This document shows, piece after piece, positions 1 to 49,855 of a stretch of DNA of 49,855 bases; positions within the stretch are counted from its first letter, which is position 1, and each line of letters begins with the position of its first letter. The notes below the pieces were generated by a model. It had not been told where the DNA came from. It saw nothing but the letters and a program-made list of their open reading frames with translations, and ran no database searches. The stretch comes from Fibrobacter sp. (GTDB taxonomy: Bacteria; Fibrobacterota; Fibrobacteria; Fibrobacterales; Fibrobacteraceae): positions 1-49,855 of the forward strand of contig JAAYJH010000108.1 in assembly GCA_012523035.1 (NCBI GenBank). The letters run 5' to 3'. Made by a program: the position numbers and the translations under genes.

Positions 1-621
1 ACTTTAAATATTTTTAAAGATAGTCAAAAAAAAGTTATTCCTATTGTTTTATCTCTCACACAATTCAATTCTGAAGATGACAAGGCAAAATTGGAGGAAA
101 GTTGTTTTGTAAATATTACTTATAACGAGTTTTATACAAAACTTAAAAAAAATCTAAAAGAAGTTAATGGTAATAGCAAATATAAAGGGTTCTTAAATGA
201 CTATATGTCTTCTTTATTAAAATTAACAGAAACTTCTGAAAGTACTTCTTCTCAATCGTATCTTTCTAAATTAGAGAAGTTGCAGGAGATTTTTACAAAG
301 TATAAACCAAAGATATATCAAAATAAGGTTTTATATTTTGATTTTGAGACAAAGAATTATACAAAGAATTATACATGGTCTATTGACGCTTTAATCAATG
401 AAAATGGGTGGACTATAGAACTTTTTGGTCGTAATCCTCAATCCACACTTAAGCTATTTAAAAAATATATAGAATATGTTAAAAATAACTCTTTAGGGAA
501 TGTAGTATTCAATGACACTTGTGAAAGGATTGTTTACAAAACCTTGGATCAAAATACAGAAATCTCTGATGTTCAAGAATCTATAAAAAAACTTATTGAC
601 ATTGTTAAAGACTTAATATAA
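1..621 (+). CDS. C-terminal part of a possible PD-(D/E)XK nuclease family protein (5' truncated)
   Basis: The reading frame is open from base 1, so the gene begins before the window; a TTG at 91 is the first start-like codon but the frame continues upstream of it. About 206 residues are visible. They are rich in Lys, Asn, Ile and Tyr and end at a TAA at 619-621. The mix of a hydrophobic strand followed by T-Q-F-N, then F-V-N-I-T-Y, then a helical K-G-F-L-N-D-Y segment recalls the PDDEXK_4 family found near restriction and defence genes. I cannot see the catalytic D-E-x-K part, which would lie upstream. Base composition is more AT-rich than the next operon, which fits acquired DNA. The family call is tentative. 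Confidence 0.45.
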   Translation, partial: TLNIFKDSQKKVIPIVLSLTQFNSEDDKAKLEESCFVNITYNEFYTKLKKNLKEVNGNSKYKGFLNDYMSSLLKLTETSESTSSQSYLSKLEKLQEIFTKYKPKIYQNKVLYFDFETKNYTKNYTWSIDALINENGWTIELFGRNPQSTLKLFKKYIEYVKNNSLGNVVFNDTCERIVYKTLDQNTEISDVQESIKKLIDIVKDLI

Positions 622-714
622 AACTTGAACTCAAGTGACTAATGCAATCTAAAAGCATATACATTATTACTTAATGTCCATATCGCTATTAGATGTTTTT
701 GCTGTCTCAAAAAG

Positions 715-733
715 CCAGGCGTGTGTGAGACTT
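715..733 (-). repeat. Dispersed 19-mer, copy 1 (reverse orientation)
   Basis: The minus strand reads AAGTCTCACACACGCCTGG exactly. It lies in the 198-bp gap between the truncated first gene and the MoxR gene, 94 bp after the stop at 621. Confidence 0.85.
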
Positions 734-819
734 TATTAAACAGTTTTAGTTTTTGTTTTGTGTTTTTTCTTTGATTTATTAGTATTATAAGGGTGATGTT
801 TTTTTTATGAAGGCTTTGT

Positions 820-1716
820 ATGATTCAAGATTTGTTCCGTAGTTTGAATAAGGTTTTGTTGGGTAAAGAAAGGGCGGTTCGTTTGCTTTTGGATGCTCTT
901 TTGGCAGGAGGGCATGTCTTGATAGAAGATGTGCCTGGTACAGGCAAGACTTCTTTGGCTAAGTCTCTGGCTGTGGGGCTTGGGGCCGATTTTTCTAGGG
1001 TGCAGTTCACTCCCGATTTGTTGCCTGGAGATATTACTGGTGGTGCTATTTATAAGGCGAACACCGGTGATTTTGAGCTTCGAAAGGGGCCCGTTTTTAC
1101 AGAGATTCTTTTGGCAGATGAGATCAATAGGGCCTCTCCGCGTACCCAGAGTGCTCTTTTAGAGGCTATGGAAGAGAAGCAGGTGTCTTTGGAGGGGAGT
1201 GCCCACGCTCTTTCGCCACTTTTTATGGTCATTGCGACACAGAATCCGGTGGAGTTTCATGGAGTTTATCCTTTGCCCGAGGCTCAAATGGATCGCTTTT
1301 TGATTCGATTTTCTATTGGGTATCCTAGCGAGCAGACGGAGTTAGATATTTTACGATTTAAAGCTTCGATGCTTTCTGATTCTATTTTAGTTCCAAAAAT
1401 GGTGTTGCAGATGCAAGAAGAGGTTTTGAAAGTTCATGTGGATGAGGCTTTGGAGTTGTATATTGTGAATTTGGTGATGGCTACCAGGTCTCATAAGGCT
1501 TTGAGGCTCGCTGCAAGCCCTAGGGCGGGAGTTTCTATTTTAAAGATGGCAAAAGCAAATGCCTATTTGGATCAAAGGAATTATGTGACTCCAGAAGATA
1601 TTCAATATGTTTTGGTGCCTAGTTTGGCACATCGAATTTTTGCTGTAGAGTCTGGTTTGGGCCTTAGTGAGGCGATTGTAGAAGAAATCCGTAAAAGTGT
1701 GAAAATTCCTGTTTGA
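820..1716 (+). CDS. MoxR family AAA+ ATPase
   Basis: This 298-residue protein is a MoxR-type AAA+ ATPase, thought to act as a chaperone in maturation of metal-dependent or VWA-domain protein complexes. The Walker A motif is at residues 39-45 (PGTGKTS), Walker B at about 96-103 (ILLADEIN), and the sensor-1 region follows (IATQNP). The C-terminal lid domain runs from about 200. Length is normal for the family. The ATG at 820 follows an AAGG six bases upstream. It is the first gene of an apparent operon with a DUF58 protein (10-bp gap) and a transglutaminase, the classic MoxR/DUF58/TgpA arrangement. No VWA (BatA/BatB) genes are present here. Confidence 0.93.
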   Translation: MIQDLFRSLNKVLLGKERAVRLLLDALLAGGHVLIEDVPGTGKTSLAKSLAVGLGADFSRVQFTPDLLPGDITGGAIYKANTGDFELRKGPVFTEILLADEINRASPRTQSALLEAMEEKQVSLEGSAHALSPLFMVIATQNPVEFHGVYPLPEAQMDRFLIRFSIGYPSEQTELDILRFKASMLSDSILVPKMVLQMQEEVLKVHVDEALELYIVNLVMATRSHKALRLAASPRAGVSILKMAKANAYLDQRNYVTPEDIQYVLVPSLAHRIFAVESGLGLSEAIVEEIRKSVKIPV

Positions 1717-1726
1717 TTTTGCTTTT

Positions 1727-2908
1727 ATGAGAAATTATTGGTCTGTTTTGTTTGATTCTATTTTCAAGATGCCCTATCGAGAGGGTGTTTTGGTGCGTTT
1801 GTATTATTTTTGGCAAGAAACTTTTACTTCGGCTGCTAAATCTTGTATTGCGGCTGCTTGGTTTGCTTTGCTTTTGTATATGGTTCCCGGGGCTTTTTTG
1901 GCTCGGTATTTTTTGTTTTTTTTGATTTCTTTGTTGTTTGTGGCAGTTTTGCTTCGGCCTAAAACGAAGTTTTTGACTTTGAAAAATGCTGTGATTGCTC
2001 CGGTGACTGCAGGCGAAGAGGCTGTTTTGAGTGTGGATGTGTTTTCTGAAAAAGCTTATGCTGCTTTGAGTCTTGAGGTTTTTAGGTTAGATGATTCTTT
2101 GAAAAGATCAAATCCTTTGGATTCTTTTTTTTCTATAGGCGCTTCTGATTATCAACAATTTTCTATTAAGATTAAAACTGAAAAGAGAGGGCTTTTTTTG
2201 CTGAAGAAAACAGCGGTGCTTTTGAAGGATCCGATTGGTTTGGTGAATAGTGCGGTGATTTATCAGGATGTTTTGGAGCTGGTGGTGTATCCCAAAGCAG
2301 TGCGAATTGGATCTTTTTCGTTTTTGTTGAATGGTGTTTCGGGTAGAGATTTTTCACTTTTACTGCGGCCTTTTATGGAGAGGGGGATGGATTTTAAAGG
2401 GGTGAGGCCCTACCGTGAAGGGGATTCTTTGAGGGATGTGGATTACCGTGCTTTTGCTCGACATTTAAAGCCTTTTACCAAAGAATTTGGGGTGGAAATG
2501 GGGGGAGGCCTTGTGCTTGTTTTGGACCTTCGTTTTGATAGATGGCGTGATAAAGTTTATTTTGAGTCTGCAATTTCTTTGACGGCAGGGATTGCTTTTT
2601 GGTTGTTAGAGAGACAAGTGCTAGACCGCTTTTTTATTAATGATCAAGAGATTGATTTGAAAGGCAGAGAGAAAAGATTTTTGATTTTGCAAGCTTTGGC
2701 TAAAATTGAGACCCCGCGCTTAAAATCCAAAGAAGCTCCAAAAAAATGGGAGCCAGCGGCTATTCCTATGGGGCCTGTTTTTGCGGTTTGTCTTAAAAAA
2801 AATCACTCCAAGTGGATTAAAAAACAAATTGTGCTGCATAGTGAAACTATTGAACACGATTCGGTGATGTATTGGAATCCAAGCCCAGATGACGAGGTGT
2901 TTTTGTGA
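1727..2908 (+). CDS. DUF58 domain-containing membrane protein
   Basis: This 393-residue protein carries one or two hydrophobic segments near residues 38-75 and a DUF58 domain whose signature lies at about 217-245 (ERGMDFKGVRPYREGD, then DVDYRAFAR). DUF58 proteins accompany MoxR ATPases and transglutaminase-like proteins; their biochemical role is not firmly known, and the fold of the C-terminal part resembles a VWA domain. The stop TGA overlaps the GTG start of the next gene in GTGA, so the two are probably translationally coupled. Identification rests on the signature and on gene order. Confidence 0.9.
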   Translation: MRNYWSVLFDSIFKMPYREGVLVRLYYFWQETFTSAAKSCIAAAWFALLLYMVPGAFLARYFLFFLISLLFVAVLLRPKTKFLTLKNAVIAPVTAGEEAVLSVDVFSEKAYAALSLEVFRLDDSLKRSNPLDSFFSIGASDYQQFSIKIKTEKRGLFLLKKTAVLLKDPIGLVNSAVIYQDVLELVVYPKAVRIGSFSFLLNGVSGRDFSLLLRPFMERGMDFKGVRPYREGDSLRDVDYRAFARHLKPFTKEFGVEMGGGLVLVLDLRFDRWRDKVYFESAISLTAGIAFWLLERQVLDRFFINDQEIDLKGREKRFLILQALAKIETPRLKSKEAPKKWEPAAIPMGPVFAVCLKKNHSKWIKKQIVLHSETIEHDSVMYWNPSPDDEVFL

Positions 2909-4749
2909 GGTTTTGGAACACTTTTTTCTTGCTTTTGGGAGCCCTTGTTTTTGTGACTTTTCAGTCCAAAGTTTATGTTTTAGGGTTGGTGGCGGGTTTG
3001 CTGCTTGTGTTTATAGCCAGGAATTTGAAAAAAAATAAGGTGATTTTGTATAGAAAACTGCCTGTTTATTTGGCAATACTCCCTTTTTCTTTGTGGTGGT
3101 TTTTGTCGCCCAGTGTGGAGAGTGGGATTTCTCCTTGGATCTTTTTTATACCATCTTGGTATTTATTTTTTTTGGCTCTGGTGCAGTGGCGAAGTCTAGG
3201 AAGGGGAGGGGCATTTGTTTTTATTCGATTCAATGCCCTGGCGGCTGTTTTGCTTTCGATTCGAGATCCAGATTGGTTTTCTGGTGTTTTGCTTGTGTTC
3301 TTTTTCTTGACTTTATTATTTCATATCCGCCCCTCGACTCCTTTTTGGAGGTGGTTTATGGCGATTGTGTTGTCGGTGTTGGGTTTGTTTGCATTGATTT
3401 TTAGTGTTTCTTTTTTGCAAAAAAAGACGGCTAAATCTTGGAATAAAAATTGGGGAGATGATTATTATTGGAGCCGTCATATGATGGGCTTTGATCCTGT
3501 GGCTTCACTAGGTTCTTTTACTAAAAATTATGAGTCTAAATACGACCACCAAATAGTGCTTCGATTGTGGACACAAGAGCCTCCAGTGTTTTTAAAGGCT
3601 GTGGCTTACGAACGATTTTTGCAAGGTTTATGGAAAAGTTCTGATAAAGATTCTGTTTTGCAGGCTATGGATTATTTTGCGGATTATGCTTTGTTTCAAA
3701 AAGATTCTTCGAGTATTTCTAATAAAGTCTGGGTGCAGTCCGATATTAAGACTTTTCAGTATTTATTTGCTCCTGCAAATGCTGTGGGTGTGGGGCTAAA
3801 ATCAGATTCTATTCGATCTTTTGTGGGTGGACATTTGCAAAATATAGCTTCTGAAGTGAAGGATTGGTATTATTTAGAGGCCGATGAAATTTTGGATTCT
3901 TTGAATGCATTGGATTTTTTGTCTTGGTCTTTGAGTGATAGCCTTTTGCTTCAAGTTGCTTCTTTAGAAATGGGATTGGATGCTTCTATGAGTCCTTCTC
4001 AGCTAGCGATTCAAATCCAAAAGTATTTTTCTATGAATTTTGAGTACTCGCTAGTGGTGAATGCAAAGAAAAAGTCAGAGGCTTTGTGGCAGTTTTGGGA
4101 TTCTAAAAAAGGCTATTGTGAATATTTTGCAACTTTAGCGGTGCTTTTGATGCGTTACCACGGTGTTCCTGCAAGGTATGTGGTGGGCTTTGCTTATCCA
4201 GAGTTTTCTGCCGATAGATCTTATTCGTTTTTTAGAAGAAAGCATTCTCATGCTTGGGTAGAGTTTTTTGAAGGCCATTGGAAATCTACAGACCCCACTC
4301 CTTTGAGGCTTCAAGAAGAAAACCCGCAGTCTTGGCTTGCTCTAAAACAAGAAGCTTTTAAAGCAAAATGGAATTATTACCTTCATGCACTTAAAGAGGG
4401 TTCGTGGCGTCAGAGTCTCGATTCTTGGCAGGTTTTTGTGGAGTCTTTATTGGCTCGTTTTGAAACTTATGCGGTGTTATTTTTGTTGCTTTTATGCTAT
4501 GTGTTTTATAAAAGAAAAAAGAAGAAGAGTGCTTTTGATGCAGTGCATTTTAAACAAGAAGAGTGGGCTTTAACTTTGAACAATGCTTTGAAAACTTTAA
4601 GTAAACTGGGCTATTCTCTGGAAACTGGCGAAACGATTGGCTTTTTTATATTAAGATTAGAGTCACTAGAAGAGGTTCCTGTAGCAAGGCCATGGAAGAG
4701 AGCTTTGAAGAGTTTAAAAGATTACCAAACGCATCGATGGTGTCCATAA
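2905..4749 (+). CDS. TgpA-like membrane transglutaminase / cysteine protease-fold protein
   Basis: The 614-residue protein has a multi-pass N-terminal membrane region (to about residue 175), an extracytoplasmic domain, a transglutaminase core and one more membrane helix (about 523-540) followed by a lysine-rich cytoplasmic stretch. The catalytic triad is visible: Cys405 in GYCEYFA, His449 in HSHAW and Asp463 in STDPTP. This is the TgpA/DUF3488 architecture. The substrate is unknown; the family's partnership with MoxR and DUF58 suggests envelope protein processing or cross-linking. The GTG at 2905 is chosen because it gives the 4-bp overlap with the preceding stop. Confidence 0.9.
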   Translation: MRFWNTFFLLLGALVFVTFQSKVYVLGLVAGLLLVFIARNLKKNKVILYRKLPVYLAILPFSLWWFLSPSVESGISPWIFFIPSWYLFFLALVQWRSLGRGGAFVFIRFNALAAVLLSIRDPDWFSGVLLVFFFLTLLFHIRPSTPFWRWFMAIVLSVLGLFALIFSVSFLQKKTAKSWNKNWGDDYYWSRHMMGFDPVASLGSFTKNYESKYDHQIVLRLWTQEPPVFLKAVAYERFLQGLWKSSDKDSVLQAMDYFADYALFQKDSSSISNKVWVQSDIKTFQYLFAPANAVGVGLKSDSIRSFVGGHLQNIASEVKDWYYLEADEILDSLNALDFLSWSLSDSLLLQVASLEMGLDASMSPSQLAIQIQKYFSMNFEYSLVVNAKKKSEALWQFWDSKKGYCEYFATLAVLLMRYHGVPARYVVGFAYPEFSADRSYSFFRRKHSHAWVEFFEGHWKSTDPTPLRLQEENPQSWLALKQEAFKAKWNYYLHALKEGSWRQSLDSWQVFVESLLARFETYAVLFLLLLCYVFYKRKKKKSAFDAVHFKQEEWALTLNNALKTLSKLGYSLETGETIGFFILRLESLEEVPVARPWKRALKSLKDYQTHRWCP

Positions 4750-4776
4750 TAGAGTGCTTTTTGCTATCTTGTGTGT

Positions 4777-5340
4777 ATGTTAAGTTATTTATATCAAGTT
4801 TTGACCGCTGTTCCTCTTTGGGAAGTACTTTTAATCTTTTTTGCAAAAATGGTCGAGGTGGCATTTAGCACTTTGAGACATATTTTGATCAATAAGGGTT
4901 ACCGAAAACAAGGTTCTTTTTTGTCTTTTTTCGAAATAATTATTTGGACTTTTGTGGCCTCTAGGGTGATCATGGGTCTTTCTGAAGCCCCAATTAAAGC
5001 ATTGGTTTATAGCCTTGGCTTTTCGGTGGGAGTTTATGTGGGCTCTTTATTAGAAGCTAGAATCGCTGTAGGACGCGTGCTAGTCCAGGTAATTGCTAGT
5101 GAAGCTTTGGCTCCTTTGATGGTGGATTCGCTTAGAAATTTGGGCTATGGTGTGACTACTATTGACGCTCAAGGTAAAGAAAATAACAAGACGGTTTTGA
5201 TGATTTTTGCCCAGCGACTCAAGAAAGAAAAAATTTTAGAGGTGGTGCAAAAAATAGATGAAAAGGCCTTGGTGGTGATCAGTGTGGTCGATGATTTAAA
5301 AGGGGGCTTTTATCCTTCTTGGAGGCGTTTTAGGCCATAA
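4777..5340 (+). CDS. DUF5698/DUF2179 (UPF0316) family membrane protein
   Basis: The protein has about 187 residues: an N-terminal membrane half with three probable helices (motif AKMVEVAFSTLRHI, then GFSVGVYVGSLLEA) and a soluble C-terminal half of about 75 residues resembling DUF2179, a domain found in YitT-type proteins and thought to bind small ligands. This matches the UPF0316 family. A GTG six bases upstream (4771) is an alternative start; no clear ribosome site supports either. It starts 27 bp after the transglutaminase gene and could be the last gene of that operon. Function is not established. Confidence 0.85.
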   Translation: MLSYLYQVLTAVPLWEVLLIFFAKMVEVAFSTLRHILINKGYRKQGSFLSFFEIIIWTFVASRVIMGLSEAPIKALVYSLGFSVGVYVGSLLEARIAVGRVLVQVIASEALAPLMVDSLRNLGYGVTTIDAQGKENNKTVLMIFAQRLKKEKILEVVQKIDEKALVVISVVDDLKGGFYPSWRRFRP

Positions 5341-5390
5341 CAAAATGCTTATGAGCATGCTTCGATAGTGTAAAAAAAAAGACCTAGCTT

Positions 5391-5795
5391 TTCAAAATAA
5401 AATTCAAGAAAAACCGGGTCAAATATTTATATTCGTAAATAATCGTTTAAGAAAACGAATGGTGTTAATTTAACTCATATATATTCTTTCTAGAAAGATT
5501 TTAAGTGATGCAACTTCAAATTATAAATGTGAACTGCAGTAAAAAATAATTCAAATCACTAAATCCCAAAACAATCGTTCAAGAAAAATCGGGTCAAATA
5601 TTTATATTCGCAAATAATCGTTTAAGAAAACGAATGGTGTTAATTTAACTCATATATATTCTTTCTAGAAAGATTTTAAGTGATGCAACTTCAAATTATG
5701 AATGTGAAGTGTAGTAAAAAATAATTCAAATCACTAAATCCCAAAACAATCGTTCAAGAAAAATCGCTTCAAATATTTATATTCGTAAATAATAA
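5391..5795. repeat. Tandem repeat, 175-bp unit, about 2.3 copies
   Basis: The motif beginning CAAATATTTATATTCG recurs at 5420, 5595 and 5770, an exact 175-bp period. Copies 1 and 2 are nearly identical, differing at about six positions; the third copy stops after about 25 bp. Each full unit holds the perfect palindrome TCTTTCTAGAAAGA and a CGTTT/AAACG inverted pair. The repeat fills most of the gap between the DUF2179 gene and the GH16 gene. I see no open frame or known RNA in it. Confidence 0.93.
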
Positions 5796-5863
5796 ATAGT
5801 GCTTTTTATTTATTAGTTTTATAAAGTATGGGTTTAAAAGGTTTTGAAAATATTTGGAGTGTT

Positions 5864-7327
5864 ATGTTTCGAAGTGTTTCTTTTTTGTGGCTTTGTGCGG
5901 CTTTTCTTTTTGCTGCACCTCCTTCTGGTCCAGAGGCGTGGGATCTGATTTTTGAAGATGAGTTCGAGGGTACAGCTTTGGACTCTAAAAAATGGAATTC
6001 AACTTACAATTGGGGGAACACCCACAACCACAGAGCTTATTGTGCTCCAGAAAATATTTTGGTAGAAAATGGTTTTTTGCGTATAAAAGGAGAAGCCAAA
6101 AGACACCCCAAAGCCCCTCCTACAGCCTCTAACGGTGGAAAAACCTATTCTTTGGATTACACCTCGGGAGCCATAGACACTAAAAATAAATTTAGCACTC
6201 AATACGGTTATATAGAGGGGCGTTTCAAGGCTCCCAAACAATTAGGAACTTGGCCTGCATTTTGGACTTTACAAGATGGCTGGCCTCCAGAAATTGATAT
6301 TTTAGAAATCCCTCACGAACGAAACAAGCATCATTATTACATGCACTACACAGAGCCTTCTTGGTATGCTTCTCATGGCGATGCTTGGGATCACGAAGCC
6401 TCGTTTGGAGGCACTCATACAGGACCAAATAAAGCAGAAGCCTTTTACAATTATGGCGTAGAATGGGATAGCGAGAGCATGAAGTTTTATTTTGATGACA
6501 AACAAATCGCATCTTATAATCGAGTTTCAGAAATCAGCCAAGCAAAAGAAATGTATATAATCATCAACTTGGCCATTGGTGGTTGGGCCGGAGATAATAT
6601 AGAAGTCAAAGAAAATAACCCAGCGTATTTTGAGGCAGATTGGGTACGAGTTTGGAAATTAAAGTCTATCTTTCCCGATACGGTTCGGATTCGATCTTTA
6701 GATGAAAACAAATGCATCCTTTTTGAAGATAAAAAACTTTATTTAGGGGATTGTCAAGATGAAAAAGCTTTGCTTCGTTTAAAACAACTGAGTAGCAACA
6801 CCTATGCATTATATTTTGGATCTAAAGTTTTTGAAATCCCCAATGAATCAAAAGACGCTGGAGCTGCAGTGGGTTTGTGGGATTGGAACGGCAAAGACCA
6901 TCAAAAAGTAGTCTTTGAAAAGCAAAAAGATTTTGAATCCTATGTGGTACGAATGAAAATGAAGCATAGTGGGCACTATATTCGTTCTAAAGAGGGATCG
7001 ATAATCCAAGATTGGAATGATTCTTGGCCTTGGAATCAGAATTGGGAGATTATCTTGGACAAAGAAAGTGAAGTCCCTATCGCTTTGAAGCAGACAAAGG
7101 CGGCTTTAATTGAAAGTTTTCAGATCTTCAATAATCACTTGCACCTCCATTTCACTTTGAATGGTGTCGAAATGAAAATAGTGGATTTACAAGGTCGTTT
7201 GTTTTATCATCAAAAACCCTTGGCTCAAAAAAGCATCTCTTTAGAAACTTTTCCGCAGGGAGTCTATCAAGTGATTTTACAAAAAAATCAATACAGACAA
7301 GAATTTAGACTCTTCAAAAGGAATTGA
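5864..7327 (+). CDS. Secreted GH16 family endo-beta-glucanase with C-terminal sorting-like domain
   Basis: The catalytic domain (about residues 25-265 from this start) carries the GH16 active-site motif EIDILE: Glu143 is the expected nucleophile and Glu148 the acid/base. GH16 enzymes cut beta-1,3 or mixed-linkage glucans and related polymers. A middle region (about 268-405) looks like a ricin-type beta-trefoil, with a final NQNWEI. The last 70 residues (MKIVDLQGR, then FPQGVYQVIL) resemble type IX secretion C-terminal sorting domains. The frame also has an ATG at 5828, but the ATG at 5864 gives a standard signal peptide and has GGAG just upstream. Substrate cannot be fixed from sequence alone. 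Confidence 0.9.
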   Translation: MFRSVSFLWLCAAFLFAAPPSGPEAWDLIFEDEFEGTALDSKKWNSTYNWGNTHNHRAYCAPENILVENGFLRIKGEAKRHPKAPPTASNGGKTYSLDYTSGAIDTKNKFSTQYGYIEGRFKAPKQLGTWPAFWTLQDGWPPEIDILEIPHERNKHHYYMHYTEPSWYASHGDAWDHEASFGGTHTGPNKAEAFYNYGVEWDSESMKFYFDDKQIASYNRVSEISQAKEMYIIINLAIGGWAGDNIEVKENNPAYFEADWVRVWKLKSIFPDTVRIRSLDENKCILFEDKKLYLGDCQDEKALLRLKQLSSNTYALYFGSKVFEIPNESKDAGAAVGLWDWNGKDHQKVVFEKQKDFESYVVRMKMKHSGHYIRSKEGSIIQDWNDSWPWNQNWEIILDKESEVPIALKQTKAALIESFQIFNNHLHLHFTLNGVEMKIVDLQGRLFYHQKPLAQKSISLETFPQGVYQVILQKNQYRQEFRLFKRN

Positions 7328-7400
7328 CGAACGCAGAATCAGACTCTAAAATAGTAGAATTGCGGCAAAATAAGCTTCATTTTTAATCACACTTGATTCC

Positions 7401-7600
7401 TGCCAAAACCATGCCTAATATCATTAAGAAACATCGAACTAAACATTCCCGAATTTTGCCAAAACCATGCCTAATATCATTAAGCTCTAGAAACATCGAA
7501 CTAAACATACCCGAACTCTGCCAAAACCATACCTAATATCATTAAGCTCTAAAACCATCGAACTAAACATACCCGAACTCTGCCAAAACCATGCCAAAAC
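7401..7600. repeat. Tandem repeat, 56-62-bp unit, 3 copies plus a partial fourth
   Basis: TGCCAAAACCATGCCTAAT (or a one-base variant) starts at 7401, 7457 and 7519, and a shortened copy starts at 7581. The spacing is 56, 62 and 62 bp; the first unit lacks a 6-bp CTCTAG-like stretch. The repeat lies just after the GH16 gene. No frame or structured RNA is obvious. Confidence 0.9.
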
Positions 7601-7624
7601 TCCATATATTCCTTTTATTTTATG

Positions 7625-7643
7625 AAGTCTCACACACGCCTGG
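7625..7643 (+). repeat. Dispersed 19-mer, copy 2
   Basis: Exact AAGTCTCACACACGCCTGG preceded by TG and followed by TTTA, about 300 bp after the GH16 stop and next to the 62-bp tandem repeat. Confidence 0.85.
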
Positions 7644-8030
7644 TTTATTTTCTCAAAGCACTATCCTTTAATCGCATCAAAAAGTGACTCGAAAGCAAAT
7701 AATCCCCTCATATTATGAGGCGAATGAGTTGTTGTCGTTGCTTTACATAAAAAAATGCTAAATAATGCATCAAAATTAGAAAGTTTCTCCAATGCATTTA
7801 GACTGATATTCCATTTATCAAAAACTTTTCAAATTTCAAAAATAGAAGTCTTTCATCTATTGATTATAGAAAAGTCTCCATTAAAGATTAAAGTCCGCTG
7901 CTTCATCAAGCGTGATGGCAATGACAGTATTTCAAAATATTTTTTTGAGTGTTTCTGGTATTGAATCTACCTTCATTAATTCCTTTAGTTTTATTGATTT
8001 ATGCCTGGTTTTTATCTAAAAAACTCCCTT
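7644..8030. other. Intergenic stretch without a recognised gene
   Basis: The only frame of note is a 69-codon one on the plus strand (7755-7964). It has no ribosome site and no family resemblance that I can see, so I do not call it a gene. Near 8002 there is a fragment (GCCTGGTTTTTAT) matching the tail of the dispersed 19-mer. Confidence 0.4.
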
Positions 8031-8036
8031 CGATTT

Positions 8037-8084
8037 ACTATGTTTAACGGTACTTTTTTTACTATGTTTAACGGTACTTTTAAA
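8037..8084 (+). repeat. Direct duplication of a 24-bp unit upstream of the symporter gene
   Basis: ACTATGTTTAACGGTACTTT occurs at 8037 and again at 8061, period 24 bp, ending just before the ribosome site (GGTGAGG at 8086) of the symporter gene. Within the unit, GTTTAAC is nearly self-complementary. It could be a duplicated operator or a slippage product. Confidence 0.7.
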
Positions 8085-8096
8085 AGGTGAGGTTTT

Positions 8097-9536
8097 ATGT
8101 CATCGATTGTTGTGATAAGCCTTCTTGCTTATTTACTTTTTTTAGCTTTGATTTCTTTTTTAACCACTCGAAATAAAACCGACAATGAATCCTTTTTCAT
8201 GGGGTCCAAAAAATCTCCATGGTATATTGTATCTGTGGGGATGATCAGTGCTTCTATTTCTGGAATTTCTGTGGTCTCTGTGCCCGGAATGGTTCGCTCA
8301 TTAAACTTCACTTACATGCAAATGGTTATAGGTTTCTTTTTTGGATATTGGGTGGTGGCCGCTCTTTTATTGCCAATTTACTATAAGCTCAATCTCACCA
8401 GTATTTACGGATATTTAGGCAATCGCTTTGGTCTATACACGCACAAAACAGGGGCATTATTTTTCTTGCTTGGAAAGGCGGTGGGGGCATCGGCAAGGCT
8501 TTATGTGGTGGTACTAGTGCTTCAGGAGTTTGTTTTCAAAGCCTTAGGTTTTCCTTTTGAAGCCACCATCTTCTTTACGCTTTTAGTGATTTACCTCTAT
8601 ACTTTTAAAGGTGGCATCAAAACCATAGTATGGACGGATTTTTTTCAAACGATCGCATTATTGGTCGCCGTATCTCTAATTTTACTTAAAACCATACAGT
8701 TGATGGATTTGAATGTTTTTTCTGCTGCGTCCACTGTGTTTCACAGTTCCTACTCTAATATTTTTGTATGGGGAGATTGGTCTAGCAAAAGTCATTTTTT
8801 CAAACAGTTCTTCAATGGAATCTTTGTGGTTATTGTGATGACCGGATTAGATCAAGATGTGATGCAAAAAAATTTAAGTTGCCGTACTTTAAAAGAGTCC
8901 AAAAAAAATATGCTATGGTATGGATTTTCTTTTATTCCCGTAAATTTGTTGTTTTTATCTTTGGGTGCGTTATTGCTTTTATATGCTTCTCAAAACTCAA
9001 TAGTTTTGCCAGAAGTCAATGATTCTATTTTGCCTTTTTTTGTACCGCAATTTGGAACTTTGATCTTGGTGTGTTTTGTCATAGGTATTGTTGCGGCAGC
9101 CTTTTCTAGTGTAGACTCGGCTTTAGCTTCTTTGACGACTTCGTTTATGGTGGACATTTTGCAAAGCAAAAAACACAATACTTTTAAGAACAGAGTTTTT
9201 GTACACTTGGCTTTTACACTTCTATTTTTCTTTTTGGTGCTTTTATTTAGAGCCTGGAACAGTAAAAGTGCTTTAGATGCTATATACACTATTGTTTCAT
9301 ATACTTATGGGCCAATTTTAGGGCTTTTTGCCTTTGGGCTATTCACTTCGTATTCCATTCGAGAAAAATGGGTGCCTTTAGTGGCTTTAGCCTCTCCATT
9401 CTTAGCTTTTTTAATCAAATTTTTAATCGAAACGCATTTTACTTATCGTTTTGGTTATGAGATTCTAATGTTAAATGGAGCCTTGTGCTTTTTGGGGCTT
9501 TGGATTTTATCTTACCCAAGAGTCCGTTTAAGGTGA
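8097..9536 (+). CDS. Sodium:solute symporter (SSS family)
   Basis: This 479-residue protein has about 13 hydrophobic segments and the SSS signatures GMISASISGISVVSVPG near residue 50 and DQDVMQKNLSCRTLKES near 252. Members couple inward sodium flow to uptake of sugars, amino acids, vitamins or sialic acid. The substrate is not readable from the sequence. The ATG at 8097 has a good ribosome site (GGTGAGG, 4-bp spacing). The 3' end overlaps the convergent MlaD-like gene by 9 bp. A 24-bp direct duplication lies immediately upstream. Confidence 0.92.
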   Translation: MSSIVVISLLAYLLFLALISFLTTRNKTDNESFFMGSKKSPWYIVSVGMISASISGISVVSVPGMVRSLNFTYMQMVIGFFFGYWVVAALLLPIYYKLNLTSIYGYLGNRFGLYTHKTGALFFLLGKAVGASARLYVVVLVLQEFVFKALGFPFEATIFFTLLVIYLYTFKGGIKTIVWTDFFQTIALLVAVSLILLKTIQLMDLNVFSAASTVFHSSYSNIFVWGDWSSKSHFFKQFFNGIFVVIVMTGLDQDVMQKNLSCRTLKESKKNMLWYGFSFIPVNLLFLSLGALLLLYASQNSIVLPEVNDSILPFFVPQFGTLILVCFVIGIVAAAFSSVDSALASLTTSFMVDILQSKKHNTFKNRVFVHLAFTLLFFFLVLLFRAWNSKSALDAIYTIVSYTYGPILGLFAFGLFTSYSIREKWVPLVALASPFLAFLIKFLIETHFTYRFGYEILMLNGALCFLGLWILSYPRVRLR

Positions 9537-10526
9537 TTTCTTTAGTTCTTCTTTTTGTCGGATTCTCGCTTTTTCGCGAGCTGTTTTTCCAAAGATATTC
9601 ATGTTTTTGAAAGGAAACAGTTTAATTTTTTTCCCATTATCGTCATACATAGCAAGACCGTCTTTATGAATAGCTCCACTCAAAGCATTTAACTTTGAAA
9701 GTAGTTCATTGATCTTTTCAATTTTTTCTGTAGTAGTGAGAAGATTTTGAATCTCTTCATGATTTTGTACTTTTAAAATATACTCATCGACTTTTTGGGT
9801 GGATTTTGACACAGAAGCCAAAACTTGCATGGCTTCTTGTATTTTTGCTTCGCTTTGTTCACTAATCTCTTGGATCAAAGTATCTGCTTGAAAGGCGGCT
9901 TCTAAAATTTGTTGTGATGCATTTTCTGTGCTTTGGAGCAATACATCAATTTGTTGGCTAGCCATTTTACTGGTTTTATCCAAATGAACTAATAGGCTTT
10001 CAATTTCTAACATTTTTTGATTATAAACTTCAATAATTGAAGGGGAGCTGGAGTCCCCATGCATTAAAAGTAAAGTCAATTCTCGTATTGTTTCCATTTG
10101 TTCTTTTAGATTTTCTATCAAATGTAGGGCTTCGGCTGTACCAGGTTGAAACTCGCCTTCAAACACATGTTTTGGAGGCAAGACTTTTCCTGTTTTAGAT
10201 CGAATGATTTCGATTCGTCTTTGACCCATGAGAGAATAATTGCTATTGAGTATTCGAGTGCCCTCTCGAAGCACCACAGGGCTATTGAATTTTAGTGAAA
10301 GCCTGGCTTTATTGCCTAGCCACTGTATAGAACCAATTTGCCCCACATTAAAACCATCGATAGTCACAGCATCTTGGGGTTGTATAGAACCTAACTCTGT
10401 AAAATCTACAAAGACCTCGGGAGTATTAATTTGGTGTGCCATAAACATTTTGATAGCAATAAATGCCAATAAGAAGAGTAAAAAAATTAAAGAAAGGGCA
10501 CCAATGGCTTTATCAGAGATTTTCAT
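9528..10526 (-). CDS. MlaD family (MCE domain) lipid-transport protein
   Basis: The 332-residue protein has one N-terminal membrane helix (about 9-29), an MCE/MlaD domain (about 36-115, with VDFTELGSIQPQDAVTIDG and GQIGSIQWLG) and a long helical, probably coiled-coil tail. MlaD-type proteins form the periplasmic hexamer of ABC systems that move phospholipids between membranes. The usual partner ATPase and permease genes (mlaE, mlaF) are absent from this window. It is transcribed divergently from argG; a 16-bp AT palindrome lies in the gap. Confidence 0.88.
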   Translation of the reverse strand: MKISDKAIGALSLIFLLFLLAFIAIKMFMAHQINTPEVFVDFTELGSIQPQDAVTIDGFNVGQIGSIQWLGNKARLSLKFNSPVVLREGTRILNSNYSLMGQRRIEIIRSKTGKVLPPKHVFEGEFQPGTAEALHLIENLKEQMETIRELTLLLMHGDSSSPSIIEVYNQKMLEIESLLVHLDKTSKMASQQIDVLLQSTENASQQILEAAFQADTLIQEISEQSEAKIQEAMQVLASVSKSTQKVDEYILKVQNHEEIQNLLTTTEKIEKINELLSKLNALSGAIHKDGLAMYDDNGKKIKLFPFKNMNIFGKTAREKARIRQKEELKKSP

Positions 10527-10536
10527 AGATTATCTA

Positions 10537-10552
10537 ATATAATTAATTATAT
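10537..10552. promoter_or_regulatory. 16-bp perfect AT palindrome between mlaD-like gene and argG
   Basis: ATATAATTAATTATAT is perfectly self-complementary. It sits 10 bp before the MlaD-like start and 80 bp before argG. Its shape is loosely like an ArgR box, but with only A and T the match may be chance. Confidence 0.3.
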
Positions 10553-10632
10553 GGGGCTCTATGCCTTTTGACTCTTTTTTCTCACAAAATTAACTATATT
10601 TTATCCAATTCAAAATAGATCAAAGGATTTTT

Positions 10633-11898
10633 ATGAGTGCTGATTCTAATAACACAAAGAAGAAAGTTGTTTTAGCTTATAGTGGTGGGCTAGACACATC
10701 AATAATCATTCCATGGCTAAAAGAAAACTATGACTGCGAGGTGATAGCCTTTGCCGCAGACCTAGGTCAAGGTGATATTAATGCCAAAGAACTCACCGAA
10801 AAAGCTTTAGCCACAGGAGCTTCTAAGTGCTTTGTTTTGGACTTGAGAAAAGAATTTTTAGAAGATTATGTATGGCCCACACTCAGAGCAGGTGCAAAAT
10901 ACGAATCTACTTATTTGTTGGGCACTTCTTTTGCTCGCCCTTTAATTGCAAAATATCAAGTAAAAATAGCCGAAGCTGAAGGAGCATACGCTGTAGCTCA
11001 CGGAGCCACTGGTAAAGGAAACGATCAGGTTCGTTTCGAACTCACTTATGCCGCCCTCAACCCTTCTTTAGAGCTCATAGCTCCATGGAAAGATCCAAAA
11101 TGGACTATCTCCAGTCGTGAAGAAGCCATTGATTATGCCAAATCCAGAAACATCCCTTTGGGTGGCATCAGCAAAGAAAAAATTTATTCCGAAGACGGCA
11201 ATCTGTGGCATCTATCTCACGAAGGCGGGATCTTAGAAGACCCGGCAGTAGAGCACTCTTACGACATGCTTCAAATCACCAACACTTTAGAAGCGGCTCC
11301 ACCTGTACCAGAGCATGTGACCATTACTTTCAAAAATGGAACACCGGTTTCTGTGAACGGCATGGAAAAAGACAGTGTTTCTTTGCTCACCTATCTCAAT
11401 CGTGTAGCAGGAAAAAACGGCTGTGGAGTACTAGATATTGTCGAAAATCGCTTAGTAGGCCTCAAAAGTCGTGGTGTCTATGAAACTCCAGGTGGCTCTT
11501 TATTATACAAAGCCCACGAAAGTTTAGAACAATTAGTATTAGACAAAGAAACTTTATTCGAAAAGCAAAAACTATCCATGACCTACGCTAATTTAGTGTA
11601 CAATGGCCAGTGGTTCACTCCTTTAAGACAAGCCTTAGACGCTTTTGTCACAGAAACTCAAAAAGTAGTGACTGGAGAAGTAAAATTAAAGCTTTACAAA
11701 GGAAACATTATCCCTGTAGAAGTCAAAAGCCCCTATAGTTTATACGACATGGAATTGGGAGGCTTCTCCGATGTAGAAATGTACGATCAAAAAGATGCCA
11801 CAGGCTTCATTCGTTGCTTTGGACTACCCATGAAGACCAGAGCACTCCTCTTAGGAGACAAAACCAATATCGACTTTGGAAAAACTCAAGAGTTTTAA
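10633..11898 (+). CDS. argG: Argininosuccinate synthase
   Basis: The enzyme joins citrulline and aspartate with ATP to give argininosuccinate, the next-to-last step of arginine synthesis. The N-terminal nucleotide-binding motif AYSGGLDTS (about residues 15-23) and the downstream GATGKGNDQVRFELTY and DPKWTISSREEAIDYA segments are diagnostic. The 421-residue length is close to the typical 400-450. The ATG at 10633 follows AAAGGA. It stands alone with a strong terminator at 11931; the converging neighbour is mnmA. No other arginine genes are nearby. Confidence 0.97.
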   Translation: MSADSNNTKKKVVLAYSGGLDTSIIIPWLKENYDCEVIAFAADLGQGDINAKELTEKALATGASKCFVLDLRKEFLEDYVWPTLRAGAKYESTYLLGTSFARPLIAKYQVKIAEAEGAYAVAHGATGKGNDQVRFELTYAALNPSLELIAPWKDPKWTISSREEAIDYAKSRNIPLGGISKEKIYSEDGNLWHLSHEGGILEDPAVEHSYDMLQITNTLEAAPPVPEHVTITFKNGTPVSVNGMEKDSVSLLTYLNRVAGKNGCGVLDIVENRLVGLKSRGVYETPGGSLLYKAHESLEQLVLDKETLFEKQKLSMTYANLVYNGQWFTPLRQALDAFVTETQKVVTGEVKLKLYKGNIIPVEVKSPYSLYDMELGGFSDVEMYDQKDATGFIRCFGLPMKTRALLLGDKTNIDFGKTQEF

Positions 11899-11930
11899 AC
11901 CACTTTAAAATAAAACCAATAAATACAATC

Positions 11931-11961
11931 AAGACAAGTTCCCCTGAGCTTGTCTTTTTTT
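11931..11961 (+). terminator. Rho-independent terminator of argG
   Basis: An 11-bp stem (AAGACAAGTTC with GAGCTTGTCTT, one G-T pair) and a 4-base loop are followed by a run of seven T. The T run abuts the stop codon of the convergent mnmA gene. Confidence 0.88.
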
Positions 11962-13027
11962 ATAAAGCACTATCAATAATAGCAGAACCAAGCACCGTAT
12001 CTTCTTGGTACAAACAAACAATTTGCCCAGGAGTGACAGAAGCTTGTGGACTATCAAAAACTAACGATAAAGATCCAGAATCAGTCCAAGAGTATTCAGC
12101 ATCGGCCAAATTTTTACCATGCCTAATTTTCACCTTTGCCTTTCCATTTTTTTGATCCAAAGGTATAGCCAAATTATTAAACTCACTCGCCAACAGCGTC
12201 TTAGAAAAAAGCTCTGGATGTGTCCCAAGCACCACTTGATTCTTCACAGGATCCAATCGAATCACATACAAAGCCTCTTTTAAACCACCAATGCCAAGCC
12301 CTTTTCGCATACCGATAGTATAGTGGATAATCCCCTTGTGTCTTCCAAGCACTTCGCCTTTAGTATTCACAAAATCACCTGGCAAAAGGTCTTTTTCCTC
12401 AAAAAGCAAAGAATAATCACCGCATTGAATAAAATCTTGGCTCTCTCCTTTTTGAACCAACTCCTCAAAACCTTTTTCAACCGCCAGTTTTTTAACATCC
12501 TCTTTAAGAAAATTTCCAAGAGGAAACAACACCTTTTTCAACTGTTCTTTTTTTAATCTCGACAAAAAATAAGTCTGGTCTTTGGAAGGATCTTTAGCAC
12601 ACTTCAAAAACTCTTCATTTTCTATAACCGCATAGTGTCCAGTCGCAAAATAATCAAAATCTACACCCAATTCTCTAGCACTATCCAATAAAAAACCAAA
12701 CTTCATCAACTGATTGCATTTCACACAAGGATTTGGAGTACGCCCCACCTTATACTCATCTCTAAAATAGTCAATCACCGCCTTACGGTATTGCTTGGCC
12801 AGCGGAACAATCACATGCTCAATACCCAATTTTTGAGCTGTCTTCTGTGTTTGCTCCAAAGTAAACACCTCTTGTGGACCAAAACACCCCTTAGCCCCAA
12901 GAGGAATATTAAAAGACGGATCCCACAAACTCATCGTAATCCCTACCACATCGTGCCCTTGCTCCTTGAGCATCAAAGCCACCATAGCAGAATCCACACC
13001 GCCACTAAAACCAACTGCAACTTTCAT
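11960..13027 (-). CDS. mnmA: tRNA-specific 2-thiouridylase MnmA
   Basis: MnmA adds sulfur to U34 of Lys, Glu and Gln tRNAs. The 355-residue protein shows the PP-loop (GFSGGVDSA, residues 6-14), the GRTPNPCVKCN segment with Cys101 and Cys104, and ATGHYA near 128. The usual second catalytic cysteine in SQDICF is absent; instead the motif reads SQDFIQCGDY with Cys202 displaced towards GDY. An extra cysteine, Cys48, lies in GCFGPQE. This pattern suggests a variant thiouridylase, perhaps one that uses an iron-sulfur cluster; that is inference. It is convergent with argG. Confidence 0.95.
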   Translation of the reverse strand: MKVAVGFSGGVDSAMVALMLKEQGHDVVGITMSLWDPSFNIPLGAKGCFGPQEVFTLEQTQKTAQKLGIEHVIVPLAKQYRKAVIDYFRDEYKVGRTPNPCVKCNQLMKFGFLLDSARELGVDFDYFATGHYAVIENEEFLKCAKDPSKDQTYFLSRLKKEQLKKVLFPLGNFLKEDVKKLAVEKGFEELVQKGESQDFIQCGDYSLLFEEKDLLPGDFVNTKGEVLGRHKGIIHYTIGMRKGLGIGGLKEALYVIRLDPVKNQVVLGTHPELFSKTLLASEFNNLAIPLDQKNGKAKVKIRHGKNLADAEYSWTDSGSLSLVFDSPQASVTPGQIVCLYQEDTVLGSAIIDSAL

Positions 13028-13201
13028 TTTTCACCATATACTCTAAAACAGAGTCAAAAACAGGAGCATAAACCTGTCAAAAACAATATAGAAAATAAAC
13101 CAAACCCTTGAATCCGCACTCAACAAAAAATGAAAAAAACAAACACGCAAAATATCGCAAGAAAAAAAATAACGCAAAATCAAATAAATTCTTTATGGAT
13201 G

Positions 13202-13220
13202 AAGTCTCACACACGCCTGG
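13202..13220 (+). repeat. Dispersed 19-mer, copy 3, at the edge of composite repeat 1
   Basis: Exact AAGTCTCACACACGCCTGG, followed by CTTTTATTAAG and then the composite repeat. It lies 175 bp upstream of the mnmA start. Confidence 0.85.
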
Positions 13221-13445
13221 CTTTTATTAAGTAGGAAGTTAAAAGCTGTAAGTTGAAAGTGTTTACAGATAAACAGCATTTTCTAACACGAATTTCGCAC
13301 CGTATTCCTCCGAATTTCGAAGAGTCCATCCCAAATCTCAACTCGCATCCCCGCATTTCTGGCACGATTTTCGCACCATATTCCTCCGAATTTGCATAAC
13401 ATCTCTAACACTAAGCACTTCTCACTATTCTAACCCGAATCCCCA
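13202..13445 (+). repeat. Composite intergenic repeat, copy 1
   Basis: In order it holds the 19-mer, a segment like GTAGGAAGT..AGCTGTAAG, a degenerate TAACACGAATTTCGCACCGT (13284), TGGCACGATTTTCGCA (13360-13375), and a 48-nt module at 13383-13430 (CCTCCGAATTTGCATAACAT to CTCACTATTC). The 48-nt module matches 39289-39336 at 46 of 48 positions. No credible reading frame is present. Confidence 0.8.
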
Positions 13446-13480
13446 CATTTCAAGAATTTAGAGAGTAGGAGTGATGTAAC

Positions 13481-13531
13481 AAAAAGAAAAAAAAAGACCG
13501 TGACAGAATCCCCTAATCCATCACGGTCTTT
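13481..13531 (-). terminator. Strong hairpin terminator on the minus strand
   Basis: An 11-bp perfect stem (AAAGACCGTGA with TCACGGTCTTT, 17-base loop) is followed, on the minus strand, by an uninterrupted T run and then CTTTTT. There is no minus-strand protein gene just upstream; a promoter lies about 20-60 bp away, suggesting a short RNA. Confidence 0.8.
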
Positions 13532-13552
13532 CCACCACTAAACAAGATTACA
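13484..13552 (-). ncRNA. Candidate small RNA of about 65 nt
   Basis: A near-consensus promoter (see 13559-13588) would start transcription near 13552, and the strong terminator ends it near 13484. The transcript would hold a short unpaired leader and the 11-bp hairpin. It contains no convincing peptide. It does not resemble an RNA family I recognise. Support is only the promoter-terminator pairing. Confidence 0.4.
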
Positions 13553-13558
13553 TAAAAC

Positions 13559-13588
13559 ATAGTAAAGAAGTTTGACAAAAAATGTCAA
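13559..13588 (-). promoter_or_regulatory. Sigma-70-like promoter with palindrome over the -35 box
   Basis: The minus strand has TTGACA (13588-13583), an 18-bp spacer and TACTAT (13564-13559). The -35 box is half of the palindrome TTGACAAAAAATGTCAA (13572-13588, plus-strand reading), a possible operator. Confidence 0.5.
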
Positions 13589-13730
13589 TCAACTAAAAAC
13601 AAAGATTTTCTTCAAAAACAACTTATACTCGTACATAAACACTTTATTATCGACATTTCGATAAATTCAATACACCATCATGGCGAGGATTTTGCATTTT
13701 TACAGGCTTTGCTCGTGGCAATCCATACGA

Positions 13731-14005
13731 TATAGAAGTAGGAAGTGAGAAGTTGTAAGTGTTCGCAGATGAACTATTTTCTTGCAAACAAATCCCTTAT
13801 TTCAAAGCCGCATCTCTCGTTTCTAATTCACATCCTCGCATTTCTGGCATGGTTTTTGCATTATACCCATCCAAAAAACAATTCATATAATTTATTTTCT
13901 GGCACGGTTTTTGCACCGTCCCCTCCGAATTTCGCACCGTCCTCTTCCGATTTTCCATAACATCTCTAATACTAAGTACTTTCCACTTCCAGCTTCCCAC
14001 TATTC
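13731..14005 (+). repeat. Composite intergenic repeat, copy 2 (diverged, without the 19-mer)
   Basis: It begins with GAAGTAGGAAGTGAGAAG and holds two sigma-54-like boxes, TGGCATGGTTTTTGCA (13845-13860) and TGGCACGGTTTTTGCA (13900-13915), then a diverged form of the 48-nt module ending in CCCACTATTC. It lies 56 bp before the chorismate mutase start. Confidence 0.7.
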
Positions 14006-14060
14006 GGTACACATTCCAGAATCTTTTTCATTTTACAAAAAAAAATGCTATTTTTACTAT

Positions 14061-14315
14061 ATGAATATCTCTGATTGGCGTAAAAACATAGATGCATTAG
14101 AAGATGATTTGGTTGAACTTCTGAACAAAAGAGCTTCTTATGCAATTGAAATTGGAAACATTAAAAAGAAAGAAGGCCTTCCTGTTTTGGACCAGGCTCG
14201 AGAAGAAGAGATTTTAGATCGTGTATCCAAAAAAACAAAAGGTCCTTTTTCTTCGATGGCAATTCGTGAAATCTTCAAAAAAGTGATAGAAGAAACTAGA
14301 AAAATAGAGGAATAG
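14061..14315 (+). CDS. Chorismate mutase, AroQ class
   Basis: The 84-residue protein is a single AroQ helical domain that converts chorismate to prephenate. Visible signatures are WRKNIDALEDDLVELLNKRA (first helix with the binding arginine) and ARGxxEI-like AREEEILDRV. A longer frame extends upstream, but the ATG at 14061 matches the family start; no strong ribosome site is seen. The stop TAG directly abuts the GTG of the prephenate dehydrogenase gene, so the two act in sequence on the tyrosine branch and are probably co-translated. Confidence 0.92.
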   Translation: MNISDWRKNIDALEDDLVELLNKRASYAIEIGNIKKKEGLPVLDQAREEEILDRVSKKTKGPFSSMAIREIFKKVIEETRKIEE

Positions 14316-15422
14316 GTGAAAAAACAAAGAATAACTTTGGTTGGATTTGGACTTTTAGCATCTTCTATAGCAGCGGCACTCAAACAATCCAAAAAAGATG
14401 TGATCGTGCGGGCAGTGAGTTCAAAAGACACCTTAGAAAGAGCAAAAGCACTTGATTTAGCAGATGAGTTTTATGAATACAGTGACCTTTTGCACTGGGT
14501 GAGTGGTTCTGATCTTATATTTCTTTGCACTCCTATTTCTCGTATTTTTACTTTATTGCACGAATTATTGATGGTCAAACCGATTGAAAAAATAATAGTT
14601 TGCGATATTGGTAGCACCAAGGAAGAAATTTGTAAATTAGGTTTTATTTTAAAAGACCCTTTCTTGTTTGTGGGCACACATCCCATGTCTGGCTCAGAGA
14701 AGTCCTCTTTAGAGTACAATGACCCCTCTATTTTTGAAAATGCTTATTGGTTTTTATGCCCTCCTCCTGGAGTAGACCCCAAAGACTACCAAATCCTTAA
14801 AGATTGTATTTGTTTTTTAGGTTCCCATCCGATTTCTATAGCCCCCAAAGAACACGATTTTATAATGGCGTGGCTGAGTCATATGCCGCAAATTTTAAGC
14901 TCTACTTTGGCCGCTTCGCTTCCTACCGATTTACTCGAAAAAGAGCAGCAACATTATGCCGGTCGTGGATTTAAAGACATGACACGCATTGCGGGTTCTT
15001 CTTGGAATATTTGGAAAGATATTTACGCCACTAACAGCGAATATACTTCTTTGGCTTTGAAGAGCTTAATTCAAGAGCTCCATCAAGTAGATTCATCTTT
15101 AGATTCTTTAAAAGAGACAATTAAACCCCTAGAAAAATTATTTTTAAGGGGAAACGAGGGGAGGGCTTCTCTTTTTGCACCAGGTCGTAATGTATCGGGA
15201 CGGTTTTTTGAATTGACAGTCCCTTTAAAAGACGAGCCAGGGGCACTATTAAGTGTTTTATCTCCTTTGGCTGAGCATAAAATCAATGTTCGAGACATAG
15301 AGTTGATGAAGGTGAGAGAAAACATCGCAGGTACTTTACTTTTAGCATTTAAAAATGAAAGCGAAGCTATTCAGGCAGAAGCTATTCTTAAAAATCTAGC
15401 TTACAAGGTTAAAAAGCGTTAA
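14316..15422 (+). CDS. tyrA: Prephenate dehydrogenase with C-terminal ACT domain
   Basis: This 368-residue enzyme oxidises prephenate to 4-hydroxyphenylpyruvate. The N-terminal dinucleotide loop reads GFGLLASS (residues 10-17), with Ala15 in place of the usual third glycine. GTHPMSGSEKSS holds the expected catalytic His122, and a second signature is HDFIMAWLSHMPQ. A probable ACT regulatory domain occupies about 296-360 (LKDEPGALLSVLSPLAEHKI), suggesting feedback control by an amino acid. The GTG start follows GAGG six bases upstream. The stop overlaps the next start by one base (TAATG). Confidence 0.93.
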   Translation: MKKQRITLVGFGLLASSIAAALKQSKKDVIVRAVSSKDTLERAKALDLADEFYEYSDLLHWVSGSDLIFLCTPISRIFTLLHELLMVKPIEKIIVCDIGSTKEEICKLGFILKDPFLFVGTHPMSGSEKSSLEYNDPSIFENAYWFLCPPPGVDPKDYQILKDCICFLGSHPISIAPKEHDFIMAWLSHMPQILSSTLAASLPTDLLEKEQQHYAGRGFKDMTRIAGSSWNIWKDIYATNSEYTSLALKSLIQELHQVDSSLDSLKETIKPLEKLFLRGNEGRASLFAPGRNVSGRFFELTVPLKDEPGALLSVLSPLAEHKINVRDIELMKVRENIAGTLLLAFKNESEAIQAEAILKNLAYKVKKR

Positions 15423-16771
15423 TGACGGAATTTGTCTTAAATCCAGATTCAGAAATGCTCGAGCAGTGCTTGGTTTTATCGCTTTTGGTCAAAGGTCGAA
15501 CAACAATAGAAGATTTTTCTTGGACAAAAAATGCCAAAAACTTAGTTCAAGTCCTTCAAGATTATGGACTCTCTTATACAGAAAAAGGTTCGCAATTGAT
15601 TTTAGAAGGGGTGGGTTTCCAATATAAAATACCTCCTTTTTTAGCTTATAATTTATCGGAACAAGCATTGATTTTTTTATGGACTTTGGCCTCTAAGGAT
15701 TTTGAAACTCTTTTTTCTTTTTCAGGCCCAGAAGAAGATCTCGAATTTATAAAAGCGGCTACCCTTTTGTTAAAGAAGTATTTTGTGATTCAGGTGCATA
15801 CAGAAGAGAGCTTGTTGTTTCGATTTACATTTTTAGAATCAAAACCTACCCTTAAAAAAAACACTTTAGGAGAAGTCCCTTTTTTATTAAAAAATCGTCT
15901 GATTTTAGGAGCCATCCTTCAAAAAGAAAGCCTTGAATTTCAAGAGAAAATCTCTACTAAAGATTCTTGGACCCGCATGCTTATTTATTTTGGAGCCAAT
16001 ATTGTTTTTGAAAATAGAGGAATGGAGTTGGATGAATTGGCCAGGAGAATGGCCAAAGCTCGAGGGATCAAACTAGAAAGGACATGGCACACACAAATAC
16101 AAGAAACACTTCTTTTGACTACCAGAGATTATTTTGTGCCAGGAGATGTGACTGAATGTACTGCTATTGTGGTCGCTACGCTTTTCTCTAAAGCTCAAAA
16201 AAAATCTGTGAAGATTAAAAATGTATGCATCAATCCTGGTCGAGTGGGTGTGTTCAATGCTTTAAGACGAATGGGAGCTTCTATAGAAATTTTAAGTCGT
16301 CGAGAACGCTATGGTGATTTATTTGGAGATATAGAGGTGAAGCCCCTTCAAGGCAAAAGACTCCAGGCCAGGCGTTTCTCAGAAGAACAAATGGCTTCTT
16401 CTGGTTCCGAATGGCCTTTTTTGGCTTTGGCGGCATGTTTTGCAGAAGGAGAAAGTATTTTAAGGATTCCTTCTGAAAATCAAGAGGTCTTTAAACAAGA
16501 ATTAGAAGATTTTGCGATTAATTTTAGAAAAACAGGTGCCGAAATTGGGGTTTATGATTATGGGATAGTCCTTCGAGGCAAAGAGGAGTTAGATGGAGGA
16601 GATTTCGAGGCTTTTTCTAAACCTGTGCTTGGCTTGACTTTATTTGTATTTTCTTTTTTAGGTCGTGGGCATTCTTCTATAAATAACATAGAGTCATTAG
16701 AAACAGAGTTTAGCGGTTTAACGCAAAAATTAAAGCAACTTTTAAAAGGTGAACCAGATGAAGTTTCGTAA
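15422..16771 (+). CDS. EPSP synthase-like protein lacking catalytic residues
   Basis: The 449-residue length and the segment CINPGRVGVFNALRRMGASI (about 272-291), preceded by VPGDVTECTAIVVATLF, identify the EPSP synthase (AroA) fold. The family's active-site motifs are replaced: the N-terminal PGSKSxxxR position reads NPDSEMLEQ (7-15), the GNAGTAMR position reads NLSEQALIF, the SSQF serine-glutamine position is lost, the catalytic-Asp segment reads SGSEWP, KESDR is absent, and DHR reads FSKP. It probably cannot make EPSP by the known mechanism. It is embedded in a tight tyrA-nadK operon and its frame is intact, so it is likely expressed. A regulatory or altered role is possible but unproven. 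Confidence 0.8.
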   Translation: MTEFVLNPDSEMLEQCLVLSLLVKGRTTIEDFSWTKNAKNLVQVLQDYGLSYTEKGSQLILEGVGFQYKIPPFLAYNLSEQALIFLWTLASKDFETLFSFSGPEEDLEFIKAATLLLKKYFVIQVHTEESLLFRFTFLESKPTLKKNTLGEVPFLLKNRLILGAILQKESLEFQEKISTKDSWTRMLIYFGANIVFENRGMELDELARRMAKARGIKLERTWHTQIQETLLLTTRDYFVPGDVTECTAIVVATLFSKAQKKSVKIKNVCINPGRVGVFNALRRMGASIEILSRRERYGDLFGDIEVKPLQGKRLQARRFSEEQMASSGSEWPFLALAACFAEGESILRIPSENQEVFKQELEDFAINFRKTGAEIGVYDYGIVLRGKEELDGGDFEAFSKPVLGLTLFVFSFLGRGHSSINNIESLETEFSGLTQKLKQLLKGEPDEVS

Positions 16772-17654
16772 AATTGCAATTATAGCATGGAAACACCAAA
16801 GCTCTGAGTTGGCTTTGGCACTCCAAAAAATCAGTGAGTGGGCATTATTGCACCCAGAAATTGAATATATTGCTTCTGAGTCCTTAAAAATACTTTGCCC
16901 GCCCCCTATTCAAGTTGTATCTACAGAAAATTTAAGCAAAGTGCATTTAATTATTGCTATCGGTGGAGATGGTACCATGCTTTCTACGGCTCGATTTGCT
17001 CTTCAAAATTCTACTCCTATTTTGGGAGTGAATGTGGGTCGAGTGGGTTTTTTGGCCGAAACTCAAGTAGAAGATCTACAAGATACTTTGGATTTACTCA
17101 TTTTAGGAAAATTTTCTACTAGTACACGGTTAATGTTAGATATCCAAGTTTATTCTGGTGAAAAAAAAGTGTTTTCTGAAGTCGTTTTAAATGAACTGCA
17201 TATTCGATCTTCTAAGCCCGGTAAAATGGTGAATTTAGAGGTGGATTACAATAAAAAACACTTGACTGAATATTGGGCTGATTCTTTATTGATTTCTACA
17301 CCAACAGGTTCTACAGCTTATAATTTATCTGCAAATGGACCTATCATTTACCCTTCTACATTGGCTTTCGTGCTCACTCCTTTGGCTCCAAGCAGCCTTT
17401 CGGTGCGTCCTTTGATTTTGCCAGCCACCGCAGAGTGTGAAATCCGTTTTGCCTCCAAAGGAGTTGGACTCAGCCTTGTGTTCGATGGCAATTCCTCTTA
17501 TGAATTAAAACCTGGAGAGCGGATTGTTATTTCTAAAAGTCAATCGGTCACTACTTTTATTCGAGTGAAATCTTCTGCTTTTGTCGATGCATTGCGAGAA
17601 AAGTTAGGATGGACGGGAAAACCTAAGTTAAAAACTGAGCCTTTTTCAAAGTAA
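16758..17654 (+). CDS. nadK: NAD kinase
   Basis: The protein phosphorylates NAD to NADP. The 298 residues include the GGDGT motif (69-73), the following NVGRVGFLAE, and the second-domain signature STPTGSTAYNLSANGPI. The ATG at 16758 follows AAAAGG and gives a 14-bp overlap with the preceding gene; a GTG at 16749 is possible. Operon partnership with tyrA may link NADP supply to a dehydrogenase, but nadK is often in mixed operons. The gene ends 13 bp before a dispersed 19-mer copy. Confidence 0.95.
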   Translation: MKFRKIAIIAWKHQSSELALALQKISEWALLHPEIEYIASESLKILCPPPIQVVSTENLSKVHLIIAIGGDGTMLSTARFALQNSTPILGVNVGRVGFLAETQVEDLQDTLDLLILGKFSTSTRLMLDIQVYSGEKKVFSEVVLNELHIRSSKPGKMVNLEVDYNKKHLTEYWADSLLISTPTGSTAYNLSANGPIIYPSTLAFVLTPLAPSSLSVRPLILPATAECEIRFASKGVGLSLVFDGNSSYELKPGERIVISKSQSVTTFIRVKSSAFVDALREKLGWTGKPKLKTEPFSK

Positions 17655-17667
17655 GTCTTAGAAAAAG

Positions 17668-17686
17668 CCAGGCGTGTGTGAGACTT
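17668..17686 (-). repeat. Dispersed 19-mer, copy 4 (reverse orientation)
   Basis: The minus strand reads AAGTCTCACACACGCCTGG exactly. It starts 13 bp after the nadK stop, in the convergent nadK-parC gap. Confidence 0.85.
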
Positions 17687-17741
17687 CATAAAATAAAGGA
17701 TTTGAATTGTTAAGGGTTTTGTTTGTAGATTTTAGTTTACC

Positions 17742-18030
17742 CTAATCGGGTGGTAAATGTTCAATGGAGTGTCCATCTTTTAAAAGTAAAAATAGAGTTT
17801 GTATCATGGCCTCAATTGGGTGTTTTTGTTGATATTGCCGTTTTGTACAATTTATCCTTTAAATGTCTCTATAAAAAGAATGTGTTTCGACAAGAGTTTT
17901 TAGCGTTTTGAATGACTCGACCACTTGAATCTAAAAAATAGAAGTTGAAACTTTGTTTTATATTGAAGCCACTTTGTGTAGCAAGTTCTTGCGGTTTAAT
18001 GAAAATGATTCAAAAAATCAACGGAATCCT
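17742..18030 (-). pseudogene. Possible decayed coding remnant between nadK and parC
   Basis: Two adjacent minus-strand frames without starts read like protein: one (about 18000 to 17869) includes FNFYFLDSSGRVIQ, which resembles the D-x-x-GR strand of sorting-type C-terminal domains such as that of the GH16 protein here; the other (17858-17742) includes AMIQTLFLLLKDGHSIEHL. They are in different frames and would need a frameshift to join. This is a weak call based on residue patterns only. Confidence 0.25.
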
Positions 18031-18033
18031 TCT
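18008..18033 (-). repeat. Partial duplicate of the parC 3' end
   Basis: ATTCAAAAAATCAACGGAAT plus CCTTCT matches 18210-18236, which encodes the last residues of ParC and the edge of its stop, with one base missing. The two copies are 202 bp apart. Confidence 0.6.
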
Positions 18034-18207
18034 TTTATTATAATTTAAAGAAAAACTTGGAGTTTCATCACTTCAAGTTTTCATGGGTAATGCTTTAATC
18101 TTTTATATTTTTTGTGAGTTTTTTTTATTTGTAAATCTCAAATGGAGTCCTTTTTGAAGGGCTGTCGAGTCAGTTTTTTTTTGAAAATCTTTGTGTAAGA
18201 GTTCATG

Positions 18208-20799
18208 CTATTCAAATAAATCAACGGAATCCTTCTCTTCTTCCATTTCAAAATGTGTGGTTTCATCTGTGTCTATGTTTTCTTCGCTTTCTTTTTGAAT
18301 GATTTCTTCTATTTTAGAAGTGTTTATGATTTTTTTAGCGGTGAATTTGCTTCCTAAAGCTTTGTAGCCCCGAATGTCAGAGATTTCATTGAGTGAAAGT
18401 GTTTCTTTTTCGATCTTTTTCCCTATTTGAAACTCTACAAGGACCTGAGGGTTTGGATTTGAAAGAAATTCCATGAGTTTGGTGTCGGGGTGTTCAGAAA
18501 GTAAAGAAAACTCTGTGGTAGTGGGGCAGTTGTCTAGTTTAAATCGTTTGACCATATAACTAAAGTTAGCCCCTTCAAAATATAAAATAGAATATATTTG
18601 ATCGGGATTGTACTTTTGTACATGGAGTATTCCGGAGCCTATTAAAAGTGGGTCAGCTATGTCGTGGACTCTGGCGATGCCATTTTCTTTGACCACTAAT
18701 ATCTTGTCGTCGTTTTCAAATTCTCCCAGGCTTTCACCTTTTTTTTGACTGCTGATCACACCGCTTGGAGCGTCAAAATATAAGATTTTTGCCCCTAGCG
18801 TGCTAGTCCCTTTGCGAACTCTTTTGATGGTGCGTATAGGGTATTTGGTCACTTGATTTCCTATTGCATTTCGGCCTTTTATTTCTGTTTGACTAAAGTC
18901 CACTTCAAAATTCAACTTGATTCTAGGCCTTGGTTTCAAAAGGACTTCTACGACTTCGGCTTCACCATTTGGATTGCTCGAAAAGTATAATATTTTTGAA
19001 CCTGGTTTTCCACGGCCCATTTGATAATCACGATCACGAGTGATACCACCTACATTGAATCGTTTGATATAAGCGGTGCCATTTTTTCCTTCTTGATATA
19101 TTACATTGTAAATTAATCTTTCGTTGTCTTTATTGAATTTTTCGATATGTATTATGTTTTTTCCTACGAAAACTTTGTCAGAAACTCGAACTACTTTGTA
19201 AGAGCCATCATTTTTGAATATGATAATATCATCGTAATCAGAAACATCAAATAGATATTCTTCTCGTCGAAGCCCTGTCCCCAAAAAGCCTTCTTTTCGG
19301 TTCACATATAGCTTTTGATTGTTCATAGCGACATGGACCACATTGACTTTGCCAAGCTCTGTGATTTCTGTTTTTCGTTCTAAACCTTTTCCATATTTTT
19401 TAAGTATGTTTTTAAAATGTTGAATAGCATATTCGGTCAAGTGCGTTAAATGATGGTGAGTCTCGGCTATTTGTGTGTCTAAGTTTTCTAAAAGTTCATC
19501 GGCTTTTTTTCGATCAAATCGACTGATACGACGAATTGGAATTTCTGCAAGTTTTTGAATTTCTTCTGTGCTTACAGGCTTTCTGAGGTTATGAATATAA
19601 GGAGAAAGGCCTTTTTCAATAAACTGGATCATTTCTTCTTTGTTTTGAGACTTTTTGATGACTTCGTAAACTTCTTTTTCTATGAAGATTTTTTCGAGAC
19701 TGGTCATGTGCCATCGTTGCTCTAGTGCTGCTAGTTTGTTTTCTAGTTCCCACTTTAAAAGCCTCACCGTGTGATCTGTATTGAGTTTGAGTATCTCACT
19801 CACCCCAATAAATTTTGGCTTTTTATTGACAATAATACACGAGTTAGGTGCCAAAGATTTTTCACAATCTGTAAAAGCGTATAAAGCATCGATGACCATT
19901 TGCGAATCCACACCAGCGTGTAAATGAACGACAATCTCGACCTCACTAGAAGTGTTGTCATCGACATGTTTGATTTTGATACGACCACGCTCATTGGCTT
20001 TGATGATACTATCGATTAAAGATCCTGTGGTAGTGCCAAAAGGAATTTCTTTGATCACCAGTCTGCGTGCGTCTAGTTTTTCGATTTTAGCTCGAACCTT
20101 GATGCGGCCGCCTCGAAGTCCATCGTTATAATCACTTACATCTACAGAGCCACCTGTAAAAAAATCAGGAAAGAGATCGAATTTTTTGCCACGAAGGTGG
20201 GCGATAGAGGCTTCACAGAGTTCACAAAAGTTGTGAGGTAAAATAGTGGTGGATAGACCCACAGCTATCCCTTCTACACCCTGAGCGAGTAATAGTGGGA
20301 ATTTTACGGGGAGTGTGACTGGTTCGTTGTTTCGACCGTCATAACTAGGAATCCAATGGGTGGTTTCTGGATTGAACAGCACCTCTAGGGCAAAGGGAGT
20401 CAAGCGACCTTCGATATAGCGAGAAGCTGCTGCTCTATCCCCTGTAAAAGGATTTCCCCAGTTTCCTTGAGTGTCAATCAATAGGTCTTTTTGCCCCATA
20501 TTGACCAGTGCATCTCCAATAGATTGGTCTCCATGAGGGTGGAGCTGCATGGTCCTACCCACAATATTGGCCACTTTATGGTAACGACCATCGTGCATAT
20601 CAAAAAGGGTATGCAAAATTCGTCTTTGCACCGGTTTTAGACCATCTTCAAAATAAGGGACTGCTCGCTCTAAAATCACATAACTGGCATAGTCCAAATA
20701 CCATCCATCATAAAGTTTTTCTAAATAACTAGCGTTAGAAAGTCCAAGTGTTTTATCTTCTTTATTTTCCATAATTTTACTATAAGTTTTCCAGTGCAT
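18208..20799 (-). CDS. parC: DNA topoisomerase IV subunit A (ParC-like)
   Basis: The 863-residue protein is a type IIA topoisomerase cleavage subunit. The winged-helix region ([14 protein letters not shown] near 49-62), the [14 protein letters not shown] segment and the catalytic tyrosine in RAAASRY (Tyr128) are clear. The C-terminal beta-pinwheel is present, followed by an acidic tail. The GyrA box motif typical of gyrase is not evident, and a separate true gyrA lies at 36203, supporting the ParC role. An ATG at 20772 gives a start that does not overlap parE and may be the real one; the ATG at 20799 overlaps parE by 20 bp. Confidence 0.92.
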
Positions 20800-22621
20800 C
20801 AGTGCGGAGATTGGTGACTATATGATTTTGTCTGTCCATGGTGTTTTTACCCATATAATACTCTAACATTTTTCCAAGGGAAGCGTCGGTAGGCATAATC
20901 ACAGACTCTAAACGCATGTCTTCTCCTATAAATTGACCAAATTCAGAAGGGCTTATCTCGCCCAAACCTTTAAAACGGGTGATTTCTAAGCCATCTTTAC
21001 CCAATGAGGCACTGGCTTTATCTCTTTCTTGCTCGTCATAACAATAAATGGTCTCCTTTTTGTTTCGAACTCTGAAAAGGGGAGTTTGCAAGATATACAA
21101 ATGTTTTTGCTCCACAAGTTCTGGAAAAAACTTCAAGAAAAATGTCATTAACAAAAGACGAATATGCATACCGTCCACATCGGCATCGGTGGCGATAATC
21201 ACTTTATTATAACGCAAGTTTTCAAGTCCATTTTCTATATCTAAAGCGTGCTGGAGCAAGTTAAACTCTTCGTTTTCATAGACTACTTTTTTGGTATGCT
21301 CAAAAGTGTTTAAAGGCTTGCCTCTTAAACTAAAAACAGCTTGAGTTTGCACTTGTCTGGCTTTGGTAATAGAACCAGAAGCAGAATCACCTTCTGTGAT
21401 AAAAATCATAGTCTCTTTATGGAGTGGGTTTTTGAGATTATTAAAATGAACCTTACAATCTCTCAATTTTTTGTTGTGAAGGTTTGCTTTTTTAGCCCTT
21501 TCGTTGGCGAGTTTTTTTATACCTGCAATCTCTTTTCTTTCTCTTTCATTTTGTTGGATTCTATCCAAAAGTTGCTTGGCTAATTCGGGTTTTTTATGTA
21601 AAACATTATCGAACTCTTTAGCCACAAAATCCACCACCCATCCTCTAAGAGCGGGGCCGTTGGGGGCAACACTGGTGCTCCCTAATTTGGTTTTAGTTTG
21701 AGATTCAAAAACAGGCTCTTGAATACGCACAGAAATAGAGCCAATGATACAGTTTCGAACATCAGAAGCGTCATAATCTTTTTTAAAATGATCTCGAACT
21801 CCTTTGACAAGCCCTTCTCTAAATGCGGCTTGATGAGTACCTCCTTGGGTGGTGTATTGCCCGTTTACAAAACTATAATAATGCTCACCATATTGATTTC
21901 CATGAGTAAAAGCCACTTCAATATCTTTATCTTTGAGATGGATAATATCGTATCGAATAGACTCATCCACTCTTTTTTGCAGTAAATCTAATAAACCATT
22001 TTCACTTGTATAGGACTTGCCGTTCATTATCAAATGAAGTCCTGTGTTGAGGTAGGCATAGTTCCAGATTTTCTCTTCCATATAAGCTGGCAAATAGCGG
22101 AAGTTTTTAAAAATTTCTGGATCGGGGGTAAAATTAATTTCTGTCCCGTTCCTTTGAGTACTAGCTTCTACTGGATACTCTTTTTGTAAAATTCCACGGC
22201 TAAATTCTGCTTTTTTCACCTTTCCATCTCTAAAGCTTTGCACTTTAAAATAATCAGAGAGGGCGTTGACTGCTTTGGTCCCCACACCATTGAGCCCCAC
22301 CGACTTTTGGAAGGCATCGGAATCGTATTTTCCACCGGTATTGATTTTACTCACACAGTCAATCACCTTTCCCAAAGGAATGCCTCGACCATAATCACGG
22401 ATCCGAACAGAGTGGTCTTTGATATCAATTTCTATTCTTTTACCTGCTCCCATCACAAACTCATCAATAGAGTTATCGATAATTTCTTTGGCTAAAACAT
22501 AAATACCATCATCAGGGCTTTGTCCATCTCCAAGTTTACCAATATACATACCGGGCCTCAAGCGAATGTGCTCGTGCCACTCTAAAGACTTAATACTATC
22601 TTCGTTATATTTAACAGTCAT
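20780..22621 (-). CDS. parE: DNA topoisomerase IV subunit B (ParE-like)
   Basis: The protein of about 613 residues has a GHKL ATPase domain ([13 protein letters not shown], then RDYGRGIP and [14 protein letters not shown]), a transducer domain and a TOPRIM domain (TEGDSASGS and [12 protein letters not shown]). It pairs with the adjacent ParC to decatenate replicated chromosomes. The ATG at 22621 is chosen over an in-frame TTG nine bases upstream. The 217-bp gap to the divergent gene at 22839 must hold both promoters; I see no clear boxes. Confidence 0.94.
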
Positions 22622-22838
22622 AAAAACCAAAAAAAGTTAAAATCAATTTATTCATATCAAAATCCACTAGCAATTGAACTTTGAATCCCATTTGCAAATA
22701 TAATAAAAAAAAACTACTGCACAAATGCACAACAGATTAAAAGTCAAATCAAGAATTAAAGATGGCTTTATGCAACGATAAATACTATTTTACTTTAAAG
22801 TATTAAAATATACCGACACTTATTCCTCTGCAGGTGAT

Positions 22839-24338
22839 ATGCTTTTTACAAAAAAGACTTTCTTTTGTTTTTTTTTAATGTTTTCTCTTTTGTTTTCAGA
22901 AGAAGTCTTTCAATATGGAAACAAATTAGAGTTTTTCGTGCGCATCGACACAGAAGACGCCGAAATCACAGCATACATGCCAACACATAAAAAACTCTTT
23001 AGCATTGGAGGGAATGCATCTTTATCTGTTTACGATTTTTCTAAGCCACAAGCCCCTCAAATCATTCAAAAAATAAAACTCCAAGGAGAAGCCTCCAGTA
23101 TTTCTGTATACAATGATTTAGTAGCCTTGGCACTGATTTCAGAAAGGCACACAGATCCTGGAAAAGTCCTTTTATATCGATACCAAGATTCTTTAGAACT
23201 CTACAAAAGCATCGAAGTGTGTGCAGAACCAGACATGTTAAGCTTTGGCCCACACGGCGATTTCATCTTAGTCGCTTGTGAAGCCTCTCCCTCTAAAGAC
23301 GGCAGTATAGACCCAGAAGGCCAGGTTGCCTATATCGATTTAAGTCAAAAACCACAAGTTCAAACTCATATTTTAGACTTTAGGCATTTAGACAGCACTT
23401 CGTTACTAAAAAAAGGGGTACGGGTGAGTGGTCCAGCCAATTTTTATCAAAATTTAGAACCAGAATATATTGCCATAGATTCCAGTGGGCAATATGCATG
23501 GGTGAGCCTTCAAGAAAACAATGCCATTGCTTTAATAGACATCCATCAAAAAAAAATAACAGAAGTCTTTCCTTTGGGCACTTTAGATCACAGCTTGGCC
23601 TCTAACTCTTTTGACGCACAAAAAGACAAAAAAGCAAAACTCATTCAAGCTCCAGTCCTAGGGATGCGTCAACCCGATGGCATTGCGGTTCACTCCAAAA
23701 ACAACAAACACTATGTATTCACAGCCAACGAAGGCGCTTCAAAAAAAGAATCTTATTTCACCGATGAAACCAACATCCAAAAATTAGTTGCCAACAACGC
23801 TTTATCTTTAAAAAGCTTCACTCCTAGTATCATAGAATCACTAGAAAAACTCATAGTCTCTAAAATGGACACCTGCAAAAATCAATCCTGCGAAAAAGTC
23901 TATAGTTTTGGCTCTCGCTCCATGAGTGTATTGGATGGAAAAACGGGTAAAATCCTCTTTGACAGTCAAAATCAAATCGAAACTTTACTAGCCAAAATAG
24001 CCCCCTCTTATTTTAATTGGAACGCCAAAAAGGGCAAAAAAAAGACTGACACTCGAAGCCACTACAAAGGCCCTGAACCCGAAAACATCACCATAGGGAC
24101 AGTCAAAGGTAAAAACTACGCTTTTTTAGGCTTAGAACGCATGTCGGGAATCTTAGTCTGGGACATAGAAAACCCTGAAAACCCAAGCATAATCGATTAT
24201 TATTTGAATCCCAAAGACAGAGGCCCCGAAGGAATCCTTTTCATCCCCGAAAAATCCAGTCCCATCCCTGGCACCCCTTTACTGGTCGTAGCCTATGAAT
24301 ACAGTGAAAGCATAGTCGTTTACACTTTTAAAAAATGA
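22839..24338 (+). CDS. Secreted choice-of-anchor I family beta-propeller protein
   Basis: The 499-residue protein starts with a signal peptide (about 1-21) and then shows propeller-like repeats with signatures of the choice-of-anchor I group: SIGGNASLSVYDFS near the start, PEYIAIDSSGQYAWVSLQEN in the middle, QPDGIAVHSKNNKHYVFTANEGAS, and PEPENITIGTVKGKNYAFLGLERMSG near the end. Members are extracellular and of unknown function; some resemble alkaline-phosphatase-associated proteins. No anchor or sorting domain is evident at its C-terminus, which ends in TFKK. The stop TGA is also the first three bases of the TG-AAGTC repeat. The start follows AGGTG. Confidence 0.85.
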   Translation: MLFTKKTFFCFFLMFSLLFSEEVFQYGNKLEFFVRIDTEDAEITAYMPTHKKLFSIGGNASLSVYDFSKPQAPQIIQKIKLQGEASSISVYNDLVALALISERHTDPGKVLLYRYQDSLELYKSIEVCAEPDMLSFGPHGDFILVACEASPSKDGSIDPEGQVAYIDLSQKPQVQTHILDFRHLDSTSLLKKGVRVSGPANFYQNLEPEYIAIDSSGQYAWVSLQENNAIALIDIHQKKITEVFPLGTLDHSLASNSFDAQKDKKAKLIQAPVLGMRQPDGIAVHSKNNKHYVFTANEGASKKESYFTDETNIQKLVANNALSLKSFTPSIIESLEKLIVSKMDTCKNQSCEKVYSFGSRSMSVLDGKTGKILFDSQNQIETLLAKIAPSYFNWNAKKGKKKTDTRSHYKGPEPENITIGTVKGKNYAFLGLERMSGILVWDIENPENPSIIDYYLNPKDRGPEGILFIPEKSSPIPGTPLLVVAYEYSESIVVYTFKK

Positions 24339-24356
24339 AGTCTCACACACGCCTGG
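24338..24356 (+). repeat. Dispersed 19-mer, copy 5, overlapping a stop codon
   Basis: Exact AAGTCTCACACACGCCTGG. The preceding TG and its first A form the TGA stop of the propeller gene. Confidence 0.85.
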
Positions 24357-24663
24357 TTTTGAATCACTAGAAATTCAATCCCTCTCTCACCAGACACACC
24401 CTTCTCCATTTTCAAGCTAGTACCCTGCAAAAAAATCAAGCCATAGTACTTTACAAAAACAATCTATCTCTACAAAAGATGCTAAATATAGGCATCAATA
24501 TCCACCTCCTATGAATAGGTGTTTTTATTTACACCATCAAAAAAACTGTTAAAAAGCATTTCTCCTAAAGATTCAAAAAAAACAAGTGAAATGCTACAAT
24601 CTATATTAGGTTGTATTGAAAATGTAATTCTAATCATTTTTTATATTTTTTTAAAATAAAAGA
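24357..24663. other. Intergenic stretch without a recognised gene
   Basis: This AT-rich stretch between the propeller gene and the first lipoprotein gene has a weak TTGAAT/ATTCAA hairpin near 24356-24375 but no T run. I see no frame or RNA in it. Confidence 0.4.
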
Positions 24664-24692
24664 TTGTGTATTAGTAGTTTTTATTCTATTAT
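24664..24692 (+). promoter_or_regulatory. Probable promoter of the tandem lipoprotein operon
   Basis: TTGTGT (24664-24669), a 17-bp spacer and TATTAT (24687-24692) lie 58 bp before the first lipoprotein start, in an AT-rich stretch. Confidence 0.45.
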
Positions 24693-24750
24693 AAAAGCAT
24701 TATAAAGTAGTTTTACATTTTTCTTTAATTTTATCCAACAAGGAGGATAA

Positions 24751-26925
24751 ATGCTTAAACGATTACTTTCCTGTGCTGCATGTGCGGTGTTGTTTTTTGC
24801 ATGCGGTGACGATTCTGTTACAAATATAAACAAAGAAGCCAAAGAAAAAGCAAGTATTTCTTACCTTCTGGTTGATTATTACACGGGCGAACCCGTAGAT
24901 TCAGTAACGATATACAATTCTAAGCTCAAAACCTCAAAACTGACAGACTCTCTTGGTATTTCGATCTGGAAAAGTAATCAAATAGGCAGTCATGACATAG
25001 AAGTTTCCAAAGAAGGCTATGCCACCCTTAGAAAATCTGTGGAAGTTGAAGAAGAAGGCCTAGGCGATGTGGCTCGCGTTCCAGATGTGTATAGTAAAAT
25101 TTATATGTATCGACTAGGTGTTGAAGTGAATGGAATTCTTCTCTACACCGATAAAAAAACCGGAAACAAAATACCTGCTTCTGGTGTCACAGTGGTCCTC
25201 ACCAATCAAAACGCGTCTGTGATTCCAAGAGAATATTCAGTCAAAACAGACAAAGAAGGTAATTACAGTTTCACTAACTTGCCAGAAGCTTTAGGTTTTT
25301 TGATCAGCGTCCCTCAGGCAGAGATTGATGGTAACAAATATGTTGTTTCTTCTGGTATTAGTGTAGCCGCTAGCCGCGTGGGTTCAACCCATGATCTTGG
25401 CGTTCAAAATCTAAGCATCCTCACCGAAGAACTGAGTCTAGTAAACTCTAATTTATCCGAAGTAGACAGCAATACTACACTGACACTTAATTTCTCAGCT
25501 CCTTTAGATGCTGATTCTGTGAAGAAGAACCTTTTAGTTAAATTAGGGAGCAAGAATGTCCTTGTAGAAACCAAACTTTCATCCGATGCTAAAACCATTA
25601 ATATCAAACCGTTTTCTGAATCTTGGAATAACAATTTTATATATAGTATTTCGGGCACGATTTCTTCAAAATCAGGTTCTAAATTGACTCTCAACAGCTC
25701 TTTTACTGTAGGAGCCAAAAAGTTCACTTCACCACCAAGTCATGTCAGTGATCTCAAAATTGAAGAGGATGGCAGTTTTATAAAACTCTCATGGACTACT
25801 AAAGACACTCTTATTACCGGTCTTTCTGTTTATTACAAAACCGATAGCATGCCTCATTATTTGATATACGATGATGATCTTAGTCGTTATGCCGAAGATT
25901 TGAGAATCAGTTACTCCAGTCTCTTGCCAAAAAATGTAGACTCCAGTAAAATTAGCTTCATAGTCCTCCCTTACAACAATGTGGGTGAAGCCGATGCCAA
26001 AACAGCCAAGTCTGTGTCTTATACATTCAGAGCCCCAACAGCTCAAGTTTCTGATTTGAATGTGTCATTGAGTGGTTCTTATGTTTATCTCACTTGGAAT
26101 GCTCCAAGTAGCGGATCTTATGATTATGAAATTTTCTATAAAACGCCTTCTATGGATGACTATGAATCTCTAGCTAATGTTTCTTACACCGACTATGAAA
26201 CCTTTAATCCTGTTAGCTATTATATGAATCCAGGAGACCAATCGATTTCATTCAAAGTGGTACCTATGAATAGCTTTGGACAATCGAATCTTTCTAAAGC
26301 CGAAGCCGTGACTCTCTCCTTCGATGTAGATATAGTCGCAGGTGTAAAGGCAGAGATATTTGGAGATTATTTTGTAGTCAGCTGGTCAAAAATAGAAAAT
26401 GCCTCTAATTACACCGTCTATTACAAGACTTCTTCTATGCCAAGCTACTCCTCCACTCCATCTGTAAATTCTACAAGTAAAAATTTTTCTATACTAACCT
26501 ACTCTCATATGGGGAGCACGGCAGACACATCGATTTCTTTTAAGGTGGTGCCAAACAACTTCGTCAGTTCTGGAGATTTAGAAGATGCAGCAGAAGTTAC
26601 AATCATATATCCACTGCCAGAAGATGTCGAAGGCTTGACTGCCAGTTTTGCAGATGGAATTTTTGAACTGGAGTGGACGGCTTCTACAGACACAGATATT
26701 GAATATATTGTTTATTATTACACACCATCTACTATGTCAGATTATGTGAAATTAATTTCTACAAAATCCAATAGTACATCTTACAACGCAGTCGATTTAA
26801 TTGATCCAGCCGATACAGAAATTAGCTTTAAAGTGATTACTCAAAACCGTTATTTAAGAGAATCTTCACTAGAAGATGCTACTCCTGTTACTCTACCTGC
26901 CCCTTCCATTGATGATTTGGATTAA
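24751..26925 (+). CDS. Surface lipoprotein with Ig-like and four fibronectin type III domains
   Basis: A lipoprotein signal peptide ends at Cys18 (lipobox LFFAC), followed by GDDSVTNIN. Residues about 35-120 and 125-215 look like carboxypeptidase-regulatory/CnaB-like beta-sandwiches, about 225-325 like an SbsA-type Ig domain, and then four fibronectin type III-like repeats follow (starts near 329, 430, 527 and 625), each with a recurring YYKTxSMPxY-type strand. The ribosome site AAGGAGG is the strongest in the window, suggesting high expression. A shorter paralog follows after 22 bp. Likely an outer-membrane-anchored adhesin or carbohydrate-binding scaffold; the role is inferred from domains only. 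Confidence 0.85.
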   Translation: MLKRLLSCAACAVLFFACGDDSVTNINKEAKEKASISYLLVDYYTGEPVDSVTIYNSKLKTSKLTDSLGISIWKSNQIGSHDIEVSKEGYATLRKSVEVEEEGLGDVARVPDVYSKIYMYRLGVEVNGILLYTDKKTGNKIPASGVTVVLTNQNASVIPREYSVKTDKEGNYSFTNLPEALGFLISVPQAEIDGNKYVVSSGISVAASRVGSTHDLGVQNLSILTEELSLVNSNLSEVDSNTTLTLNFSAPLDADSVKKNLLVKLGSKNVLVETKLSSDAKTINIKPFSESWNNNFIYSISGTISSKSGSKLTLNSSFTVGAKKFTSPPSHVSDLKIEEDGSFIKLSWTTKDTLITGLSVYYKTDSMPHYLIYDDDLSRYAEDLRISYSSLLPKNVDSSKISFIVLPYNNVGEADAKTAKSVSYTFRAPTAQVSDLNVSLSGSYVYLTWNAPSSGSYDYEIFYKTPSMDDYESLANVSYTDYETFNPVSYYMNPGDQSISFKVVPMNSFGQSNLSKAEAVTLSFDVDIVAGVKAEIFGDYFVVSWSKIENASNYTVYYKTSSMPSYSSTPSVNSTSKNFSILTYSHMGSTADTSISFKVVPNNFVSSGDLEDAAEVTIIYPLPEDVEGLTASFADGIFELEWTASTDTDIEYIVYYYTPSTMSDYVKLISTKSNSTSYNAVDLIDPADTEISFKVITQNRYLRESSLEDATPVTLPAPSIDDLD

Positions 26926-26947
26926 CCCAATTTAGGAGAATTTTAAA

Positions 26948-28219
26948 ATGAAAATGAATTTCAAATACCTCGTATTATTTTCTGCTATACTTGCTTTATT
27001 TGCTTGTGGTGATAATTCGATCACCAATATCAACGACGAAGCCAAAGAAAAAGGCGATATCTCCTTTTTAGTTTTAGATAGAACGGGAGAAGCTCTTGAT
27101 TCTGTAAAGATTCAGCGTATTACAGATGGTAAAACCCTCGTGACCGATGAATTTGGCTATTCAATTTGGAAAAAAATGGAAATAGGCACACATCTTTATT
27201 TGCTTTCCAAAGAAGGTTATGCGCCTATTCGATATACTGTGAACCTAAAAGACGAAGGCAAGGGGAGTGTTGCTCGTGTCCCTGATATCACTCAAAAAGT
27301 GGTGATGCAGAAATTAGGAGCAACTATCCAGGGAACTGTCATGTATCGCGATCCCTCTTCAAATAACCTTGTAGCTGCTTCAAATATTCCTGTGATTTTA
27401 AGTTTTGTAAACGGAAACTTTTCAGTCACAGAAGTAGTGGTAAAAACCGACAAAAATGGCGAATATGTCTTCAAAGACCTTCCAGAAAACTCATCGGCAA
27501 GCATTAGCATCCCACAGACCAGCATCGAGAAGCAGTTTTACGCGCTAAGTACAGATATCCAAGCAACCATTGACCGTGCGAATGAAGTTCAGAATATGAG
27601 TATCAGTGTGCTCAGCTTGATAGCAAAAAACCTAAGCCTCATCAAAAGCAACTTGTCCGAAATCGATGCCTCAACTCCTCTCTCTTTGAGTTTTTCTAGC
27701 GAATTAGATAAAGATTCCATTCATTCTAAATGGACCGTTTTAACATCTTCTGGTATCCCTGTCCTTACGAGTGTTTCTCTCGAGGATTCCAAAGAGATTA
27801 GCATTGAACCTGTATCTGGCAAGTGGGAAAAAGGTGAAATCTACACTGTGACTGGCACGGCTTATAACCTTGAAGGTGGCACCGTATCTGTGGCTCAAAA
27901 CTTTAGCGTTGGCAAAAGTGCTACTTCTGCTCCTGGCCAAGTTAAAGGCTTAGAGGTGATAGATGATTATCCTTATGTAGAGATCACTTGGGAAGCTCCC
28001 GAAGGCGATGTCACAGGTTATGATATCTACTATATGACCAACTCTATGAAGGATTATCTTCGTTTAACTAGCACCGCCAACACTACTTTTAGAGTCTTAG
28101 AAACTAATTTGATCGATTTTATTACAGACACTAGTGTGAAGATCATTGTGCTTCCTTATAACAATCACGGGTATCCCGATATCACTGAGGCAAAAGCTGT
28201 CAAATACTCATTCAATTGA
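26948..28219 (+). CDS. Surface lipoprotein, shorter paralog of the preceding gene
   Basis: The 423-residue protein has a lipobox at Cys20 (ALFAC, then GDNSITNIN) and follows the same plan as its neighbour: two N-terminal regulatory-like sandwiches, an SbsA-type Ig domain (about 220-320) and one fibronectin type III domain (about 325-423, with YYMTNSMKDY). The N-terminal halves align motif by motif (GDxSxTNIN, EAKEK, SKEGYA, GxVARVPD), so the pair arose by tandem duplication, with loss or gain of three fibronectin units. The ribosome site is TAGGAG. A strong terminator follows at 28242. Confidence 0.86.
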   Translation: MKMNFKYLVLFSAILALFACGDNSITNINDEAKEKGDISFLVLDRTGEALDSVKIQRITDGKTLVTDEFGYSIWKKMEIGTHLYLLSKEGYAPIRYTVNLKDEGKGSVARVPDITQKVVMQKLGATIQGTVMYRDPSSNNLVAASNIPVILSFVNGNFSVTEVVVKTDKNGEYVFKDLPENSSASISIPQTSIEKQFYALSTDIQATIDRANEVQNMSISVLSLIAKNLSLIKSNLSEIDASTPLSLSFSSELDKDSIHSKWTVLTSSGIPVLTSVSLEDSKEISIEPVSGKWEKGEIYTVTGTAYNLEGGTVSVAQNFSVGKSATSAPGQVKGLEVIDDYPYVEITWEAPEGDVTGYDIYYMTNSMKDYLRLTSTANTTFRVLETNLIDFITDTSVKIIVLPYNNHGYPDITEAKAVKYSFN

Positions 28220-28241
28220 TTTGAAGTAGCTCTAAATTTAT

Positions 28242-28269
28242 AAAGCATCGAAACATCGGTGCTTTTTTT
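28242..28269 (+). terminator. Rho-independent terminator of the lipoprotein operon
   Basis: A 10-bp stem (AAAGCATCGA with TCGGTGCTTT, one G-T pair), a 4-base AACA loop and a run of seven T follow the second lipoprotein stop by 22 bp. Confidence 0.9.
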
Positions 28270-28377
28270 ATTTAAACCATAAAATCATTTTAGAATTGAA
28301 TTTATAAATCTCATTAAAAAAGATTCCATTTGAAATACGCTACATCGAGACTATCAAAGCAGTAGATTTTGTTAAAA

Positions 28378-28412
28378 TTAAAAAAAGAAAACAGCCCCAG
28401 AAGAGCTGTTTT
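28378..28412 (-). terminator. Terminator of the metY-cysK-rrf2 operon
   Basis: An 8-bp stem (AAAACAGC with GCTGTTTT) is followed on the minus strand by a T-rich run; on the plus strand it also ends in seven T, so it may work in both directions. Confidence 0.75.
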
Positions 28413-28441
28413 TTTGGTTTATGAGGTGATTATATGGAAAT

Positions 28442-28870
28442 TTATTTTAACCAATTTAGTTTGTTCAAGTTACTGTCTGCCAAGTCTTTGATCGAAATAT
28501 TATCAAAATAGTCTCGAACCATTTTAGCAAACCGTTCCCACATAGGGAGAGTTTTACAAGTAGTGTTTCTATCACAAACCGGGGCTTTACATTCTAAACA
28601 AGTGACCGGAGCCAAAGAAACCTCGGTCACACAGAGTATATCGCTTATCTTATATTTTTCTGCATCTTTGGTGAGTTTATAACCACCACCTTTACCTTGT
28701 AAACCTTGAACTAACTGATGTTTAGTAAGCAAAGACATGATGCTTTCTAGGTATTTTAATGAAATATTTTGACTTTTAGCAAGCTCTTTTAATGGCACAT
28801 AAGCGTCATTCCTTTCTGCAAGTTCAATCATTACACGCAAAGCGTATCTGCTTTTTGTAGAAAACTTCAT
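28442..28870 (-). CDS. Rrf2 family transcriptional regulator
   Basis: The 142-residue protein has the Rrf2 winged helix (MKFSTKSRYALRVMIELA, then SLKYLESIMSLL and GLQGKGGGYKL) and four cysteines at 91, 94, 99 and 105. The last three have spacing close to the IscR iron-sulfur ligands (C-x5-C-x5-C), so it may carry a cluster or sense thiols. It lies at the end of the metY-cysK operon and is likely the regulator of sulfur assimilation, comparable in role to CymR. The probable targets are the palindromes at 31171 and 31213. The start has AGAGGT seven bases upstream. Confidence 0.92.
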   Translation of the reverse strand: MKFSTKSRYALRVMIELAERNDAYVPLKELAKSQNISLKYLESIMSLLTKHQLVQGLQGKGGGYKLTKDAEKYKISDILCVTEVSLAPVTCLECKAPVCDRNTTCKTLPMWERFAKMVRDYFDNISIKDLADSNLNKLNWLK

Positions 28871-28914
28871 AATTTACCTCTTTATATCATAAGCATACTG
28901 TAAGACTGTATATT

Positions 28915-29856
28915 TTATGTTTTTACCTCGTTAAAAAGTGGAGTGGACAAGTAGCGTTCTCCAGTATCTGGAAAAATCGTGACTATATTTTTACCTTCGT
29001 TTTCGGGCTTTTTAGCTAGTTTTATGGCAGCAAAAAGAGATGCACCAGAAGAAATCCCCACCACAAAGCCTTCGTGAGTTCCTACTAACTTTGCATATTC
29101 AAAAGCCTCGTCATTTGTAACGGTAATGACTTGCTGATAAATTTGGGTATCCAATGTTTCTGGAATAAAACCAGCACCAATCCCTTGAATTTTATGTAGA
29201 CCAGCGACTCCTGTAGTCAAAACAGCAGAATCGGTGGGTTCCACAGCGACTATTTCAATCGCAGGAATTTTTTCTTTTAAAAATTTCCCAGCACCAGAGA
29301 TAGTACCGCCTGTACCCACTCCAGCGACAAAAATATCAATAGAAGCTTTAGTATCGTTAAAGAGCTCTGGTCCAGTGGTTTCGTAGTGTATTCTGGGGTT
29401 AGCAGGGTTTACAAACTGTCCTGGAACAAAGCTATTCGGAATAGTTTCGGCGAGTTCTTTTACTTTTTCAAGAGCTCCTTTCATACCTTTAGTTCCGTCG
29501 GTCAAATAAAGTTCTGCACCGTGTGCTTTGATAAGCTGTCTTCTTTCTATAGACATGGTCTCTGGCATCACTATGATCACCTTATAACCTTTTGCTGTGC
29601 CCACAGAAGCAAGTGCAATACCCGTATTTCCCGAAGAAGCTTCAATAATTACAGAATTTGGTTTTAATACTGAGTTTTTTTCTGCATCTTCTATCATGGC
29701 TTTAGCTATGCGATCTTTCACAGAACCACAAGGGTTAAAAGCCTCTACTTTTGCAAAGATATTTGCCTTTAAAGAGTAAAGCTCTTGGATATGTTGGAGT
29801 TCTATTACAGGAGTGTTTCCTATTGTTTGATCACTAGAAGTGTATATTTTAGACAT
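28915..29856 (-). CDS. cysK: Cysteine synthase (O-acetylserine sulfhydrylase)
   Basis: This PLP enzyme makes cysteine from O-acetylserine and sulfide. The 313 residues include the PLP-lysine motif NPCGSVKDR (Lys47), the substrate loop EASSGNTGIALA (73-84) and the phosphate-binding GVGTGGTISG. Length is standard. It lies 8 bp after metY and 44 bp before the Rrf2 gene, all on the minus strand, so one regulated unit is likely. Confidence 0.96.
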   Translation of the reverse strand: MSKIYTSSDQTIGNTPVIELQHIQELYSLKANIFAKVEAFNPCGSVKDRIAKAMIEDAEKNSVLKPNSVIIEASSGNTGIALASVGTAKGYKVIIVMPETMSIERRQLIKAHGAELYLTDGTKGMKGALEKVKELAETIPNSFVPGQFVNPANPRIHYETTGPELFNDTKASIDIFVAGVGTGGTISGAGKFLKEKIPAIEIVAVEPTDSAVLTTGVAGLHKIQGIGAGFIPETLDTQIYQQVITVTNDEAFEYAKLVGTHEGFVVGISSGASLFAAIKLAKKPENEGKNIVTIFPDTGERYLSTPLFNEVKT

Positions 29857-29864
29857 AAAATCCT

Positions 29865-31151
29865 CTATTTTACAGCATTAAAACCGTTTTCTAAATCCGT
29901 TAATAGATCGTCGATATGCTCTGTGCCTATGGACAATCGAATAGTGTTAGGTGTAATCCCAGAAGCTTTTAATGCCTCTGCAGACAATTGTGAGTGAGTC
30001 GTAGAAGCAGGGTGAATCACCAATGATTTCACATCTGCCACATTTGCAAGTAAAGAAAATAGCTTTAAACTCTCAGTGAATTTTTGAGCTTTCTCTTGAT
30101 TTCCCTTGATTTCAAAAGAAAATATAGATGCCCCTCCTTTTGGGAAGTAACGATCATACAATTCTTTTTGTTTTCCAGTAGAAAGAGCGGGGTGGTTCAC
30201 TTTTTCTACATCGGGGTGTTTATTCAAAAATTCTACAACTTTTAGAGCATTCTCCACATGCCTTTCTACTCGTAAAGATAAAGTTTCAAGACCTTGAAGC
30301 AGTAAAAAAGAGTTGAATGGAGAAATAGCAGCCCCTTGGTCTCTCATCAAGGTAGTCCGTAGTTTAATAATATAAGCTAAAGAACCTACAACTTCACCAA
30401 AAACTACTCCATGATACGAGGGATTTGGCTTAGAGATACCTGGAAACTTATCGTTAGCAAGCCAATCAAATCGACCAGCATCGATCACCACACCTCCAAT
30501 AACCGTCCCGTGTCCACCAATGAATTTGGTAGCAGAATGTATCACAATATCTGCACCGTGTTCAATAGGACGAAACAGGTAAGGAGTAGCAAAAGTGTTA
30601 TCAACTAAAAGTGGAATACCATGTTTATGAGCTATTTTTGAAAGGGCATCGATATCTGTTAAATCAGAATTGGGATTTCCTAGAGCTTCCACATAAATCA
30701 GCTTGGTATTTTTTTGAATAGCCTTTTCAAAAGCGTCAGTATTTTGTGGATCCACAAAAGTAACAGACAAACCTTGCTCACGAAGCGTATTTTCAAAAAG
30801 ATTATGTGTGCCGCCGTAGAGATTTGAAGCAGAAATAAAATGATCTCCAGATACCGCAATATTTTGAATAGCATAAGAAATAGCGGCAGAACCAGAAGCG
30901 GTAGCCAAAGCCGCAGCTCCACCCTCTAAAGCAGCGATGCGTTTCTCAAAAACATCCGAAGTAGGGTTCATTAAACGAGAGTATATATTTCCACCTTCTG
31001 TCAAGCTAAAACGACCTTGTGCCTGTTTTGAATTTTCAAACACATAAGAAGTAGTAGCGTAAATAGGCACTGCTCGTGCACCCGTCGCCGGGTCTGGCTC
31101 CTCTTGACCTACATGCAACTGTAGAGTCTCAAATTTATAATTATTATTCAT
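29865..31151 (-). CDS. metY: O-acetylhomoserine aminocarboxypropyltransferase (sulfhydrylase)
   Basis: The enzyme forms homocysteine from O-acetylhomoserine and sulfide, with PLP bound to Lys209 in IHSATKFIGGHG. Other signatures are YSRLMNPTSDVFEKRIAALEGG and ASNLYGGTHNLF, which favour the sulfhydrylase over cystathionine gamma-synthase. The 428-residue length is typical. The ATG at 31151 follows AGGAAG seven bases upstream. A near-consensus promoter and two matching palindromes lie directly upstream, indicating repression of the sulfur operon. Confidence 0.95.
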   Translation of the reverse strand: MNNNYKFETLQLHVGQEEPDPATGARAVPIYATTSYVFENSKQAQGRFSLTEGGNIYSRLMNPTSDVFEKRIAALEGGAAALATASGSAAISYAIQNIAVSGDHFISASNLYGGTHNLFENTLREQGLSVTFVDPQNTDAFEKAIQKNTKLIYVEALGNPNSDLTDIDALSKIAHKHGIPLLVDNTFATPYLFRPIEHGADIVIHSATKFIGGHGTVIGGVVIDAGRFDWLANDKFPGISKPNPSYHGVVFGEVVGSLAYIIKLRTTLMRDQGAAISPFNSFLLLQGLETLSLRVERHVENALKVVEFLNKHPDVEKVNHPALSTGKQKELYDRYFPKGGASIFSFEIKGNQEKAQKFTESLKLFSLLANVADVKSLVIHPASTTHSQLSAEALKASGITPNTIRLSIGTEHIDDLLTDLENGFNAVK

Positions 31152-31170
31152 TATTCATCTTCCTAGTTAA

Positions 31171-31189
31171 ACCTACTAACTCGGTAGGT
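31171..31189. promoter_or_regulatory. Operator-like palindrome 1 upstream of metY
   Basis: ACCTACTAACTCGGTAGGT shares the pattern ACCTACTAAsTCrrTAGGT with the second site 42 bp away. It lies downstream of the -10 box, near the transcription start. Confidence 0.65.
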
Positions 31190-31197
31190 ATTAAATA

Positions 31198-31226
31198 ATA
31201 ATAGCAAGCAATACCTACTAAGTCAA
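31198..31226 (-). promoter_or_regulatory. Promoter of the metY-cysK-rrf2 operon
   Basis: On the minus strand TTGACT (31226-31221), a 17-bp spacer and TATTAT (31203-31198) form a good sigma-70 promoter. The -35 box lies inside palindrome 2. Confidence 0.7.
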
Positions 31227-31231
31227 TAGGT
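31213..31231. promoter_or_regulatory. Operator-like palindrome 2, over the metY -35 box
   Basis: ACCTACTAAGTCAATAGGT has ACCTA/TAGGT half-sites like palindrome 1. Centre-to-centre spacing is 42 bp, four helical turns. Confidence 0.65.
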
Positions 31232-31527
31232 TTTGATGTTTTTTTTTATAAAAAGTGATTTTTTTTAAGATATTAATGATTTTTTCGATAAAAAATATGA
31301 TTATATTCCATTATTCCAAAAATTATTGTAGAAAAAATGGCTTTCAACTGATTTTTTGTGTTGGCATGATTAAACTATTTGTTCTCGCTGTAAACGATTT
31401 ACATTAACTCATTTTATGCTTATTCAAAAGAACCAATACCATTTACTCATCTAGTAATTTTTATTTGAAAATATGTATCCAAAAATCTGCCTCGAAAATC
31501 ACCATAGAATATAAGCAAGTGATATTG
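31232..31527. other. Intergenic stretch without a recognised gene
   Basis: AT-rich sequence upstream of the metY promoter. I see no frame, RNA or further operator copies. Confidence 0.4.
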
Positions 31528-31546
31528 AAGTCTTAGAAACGCCTGG
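31528..31546 (+). repeat. Dispersed 19-mer, copy 6 (variant)
   Basis: AAGTCTTAGAAACGCCTGG differs from the consensus at three positions, and shares GAAAC with the copy at 35227. It ends 15 bp before the broken lipoprotein gene's 3' end. Confidence 0.7.
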
Positions 31547-31561
31547 TTTTTATTTGAAGTT

Positions 31562-32047
31562 TTATTCTACTTCACAGTACGGAACATCATTGGGATTCAT
31601 TTTTATATTTTCTTTAAAAAAATGATTCATTAATAAGTTATCATTTTTACTGTACTGATAACCTTCATTTGTCATAGAAATAACAACTTTACAAAAGCCT
31701 TTTTCTGGGATAATCAATGAAGGAAAATAATTAGTATCAAATTTAATAGTTGTTAATGTGTAAGCACATCTATACAAATAAGATTCTATTGACGCTTTTC
31801 CAGGTTTTAATTTTTTTGAAAATAAATTATCTTGGCGAGTTGTTCAAATTGGTTTCACAGTAACAGTAACCCCATTGATATCGATAAACTGAGCATAGCC
31901 TCCGCTGCAAAAACCTATGGGTTGACGAAAAACAGCTATAATTCCAGTAGCATTTTCTAAGGTTTTTTTATCTTTCACTTTAATTGTATTAGCACATGAA
32001 GATAAAAGAATAGATGCTATTAAGAGCATGAATAGTCGAGTTCTCAT
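31562..32047 (-). pseudogene. Small lipoprotein gene interrupted by one in-frame TGA
   Basis: The first part (32047-31844) encodes 67 residues with a lipoprotein signal (lipobox LLSSC, Cys18) and ends at a TGA. The same frame then stays open for 93 more codons to the stop at 31562, continuing with TTRQDNLFSKKLKPGKASIE and a plausible beta-rich domain. With no frameshift, a single nonsense change explains the break. TGA is used as a normal stop elsewhere in the window, so recoding is unlikely. The intact protein would have about 161 residues. The family is unknown to me; a sequencing error remains possible. Confidence 0.7.
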
Positions 32048-32164
32048 ATATAATATCCCTTGAATACAATCGATTATGTAATTTAAACAAAGTTTAGCCG
32101 AAATGCACTCCTTTTATTGAGTTTACAAAAGCATAAATGGCTTGAAAGGACTAGACTCACAAGA

Positions 32165-32315
32165 AAGACAAGAAATTCACGCCATTATGCGCTGGGATGC
32201 GGGTGTGAAAAGTGGGATGCGATACGGTGCGAAAATTGCTACACTGAGCCTGTCGAAGTGCGTGCCAGAAACGATGTTTATCTCTACATACACAAGCCAG
32301 GCGTGTGTGAGACTT
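32165..32315 (-). repeat. Composite intergenic repeat, copy 3 (reverse orientation)
   Basis: Read on the minus strand it has the 19-mer (32315-32297), then TCTGGCACGCACTTCGACAG, GCTCAGTGTAGCA, a TTTTCGCACCGT box and CGCATCCCA repeats. The GGCACGCACTTCGACAGGCT part matches 39244-39263. Plus-strand frames here are by-products of the repeat. Confidence 0.7.
32297..32315 (-). repeat. Dispersed 19-mer, copy 7, overlapping the murJ stop codon
   Basis: The minus strand reads AAGTCTCACACACGCCTGG exactly. The TG before it and its first A form the murJ stop TGA (32317-32315). Confidence 0.85.
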
Positions 32316-33865
32316 CATTTTTTTCTTCTAAAGAGTTTTTGTGATATTTCTTGGATTGTTGCTTCTGCGTCGCTAGAAGAGAGTAATTTTTGAAAATAAA
32401 GGTTAGAGAGAAATATAAAAAGTGCAAGGGCCATACTCAAAAGTAAAAGGCTTTCGATTTGGATACTTCTAAATAAATGCTCGAAATATAGTTGAAAGGG
32501 GCTTAAAATTAAAAAGGAAAGAAGCAATGCGATTAAACTTTTGAGAATGTTATGTATGGGTACTTTGATTTTATCTGTGCCATTGACTTGAATCCAAGCA
32601 AAGACCATCACTAAAACTTGTGTGAGTGCTCCCAAGGCCCCTACTAAAGGGATAGAATGGATGCCAAGTGATTTTGCTGTCAAAAGGTAAACTGGAATAG
32701 TCAATGCAAAAATACCGGTATTTATTAAGGTGGGTAGCCACATTCGTTCTGCTGCATAAAAACTGCGAACCAAGACTGCTTGCACGCACAAAGCGATGCT
32801 TGCTGGTAAATACCATCGCAAGAGGCTGGCGACAAATTCACTGGTTTCTCTAGTAAAGGCACCTCTTTCTAATAATATACGAACTATTGGAAATGCAAGA
32901 AGCCATACAGTAATCACGGCGGGGACTAGTATACTAAACATTCTCGAAATCGAAGTCCAAATTTTTGAATTTAATTCTTGATGTTTTTTTTCTTTTACCA
33001 ACCGACTCATCTCTGGATAGCTAGCCACTCCTACAGAAAAACCAAACACAGCGACTAGGGTGTACATGATCCTATAAGCATAATTCAAGCCGGAAATAGA
33101 GTGGACACCAAATTGCCCTCCAAAACTTCGAATAATAAACTCTAAAGCAAACATACTCCCGACTCCAAAAGACATGGGGAGCATCATTTTTATATATCGA
33201 AACACATCGGGGTGTTTGGGGTTCAAATAAAATGAGTAACGCACGCCTCCTCGATAAGAGCCTAAAATTTGTAATGCAAAAAAACCTACAAAAGCCCCTA
33301 TGGGAACGCCCCAAGCAAAACCTTCAAGCCCTAAATGAGCCATAGAGATACCACCTAATAATATAGCGGCATTATAAATCACTCCAGTGAGTGAAGGGAT
33401 TAAAAATTGTTTTCTGGTGTGTTGCACTGCCACTAAAAAAGATCCAGCAAAAATAAAAAGTTGAGCTGGCAATATAATTCGTCCAAAATAAGTGGCTCTA
33501 TCTAACAAAACGCTAGGGAGCTCTGCCGCACTAAACAAAACGATAAGCTCTCGCATCCAAATAAAAGAGGGTACAATCAGAATTAAAAGTAAAAGTCCAA
33601 GGCTATTTAAGATATTACTAAAAAACGCCCAGGCCTCTTTTTCTTTGTTTTGCACATAATACCCAGTAAAAATAGGGATAAAAATAATAGATAAAAACCC
33701 TGTACTTACCACATGATTCAATATATCTGGAATCATAAAAGCCAAATCCAGAGCATTTTTTTCTAAAGAAATCCCTGCATTTTTAGCCAAAAGCATTTCT
33801 CTAAAAATACCCAACACACGACTGACAAGCAAACTGACAGCAATAATAAAAGCAGAATAATTCAT
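32315..33865 (-). CDS. murJ: Lipid II flippase MurJ (MviN family)
   Basis: The 516-residue, multi-pass protein (about 14 helices) belongs to the MOP superfamily and flips the peptidoglycan precursor lipid II to the periplasm. Signatures are SLLVSRVLGIFREMLLAKNAG at the N-terminus (conserved arginines) and the central FGFSVGVASYPEMSRL segment. Length matches MurJ. The last codons are lysine-rich (RRKK) and the stop comes from the abutting 19-mer repeat. It stands alone, divergent from the SDR gene. Confidence 0.94.
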   Translation of the reverse strand: MNYSAFIIAVSLLVSRVLGIFREMLLAKNAGISLEKNALDLAFMIPDILNHVVSTGFLSIIFIPIFTGYYVQNKEKEAWAFFSNILNSLGLLLLILIVPSFIWMRELIVLFSAAELPSVLLDRATYFGRIILPAQLFIFAGSFLVAVQHTRKQFLIPSLTGVIYNAAILLGGISMAHLGLEGFAWGVPIGAFVGFFALQILGSYRGGVRYSFYLNPKHPDVFRYIKMMLPMSFGVGSMFALEFIIRSFGGQFGVHSISGLNYAYRIMYTLVAVFGFSVGVASYPEMSRLVKEKKHQELNSKIWTSISRMFSILVPAVITVWLLAFPIVRILLERGAFTRETSEFVASLLRWYLPASIALCVQAVLVRSFYAAERMWLPTLINTGIFALTIPVYLLTAKSLGIHSIPLVGALGALTQVLVMVFAWIQVNGTDKIKVPIHNILKSLIALLLSFLILSPFQLYFEHLFRSIQIESLLLLSMALALFIFLSNLYFQKLLSSSDAEATIQEISQKLFRRKK

Positions 33866-34060
33866 AGTTAAAATATAAAATAATACAAAAGCCTATTATT
33901 CATTCAATCTAAATTCAAATCAAAAAGTAGGTATTCACTATTCGCCACAACAAAAAATAAACACCCATTCGATTCGCATCATCATAAAAGCTGTGTGAAA
34001 TATTTTTTAATCATCATTTTTGTAGTATTTTTATTGAAACCTTACAGAGAGCGAGGCCTT

Positions 34061-35116
34061 ATGAAAATTCTATTAATAGGTGGCACTGGCACCATAAGCA
34101 TGGCAATCTCAAAACTTTTATTACAAAAAGGGCACACACTATACCTTATCAACAGAGCCACACGGCACCAAGAACTACAAAACTTCCACGAAATACAGGG
34201 CAGTGGGGCTTTACACCACCTTGGATCTTTTGACGACGGAGAAGAATCCATAGCCAAAAGCATTCAAAACATAGAATTTGACGCCGTTGCAGATTTTTTT
34301 GCCTTTGAAGTCTCTGCATTAGAGCGAGATTATCGCTTATTCAAGCAAAAAACAAAACAATTCATCTTCATAAGCTCGGCCTCTGCTTATCAAAAACCCT
34401 TATCCAACTATAGAATCACCGAAGGCACACCACTTGCCAACCCCTATTGGAAATACTCACAAAACAAAATAGCCTGTGAAGAATATTTAACCGAATTATA
34501 TCGAACGGAACAATTCCCCATCACTATAGTAAGGCCCAGCCACACCTATGATGAACGATCCATACCAGTAGGCTTACACGGAGGGCAGGGGAGCTATCAA
34601 GTCATAGCTAGAATTTTAGAAAACAAACCAGTCCTCATCCATGGAGACGGCACATCTTTATGGACACTCACTCACAACAGCGACTTTGCCAAAGCATTTA
34701 TAGGCCTAATAGGAAACCCACACGCCATAGGTGAGTCCGTACAAATCACCAGCGACGAATCCTTAACATGGAATCAAATATACACCTGCATAGCAAACAA
34801 ACTAAACAAAAAACTAAAAGCTTATTATGTCTCTTCCAAATTTTTGGCAGACATAGGACCCGTCGACACATTAGGAAACTTAATCGGAGACAAAGCAAAC
34901 ACAGTCGTCTTTGACAACACCAAATTAAAAAACTTAGTCCCTGGAATCAGCTTCACCAAACGCTTCGACCAAGGAGTCGAAGAATCCATTCGTCATGTCT
35001 TTTCTCATCCAGAACTACAAAAAAAAGACCCGAAATTTGACAAATGGTGTGATATCGTCATAGAAACTTTAGAAGAAGCCAAAACAAGCGTCCAAAACAA
35101 ACTAAAAACCCCATAA
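34061..35116 (+). CDS. NAD-dependent epimerase/dehydratase (extended SDR)
   Basis: The 351-residue protein begins with a Rossmann motif (GGTGTISMAISKLLL) and has the SDR catalytic pair in YSQNK with an upstream SSASAYQ serine region. It resembles the atypical extended SDRs related to nucleotide-sugar epimerases; the substrate is unknown. The frame extends upstream to a GTG at 33995, but that would add a hydrophobic leader (FLIIIFVVFLL) before a Rossmann fold; the ATG at 34061 with GAGG upstream is more likely. Codons favour A/C-rich forms more than neighbouring genes. Confidence 0.82.
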   Translation: MKILLIGGTGTISMAISKLLLQKGHTLYLINRATRHQELQNFHEIQGSGALHHLGSFDDGEESIAKSIQNIEFDAVADFFAFEVSALERDYRLFKQKTKQFIFISSASAYQKPLSNYRITEGTPLANPYWKYSQNKIACEEYLTELYRTEQFPITIVRPSHTYDERSIPVGLHGGQGSYQVIARILENKPVLIHGDGTSLWTLTHNSDFAKAFIGLIGNPHAIGESVQITSDESLTWNQIYTCIANKLNKKLKAYYVSSKFLADIGPVDTLGNLIGDKANTVVFDNTKLKNLVPGISFTKRFDQGVEESIRHVFSHPELQKKDPKFDKWCDIVIETLEEAKTSVQNKLKTP

Positions 35117-35428
35117 AAGCTGCAAAAACGACCAAACAAATAAAAACACAAAACTAAAAAAGAGAAACACAGCAAACGACCACAGAAGAAATCATCATTC
35201 ATAAAAGCCTCCTATTGATAATGATGAAGTCTCAGAAACGCCTGGTTTTTATGAATAGCTTGCGATTCTCTGTTATTTTAGAGTTTTTCTGTGGGTCTAA
35301 GTTTATGAAATTGAGCTTGTACTTTTTAATTAAAGTTTTGCTAAAAAGCTTGTTTTTTGCCTCACCAAGTCATTTTCTTCTAGATTTTAGATGTAAAAGT
35401 AAATTAAATTTCTATCTTTATATTAGAA
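35117..35428. other. Intergenic stretch before surE
   Basis: Besides the variant 19-mer at 35227-35245 I see no gene. An 83-codon frame (35215-35466) overlaps the surE start, lacks family features and is rejected. The stretch presumably holds the surE promoter, but I see no clear boxes. Confidence 0.4.
35227..35245 (+). repeat. Dispersed 19-mer, copy 8 (variant)
   Basis: AAGTCTCAGAAACGCCTGG differs at two positions and shares the GAAACGCC form with copy 6. It lies 110 bp after the SDR gene. Confidence 0.75.
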
Positions 35429-36199
35429 ATGCAAAAACCTGTTTTACCCCTAATTTTACTCACTAATGACGATGGGTTTGATAGCCCGTATTTGATGGCT
35501 CTGGCAAAAGCTTTGTGTAGCGTTTGTGATTTGTATATGCTTGCTCCCAATGGTGAGCAAAGTGGGGTAGGGCACGCTTTTACTCACCGCAAGGCCTTAA
35601 AGCTTTTTCGTTTGGATTATGATTTTGAGGCTTATTCTATTACAGGTACTCCTGCAGATTGTGTGAAGTTTGCTGTGACAGAGCTTTTTAAAGAGCAAAG
35701 TTTTGATCTTGTGATTTCTGGGGTGAATGTGGGTGAAAATGCAGGTGTTTCGTCGATTTATTCTGGTACTGTTGCAGCAGCAAGAGAGGCCGCACTTTGG
35801 AAGCTCCCTGCGGTGGCCATTTCTTTAGAGGCAAAGAACGATTTTATGCTTTCTATAGCTATTGATTTTGCTTTGAGTATGGTTCAAAATAAACTCTATC
35901 TCGAAATTCCAGAAAACACTTTTTGGAATTTAAATTTTCCAAACGCTTGTTCAAATACTTATCAAGGGATTGCTGTGACTTCGATGGGCCTTGATATGTT
36001 TATTGATTTTTATAAAAATAAAGACGATTTGTGGCACTTAGAAGGCTATAAGGATTATTCAAAAGCAAAAAAAGGTTCCGATGACCATGCTTTGCACCAT
36101 TCTTTTGCCTCACTAACACCACTTTCTTTATGTTCGACCAATCATGTAGAGCTTTTGAGACTTCATTCTCTATTTGACTCTAGTTTAGCCAAAGGATAA
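35429..36199 (+). CDS. surE: 5'/3'-nucleotidase SurE
   Basis: SurE is a metal-dependent nucleoside monophosphatase. The 256-residue protein has the N-terminal metal-binding motif ILLTNDDGFDSP (Asn13, Asp14, Asp15), the NGEQSGVGHAFT loop with conserved serine, SGTPADCVKFA-type ITGTPADCVKFA, and SGVNVGENAGVSSIYSGTVA. It ends 3 bp before gyrA, so the two are probably co-transcribed. Confidence 0.95.
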   Translation: MQKPVLPLILLTNDDGFDSPYLMALAKALCSVCDLYMLAPNGEQSGVGHAFTHRKALKLFRLDYDFEAYSITGTPADCVKFAVTELFKEQSFDLVISGVNVGENAGVSSIYSGTVAAAREAALWKLPAVAISLEAKNDFMLSIAIDFALSMVQNKLYLEIPENTFWNLNFPNACSNTYQGIAVTSMGLDMFIDFYKNKDDLWHLEGYKDYSKAKKGSDDHALHHSFASLTPLSLCSTNHVELLRLHSLFDSSLAKG

Positions 36200-36202
36200 A
36201 AA

Positions 36203-38869
36203 ATGTCAGAACAAAAACTAGTTCCTGGTACTAATGTTTACTCGTTGATAGAAAAAGACATGCAAGATTCTTATCTTCGTTATTCAATGAGTGTGATAGT
36301 ATCGCGTGCCTTACCAGATGTTCGAGACGGCTTAAAGCCTGTGCACCGAAGGGTTTTATTTGGAATGCACGATTTGGGCGTTTATCCTGGAAAGGCCTAT
36401 AAAAAATCCGCTCGTATTGTGGGTGATGTTATTGGTAAGTATCACCCCCATGGTGACTCTGCTGTTTACGATACTCTGGTTCGTATGGCTCAAGATTTTT
36501 CTCTTCGCTACCCACTGGTAGATGGGCAAGGGAACTTTGGTTCTATCGATGGAGATTCTGCTGCTGCTATGCGTTACACCGAAGCAAGAATGACTCGTTT
36601 TGGTGAGATGATGCTTGAAGATTTAGATAAAGATACGGTGGATTTTGGGCTCAACTACGACGATTCGTTGAAAGAACCTTTGGTGATCCCTTCTTCTTTT
36701 CCAAATTTGATTGTGAATGGTTCTACTGGTATTGCTGTTGGAATGGCTACTTCTATGGCTCCTCATAATCTTAGAGAGGTGACTCAAGCTATTCATGCGG
36801 TTGCTAAAAATCCAGAAATTGCAGATGAAGAGCTGCTTGCCTTTGTCACAGGGCCAGACTTTCCTACGGGGGGCATTATTTGTGGCCGTGCTGGGATTCG
36901 TGATGCTTATCTAACAGGTAGAGGCAAGGTGCGTGTGCGTGCCAGAGTACATACAGAAGAGGCTAGCAAAGGTCGCGAACGAATTGTAATTACAGAAATT
37001 CCTTATATGGTGAATAAAGCTAAATTGGTCGAAAAAATAGCCGATTTAGTCAAAGAAAAAAAGGTCGAAGGGATTAGCGACATTAGAGATGAGTCGGATC
37101 GATCTGGAATGCGCGTAGTTTTAGAGTTAAGAAAAGACGCTATTGCAGAAGTGATTCTCAATAACTTGTATAAATACACGCAGCTCCAAGATACTTTTGG
37201 TATTTATAATTTGGCTTTAGTCAATAAACAACCTACTCTTTTGACATTAAAAAAGCTTATTGAACTTTACCTAGAACACCGTATAGAAGTCATACGACGA
37301 CGCACTGAGTTTGAACTCAAAAAAGCTAAAGCTCGTATGCATATTTTGGAAGGACTTCGAATTGCTCAGCAAAATATCGACGAGGTCGTTCGTATTATTC
37401 GTGCCTCTCAAGATACCGACATAGCCAAAAAATCTTTGATTGAAAGATTTGACTTGTCAGAGATTCAAGCCCAATCTATTGTAGATATGAGGCTTAGACA
37501 GCTCACTAACCTAGAAATTGATAAAATCGAAAATGAATATCAAGAGTTAGTGATCACCGCCGCCGATTTAGAAGATATTTTGGCCAAAAGAGAAAGACAA
37601 TTAGAGATTATATTGAATCGTCTCGATGAAATCAACGATAAATTTGGAGACGAAAGGCGTACTTCTATTGAAGAAGATGCCGAAGACTTTGAATATGAAG
37701 ATTTAATTCCAGAAGAAGAACAAGTGATCACCTTGAGTCACGAAGGCTATGTGCGTAGATTGCCCATAGATACTTTTAAAGCCCAAAATCGAGGTGGAAA
37801 AGGCATTATTGGAGCAGGCCTCAAAGACGAAGATTTTGTAGAGCAAATTTTTACCGCTAGCACACATAGTTATTTGCTTATTTTTACCAATAAAGGTCGT
37901 GTGCATTGGACCAAAGTCTATAGACTCCCCGAAGGCTCTAGAAGTGGTAAAGGGCGACCCATTGTGAATTTCATTGAACTCGTAGAAGATGAAACTGTAT
38001 CTGCCATTGTCCCTGTGAGAAACTTTGAAGATCATTTTTATTTGATTTTTGCCACCAAAAACGGTGTGGTCAATAAAATGAAGCTAGAGCTTTTTTCAAA
38101 TGTTCGTCGAAAAGGGGTGAATGCCATCACATTAGATGAAAACGATGAACTTGTGAAAGTGCGTTTGGTTGAATTATTAACTGAAGACTCAGAAGAAGAC
38201 AACACCGATGAATCGAATACCGAAGATGTTGTAGAAGAAGTCGTAGAAGAAGAAGGAGACGAAGAACTTGTAGAAGACATAGATTCAACTCCTATAGCCA
38301 ATGATTTAATCATGATTTCGACTCGTTTAGGGCAATCGATCACTTTCCCTATGACTCGTTTACGAGCGATGGGGCGGGGCACTCGTGGTGTTCGAGGCAT
38401 TTCCCTTGCAGAATCAGACGAAGTTATCTCTCTTTTATGGTTAAAACCAGGTAGCAAAGTGTTGACTATAACTGAAAATGGTTATGGCAAACGAAGCCTA
38501 CCCAGCACCTATAGAGTCACCCACCGTGGAGGAAAAGGAGTTCGAAACTTAAATGTCACCGATAAAACTGGAAACGCTGTTTTTGTAGAAAGTGTGGCCG
38601 ATGACTATGACTTAATGATTAGCAGTCGTGATGGTCAAGTGATTCGAATCCAAGCAGACAGTATCCGAGTGACGGGTCGATTCTCTCAAGGAGTCAAAGC
38701 AATAACTCTTCGAGAAGGCGACTTAGTTCAAGATGCTGCAGCACTTCCAAGAGTCGAAGACGACCAAGAAACTCTTCAAACTTCTGAACTGACTGACACA
38801 GAAACTCAAGAAATCCCCGAAAACCCAGCACCATCTGAATCCGACACAAGTACCGACTCAGAAAACTAA
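36203..38869 (+). CDS. gyrA: DNA gyrase subunit A
   Basis: The 888-residue protein opens with [21 protein letters not shown]. Catalytic Tyr125 sits in [10 protein letters not shown]. The quinolone region reads [10 protein letters not shown], with Ser86 and Asp90 (E. coli 83 and 87) in the susceptible state. The C-terminal pinwheel is present, with a QNRGGKG-type GyrA box at 37788-37810. An unusual acidic insertion of about 35 residues (nucleotides about 38180-38290) interrupts the pinwheel, and the C-terminus is Asp/Glu/Ser/Thr-rich. gyrB is not in the window. The ribosome site is AAAGGA. Confidence 0.96.
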
Positions 38870-38904
38870 CGCTCTATAAAACCAGAACCGAATCTTTCTA
38901 AACC

Positions 38905-38937
38905 AAAGCCTGATCTAACAAAGTCAGGCTTTTTTTA
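38905..38937 (+). terminator. Rho-independent terminator of surE-gyrA
   Basis: A 9-bp perfect stem (AAAGCCTGA with TCAGGCTTT), 10-base loop and a run of eight T start 36 bp after the gyrA stop. Confidence 0.9.
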
Positions 38938-38940
38938 TTG

Positions 38941-38959
38941 AAGTCTCACACACGCCTGG
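38941..38959 (+). repeat. Dispersed 19-mer, copy 9, at the edge of composite repeat 4
   Basis: Exact AAGTCTCACACACGCCTGG, starting 4 bp after the T run of the gyrA terminator. Confidence 0.85.
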
Positions 38960-39013
38960 CTTTTAATGTGGGAAGTGAGAAGCTCTTAGAGTTTAGAGAA
39001 GAGCTGCATTTTC

Positions 39014-39258
39014 TGGCATGATTTTCGCAATACATTTCAACCACGCATCCCAGCCTTTTTGGCACGCATTTCGCAGTACATTTCAAGCACGCATCCAGCT
39101 TTTCTGGCACGCATTTCGCAGTACATTTCAAGCACGCATCCCAGCGTTTTTGGCACGCATTTCGCAGTACATTTCAAGCACGCATCCCAGCCTTTTTGGC
39201 ACGCATTTCGCAGTACATTTCAAGCACGCATCCCAGCTTTTATGGCACGCACTTCGAC
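39014..39258 (+). repeat. 45-46-bp tandem array of sigma-54-like boxes
   Basis: TGGCACGCATTTCGCA (or TGGCATGATTTTCGCA in the first unit) starts at 39014, 39060, 39105, 39151 and 39197, and a degenerate sixth at 39243. The rest of each unit reads GTACATTTCAAGCACGCATC plus CCAGC. Each of the five boxes keeps GG and GC with 10 bases between, the spacing of sigma-54 -24/-12 promoters. Confidence 0.85.
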
Positions 39259-39418
39259 AGGCTCAGTGTAGCACATTTCGCACCGTCCCCTCCGAATTTG
39301 CATAACATCTCTAACACTAACCACTTCCCACTATTCAAGCACGCATCCCTTTTAAAAACTAAGTTTTTTTTTACAATTTATTATATTATAATATAGGATT
39401 TATCGGTTACGGTTTTTA

Positions 39419-40918
39419 ATGAAACGATTTTTTTTGCTTTTTTTGTTTTTGACTCTTTCTGTCTCTGCTAAAGAATCTATCGATTCTTTGGCTACTATAG
39501 AAAAAAGATTTAACGAAAAAGATGATTTTTACGCTGTAGTGCTACTAGACCGTTACTTACAAGATAGGGAAGATTTTCATCTGTCTTTATGGCGAGTCTG
39601 GGGAGAATTAAACATCGATGATTTAGAGAGTGCCAAGTCACACTTGCACCCTTTAATAAACATGGATTCCAATCATTTTAAACTCAATGAATGTGACCAG
39701 ACAAGAGCACAACTCATCCACCTATACTCACTTTATTTTGAAAACCAAAAAGGCCATTTGTCAAAACAACTCCAAAGACGACGCAGCCGTATCATGCGAG
39801 AAATTTTTTCTCAAATACGAAATTCTCAATGTATTTATCAAGAAGATCGAGCTCTTTATGAATATTTAAGTCGTGTGGTACAACCCTCTTGGAATCAAGT
39901 CTTTTCTGGTAGAGTTTTATATGGCTTGGGTTACAGTCAAAATCCATTTTATGATAATAACACCATCAAAGATTCAGATTCCAAGTTTTTTCATAGGTGG
40001 GGGACTGGTTTTGGCGTTAAACCGTGGGTAGAGAATAAAACCATACAACCTCATGGCGATCTAATGCTTCAATCTTGGTACTATTTTCCTAATGCAAACC
40101 AAGAATACCACCGTTCCACTGCAAGGGTAAAGTTAGGTGCTTATGTTTTGAACCATTTATTTTCATTCAAAACTTATTTCACTGGTTTATTGCTGTTGCA
40201 AAAAGATTCTTTGTATCCAGAATATCCAATTTCTCAAGAACAGAAATCTCTAGATTTAGATTTTCTACTTTTAAATAAGCTAGGTTTTTCTTTTTTAGCA
40301 GGCTCTAGACTTTTTAGAGATTCCCCATTTTCTAGAAAAGAAATAGAAAGTTCAATTTATCTAAAACATTCTTTTACAACTTCTTTGCTTGTGCACGGTG
40401 CATATAAACGAGGCTCTTATTACACCAAAGATTCATGGAATCAATTTTCTAAAAATAGCTTTCAATTTTCGTTGTTATGGTGGATGCACCCTAAAATTGA
40501 ATCTTGGAACACCATAGCTTATGAATCCAGAGTGTATAATGCCAAAAACAACCCTAGAAAAGATAGGCTTTATTTGTGGGAATCCTCTCTTGCTTATGCA
40601 TTTTATAAAGATTTTCAATTGAATTTGACTTACACTTATTATTTCAAAAAAATGAATCGCTACAAAGAACACGAAAGTGCTATAAAGCAAAACACCAAAG
40701 TAAAAGACCAAACGATTGCTATCCATTTAGAATGGAATCCTCAATTTAGCATTCAAAAAATCCCTAGCCAAAAAAATCCAAGTCCATATTTGAGCCCTTG
40801 GGCCTCCTCTTTTAGTTTAAAAGAAAACATTGATATAGATTCTAAAATAGAGCAAGTCGAAGAAAAGTTTCAAGACAGAGAAACTCATATGCAAGGTGGA
40901 ATGCGCTGTAAAGAATAA
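39419..40918 (+). CDS. Exported protein with TPR-like N-terminus and probable outer-membrane barrel
   Basis: I do not recognise a named family. The 499-residue protein has a signal peptide (about 1-19, LSVSA). Residues about 20-150 are helical and tetratricopeptide-like. From about 165 to 470 the sequence alternates hydrophobic and aromatic strands with turns (GRVLYGLGYSQN, YHRSTARVKLGAYVL, FQLNLTYTYYFKK), as expected for a beta-barrel. This plan recalls TPR-plus-barrel outer-membrane proteins, but that is structural impression. A short non-barrel tail ends GGMRCKE. It is convergent with pgpA. The composite repeat with sigma-54-like boxes lies directly upstream. Confidence 0.75.
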   Translation: MKRFFLLFLFLTLSVSAKESIDSLATIEKRFNEKDDFYAVVLLDRYLQDREDFHLSLWRVWGELNIDDLESAKSHLHPLINMDSNHFKLNECDQTRAQLIHLYSLYFENQKGHLSKQLQRRRSRIMREIFSQIRNSQCIYQEDRALYEYLSRVVQPSWNQVFSGRVLYGLGYSQNPFYDNNTIKDSDSKFFHRWGTGFGVKPWVENKTIQPHGDLMLQSWYYFPNANQEYHRSTARVKLGAYVLNHLFSFKTYFTGLLLLQKDSLYPEYPISQEQKSLDLDFLLLNKLGFSFLAGSRLFRDSPFSRKEIESSIYLKHSFTTSLLVHGAYKRGSYYTKDSWNQFSKNSFQFSLLWWMHPKIESWNTIAYESRVYNAKNNPRKDRLYLWESSLAYAFYKDFQLNLTYTYYFKKMNRYKEHESAIKQNTKVKDQTIAIHLEWNPQFSIQKIPSQKNPSPYLSPWASSFSLKENIDIDSKIEQVEEKFQDRETHMQGGMRCKE

Positions 40919-40937
40919 ATTATAAAAACGCCTTCAC

Positions 40938-41423
40938 TTAAAGTGCGTGAATGGCAAGCAAGGCAAGTAAAATTCCAGCATAAAATCCGCCTAACATGTC
41001 GTCGCTCATCACACCCCAAGCTCCAGGTAATTTTTCTAAACTTTGAATTCCTAAAGGTTTTATAATGTCAAAAAACCTAAACAAGATAAACCCAACTAAA
41101 AAAAGCCAAGGATGATCCAATAAAATTGCTATGGGAGTAAAAGCAAAACTCAACCACTGGCCAGCAACTTCGTCAATGACAATCCATCCGGGATCACTGG
41201 TTTTGGATTGCTTCATGGCTTTTTGGACAATGGGAATGCTGATGAAAAAAAGTATCACAGAGAAGATAAAGAAAAAGTTAATGATACTGAATAGGCTAAT
41301 AAGATAAGCCACTAGCATTGCAGCCAAACTTCCATAAGTGCCGGGCATTTTAGGGAGCAAGCCGCTTCCAAAAAAAGTACAGTAAATTAAAGAAAGTTTG
41401 GATAATTTTTGATGTTCTTTCAT
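40938..41423 (-). CDS. pgpA: Phosphatidylglycerophosphatase A
   Basis: The membrane enzyme dephosphorylates phosphatidylglycerol phosphate. About 161 residues show PKMPGTYGSL near the N-terminus, WIVIDEVAGQWL in the middle and RFFDIIKPLGI and GVMSDDMLGGFYAG near the end, all diagnostic. Three or four helices are seen. The ATG at 41423 forms an ATGA overlap with the hflX stop, so it is preferred over the TTG at 41435. It ends the guaA-hflX-pgpA run. Confidence 0.93.
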   Translation of the reverse strand: MKEHQKLSKLSLIYCTFFGSGLLPKMPGTYGSLAAMLVAYLISLFSIINFFFIFSVILFFISIPIVQKAMKQSKTSDPGWIVIDEVAGQWLSFAFTPIAILLDHPWLFLVGFILFRFFDIIKPLGIQSLEKLPGAWGVMSDDMLGGFYAGILLALLAIHAL

Positions 41424-42571
41424 GTCGATACCCAAGATTTTGACGATTTATGTGCTTTTTTCTCCTGATTTTTCCTTTTTTTGTAAAACTTTTTAGTTTC
41501 TTTTTGGATTTGTTTTTTTAAGATTTCTAGCCCAATGTTTTCTTTGGCACTAATCTGTATGATGTGCGGAAACTTTTGGAGTAATTGCTGTCGTATAGGC
41601 GCTTCTAAAACTTCCACCTTATTAAAGACATGAATTTTTGGAGTTTTGGGGTCTATAATTTGCTCTAAAACATTTTGGGTGACTTCTAGATGCTCCGAAA
41701 AGTCAGAGGCAGAGGCGTCGATGACTTCTAAAATACAGTCTGCATAGGCCACTACTCCAAGAGTGCTTTTAAAGGTTTCGATCAAATGGTGGGGGAGTTT
41801 TCGAATGAATCCAACGGTATCACTTAAAATAACTTCATGTTCATGGTCTATATATAATTTTCTTGTGGTGCTATCTAAAGTGGCAAAAAGTTTGTTTTCG
41901 GTATAAATATCTGCTTTGGTGAGTCGATTCATTAAAGTGCTTTTGCCTACATTGGTGTAGCCGACAATCCCTACATGAAATACATCGCTTCTGTTTTCTG
42001 CTTGTCGCTGTCGAATGCTTTCGATTTGTTTCAATTTATTATTTAAGAATTGTATGCGTTTTCTAATGAATCGCCGATCCGTTTCTAATTTAGTCTCTCC
42101 AGGTCCTTTGGTGCCTATCCCTCCATTGTGTTGCCGGCAAAGGTGAGTCCACCGACCAGTCAATCGAGGCATAAAATATTCCAGTTGAGCCACTTCTACC
42201 ATTAAACGACTTTCCGAAGTTTGAGCTTGTTTGGCGAAAATGTCTAAAATAAGCCCAGTCCTGTCTAGAACTTTGATTCCAGGGAGCTTGTTTTCTAAGT
42301 TTTTGATTTGTGAACCCGAAAGTTCTTCATCAAAAATGACCATTTTAGCTTCGTGTGCTTCTAGAGCTTCTTTGATTTCTAACAGCTTGCCATCTCCAAT
42401 TAAAGTCGCTGGGTTGAAGGCGACCAGTCTTTGGATAAATGTTTGCACTACTTCTGCTTTGGCTGTTTCTGCTAATCGAAAGAGTTCTTGGAGATGCTCT
42501 TCGGCTTGCCATAATTTTATTTTAGAAGTGGCGATGCCTACAAGGATTGTTTTTTCTAAACTTATTCCCAC
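41420..42571 (-). CDS. hflX: GTPase HflX
   Basis: HflX is a ribosome-associated GTPase that splits stalled ribosomes. The 383 residues have the N-terminal HflX domain, the GGIGTKGPGETKLETDRR linker (150-167) and the G domain: P-loop GYTNVGKST (204-212) and switch DTVGFIRKLPHHLIE. The GTG start overlaps the guaA stop by 10 bp. The C-terminus is lysine-rich. Confidence 0.95.
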   Translation of the reverse strand: MGISLEKTILVGIATSKIKLWQAEEHLQELFRLAETAKAEVVQTFIQRLVAFNPATLIGDGKLLEIKEALEAHEAKMVIFDEELSGSQIKNLENKLPGIKVLDRTGLILDIFAKQAQTSESRLMVEVAQLEYFMPRLTGRWTHLCRQHNGGIGTKGPGETKLETDRRFIRKRIQFLNNKLKQIESIRQRQAENRSDVFHVGIVGYTNVGKSTLMNRLTKADIYTENKLFATLDSTTRKLYIDHEHEVILSDTVGFIRKLPHHLIETFKSTLGVVAYADCILEVIDASASDFSEHLEVTQNVLEQIIDPKTPKIHVFNKVEVLEAPIRQQLLQKFPHIIQISAKENIGLEILKKQIQKETKKFYKKRKNQEKKAHKSSKSWVST

Positions 42572-44391
42572 TCAATAGTTCCAGGTGGTTTATGAGTGAT
42601 ATCGTACCATAAAGCCCCCGCTCCAATAGATTTCATTTGCAGCCAAAATGGCTCTAATAGATTAAAGTCAATGGGTGCAAATTTTGCGGTGATAGCATCA
42701 GAACTGTGAATAGGCCTCATGACTATGCAGGCTTTGTTTTGAATCTGAAGGGGAACTTGTACCACGGGCATTTGCCAAATGTCTTGGTATAGATTGTTTT
42801 CTTCTAAAAACTGGGTGGCTTTGTCATCAAAAAGACGCAAAGAATCCAAAGTGTTTTTTGTGGTGTATTGCTCGATCAATACAGGTTCTTCTGCATTTAT
42901 ACTTCCTATTTGATAAACAATTCGATTTATTTCTTTAAATTCTTTTAATAAATTTGAAGCTAAAAGTTCTAGCTCGCTCCAATCTTGGTGTTTGCTAGTG
43001 ATTAAAAAAGGCTGTGCATAGGTGCGTCCATGAGTTTGAACTCCAACACTTTGTATGGGGAGTAAATAACCTTGAATCTTATTTTCTTTTAAATAGCTGG
43101 ATAGTTTTGGAATTTGTTCGGCACTTGGTAAATGGTTTTGACCAGTAGAACACAGCAAGCGAACCCCTAAACCAGGACCCGGGAATGGGTGACGCCAGAC
43201 CAATGAATGGGGGATACCTAGTTCTTCGCCCAAAACTCGAACTTCGTCTTTGTATAAATCCATTAATGGCTCGATCAGAAGCCCTTGATCCATTAAATTT
43301 AATACTTCTTGCACTCTATTGTGATGGGTTTTGACTAAGTTGCTTTTGTCAGAGTCCCCACTTTCTAAAATGTCGGGATAAATGGTGCCCTGGGCTATGA
43401 TCCATTGAGATGGGTCTAAGTGGAGTCGCTCCATTTCTCGATCTTTGATTTTTAAGAATGTGGCTCCAATAATTTTTCTTTTTTCTTCGGGGGCTGTGAT
43501 TCCCTGTAAAGCTTCTAGAAACTCTTCACTGGCATCACAAACTTGAAGATTTTTCATGCCTTCGGCTTCTAAAAAATTCAAAACCTTTTGTGATTCTCCC
43601 AAACGCATCATTCCACTATCGATATGGAGGCCAAGGACTCTAGATGGACCTAGTATTTTGTTTAACAAGACAAACGCGACAGTGCTATCGACACCACCCG
43701 AGACTAATAAAAACACATTTTTATTTTGAGTTTGTGTTATTATTTTTTTAGAGATCAAATCGAGGTAATTTCTCATATTCCAAGATTTTTGAACCTTGCA
43801 TATATCTAAAAAATTAGAGAATATTTGATTTCCAAAACTGGTGTGAGCCAATTCGGGGTGAAAGGCCACTCCATAAGTCTTAAGAGAGTCGTTGATTATA
43901 ATAGCATGGGGAGTTTTGGAGGTGTGAGCAAAACTTTTTAAGTTTTCTGATAAAAGCACATTGTGACTGGTATCCATCCATACATTGGAATCTGTAATTC
44001 CCTTTAAAAGAGGATGGTCTGGATGAGTAATGCTTAATTTAGAAACACCGTAGTCTTTATTCCCTTCAAATTTCAATCCATCGATTTCAGAGGAATCTGT
44101 AGATTTTTGGACTATTTTTGCTCCTAATTCTTTTGCTAATAATTGGTAACCATAAGAAATGCCAAGTTTTGGAACAGGAATAGAAAAAATTTCTGGATTG
44201 TATTGAGGGATTTTTGAAGTATCGTCTGTGCTTCCGCTATAAATAATTCCTTGAACCTCACTCAAATTTTTGGCGTCGGTGCTAGGGGAGTGTATTTCGC
44301 TAAAAACACCTAGTTGTCGTAAACGATTGGCTATAAGATGGGTATAAGGACCACCAAAATCGAGAACCGCAATGGTATCGTTTTTTTTCAA
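42562..44391 (-). CDS. guaA: GMP synthase, long form, with Cys-to-Ser in the glutaminase site
   Basis: The protein converts XMP to GMP. The ATP pyrophosphatase loop LVSGGVDST (229-237) and HPFPGPGLGVRLL are intact. At 609 residues it exceeds the usual 510-525, and the C-terminal dimerisation region (GYLLPIQSVGVQ, ending KPPGTIEWE) follows the longer form known from eukaryotes. In the N-terminal glutamine amidotransferase domain the nucleophile motif reads LGISYGYQ, with Ser79 (codon 44157-44155) where Cys is expected, and the oxyanion segment reads IIYSGSTDD. His178 and Glu180 of the triad remain (FHPE). It may depend on free ammonia or another glutaminase. Confidence 0.93.
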   Translation of the reverse strand: MKKNDTIAVLDFGGPYTHLIANRLRQLGVFSEIHSPSTDAKNLSEVQGIIYSGSTDDTSKIPQYNPEIFSIPVPKLGISYGYQLLAKELGAKIVQKSTDSSEIDGLKFEGNKDYGVSKLSITHPDHPLLKGITDSNVWMDTSHNVLLSENLKSFAHTSKTPHAIIINDSLKTYGVAFHPELAHTSFGNQIFSNFLDICKVQKSWNMRNYLDLISKKIITQTQNKNVFLLVSGGVDSTVAFVLLNKILGPSRVLGLHIDSGMMRLGESQKVLNFLEAEGMKNLQVCDASEEFLEALQGITAPEEKRKIIGATFLKIKDREMERLHLDPSQWIIAQGTIYPDILESGDSDKSNLVKTHHNRVQEVLNLMDQGLLIEPLMDLYKDEVRVLGEELGIPHSLVWRHPFPGPGLGVRLLCSTGQNHLPSAEQIPKLSSYLKENKIQGYLLPIQSVGVQTHGRTYAQPFLITSKHQDWSELELLASNLLKEFKEINRIVYQIGSINAEEPVLIEQYTTKNTLDSLRLFDDKATQFLEENNLYQDIWQMPVVQVPLQIQNKACIVMRPIHSSDAITAKFAPIDFNLLEPFWLQMKSIGAGALWYDITHKPPGTIEWE

Positions 44392-44394
44392 GGA

Positions 44395-45837
44395 TTATTC
44401 TCCTAATTGGCGTGCTAATTCAGTTAAAGTTTGAACTCCAATCCCTGTTGCTCCATAAGAAGTGTATTTCCACTCTTTGGTGGTAAACGCAGTCCCTGCA
44501 ATATCCAAATGAGACCACGCTGTGTTTTCAGGTACAAATTCTTTTAGGAATAATGCTGCAGAAATAGCCCCGGCATCTGCTCCAATATTCTGGAGGTCAG
44601 CGAATTTTCCTTGAAGGCCATCGGCATATTCTTCTTCGAGAGGGAGTTGCCATAGCTTTTCACAAGAAGCTTCTCCTGCATCTTTTAATTTAGAGGCTAA
44701 ATCCGAATCATTGCTAAAGAATCCAGTAATCGCATAGCCCAATGCTCGAACCATAGCTCCTGTCAAAGTGGCTAAATCTACAATATGAGTTGCTTTTAAT
44801 AATTCAGCTTCGGCCAGTCCGTCACTCAAAGCCAATCGACCTTCTGCATCGGTGTTGTCCACCATCACAGTTTTTCCGTTTTTGGCTGTGAAAATATCCC
44901 CTGGCAATACAGCATTAGAGCCTATTTTGTTTTCTGCTAAACACAATACAGCACTCACGCGAATAGGGAGTTTCAATAAAGCGATGCTTCGAATGGCTCC
45001 AAGAACCGCGGCGGCACCAGACATATCACAACACATTTCCCACATTCCAGTCGCTGGTTTTAAACTCACTCCTCCTGTATCAAAAGTGAGCCCTTTCCCT
45101 ACTAATACCAAATGAGTATTTGCCTTTGCATTTTCTGGTTTATATTCTAAAGTGACTAAGTATGGTTTAGAGGGGCTGCCTTTGCCCACAGTGACCAAAC
45201 CATTGAATGATTCGGCTTTTAAAGCCTCAAAATCACGAACTTTAATATCTAATTCAGCTTCGTCTGCCACTTTATGAGCTTCTTGCATAAAAGTAAAGGG
45301 AGTGAAATCACCGCTCGGTGTATTGATCCAATTTTTAGTTAATACAATAGAGGACTGCTCGATTTCTACTTCTTTTGCAATCCTTATAAAGTCTTTTGTC
45401 TTATCTTTGGCATCAATTTGATACTGAATATCTATAGGAGTGCTTTTTTTACTTTTATATCGATCAAATTGATATTCTGCGGCATACAAGCCATGAAAAA
45501 TAGACCTAGCTTCGGCGGCAGATGCTTTGGACAAATCAATCCCAATGGAATCTAATTTCCTTTGTTTTAACTTTTTCGCGAGTTTGTATGCAGCCACACG
45601 AAGTTTATCTAAAGGGCTTAAACCTCGGCCTTTCAACTGTACAAAAATTGTTTCTACAGAATCAATGGAGTGGATTTCCAAGTTATCAAAAACCCCTTCT
45701 TCTATATTATGAATAATGGATTTTACTTTTGTTTGTGCTTCTAAAGAGAGTCCTTCGGTGAACAATAAATTTTGTTTTTCGAAAAACAAAGCGGCATATG
45801 GAGATACTTGTTTGTTGTTTTCTATATTTAATTTCAT
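44395..45837 (-). CDS. pepA: Leucyl aminopeptidase, M17 family
   Basis: This 480-residue cytosolic metallopeptidase removes N-terminal amino acids. The metal and catalytic segments VGKGLTFDTGGVSLKP (lysine and aspartate) and NTDAEGRLALSDGL (aspartate, glutamate, arginine) are intact, and the N-terminal macro-like domain is present. It sits 3 bp upstream of guaA, so it probably heads the pepA-guaA-hflX-pgpA transcript. Confidence 0.95.
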   Translation of the reverse strand: MKLNIENNKQVSPYAALFFEKQNLLFTEGLSLEAQTKVKSIIHNIEEGVFDNLEIHSIDSVETIFVQLKGRGLSPLDKLRVAAYKLAKKLKQRKLDSIGIDLSKASAAEARSIFHGLYAAEYQFDRYKSKKSTPIDIQYQIDAKDKTKDFIRIAKEVEIEQSSIVLTKNWINTPSGDFTPFTFMQEAHKVADEAELDIKVRDFEALKAESFNGLVTVGKGSPSKPYLVTLEYKPENAKANTHLVLVGKGLTFDTGGVSLKPATGMWEMCCDMSGAAAVLGAIRSIALLKLPIRVSAVLCLAENKIGSNAVLPGDIFTAKNGKTVMVDNTDAEGRLALSDGLAEAELLKATHIVDLATLTGAMVRALGYAITGFFSNDSDLASKLKDAGEASCEKLWQLPLEEEYADGLQGKFADLQNIGADAGAISAALFLKEFVPENTAWSHLDIAGTAFTTKEWKYTSYGATGIGVQTLTELARQLGE

Positions 45838-45892
45838 AAAAATAATATAGTAAAAAAGAGACCCTTAGACTTTTAAAAAAAGAAAAAAAAAG

Positions 45893-45919
45893 AAAGCCCT
45901 AGATTCAATCCAGGGCTTT
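45893..45919 (-). terminator. Terminator after nifJ
   Basis: An 8-bp stem (AAAGCCCT with AGGGCTTT) extended by GAT/ATC after one mismatch is followed on the minus strand by a long T-rich run. Confidence 0.8.
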
Positions 45920-45943
45920 GAGATTCATTAAAAATGAGAAATT

Positions 45944-48900
45944 TTAGACTTCTATCTTTGACATATTAGAATAATAAGTGTAACGATCATCAATTTCTTT
46001 TTGTAAAGAATCCGCTAGTTTTTTAGCTGTGTCCGGATCTCGTTTCAAGAGCATTTTATAACGGTTTTCGGTATAAATATACTCGGCAACGGGAATAGAT
46101 GGAGCTTTACTATCTAATATAAGAGGGTTCTTGCCTTGATCCACTAAATTTGGATTGTAGCGAAGCAATGGCCAATAACCAGACTCCACCGCCATTTTTT
46201 GGTGTCCAAGTTGATTATACAAGTCATAACCATGAGCAATACATGGAGAATATGCCAAAATCAAAGATGGTCCATTAAAGGCTTCGGCTTCTTGAAGCAC
46301 TTTTAGCGTGTGATTGTCATTGGCTCCCATTGCAACACGGGCTACATATACATTTTTATAGCTCATAGCAATTAAACCAAGGTCTTTTTTAGCAGCTCGT
46401 TTACCACCAGCAGCAAAAAGAGCTACAGCACCTTTGTTAGTCGATTTAGAGGCTTGTCCACCAGTGTTAGAATATACTTCGGTGTCTAAAACCAAGATAT
46501 TCACATTGGCACCGGTCGCCATCACATGATCTAAACCACCAAACCCAATATCATAAGCCCAACCATCACCACCGATGATCCAGACAGATTTTTTAGAAAG
46601 GTAGTCAGAAAGATCTAGCAAGCTCTTGGCATCTTCAGAAGTGTGAGTGGCCAACGCTTTTTTTAGCACTTCGATATTTTCTCTTTGGACAATAATACCC
46701 GCTTCGTCTTCTTGCTGTTGAGTTTTCAGAGCATCCACGAGTTTTTCATCTAATTCAGGAGCTAATTTGTCTAATAAATCAAAGGCCTGGGCACTGTGTT
46801 TATTAATAGCCAATCGCATCCCTAAACCAAACTCGGCATTGTCTTCGAACAAGCTGTTAGCCCAAGCCGGACCACGACCGTCTTTGTTTTTGGACCATGG
46901 GGTAGTGGGGAGGTTTCCACCATAAATAGAAGAACATCCTGTGGCATTGGCAACGACCATACGGTCTCCAAATAATTGCGTGACAGCACGAATATAAGGA
47001 GTTTCACCGCAACCAGGGCATGCACCCGAGAATTCAAAAAGTGGCTCTAATAGCATTGCTTGTTTTACAAGACCTTTATTGACTTTAGTGCGGTCAAACT
47101 CTGCGATATCCACAAAGAAATCCCAATAAACACTGAGTTTTTCGGCCACTGGTTCTTGGACATCCATGTTAATGGCTTTGAGTTCTGGGTTTTCTTTATT
47201 TTTACCAATACAAGCTTGAGTACAAACACCACAACCGGTACAGTCATAAGGAGACACGCTAACAGTAAACACAGGCTCTTGAGCATCCATCTTATAACCT
47301 TTAGCAGGAATAAACTGGAAGCCTTCTGGAGCATTGTCTAACTCGGATTTATCATATGCTTTGATACGAATAGCGGCGTGTGGACAAACCATCGCACATT
47401 TTCCACACTGTACACAAGAATTTGGATCCCATATAGGAATTTTTAAAGCCAAATCTCGTTTTTCAAATTTAGTGGTTCCTGTAGGGAATACACCATCGAC
47501 AGGCATTTTAGATACTGGCAAATCATCGCCATTGCCTTTAATGATTTCGGCGGTCACAGTATTTACAAAATCAGATGCAACACCGTGAATTGGAGCACGG
47601 AGCTCTTTTTGACTAGTGACTTCTGCCGGAATTTTAACTTCAAACAAGTGTGCTAGAGAAGCATCGATAGCATCCCAGTTTTGTTGAACAACTGCATCAC
47701 CCTTACTAGCATAAGTTTTTTTAGCGTAGTCTTTAATCAACTGGATGGCTTGATCTTCTGGAAGGATTCCTGCTTTAGCAAAGAAACAAGTTTGCATAAT
47801 CGTGTTGATTCGACGACCCATGCCTGTTTTATCGGCGACAGCGTAGCCATCAATCACATAAACACGGATTTTTTTATCAATCACTTGTTGTTGCACTAAA
47901 CGAGGGAAAGAATCCCAAGCAGTCTCTGCATCATGGGTAGTATTAAGCAAGAAAGTAGCTCCCACTTTTGCATTTTTGAGCATATTGAGCAAACTCAAAT
48001 GGGGAGTGTGATGACAAGCAATAAAGTCGGCTTCGTTTTCACCAATCAAATAAGGTGCATTGATCTCTTCTTTACCAAAACGCAAGTGCGAAATAGTCAT
48101 AGAACCAGATTTTTTGGAGTCGTAAACAAAATAACCTTGTGCAAAATTTTCAGTGTTATTGGCGATAATTTTGATAGAGTTTTTGTTGGCTCCAACAGTA
48201 CCATCTGCACCTAGTCCGTAGAACATGGCTTGAATAAAATTTTTCTCTAACTTAAAGTTCGGATCCACAGTCAAGCTTGTGAAGGTCACATCGTCGATAA
48301 TACCCACTGTGAATCTAGATTTTGGATCTGATTTTTTGCATTCATCAAAAACAGCTTTGACCATAGCAGGGGTAAACTCTTTAGAAGATAGTCCATAACG
48401 ACCACCAATTATTTTGGGCAATTGAGCTTTGCCTGCCATCACAGCTTCGGTAACAGCGGTTAAAACATCTTGGAATAAAGCTTCTCCAGCAGAACCAGGT
48501 TCTTTAGACCTATCCAAAACAGCAATAGTTTTAACTGATTCTGGAAGGGCTTTCATAAACGCATCCATAGGGAATGGTCTGTAAAGGCGTACATTGAGCA
48601 CCCCTACTTTTTCGCCTTTAGCTTCTAAATATTTAACCGTTTCGCTCACAGTGTCTGCACCAGAACCCATAATGACAATCACTCGTTCTGCATCTTTAGC
48701 ACCGACATAGTCCACTAAATTATACTGACGGCCTGTGTGTGCAGCAAGCTTGTCCATTTGCTTTTGAATGATTTCTGGAATCGCTGCATAAAATGGATTT
48801 ACCGTTTCTCTTCCTTGAAAATAAACATCTGGGTTTTGAGCGGTTCCTCTAAGGGTAGGGCGATCAGGAGTTAAGCTCCTATCACGACAAGCTTTCACAA

Positions 48901-49495
48901 GCTTTTCATCTATCATATCTCGAATAATAGTATCATCAATGGCTTCTATTTTCATCACTTCGTGAGAAGTTCTAAAACCATCAAAAAAGTGCATCATGGG
49001 CACACGACTTTCCAGTGTAGCAGCATGTGCAATTAAAGCCAAATCTTGACATTCTTGAACAGTAGAAGAAGCTAAAATTGAAAAACCAGTTTGACGGCAT
49101 GCCATCACATCGGATTGATCACCAAAAATAGACAAGCCCTGAGCAGCTATAGATCGAGCTGTCACATGAAACACAGTAGGAGTAAGCTCACCTGCAATCT
49201 TATACATATTAGGGATCATCAAAAGAAGACCTTGAGACGCAGTAAAAGTTGTAGTCAATGCTCCAGACAAAAGAGCCCCGTGCACAGTACCTGCAGCTCC
49301 TCCTTCGGACTGCATTTCAAAAACAGTTGGAACCTGGCCCCATAAGTTTTTTTTGCCAACCGCGCTCCAAGCATCGGAATGTTCTGCCATAGGGCTAGAA
49401 GGGGTGATAGGATAAATTGCAATCACTTCGCTCAATTTGTGAGCAATACTCGCAGTAGCCTCGTTACCATCTACCGCAATCATTTTTTTTGCCAT
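45944..49495 (-). CDS. nifJ: Pyruvate:ferredoxin (flavodoxin) oxidoreductase
   Basis: The single-chain enzyme of about 1,183 residues oxidises pyruvate to acetyl-CoA and reduces ferredoxin or flavodoxin. The order is the N-terminal pyruvate domain (IAVDGNEATASIAHKLSEV, YPITPSSPMAEHSD), a gamma-like domain, a two-cluster ferredoxin domain (CVQCGKCAMVCP and CTGCGVCTQAC) and the C-terminal thiamine diphosphate domain (CPGCGETPY, GGDGWAYDIGFGG, SNTGGQ). The ATG at 49495 with GGAG upstream is preferred to the ATG at 49507, which overlaps that ribosome site. It marks fermentative or anaerobic metabolism. Confidence 0.97.
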   Translation of the reverse strand: MAKKMIAVDGNEATASIAHKLSEVIAIYPITPSSPMAEHSDAWSAVGKKNLWGQVPTVFEMQSEGGAAGTVHGALLSGALTTTFTASQGLLLMIPNMYKIAGELTPTVFHVTARSIAAQGLSIFGDQSDVMACRQTGFSILASSTVQECQDLALIAHAATLESRVPMMHFFDGFRTSHEVMKIEAIDDTIIRDMIDEKLVKACRDRSLTPDRPTLRGTAQNPDVYFQGRETVNPFYAAIPEIIQKQMDKLAAHTGRQYNLVDYVGAKDAERVIVIMGSGADTVSETVKYLEAKGEKVGVLNVRLYRPFPMDAFMKALPESVKTIAVLDRSKEPGSAGEALFQDVLTAVTEAVMAGKAQLPKIIGGRYGLSSKEFTPAMVKAVFDECKKSDPKSRFTVGIIDDVTFTSLTVDPNFKLEKNFIQAMFYGLGADGTVGANKNSIKIIANNTENFAQGYFVYDSKKSGSMTISHLRFGKEEINAPYLIGENEADFIACHHTPHLSLLNMLKNAKVGATFLLNTTHDAETAWDSFPRLVQQQVIDKKIRVYVIDGYAVADKTGMGRRINTIMQTCFFAKAGILPEDQAIQLIKDYAKKTYASKGDAVVQQNWDAIDASLAHLFEVKIPAEVTSQKELRAPIHGVASDFVNTVTAEIIKGNGDDLPVSKMPVDGVFPTGTTKFEKRDLALKIPIWDPNSCVQCGKCAMVCPHAAIRIKAYDKSELDNAPEGFQFIPAKGYKMDAQEPVFTVSVSPYDCTGCGVCTQACIGKNKENPELKAINMDVQEPVAEKLSVYWDFFVDIAEFDRTKVNKGLVKQAMLLEPLFEFSGACPGCGETPYIRAVTQLFGDRMVVANATGCSSIYGGNLPTTPWSKNKDGRGPAWANSLFEDNAEFGLGMRLAINKHSAQAFDLLDKLAPELDEKLVDALKTQQQEDEAGIIVQRENIEVLKKALATHTSEDAKSLLDLSDYLSKKSVWIIGGDGWAYDIGFGGLDHVMATGANVNILVLDTEVYSNTGGQASKSTNKGAVALFAAGGKRAAKKDLGLIAMSYKNVYVARVAMGANDNHTLKVLQEAEAFNGPSLILAYSPCIAHGYDLYNQLGHQKMAVESGYWPLLRYNPNLVDQGKNPLILDSKAPSIPVAEYIYTENRYKMLLKRDPDTAKKLADSLQKEIDDRYTYYSNMSKIEV

Positions 49496-49507
49496 GAAAA
49501 TCTCCAT

Positions 49508-49855
49508 TAAGTGTGACTATATAAACTTTTTATAATTAAAAGGTCTTTTTTTTTAAAAAAGAAACTTTACACCTTAAATGTATAATAATAAAAAGCAAAA
49601 ACGATAAACTTAGACAAAGCTAAGCGAAAAAAGGTGTCTTTTTACTTTAAAAGACCAATAATAGGGCTTAAAACGATAAATTTTTACAAACAAAAATAAA
49701 AAGCAGCCATAAACAGACAAAAAAAACTCGTTTTTCAATAAAAAATTAAACGAAGCTCAGCAAAACAACCTCTTTTTATCATCAAATTTTCATCAAGAAT
49801 AACCTGTGTAAAAAATATAGCACTGCTATAAGACTAAAAAACACTAAAAACCCAA
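49508..49855. other. Intergenic region upstream of nifJ, running off the window
   Basis: This A-rich stretch must hold the nifJ promoter. It has the weak repeated forms AAAACGATAAA (49598 and 49670 regions) and short GGT..CTTTT/AAAAGACC pairings. I see no gene and no clear promoter. Confidence 0.35.

Follow-up and report, generated by a model that had tools for sequence, protein, structure and literature searches.

An EPSP synthase homologue without the EPSP synthase active site is retained in the tyrA-nadK operon of Fibrobacterota

Introduction

EPSP synthase (EPSPS), the target of glyphosate, has been much studied. The described proteins closest to the one analyzed here are the class II-type EPSPSs, among which we count the structures 3rmt, 3roi, 2gg4 and 1rf4 (the class I and class II labels of EPSPS structures are used here as we presume them to be), and the fusions of TyrA and EPSPS (NF011381, PRK14806).

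Dead or recruited relatives of pathway enzymes have precedents. In Pseudomonas syringae the EPSPS part of a TyrA-EPSPS fusion lost its function and a stand-alone EPSPS gene was acquired; the EPSPS domain of the fusion is reported to have an N-terminal deletion in two places and a C-terminal truncation in another (PMC1173090). The prozyme, a paralogue without catalytic activity, activates AdoMet decarboxylase (PMC5201418). In mycobacteria, chorismate mutase and DAHP synthase form a complex in which the chorismate mutase is activated (PMC4281200, PMC9910054), and in land plants shikimate kinase-like 1 acts in chloroplast biogenesis (PMC12203367).

Here we analyze a window of 49,855 nucleotides, the whole stretch examined, from contig JAAYJH010000108.1 of Fibrobacter sp., which encodes an EPSPS homologue that we call pEPSP. 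Like the class II-type enzymes, with which it is homologous over both lobes, pEPSP retains the NP-R-G---L--MGA and DG-----G strands, but it lacks the active-site residues, carries an insert, and is accompanied in the genome by a separate intact AroA. It shares with the TyrA-EPSPS fusions the order of TyrA followed by EPSPS; here, however, the two are separate overlapping genes and the EPSPS part has no active site. The P. syringae fusion can be viewed as a young precedent, with a non-functional EPSPS beside TyrA and a separate EPSPS supplied, although as described it is a recent truncation in one species and within a fusion, whereas pEPSP is separate, nearly full-length, bears an insert and is found phylum-wide (PMC1173090). 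The prozyme resembles pEPSP as a dead paralogue retained beside an active pathway enzyme; its partner, however, is a homologous enzyme whose activation is reported, while pEPSP has only a candidate partner and AroA is encoded elsewhere (PMC5201418). The mycobacterial complex offers the analogy of a shikimate-pathway protein that activates chorismate mutase, as may be the case for pEPSP, but there the activator is a different protein and a live enzyme (PMC4281200, PMC9910054). Shikimate kinase-like 1 is likewise a shikimate-pathway paralogue kept for another role, but derives from a different enzyme (PMC12203367). A literature search, with most subscription journals outside it, returned no account of a conserved dead EPSPS branch and no report of a regulatory use of the EPSPS fold of the kind proposed below.

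Results

The pEPSP gene (positions 15422 to 16771, forward strand) was identified from the open reading frame list, its PF00275 and PDB sequence matches, a family profile and its residue losses. It is an intact frame of 449 codons that starts with ATG and, as the initial annotation had stated, overlaps both neighbors. Upstream on the same strand are a chorismate mutase gene (PF01817, by Pfam; 14061 to 14315), listed from a TTG at 13911 but more likely starting at the ATG at 14061 by comparison with relatives, and the gene for the prephenate dehydrogenase TyrA (14316 to 15422; frame list and profile matches), whose C-terminal region is ACT-like, with an ACT match of 26.2 bits that is slightly below the Pfam cut-off of 27. 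The NAD kinase gene nadK (16749 to 17654, forward strand; frame list and Pfam) follows. The TyrA frame overlaps that of pEPSP by 1 base, and pEPSP overlaps nadK by 23 bases from the listed GTG at 16749 or by 14 from the ATG at 16758, which is the likelier start because many relatives begin with MKF. These overlaps suggest translational coupling of the operon genes. TyrA and pEPSP are separate frames and do not form a fused polypeptide. A promoter and terminator scan found 17 and 4 candidates, respectively, against 13.7 and 4.4 in shuffled sequences. A single stop was flagged in some of the stretches matched by pEPSP searches; the flagged stretch begins 5' of the ATG in L010, in L017 and in the window itself, and L033 is a single frame.

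Residues 193-436 of pEPSP match PF00275 (EPSP_synthase; E = 1.1e-15, 57.7 bits, cut-off 22.8), as do, at E ≤ 0.001, all 27 members from families f8-f13. The EPSPS signature that had been read from the sequence is indeed kept: residues 271-286, NPGRVGVFNALRRMGA, align with NPTRLGVINLLKMMGA of a solved EPSPS. The equivalog models, on the other hand, score far below what they require, at 73.4 bits against 287.25 for AroA (TIGR01356) and 34.6 against 392.7 for MurA (TIGR01072), for which the MurA of the same genome (L002) scores 528.3. Together with the loss of active-site residues, these scores argue against pEPSP being a true AroA or MurA. By bits, NF011381, the model of the TyrA-EPSPS fusion, ranks first in NCBIfam; its score of 90 bits lies below the cut-off of 902, and all 27 members of our alignment A1 match it.

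A search of PDB sequences with pEPSP gave 17 matches up to an E-value of 1, namely 12 class II-type EPSPSs, 5 weak MurA matches and no class I enzyme; one of the 12 is a designed hydrolase on an EPSPS scaffold. Among the best 60 of 75 matches of the A1 profile to structures, class II-type enzymes scored 175-235 bits, class I at most 85 and MurA at most 64. By these sequence comparisons, pEPSP descends from a class II-type EPSPS, with class I EPSPS and MurA both more distant. An AlphaFold model made from two sequences was poor (pLDDT 58, pTM 0.46, with residues 191-240 at 25-33). Foldseek with this model placed class II-type EPSPS first (best E = 1.6e-19), at TM-scores of only 0.36-0.45, so that it speaks weakly for the EPSPS fold and not at all to active-site geometry.

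The pEPSPs group in a tree largely by family, with f8, f12 and f13 split, in line with vertical descent of these sequences. With its long branches and its single reference of class II, the tree neither settles where pEPSP belongs among the canonical enzymes nor shows the pEPSPs as one clade separate from them; a single origin is suggested by the shared insert and operon position. A single-sequence search of genome contigs for relatives found only a canonical AroA from SAR11 (L034), which served as a reference, and a scan of viral contigs with A1 found no pEPSP relative.

To describe the active site we use the numbering of E. coli EPSPS, transferred through the AroA of the same genome, with the N-terminal lobe columns from N94 to Q171 less surely aligned. 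We take K22, R27, D313, K340, E341, R344, H385 and R386 to be the core PEP/S3P-binding and catalytic residues. In the degenerate N-terminal lobe of the window pEPSP (residues 1-199; 15422 to 16018, forward strand), K22 is replaced by S, S23 by E, R27 by Q, N94 by L, G96 by E, T97 by Q, R100 by I and Q171 by L, and the GNAGT and SSQ motifs are unrecognizable. In the C-terminal EPSPS-like lobe (residues 227-443; 16100 to 16750, forward strand), D313 is replaced by S, K340 by V, E341 by F, D343 by Q, R344 by E and D384-H385-R386 by K-P-V, so that the equivalents of D313, KETDR and DHR are all substituted. None of the eight core residues is left, and no protein among 72 aligned pEPSPs has more than two. 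R27, H385 and R386 are each kept in 0/72, K340 in 1/72 and K22 in 4/72; D313 is present in 21/72 and E341 in 11/72, distributed by clade. The claimed loss of the N-terminal Lys-Ser and Arg, the GNAGTAMR arginine, SSQ, KESDR and DHR thus holds for the window protein. That of the catalytic Asp holds there too, but not as a general loss. This alignment omits the contig-end fragments L027 and L044, the fragment L118, and the repeats L052 (of L029), L053 (of L032) and L117 (of L055).

The active-site columns are, by alignment entropy, no more conserved than background. At ten well-anchored columns the entropy was 1.89 against 1.44 for the background in family f1 (P = 0.054 for more variable) and 1.67 against 1.81 in the f8-f13 clade (P = 0.68). 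All 20 mapped sites in f1 gave P = 0.0003 for more variable, a set that includes the poorly anchored N-terminal lobe columns. Because the well-anchored sites give P = 0.054 and 0.68, we conclude only that these columns are not conserved.

As the initial annotation had proposed to check, we looked for a second, canonical aroA and found it: the same genome encodes an intact AroA and an intact MurA away from the pEPSP locus. A canonical AroA scored above the family cut-off in 56 of 60 genomes. In three others (G013, G019, G048) AroA is a contig-end piece below the cut-off, and in G036, which is 87% complete, none was found. The 21 AroAs aligned from the same family show no variation at any of the 20 mapped active-site positions.

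The segment inserted between the lobes (about residues 200-225; 16019 to 16096, forward strand) contains DELARRMAKARG and is not seen in the canonical enzymes compared. Between fixed columns this region spans 51-69 residues in the 72 pEPSPs, against 29-30 in the AroA and MurA of the same genome and the SAR11 AroA, and it is an unaligned gap against the solved EPSPSs 3rmt and 3tr1. Within it lies the most constant charged residue of pEPSP, R209 (codon 16046 to 16048, forward strand), which is Arg in 71/72; position 208 is Arg or Lys in 71/72. Only R209 and D242, which is common with canonical EPSPS, are polar and more than 90% conserved over the 72 sequences. Relatives in genus g5 lack about 80 residues of the N-terminal lobe. 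The f8-f13 clade (27 sequences, alignment A3) has 23 invariant columns, including D253, N276, K292, K324, D388, D399 and C422, and nearly invariant C327, C375, R356, R362, R382 and E385 (L056 numbering). These invariant polar residues of its own could mark an active site, a point we count against a non-catalytic subunit.

Over 74 loci the prevailing gene order is chorismate mutase-TyrA-pEPSP-NadK, which puts pEPSP next to genes acting further along the aromatic pathway. (L052 and L053 replace L029 and L032 in these counts, and L027 and L044 are included.) A locus has room for a neighbor if the neighbor was found, or if the contig runs on at that side for a minimum of 300 bases in the case of TyrA and NadK and 1300 bases in that of chorismate mutase. 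By this measure, chorismate mutase is upstream in 64/67 loci, TyrA upstream in 65/71, with many ends overlapping by 1-4 bases, and NadK downstream in 66/69, also with many overlapping ends. G077, G090 and G091 have no chorismate mutase adjoining pEPSP. The upstream chorismate mutases are of two types, PF01817-like in f1-f6 and plant/yeast (TIGR01802) in f8, f9 and f11-f13, which makes one specific interface with pEPSP less obvious.

Six genomes from three lineages (G052, listed as 100% complete, and G078, G079, G080, G088 and G089, at 77-96%) carry pEPSP without a TyrA above family cut-offs. There, chorismate mutase is immediately upstream of pEPSP and NadK still adjoins it. PF02153 had no match in five of the six, and its 21 bits in G052 do not reach the cut-off; NF005107 had none in four and marginal matches in G088 and G089 (9.3e-4 and 9.5e-5). 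In family f7 pEPSP was not found, and in the three f7 genomes in which both genes were found chorismate mutase and TyrA are on separate contigs.

In total, 156 of the 167 Fibrobacterota genomes were counted as carrying pEPSP, and these fall into 11 of the 13 families. A check of dN/dS across relatives, another of the proposed tests, gave 0.042-0.199 in 22 of 23 pairs and 0.404 in the remaining pair, indicating purifying selection. Retention in so many genomes under such selection excludes chance as the source of pEPSP. The protein evolves faster than the neighboring gene products: across 91 genome pairs its mean identity is 47.5%, and that of the neighbors in these pairs is 61-62%. One copy (L054, in G014) is C-terminally shortened to 332 aa and has no adjoining NadK; the other 71 of the 72 aligned copies show no visible shortening besides the common g5 deletion.

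Discussion

The initial suggestion of a pseudoenzyme kept under selection is supported by the sequence evidence: intact AroA and MurA are encoded elsewhere, the residue loss is phylum-wide, the active-site columns are unconserved and dN/dS is low. Enolpyruvyl transfer would no longer be catalyzed by pEPSP. The present job of the protein is probably non-catalytic and possibly regulatory. We give about an even chance to the reading that pEPSP is a pseudoenzyme of EPSPS fold that serves the prephenate branch point as a non-catalytic subunit with a binding or regulatory part, perhaps acting on chorismate mutase. It would be produced together with its neighbors there, and its likeliest partner would be the AroQ-type chorismate mutase encoded upstream. 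The insert could provide a contact or switch toward that enzyme, the old ligand cleft could serve as a sensor, and control might follow the mycobacterial model, in which a partner protein activates chorismate mutase. The gene neighborhood may, on the other hand, reflect co-regulation only.

The main competing explanation, in our judgment unlikely, is a neofunctionalized enzyme in which the EPSPS fold catalyzes another reaction with a new residue set. The retention of pEPSP in 11 families speaks for it, as do the many polar residues among the invariant columns of the f8-f13 clade, in which such a change is least unlikely; yet only D242 and R209 are polar and conserved over the whole alignment, and the N-terminal lobe deletion of g5 would disturb a two-lobe active site. 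A role confined to TyrA, as its scaffold or allosteric subunit and in effect the TyrA-EPSPS fusion in unfused form, appears improbable. The frequent overlap with an upstream TyrA and the best match to NF011381 fit such a role, but it is weakened because pEPSP persists in the six genomes without a TyrA over the cut-offs. A role as partner or regulator of NAD kinase, the most constant downstream neighbor and one that stays where TyrA is missing, is quite doubtful as well: NadK adjoins TyrA without pEPSP in two f7 genomes (L111, L115), and L045, L054 and L103 carry pEPSP without a downstream NadK.

It is very hard to believe that pEPSP has remained an EPSP synthase whose catalytic residues come from shifted positions; the fold is recognizable and D313 and E341 survive in some clades, but R27, H385 and R386 are gone from every sequence, the active-site columns are not conserved and the same genomes hold an intact AroA. 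Equally hard to credit is a decaying, functionless relic, for which the faster evolution, the absence from f7 and the one shortened copy could be cited, since occurrence in 156 of 167 genomes and low dN/dS make it unlikely and nearly all copies are unshortened.

Returning to the regulatory subunit, we can sketch a fuller history, which in this detailed form is rather speculative: with EPSP synthesis covered by the separate intact AroA, a class II-type EPSPS in the tyrA operon would have gained the inter-lobe insert and become, phylum-wide, a metabolite-sensing allosteric subunit controlling chorismate mutase and perhaps, through the coupled NAD kinase, NADP supply.

Homology-based naming could mislabel pEPSP as a second AroA, and surveys of EPSPS genes that count family matches may miscount it. 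Within Fibrobacterota, a nearly full-length EPSPS homologue without an active site has been retained across a phylum, and steps in its history can be read: an intact AroA is present, an insert was gained, a lobe was shortened in one genus and the gene is absent from one family. pEPSP offers a testable system for the recruitment of a dead enzyme to a new task.

The pEPSP locus and the canonical enzymes of the same genome

In the window, which derives from a 2.2 Mb draft genome (contig C70), four closely packed genes lie on the + strand. According to the ORF listing and Pfam, they encode a chorismate mutase (likely 14061-14315), TyrA (14316-15422), pEPSP, the EPSP synthase-fold protein studied here (15422-16771, 449 aa), and NadK (starting at 16749 or 16758 and ending at 17654). 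pEPSP matches Pfam EPSP_synthase with 57.7 bits, while its AroA equivalog score of 73.4 bits is far below the cut-off of 287.25. The initial annotation had raised the question of a second, canonical aroA. One is present on contig C43 (433 aa, 453.3 bits with TIGR01356), as is a canonical MurA on contig C74 (419 aa, 528.3 bits with TIGR01072). Since the same genome encodes both enzymes, EPSP synthesis should not require pEPSP in this cell. Elsewhere in the window, Pfam results differ for three ORFs of exactly 499 aa (5828-7327, 22839-24338, and 39419-40918): one is a GH16 glycosidase that also matches a secretion tail weakly, one is a choice-of-anchor I protein, and one has no match.

Loss of the active site

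Active-site positions were transferred to pEPSP from two reference AroAs, that of the same genome and one from SAR11, using E. coli EPSPS residue numbers and roles. The window pEPSP keeps none of the eight core residues, and R27, G96, H385, and R386 are kept in none of 72 pEPSPs, bearing out the active-site loss first proposed for the window protein. K340 and S23 are each kept in one of the 72, N94 and T97 in two, and K22 in four, all of genus g5. Others persist more often (R344 in 8, Q171 in 10, E341 in 11, D313 in 21), including R100, kept in 21 sequences that all fall within the clade of families f8-f13. None of the core residues is kept in 31 pEPSPs, one in 37, and two in 4. In contrast, 21 AroAs of family f1 show no variation at any of the 20 mapped residues. 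By entropy, the ten well-anchored active-site columns of pEPSP are no more conserved than background (1.89 versus 1.44 in f1; 1.67 versus 1.81 in the f8-f13 clade). pEPSP is very likely a conserved protein without EPSPS chemistry.

Conserved features, descent, and rate of evolution

The inter-lobe stretch between two fixed columns spans 51-69 residues in pEPSP versus 29-30 in the genome's own AroA and MurA and in SAR11 AroA, and stays unaligned when the pEPSP profile is aligned with the solved structures 3rmt and 3tr1. Arg209 occurs in 71 of the 72 pEPSPs (His in L109), and position 208 is Arg or Lys in 71. Besides Asp242, which is common to canonical enzymes, Arg209 alone among polar residues exceeds 90% conservation in this set. 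Strong motifs particular to the f8-f13 clade include LGARHGEMPDGIV and FDGFD, and 23 columns are invariant among 27 sequences. In this clade Cys422 (L056 numbering) is invariant and Cys327 and Cys375 nearly so; these cysteines could be metal ligands.

Among solved structures, the window pEPSP matched class II-type EPSPS (best E-value 2e-19), MurA much more weakly (2.1e-3 and above), and class I EPSPS not at all up to E 1. Among the 60 best of 75 matches to the pEPSP profile, class II-type enzymes scored 175-235 bits, class I at most 85, and MurA at most 64. A structure model from a two-row alignment had pLDDT 58 and pTM 0.46, with confidence of 25-33 over residues 191-240, blocks of 50-86 thereafter, and a helix drawn at 203-213 with low confidence. 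Foldseek ranked class II-type EPSPS first for this model (TM 0.36-0.45). In the tree, pEPSPs group largely by family, and their deep placement is left open. The canonical AroA of f1-f5 is an AroA-Cmk-like enzyme wherever a full-length match was listed, whereas a second intact type (SKSHTIR, PDALPA, KETDR, DHR) characterizes the five AroAs examined from f6, f7, f9 (two), and f11 (L150-L154). This difference suggests that AroA was displaced in one branch of the phylum.

Retention under selection, also proposed initially, agrees with dN/dS values of 0.042-0.199 in 22 of 23 non-independent genome pairs with pEPSP dS < 1.6 (0.404 in the other, G018-G019). Where dS is < 0.6 (five pairs), values were 0.042-0.121 for pEPSP, 0.039-0.126 for TyrA, and 0.041-0.081 for NadK; AroA, with data in four of them, gave 0.040-0.053. 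pEPSP changes more rapidly than the genes around it: across a common set of 91 pairs, its mean identity is 47.5% versus 61.6% for TyrA, 61.2% for NadK, 61.7% for chorismate mutase, and 62.3% for AroA.

About 80 N-terminal-lobe residues are missing from pEPSPs of genus g5 (363-367 aa in L030-L033), whose open frames measure 337-386 codons in all 12 genomes. One of these proteins (L054, genome G014) is also shortened C-terminally, to 332 aa, and lacks an adjacent NadK, in whose place stand unrelated small ORFs.

Distribution across the phylum

Counting the genome of the window itself, a single-sequence search found pEPSP in 53 of 60 genomes. The 27-sequence profile A1 had a match (E ≤ 0.001) in 166 of the phylum's 167 genomes, again counting that genome; because canonical AroA and MurA also match it weakly, we counted pEPSP only at a best E ≤ 1e-40 (155 genomes), adding G081, where a contig-end fragment (L118) adjoins TyrA. 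The resulting count of 156 of 167 genomes, in 11 of 13 families, rests on profile E-values, with 74 loci read individually. Among the 11 genomes not counted, G060 (f10) is uninformative because its TyrA extends to the contig end. G015, G062, G143, G149, and G166 are 69-86% complete and TyrA was likewise not found in them, as expected if the assembly omits the whole locus. The other five belong to f7; in two f7 genomes (L111, L115) TyrA is followed directly by NadK with no pEPSP between, and absence throughout the family may reflect a single loss. The Fibro_Slime family TIGR02148 was present in 12 of 14 phylum genomes tested (not G052 or G053) versus none of 14 controls, which points to Fibrobacterota as the phylum. 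Its composition, with one dominant genus and genomes mostly of 2-4 Mb, would suit Fibrobacter.

Gene neighbourhood and possible partner

Neighbours were counted at the 74 loci, with loci having room on the relevant side as denominators. NadK lies immediately downstream of pEPSP in 66 of 69 (exceptions L045, L054, L103), and upstream lie TyrA in 65 of 71 and chorismate mutase in 64 of 67 (exceptions L093, L113, L116). At the six TyrA-less loci, chorismate mutase is immediately upstream of pEPSP. No TyrA above family cut-offs was found in those genomes (G052, G078, G079, G080, G088, G089), the marginal matches being G088 at 9.3e-4 and G089 at 9.5e-5 (NF005107) and G052 at 6.2e-4 (PF02153); these organisms may be tyrosine auxotrophs or may rely on a different route. 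Within f7, three genomes (G053, G054, G083) yielded both chorismate mutase and TyrA, and there the two genes sit on separate contigs. On these patterns, chorismate mutase is more likely than TyrA to be the partner of pEPSP, although neighbourhood is not interaction, and its identification as the partner is still tentative.

The chorismate mutase of f1-f6 resembles the PF01817 protein of the window, and that of f8, f9, and f11-f13 is the plant/yeast type (TIGR01802; for example L092, L106, L107, L090, L094); both are AroQ-class. Of 37 genomes searched, 31 have a TIGR01802 protein, versus none of 14 controls; it scores 189 bits in G086, where it adjoins TyrA and pEPSP, and 210 bits in G054. The gene preceding it in L106 and L090 resembles trpA.

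Among the papers listed by a literature search, mostly lacking coverage of subscription journals, none reports a pseudoenzyme of the EPSPS family. PMC1173090 describes TyrA-EPSPS fusions (the EPSPS being called 'aroF' there). According to that paper, the EPSPS domain of P. syringae is truncated and accompanied by a second EPSPS gene that was probably acquired by transfer; it suggests that such a truncated remnant might become a new regulatory domain. pEPSP, for its part, probably acts on a partner without catalysis. To the proposal as a whole, in which pEPSP would serve the prephenate branch point as a subunit without catalysis of its own, we give about an even chance.

Follow-up and report, generated by a model that had tools for sequence, protein, structure and literature searches.

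A Fibrobacter GMP synthetase with a decayed glutaminase domain, and parallel glutaminase losses in other bacteria

The only guaA gene of a Fibrobacter genome, judged from its sequence, very probably encodes a functional, ammonia-dependent GMP synthetase whose glutaminase domain is inactive; its activity is inferred, and no assay has been made. Free ammonia is usually scarce in cells, and for this reason glutamine is regarded as a near-universal donor of nitrogen for nucleotide synthesis. In the enzyme described here, the synthetase domain would adenylate XMP and then aminate it with free ammonia, and the glutaminase domain would be catalytically dead, staying folded in a probably structural role. 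Several class-I glutaminases would have been retired in this one genome, namely those of GuaA, PurL, CarB's partner CarA and probably PyrG, with much nucleotide nitrogen coming straight from ammonia and glutamine still used by TrpG, PurF and GlmS. The organism thus probably builds nucleotides directly from free ammonia; its own exposure to ammonia is unknown.

The gene lies on a stretch of 49,855 nucleotides (GenBank assembly GCA_012523035.1, contig JAAYJH010000108.1, positions 1 to 49,855 of the forward strand), which was analysed whole and is called the window below. The features that matter here are as follows.

42562..44391, minus strand: guaA, GMP synthetase of 609 aa, TTG start, the genome's sole copy
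43786..44391, minus strand: degenerate class-I glutaminase domain, about residues 1-202 (PF00117 at residues 9-195), 19 of 49 invariant columns altered
44155..44157, minus strand: Ser79 codon TCT in place of the nucleophile Cys, motif LGISYGYQ
44221..44241, minus strand: YSGSTDD, altered oxyanion-hole segment (YSGGPxSVY in the closest relatives)
43963..43974, minus strand: residues 140-143, DTSH; the glutamine-binding loop of relatives reads SHGD here (role assigned via motif position; PMC4673825)
43852..43860, minus strand: His178-Pro179-Glu180, the remaining part of the triad, retained
42565..43785, minus strand: synthetase (ATP-pyrophosphatase) and C-terminal domains, intact (PF02540, PF00958), 10 of 141 invariant columns altered
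44395..45837, minus strand: leucyl aminopeptidase gene (PF00883), directly upstream of guaA after a 3-base gap
41420..42571, minus strand: HflX-type GTPase gene, its start overlapping the end of guaA

Both the leucyl aminopeptidase gene and the HflX-type GTPase gene probably belong to the same operon as guaA. Elsewhere in the window, a tandem array (39009-39256; 46-bp unit, 5.1 copies, 93% matches) occupies the stretch after gyrA and is traversed by a small ORF that encodes repeated FWHAFRSTFQARI-like peptides. At 28442-31151, an Rrf2-type regulator stands beside a cysteine-synthase-like PALP enzyme and a Cys/Met PLP enzyme; we consider cysteine shortage an unlikely cause of the Cys loss, as the window itself carries cysteine-synthase-like genes.

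That the protein belongs to the GMP synthetase family is clear from its domain matches. The N-terminal class-I GATase fold was recognized by PF00117 (77.5 bits against a cut-off of 22.8), PF02540 and PF00958 matched above cut-off, as expected of an ATP-pyrophosphatase (SGGVDS) followed by GMP_synt_C, and the whole-protein model NF000848 was passed at 423 bits (cut-off 400). Two curated domain models were failed, TIGR00888 (126 against 172.15 bits) and TIGR00884 (254 against 338.75 bits). The initial annotation had described the longer, eukaryote-like form with an intact synthetase domain, a serine at the nucleophile position and an altered oxyanion segment, and all of this held: the best solved relative is human GMPS (2vxo), the length is common to close relatives, and codon and position are as it claimed. 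It was also right that His178 and Glu180 remain. The Cys-His-Glu triad of glutamine-hydrolysing GMP synthase (EC 6.3.5.2) is therefore not met, Ser79, His178 and Glu180 standing in its place; a glutaminase domain kept without its catalytic Cys, the mark of a CPS I-like case, is met.

The observed changes reach well beyond the nucleophile. Whereas class-I glutaminases have Cys at this position, as do all 29 nearest full-length homologues (including L020, which reads LGICYGHH), the window protein has Ser. We then scored columns that were invariant among 27 relatives in an alignment of 28 full-length homologues, the window GuaA being excluded from the definition. By this measure, it alters 19 of the 49 invariant glutaminase columns but only 10 of the 141 synthetase columns (Fisher p 9e-7), while no other homologue in the alignment changes more than five in either domain. 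On a fixed tree, its end branch carries 1.25 substitutions per site in the glutaminase and 0.38 in the synthetase (ratio 3.3, compared with 1.24 over the tree as a whole), and identity to G003 is 52% in the GATase and 71% in the synthetase. Among the altered positions are the oxyanion Gly54 (to Ser), nucleophile 79 and the SHGD loop at 140-143 (to DTSH). The Asp of that loop appears, by motif position rather than structural alignment, to correspond to Asp172 of PfGMPS, whose mutation raises the glutamine Km 170-fold and leaves ammonia use unchanged (PMC4673825).

Despite these changes, the domain is predicted to fold: in an AlphaFold model, residues 1-200 have pLDDT mostly above 80, and the modelled domain superimposes on the human GMPS glutaminase domain (2vpi) with a target-normalised TM of 0.88. 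The model was built from a shallow alignment and is poor beyond residue 400, and we used it for the glutaminase domain alone. With a domain that folds in the model and His178 and Glu180 kept, weak glutaminase activity is not formally excluded, and inactivity remains an inference. Our reading of the protein as an ammonia-dependent enzyme rests in part on known mechanisms: the GMPS ATPPase is independent of the GATase and can take external ammonia (PMC10526850), the C89A mutant of PfGMPS no longer uses glutamine but keeps its activity with NH4Cl (kcat 63 vs 55 per min, Km 8 vs 19 mM; PMC4673825), and CPS I of land vertebrates is a natural ammonia-using precedent in another enzyme (PMC7657897).

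The other glutaminases of the same genome (2.2 Mb in 125 contigs, completeness 99.64%, contamination 0.11%) fall into two groups. In PurL, the nucleophile motif is LGVSNGAQ, with Ser for Cys (intact relatives have LG[IV]CNGCQ), HPE has become HVD, the oxyanion segment CGGFSYGD has become CSGSSFGD, and identity to G003 is 59% in the GATase against 69% in the rest. CarA was not found in the genome by its own domain model; that model had matches in all 14 control genomes and, of the 44 genomes searched, in 32. CarB is present (1088 aa, complete inside a 60-kb contig, flanked on one side by a ketol-acid-reductoisomerase-like gene and on the other by a membrane-protein gene, both identified by eye), and argG is present in the window; arginine synthesis, to which the argG enzyme belongs, requires carbamoyl phosphate. 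HisH is absent from the genome's PF00117 matches and was found in G002 and G006. In a draft of 125 contigs, CarA or HisH might fall in a gap. PyrG keeps its Cys but has lost an oxyanion glycine (PGGFG to PGSSG, that is, GGF to GSS). Of its invariant columns, 15 of 82 are altered in the GATase and 2 of 141 in the synthase part, and identity to G003 is 61% in the former and 78% in the latter. Judging by the motif, the lost glycine is at the same place as G352 of E. coli CTP synthase, where G352P abolishes glutamine use but not NH4Cl use (PMC9138612). TrpG, PurF and GlmS, in contrast, retain the nucleophile, and the divergence of their glutaminase domains is of the order found between intact relatives; TrpG-D is 77% identical to G003 in the glutaminase and 78% in the other part.

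The data leave the sparing of PurF, GlmS and TrpG unexplained. GlmS uses ammonia poorly, which would fit its own sparing. We also considered resistance to glutamine-analogue antibiotics as a cause and thought it unlikely, as PurF, GlmS and TrpG keep Cys.

Among relatives, decay or loss of the GuaA glutaminase recurs at later stages than in the window protein. The initial annotation had suggested checking whether orthologs share the serine; those compared do not, and several lack the whole glutaminase domain. Within the same family, one protein (L031, G014) keeps LEICHGHQ but has the region with the catalytic His and Glu deleted, another (L032, G005) has its glutaminase reduced to fragments, and two (L035, G004; L042, G036) begin at the synthetase. 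Three proteins from other families of the phylum (L036, L037, L038) are synthetase-only, and G002 and G018 have a short synthetase that is of another type and lacks a glutaminase. The synthetase loop SGGVDS is kept in all of these (L031, L032, L035-L038, L042 and the G002/G018 type), and at least four loss events are placed on the synthetase tree. Two species of one genus (L020, G034; L043, G020) have guaA within a single frame of about 1000-1200 aa, whose upstream part resembles MetX and MetW by eye, possibly a three-part fusion.

CarA tends to be lost in the same genomes. Among genomes at least 90% complete with calls for both proteins, and with CarA scored as lost when it was not there, when it ended ahead of its glutaminase domain or when its Cys was gone, loss was seen in all seven genomes whose GuaA glutaminase is lost (G000, G002, G004, G005, G014, G053, G058), against 3 of 20 in which it is intact (G006, G012, G040; Fisher p 1.4e-4, kinship ignored). 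A tree-based comparison has only four independent pairs, with CarA going in the same direction in 3.6 of 4 on average (sign test p 0.125, low power). PurL has Gly as its nucleophile in G004, G005, G014 and G058, PyrG is altered in G005, G014, G053, G023 and G026, and the TrpG of G005 reads LGIGLGHH. In G006, a full-length CarA (L120) with a dead glutaminase (MGFGLGHL, HPE to FPD) is the sole class-I loss seen. The CTP synthases of G023 and G026 (L274, L277) have Gly for Cys (LGIGYGMQ) with the GuaA Cys still present, so the order of loss differs among lineages. Three MAGs (G023, G036, G057) carry second, canonical-looking copies of CarA, PyrG or GuaA on other contigs, possibly contamination or recent transfer, and were excluded from the counts.

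The Ser-type change itself has arisen repeatedly, and many of the bacteria that carry it come from habitats rich in ammonia. Because a protein-only scan of genome contigs gave no matches, we searched about 85,000 species genomes with a DNA pattern that describes Ser-type GMPS. Eight of its 21 matches are full-length GMP synthetases from six unrelated lineages, and the remaining 13 lie outside GuaA and were set aside as chance. The carriers are three Sporosarcina, Aliibacillus thermotolerans, a member of the Fermentithermobacillaceae, and MAGs labelled Actinomyces, Fusobacteria and Bacillota, each with one full-scoring GuaA. The pattern detects only TCN serine in one motif context, so eight is a lower bound; as the scan asked for Ser, it offers no evidence that Ser is preferred.

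Most of these proteins also lack the loop Asp or the catalytic His, and several of their genomes show further losses. In the three Sporosarcina, PyrG, PurQ and CarA (the last recovered in two) also have Gly for Cys. Aliibacillus has two CarA and a PurQ with Gly, and a PyrG that keeps Cys with HPE changed to HPQ. In the Fusobacteria MAG, PurL and TrpG have Ser, PyrG has Gly and a HisH-like protein has Asn; the Actinomyces MAG has a PurQ with Gly and a HisH-like protein with Asn. PyrG and PurQ keep their Cys in the Fermentithermobacillaceae genome, which indicates that GuaA can go first. No base rate of co-loss in the carriers' phyla is available for comparison with these extra losses. Separately, one MAG (G068) has two PurQ (L233, L239) that differ at the nucleophile, Cys in one and Gly in the other; they may stem from two strains, one before and one after the loss.

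As for habitat, four of the eight Ser-type genomes bear biogas-reactor MAG names (in the naming scheme of PMC7038595), as against the nearly 1,600 species of that study, which account for no more than about 2% of the species in the scan. Aliibacillus was described as an ammonia oxidiser from compost (PMC9781867), and S. pasteurii, a relative outside this analysis, does not grow normally without ammonium or urea (PMC7872227). From these patterns we infer, with more confidence than doubt but well short of certainty, that the class-I glutaminases serving nucleotide synthesis form a set that bacteria living with plentiful ammonia have repeatedly given up; the ecological cause is part of that inference. 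The set would comprise GuaA, CarA, PyrG and PurL/PurQ, sometimes with TrpG and HisH, the class-II enzymes PurF and GlmS being kept, and the routes would be nucleophile point mutation, oxyanion decay, domain deletion and gene loss.

The initial annotation had left open whether the enzyme relies on free ammonia or on a separate glutaminase. Ammonia made in the cell by a separate glutaminase acting in trans (a GuaAa-like protein, a general glutaminase or an asparaginase) would remove any dependence on environmental ammonium, and archaeal GMPS does work with a separate subunit (PMC10526850). However, the only class-I GATases found in the genome are TrpG, PyrG and GuaA (PF00117) and PurL (PF13507); no stand-alone GuaAa is among its PF00117 matches, as a two-subunit enzyme of the archaeal type would need, and a dedicated GuaA partner would not explain the losses in PurL, CarA and PyrG. 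Our search covered class-I GATases and not other glutaminases, and we regard such a supply as unlikely rather than impossible. Reliance on free ammonia is better supported: the glutaminase site has decayed throughout, PurL, CarA and PyrG show parallel losses, and the convergent cases come from biogas reactors, compost and a genus with a ureolytic member that requires ammonium or urea. Ammonia use is still deduced.

A slightly weaker case can be made for Ser79 as a slower nucleophile in a Ser-His-Glu triad with weak glutaminase activity. His178 and Glu180 are there to complete such a triad, and Ser recurs in eight other GMP synthetases, albeit in a scan that required it. Yet the oxyanion and glutamine-binding positions have changed too, the missing loop Asp or catalytic His of most convergent cases speaks against it, and parallel losses have produced Gly, Arg, Asn or deletions; we hold this improbable. 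Hardest to credit is that TCT, one base from TGT, results from faulty sequencing or assembly in this draft of 125 contigs, or that the gene is a decaying pseudogene in a guanine-salvaging organism: the glutaminase domain differs at 18 more invariant positions, the reading frame runs uninterrupted through 609 aa with a conserved synthetase, no second guaA was found in a 99.64%-complete genome, and three other enzymes show independent losses.

If glutaminases have indeed been lost repeatedly and in several enzymes at once, the glutamine-donor rule would be conditional on ammonia supply, the losses would offer a marker by which ammonium-dependent bacteria can be recognised from their genomes, as well as natural material for testing why glutaminases are kept, and ammonium dependence of nucleotide synthesis could underlie an ammonium requirement of the S. 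pasteurii type. With an inactive glutaminase, automatic 'glutamine-hydrolyzing' labels would be wrong for such proteins. In a survey of 600-800 genomes for each enzyme, every GuaA and PyrG (100%) was fused to a glutaminase, and no CarAB or PurL lacked one (PMC3376133); that survey scored architecture, not catalytic residues. In the literature we searched, which mostly left out subscription papers, there was no report of natural Cys loss in a bacterial GuaA, nor of joint glutaminase loss or a multi-enzyme switch from glutamine to ammonia, and prior mention of either in subscription papers is possible.

Among known systems, the window protein is closest to two-domain, long-form GuaA such as human GMPS (2vxo), sharing its architecture, synthetase motifs and GATase fold, but it differs from canonical GuaA in having Ser for the nucleophile Cys and changed oxyanion and glutamine-binding positions. 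Loss of the Cys or of the oxyanion-hole glycine abolishes glutamine use and leaves ammonia use in PfGMPS C89A and EcCTPS G352P (PMC4673825, PMC9138612); those are laboratory mutants, whereas the changes here occur in nature, in a domain that has decayed as well. Single-domain NAD synthetase (NadE lacking a glutaminase) is likewise an ATP-dependent amidotransferase and draws on free ammonia in vivo (PMC3376133), but its ammonia form is thought ancestral, while that of GuaA here would be derived by decay. Vertebrate CPS I also has a class-I glutaminase domain without the catalytic Cys and takes free ammonia as donor (PMC7657897); it is a different enzyme in a different pathway, and where it stands as one enzyme, the losses described here involve several enzymes and bacterial lineages.
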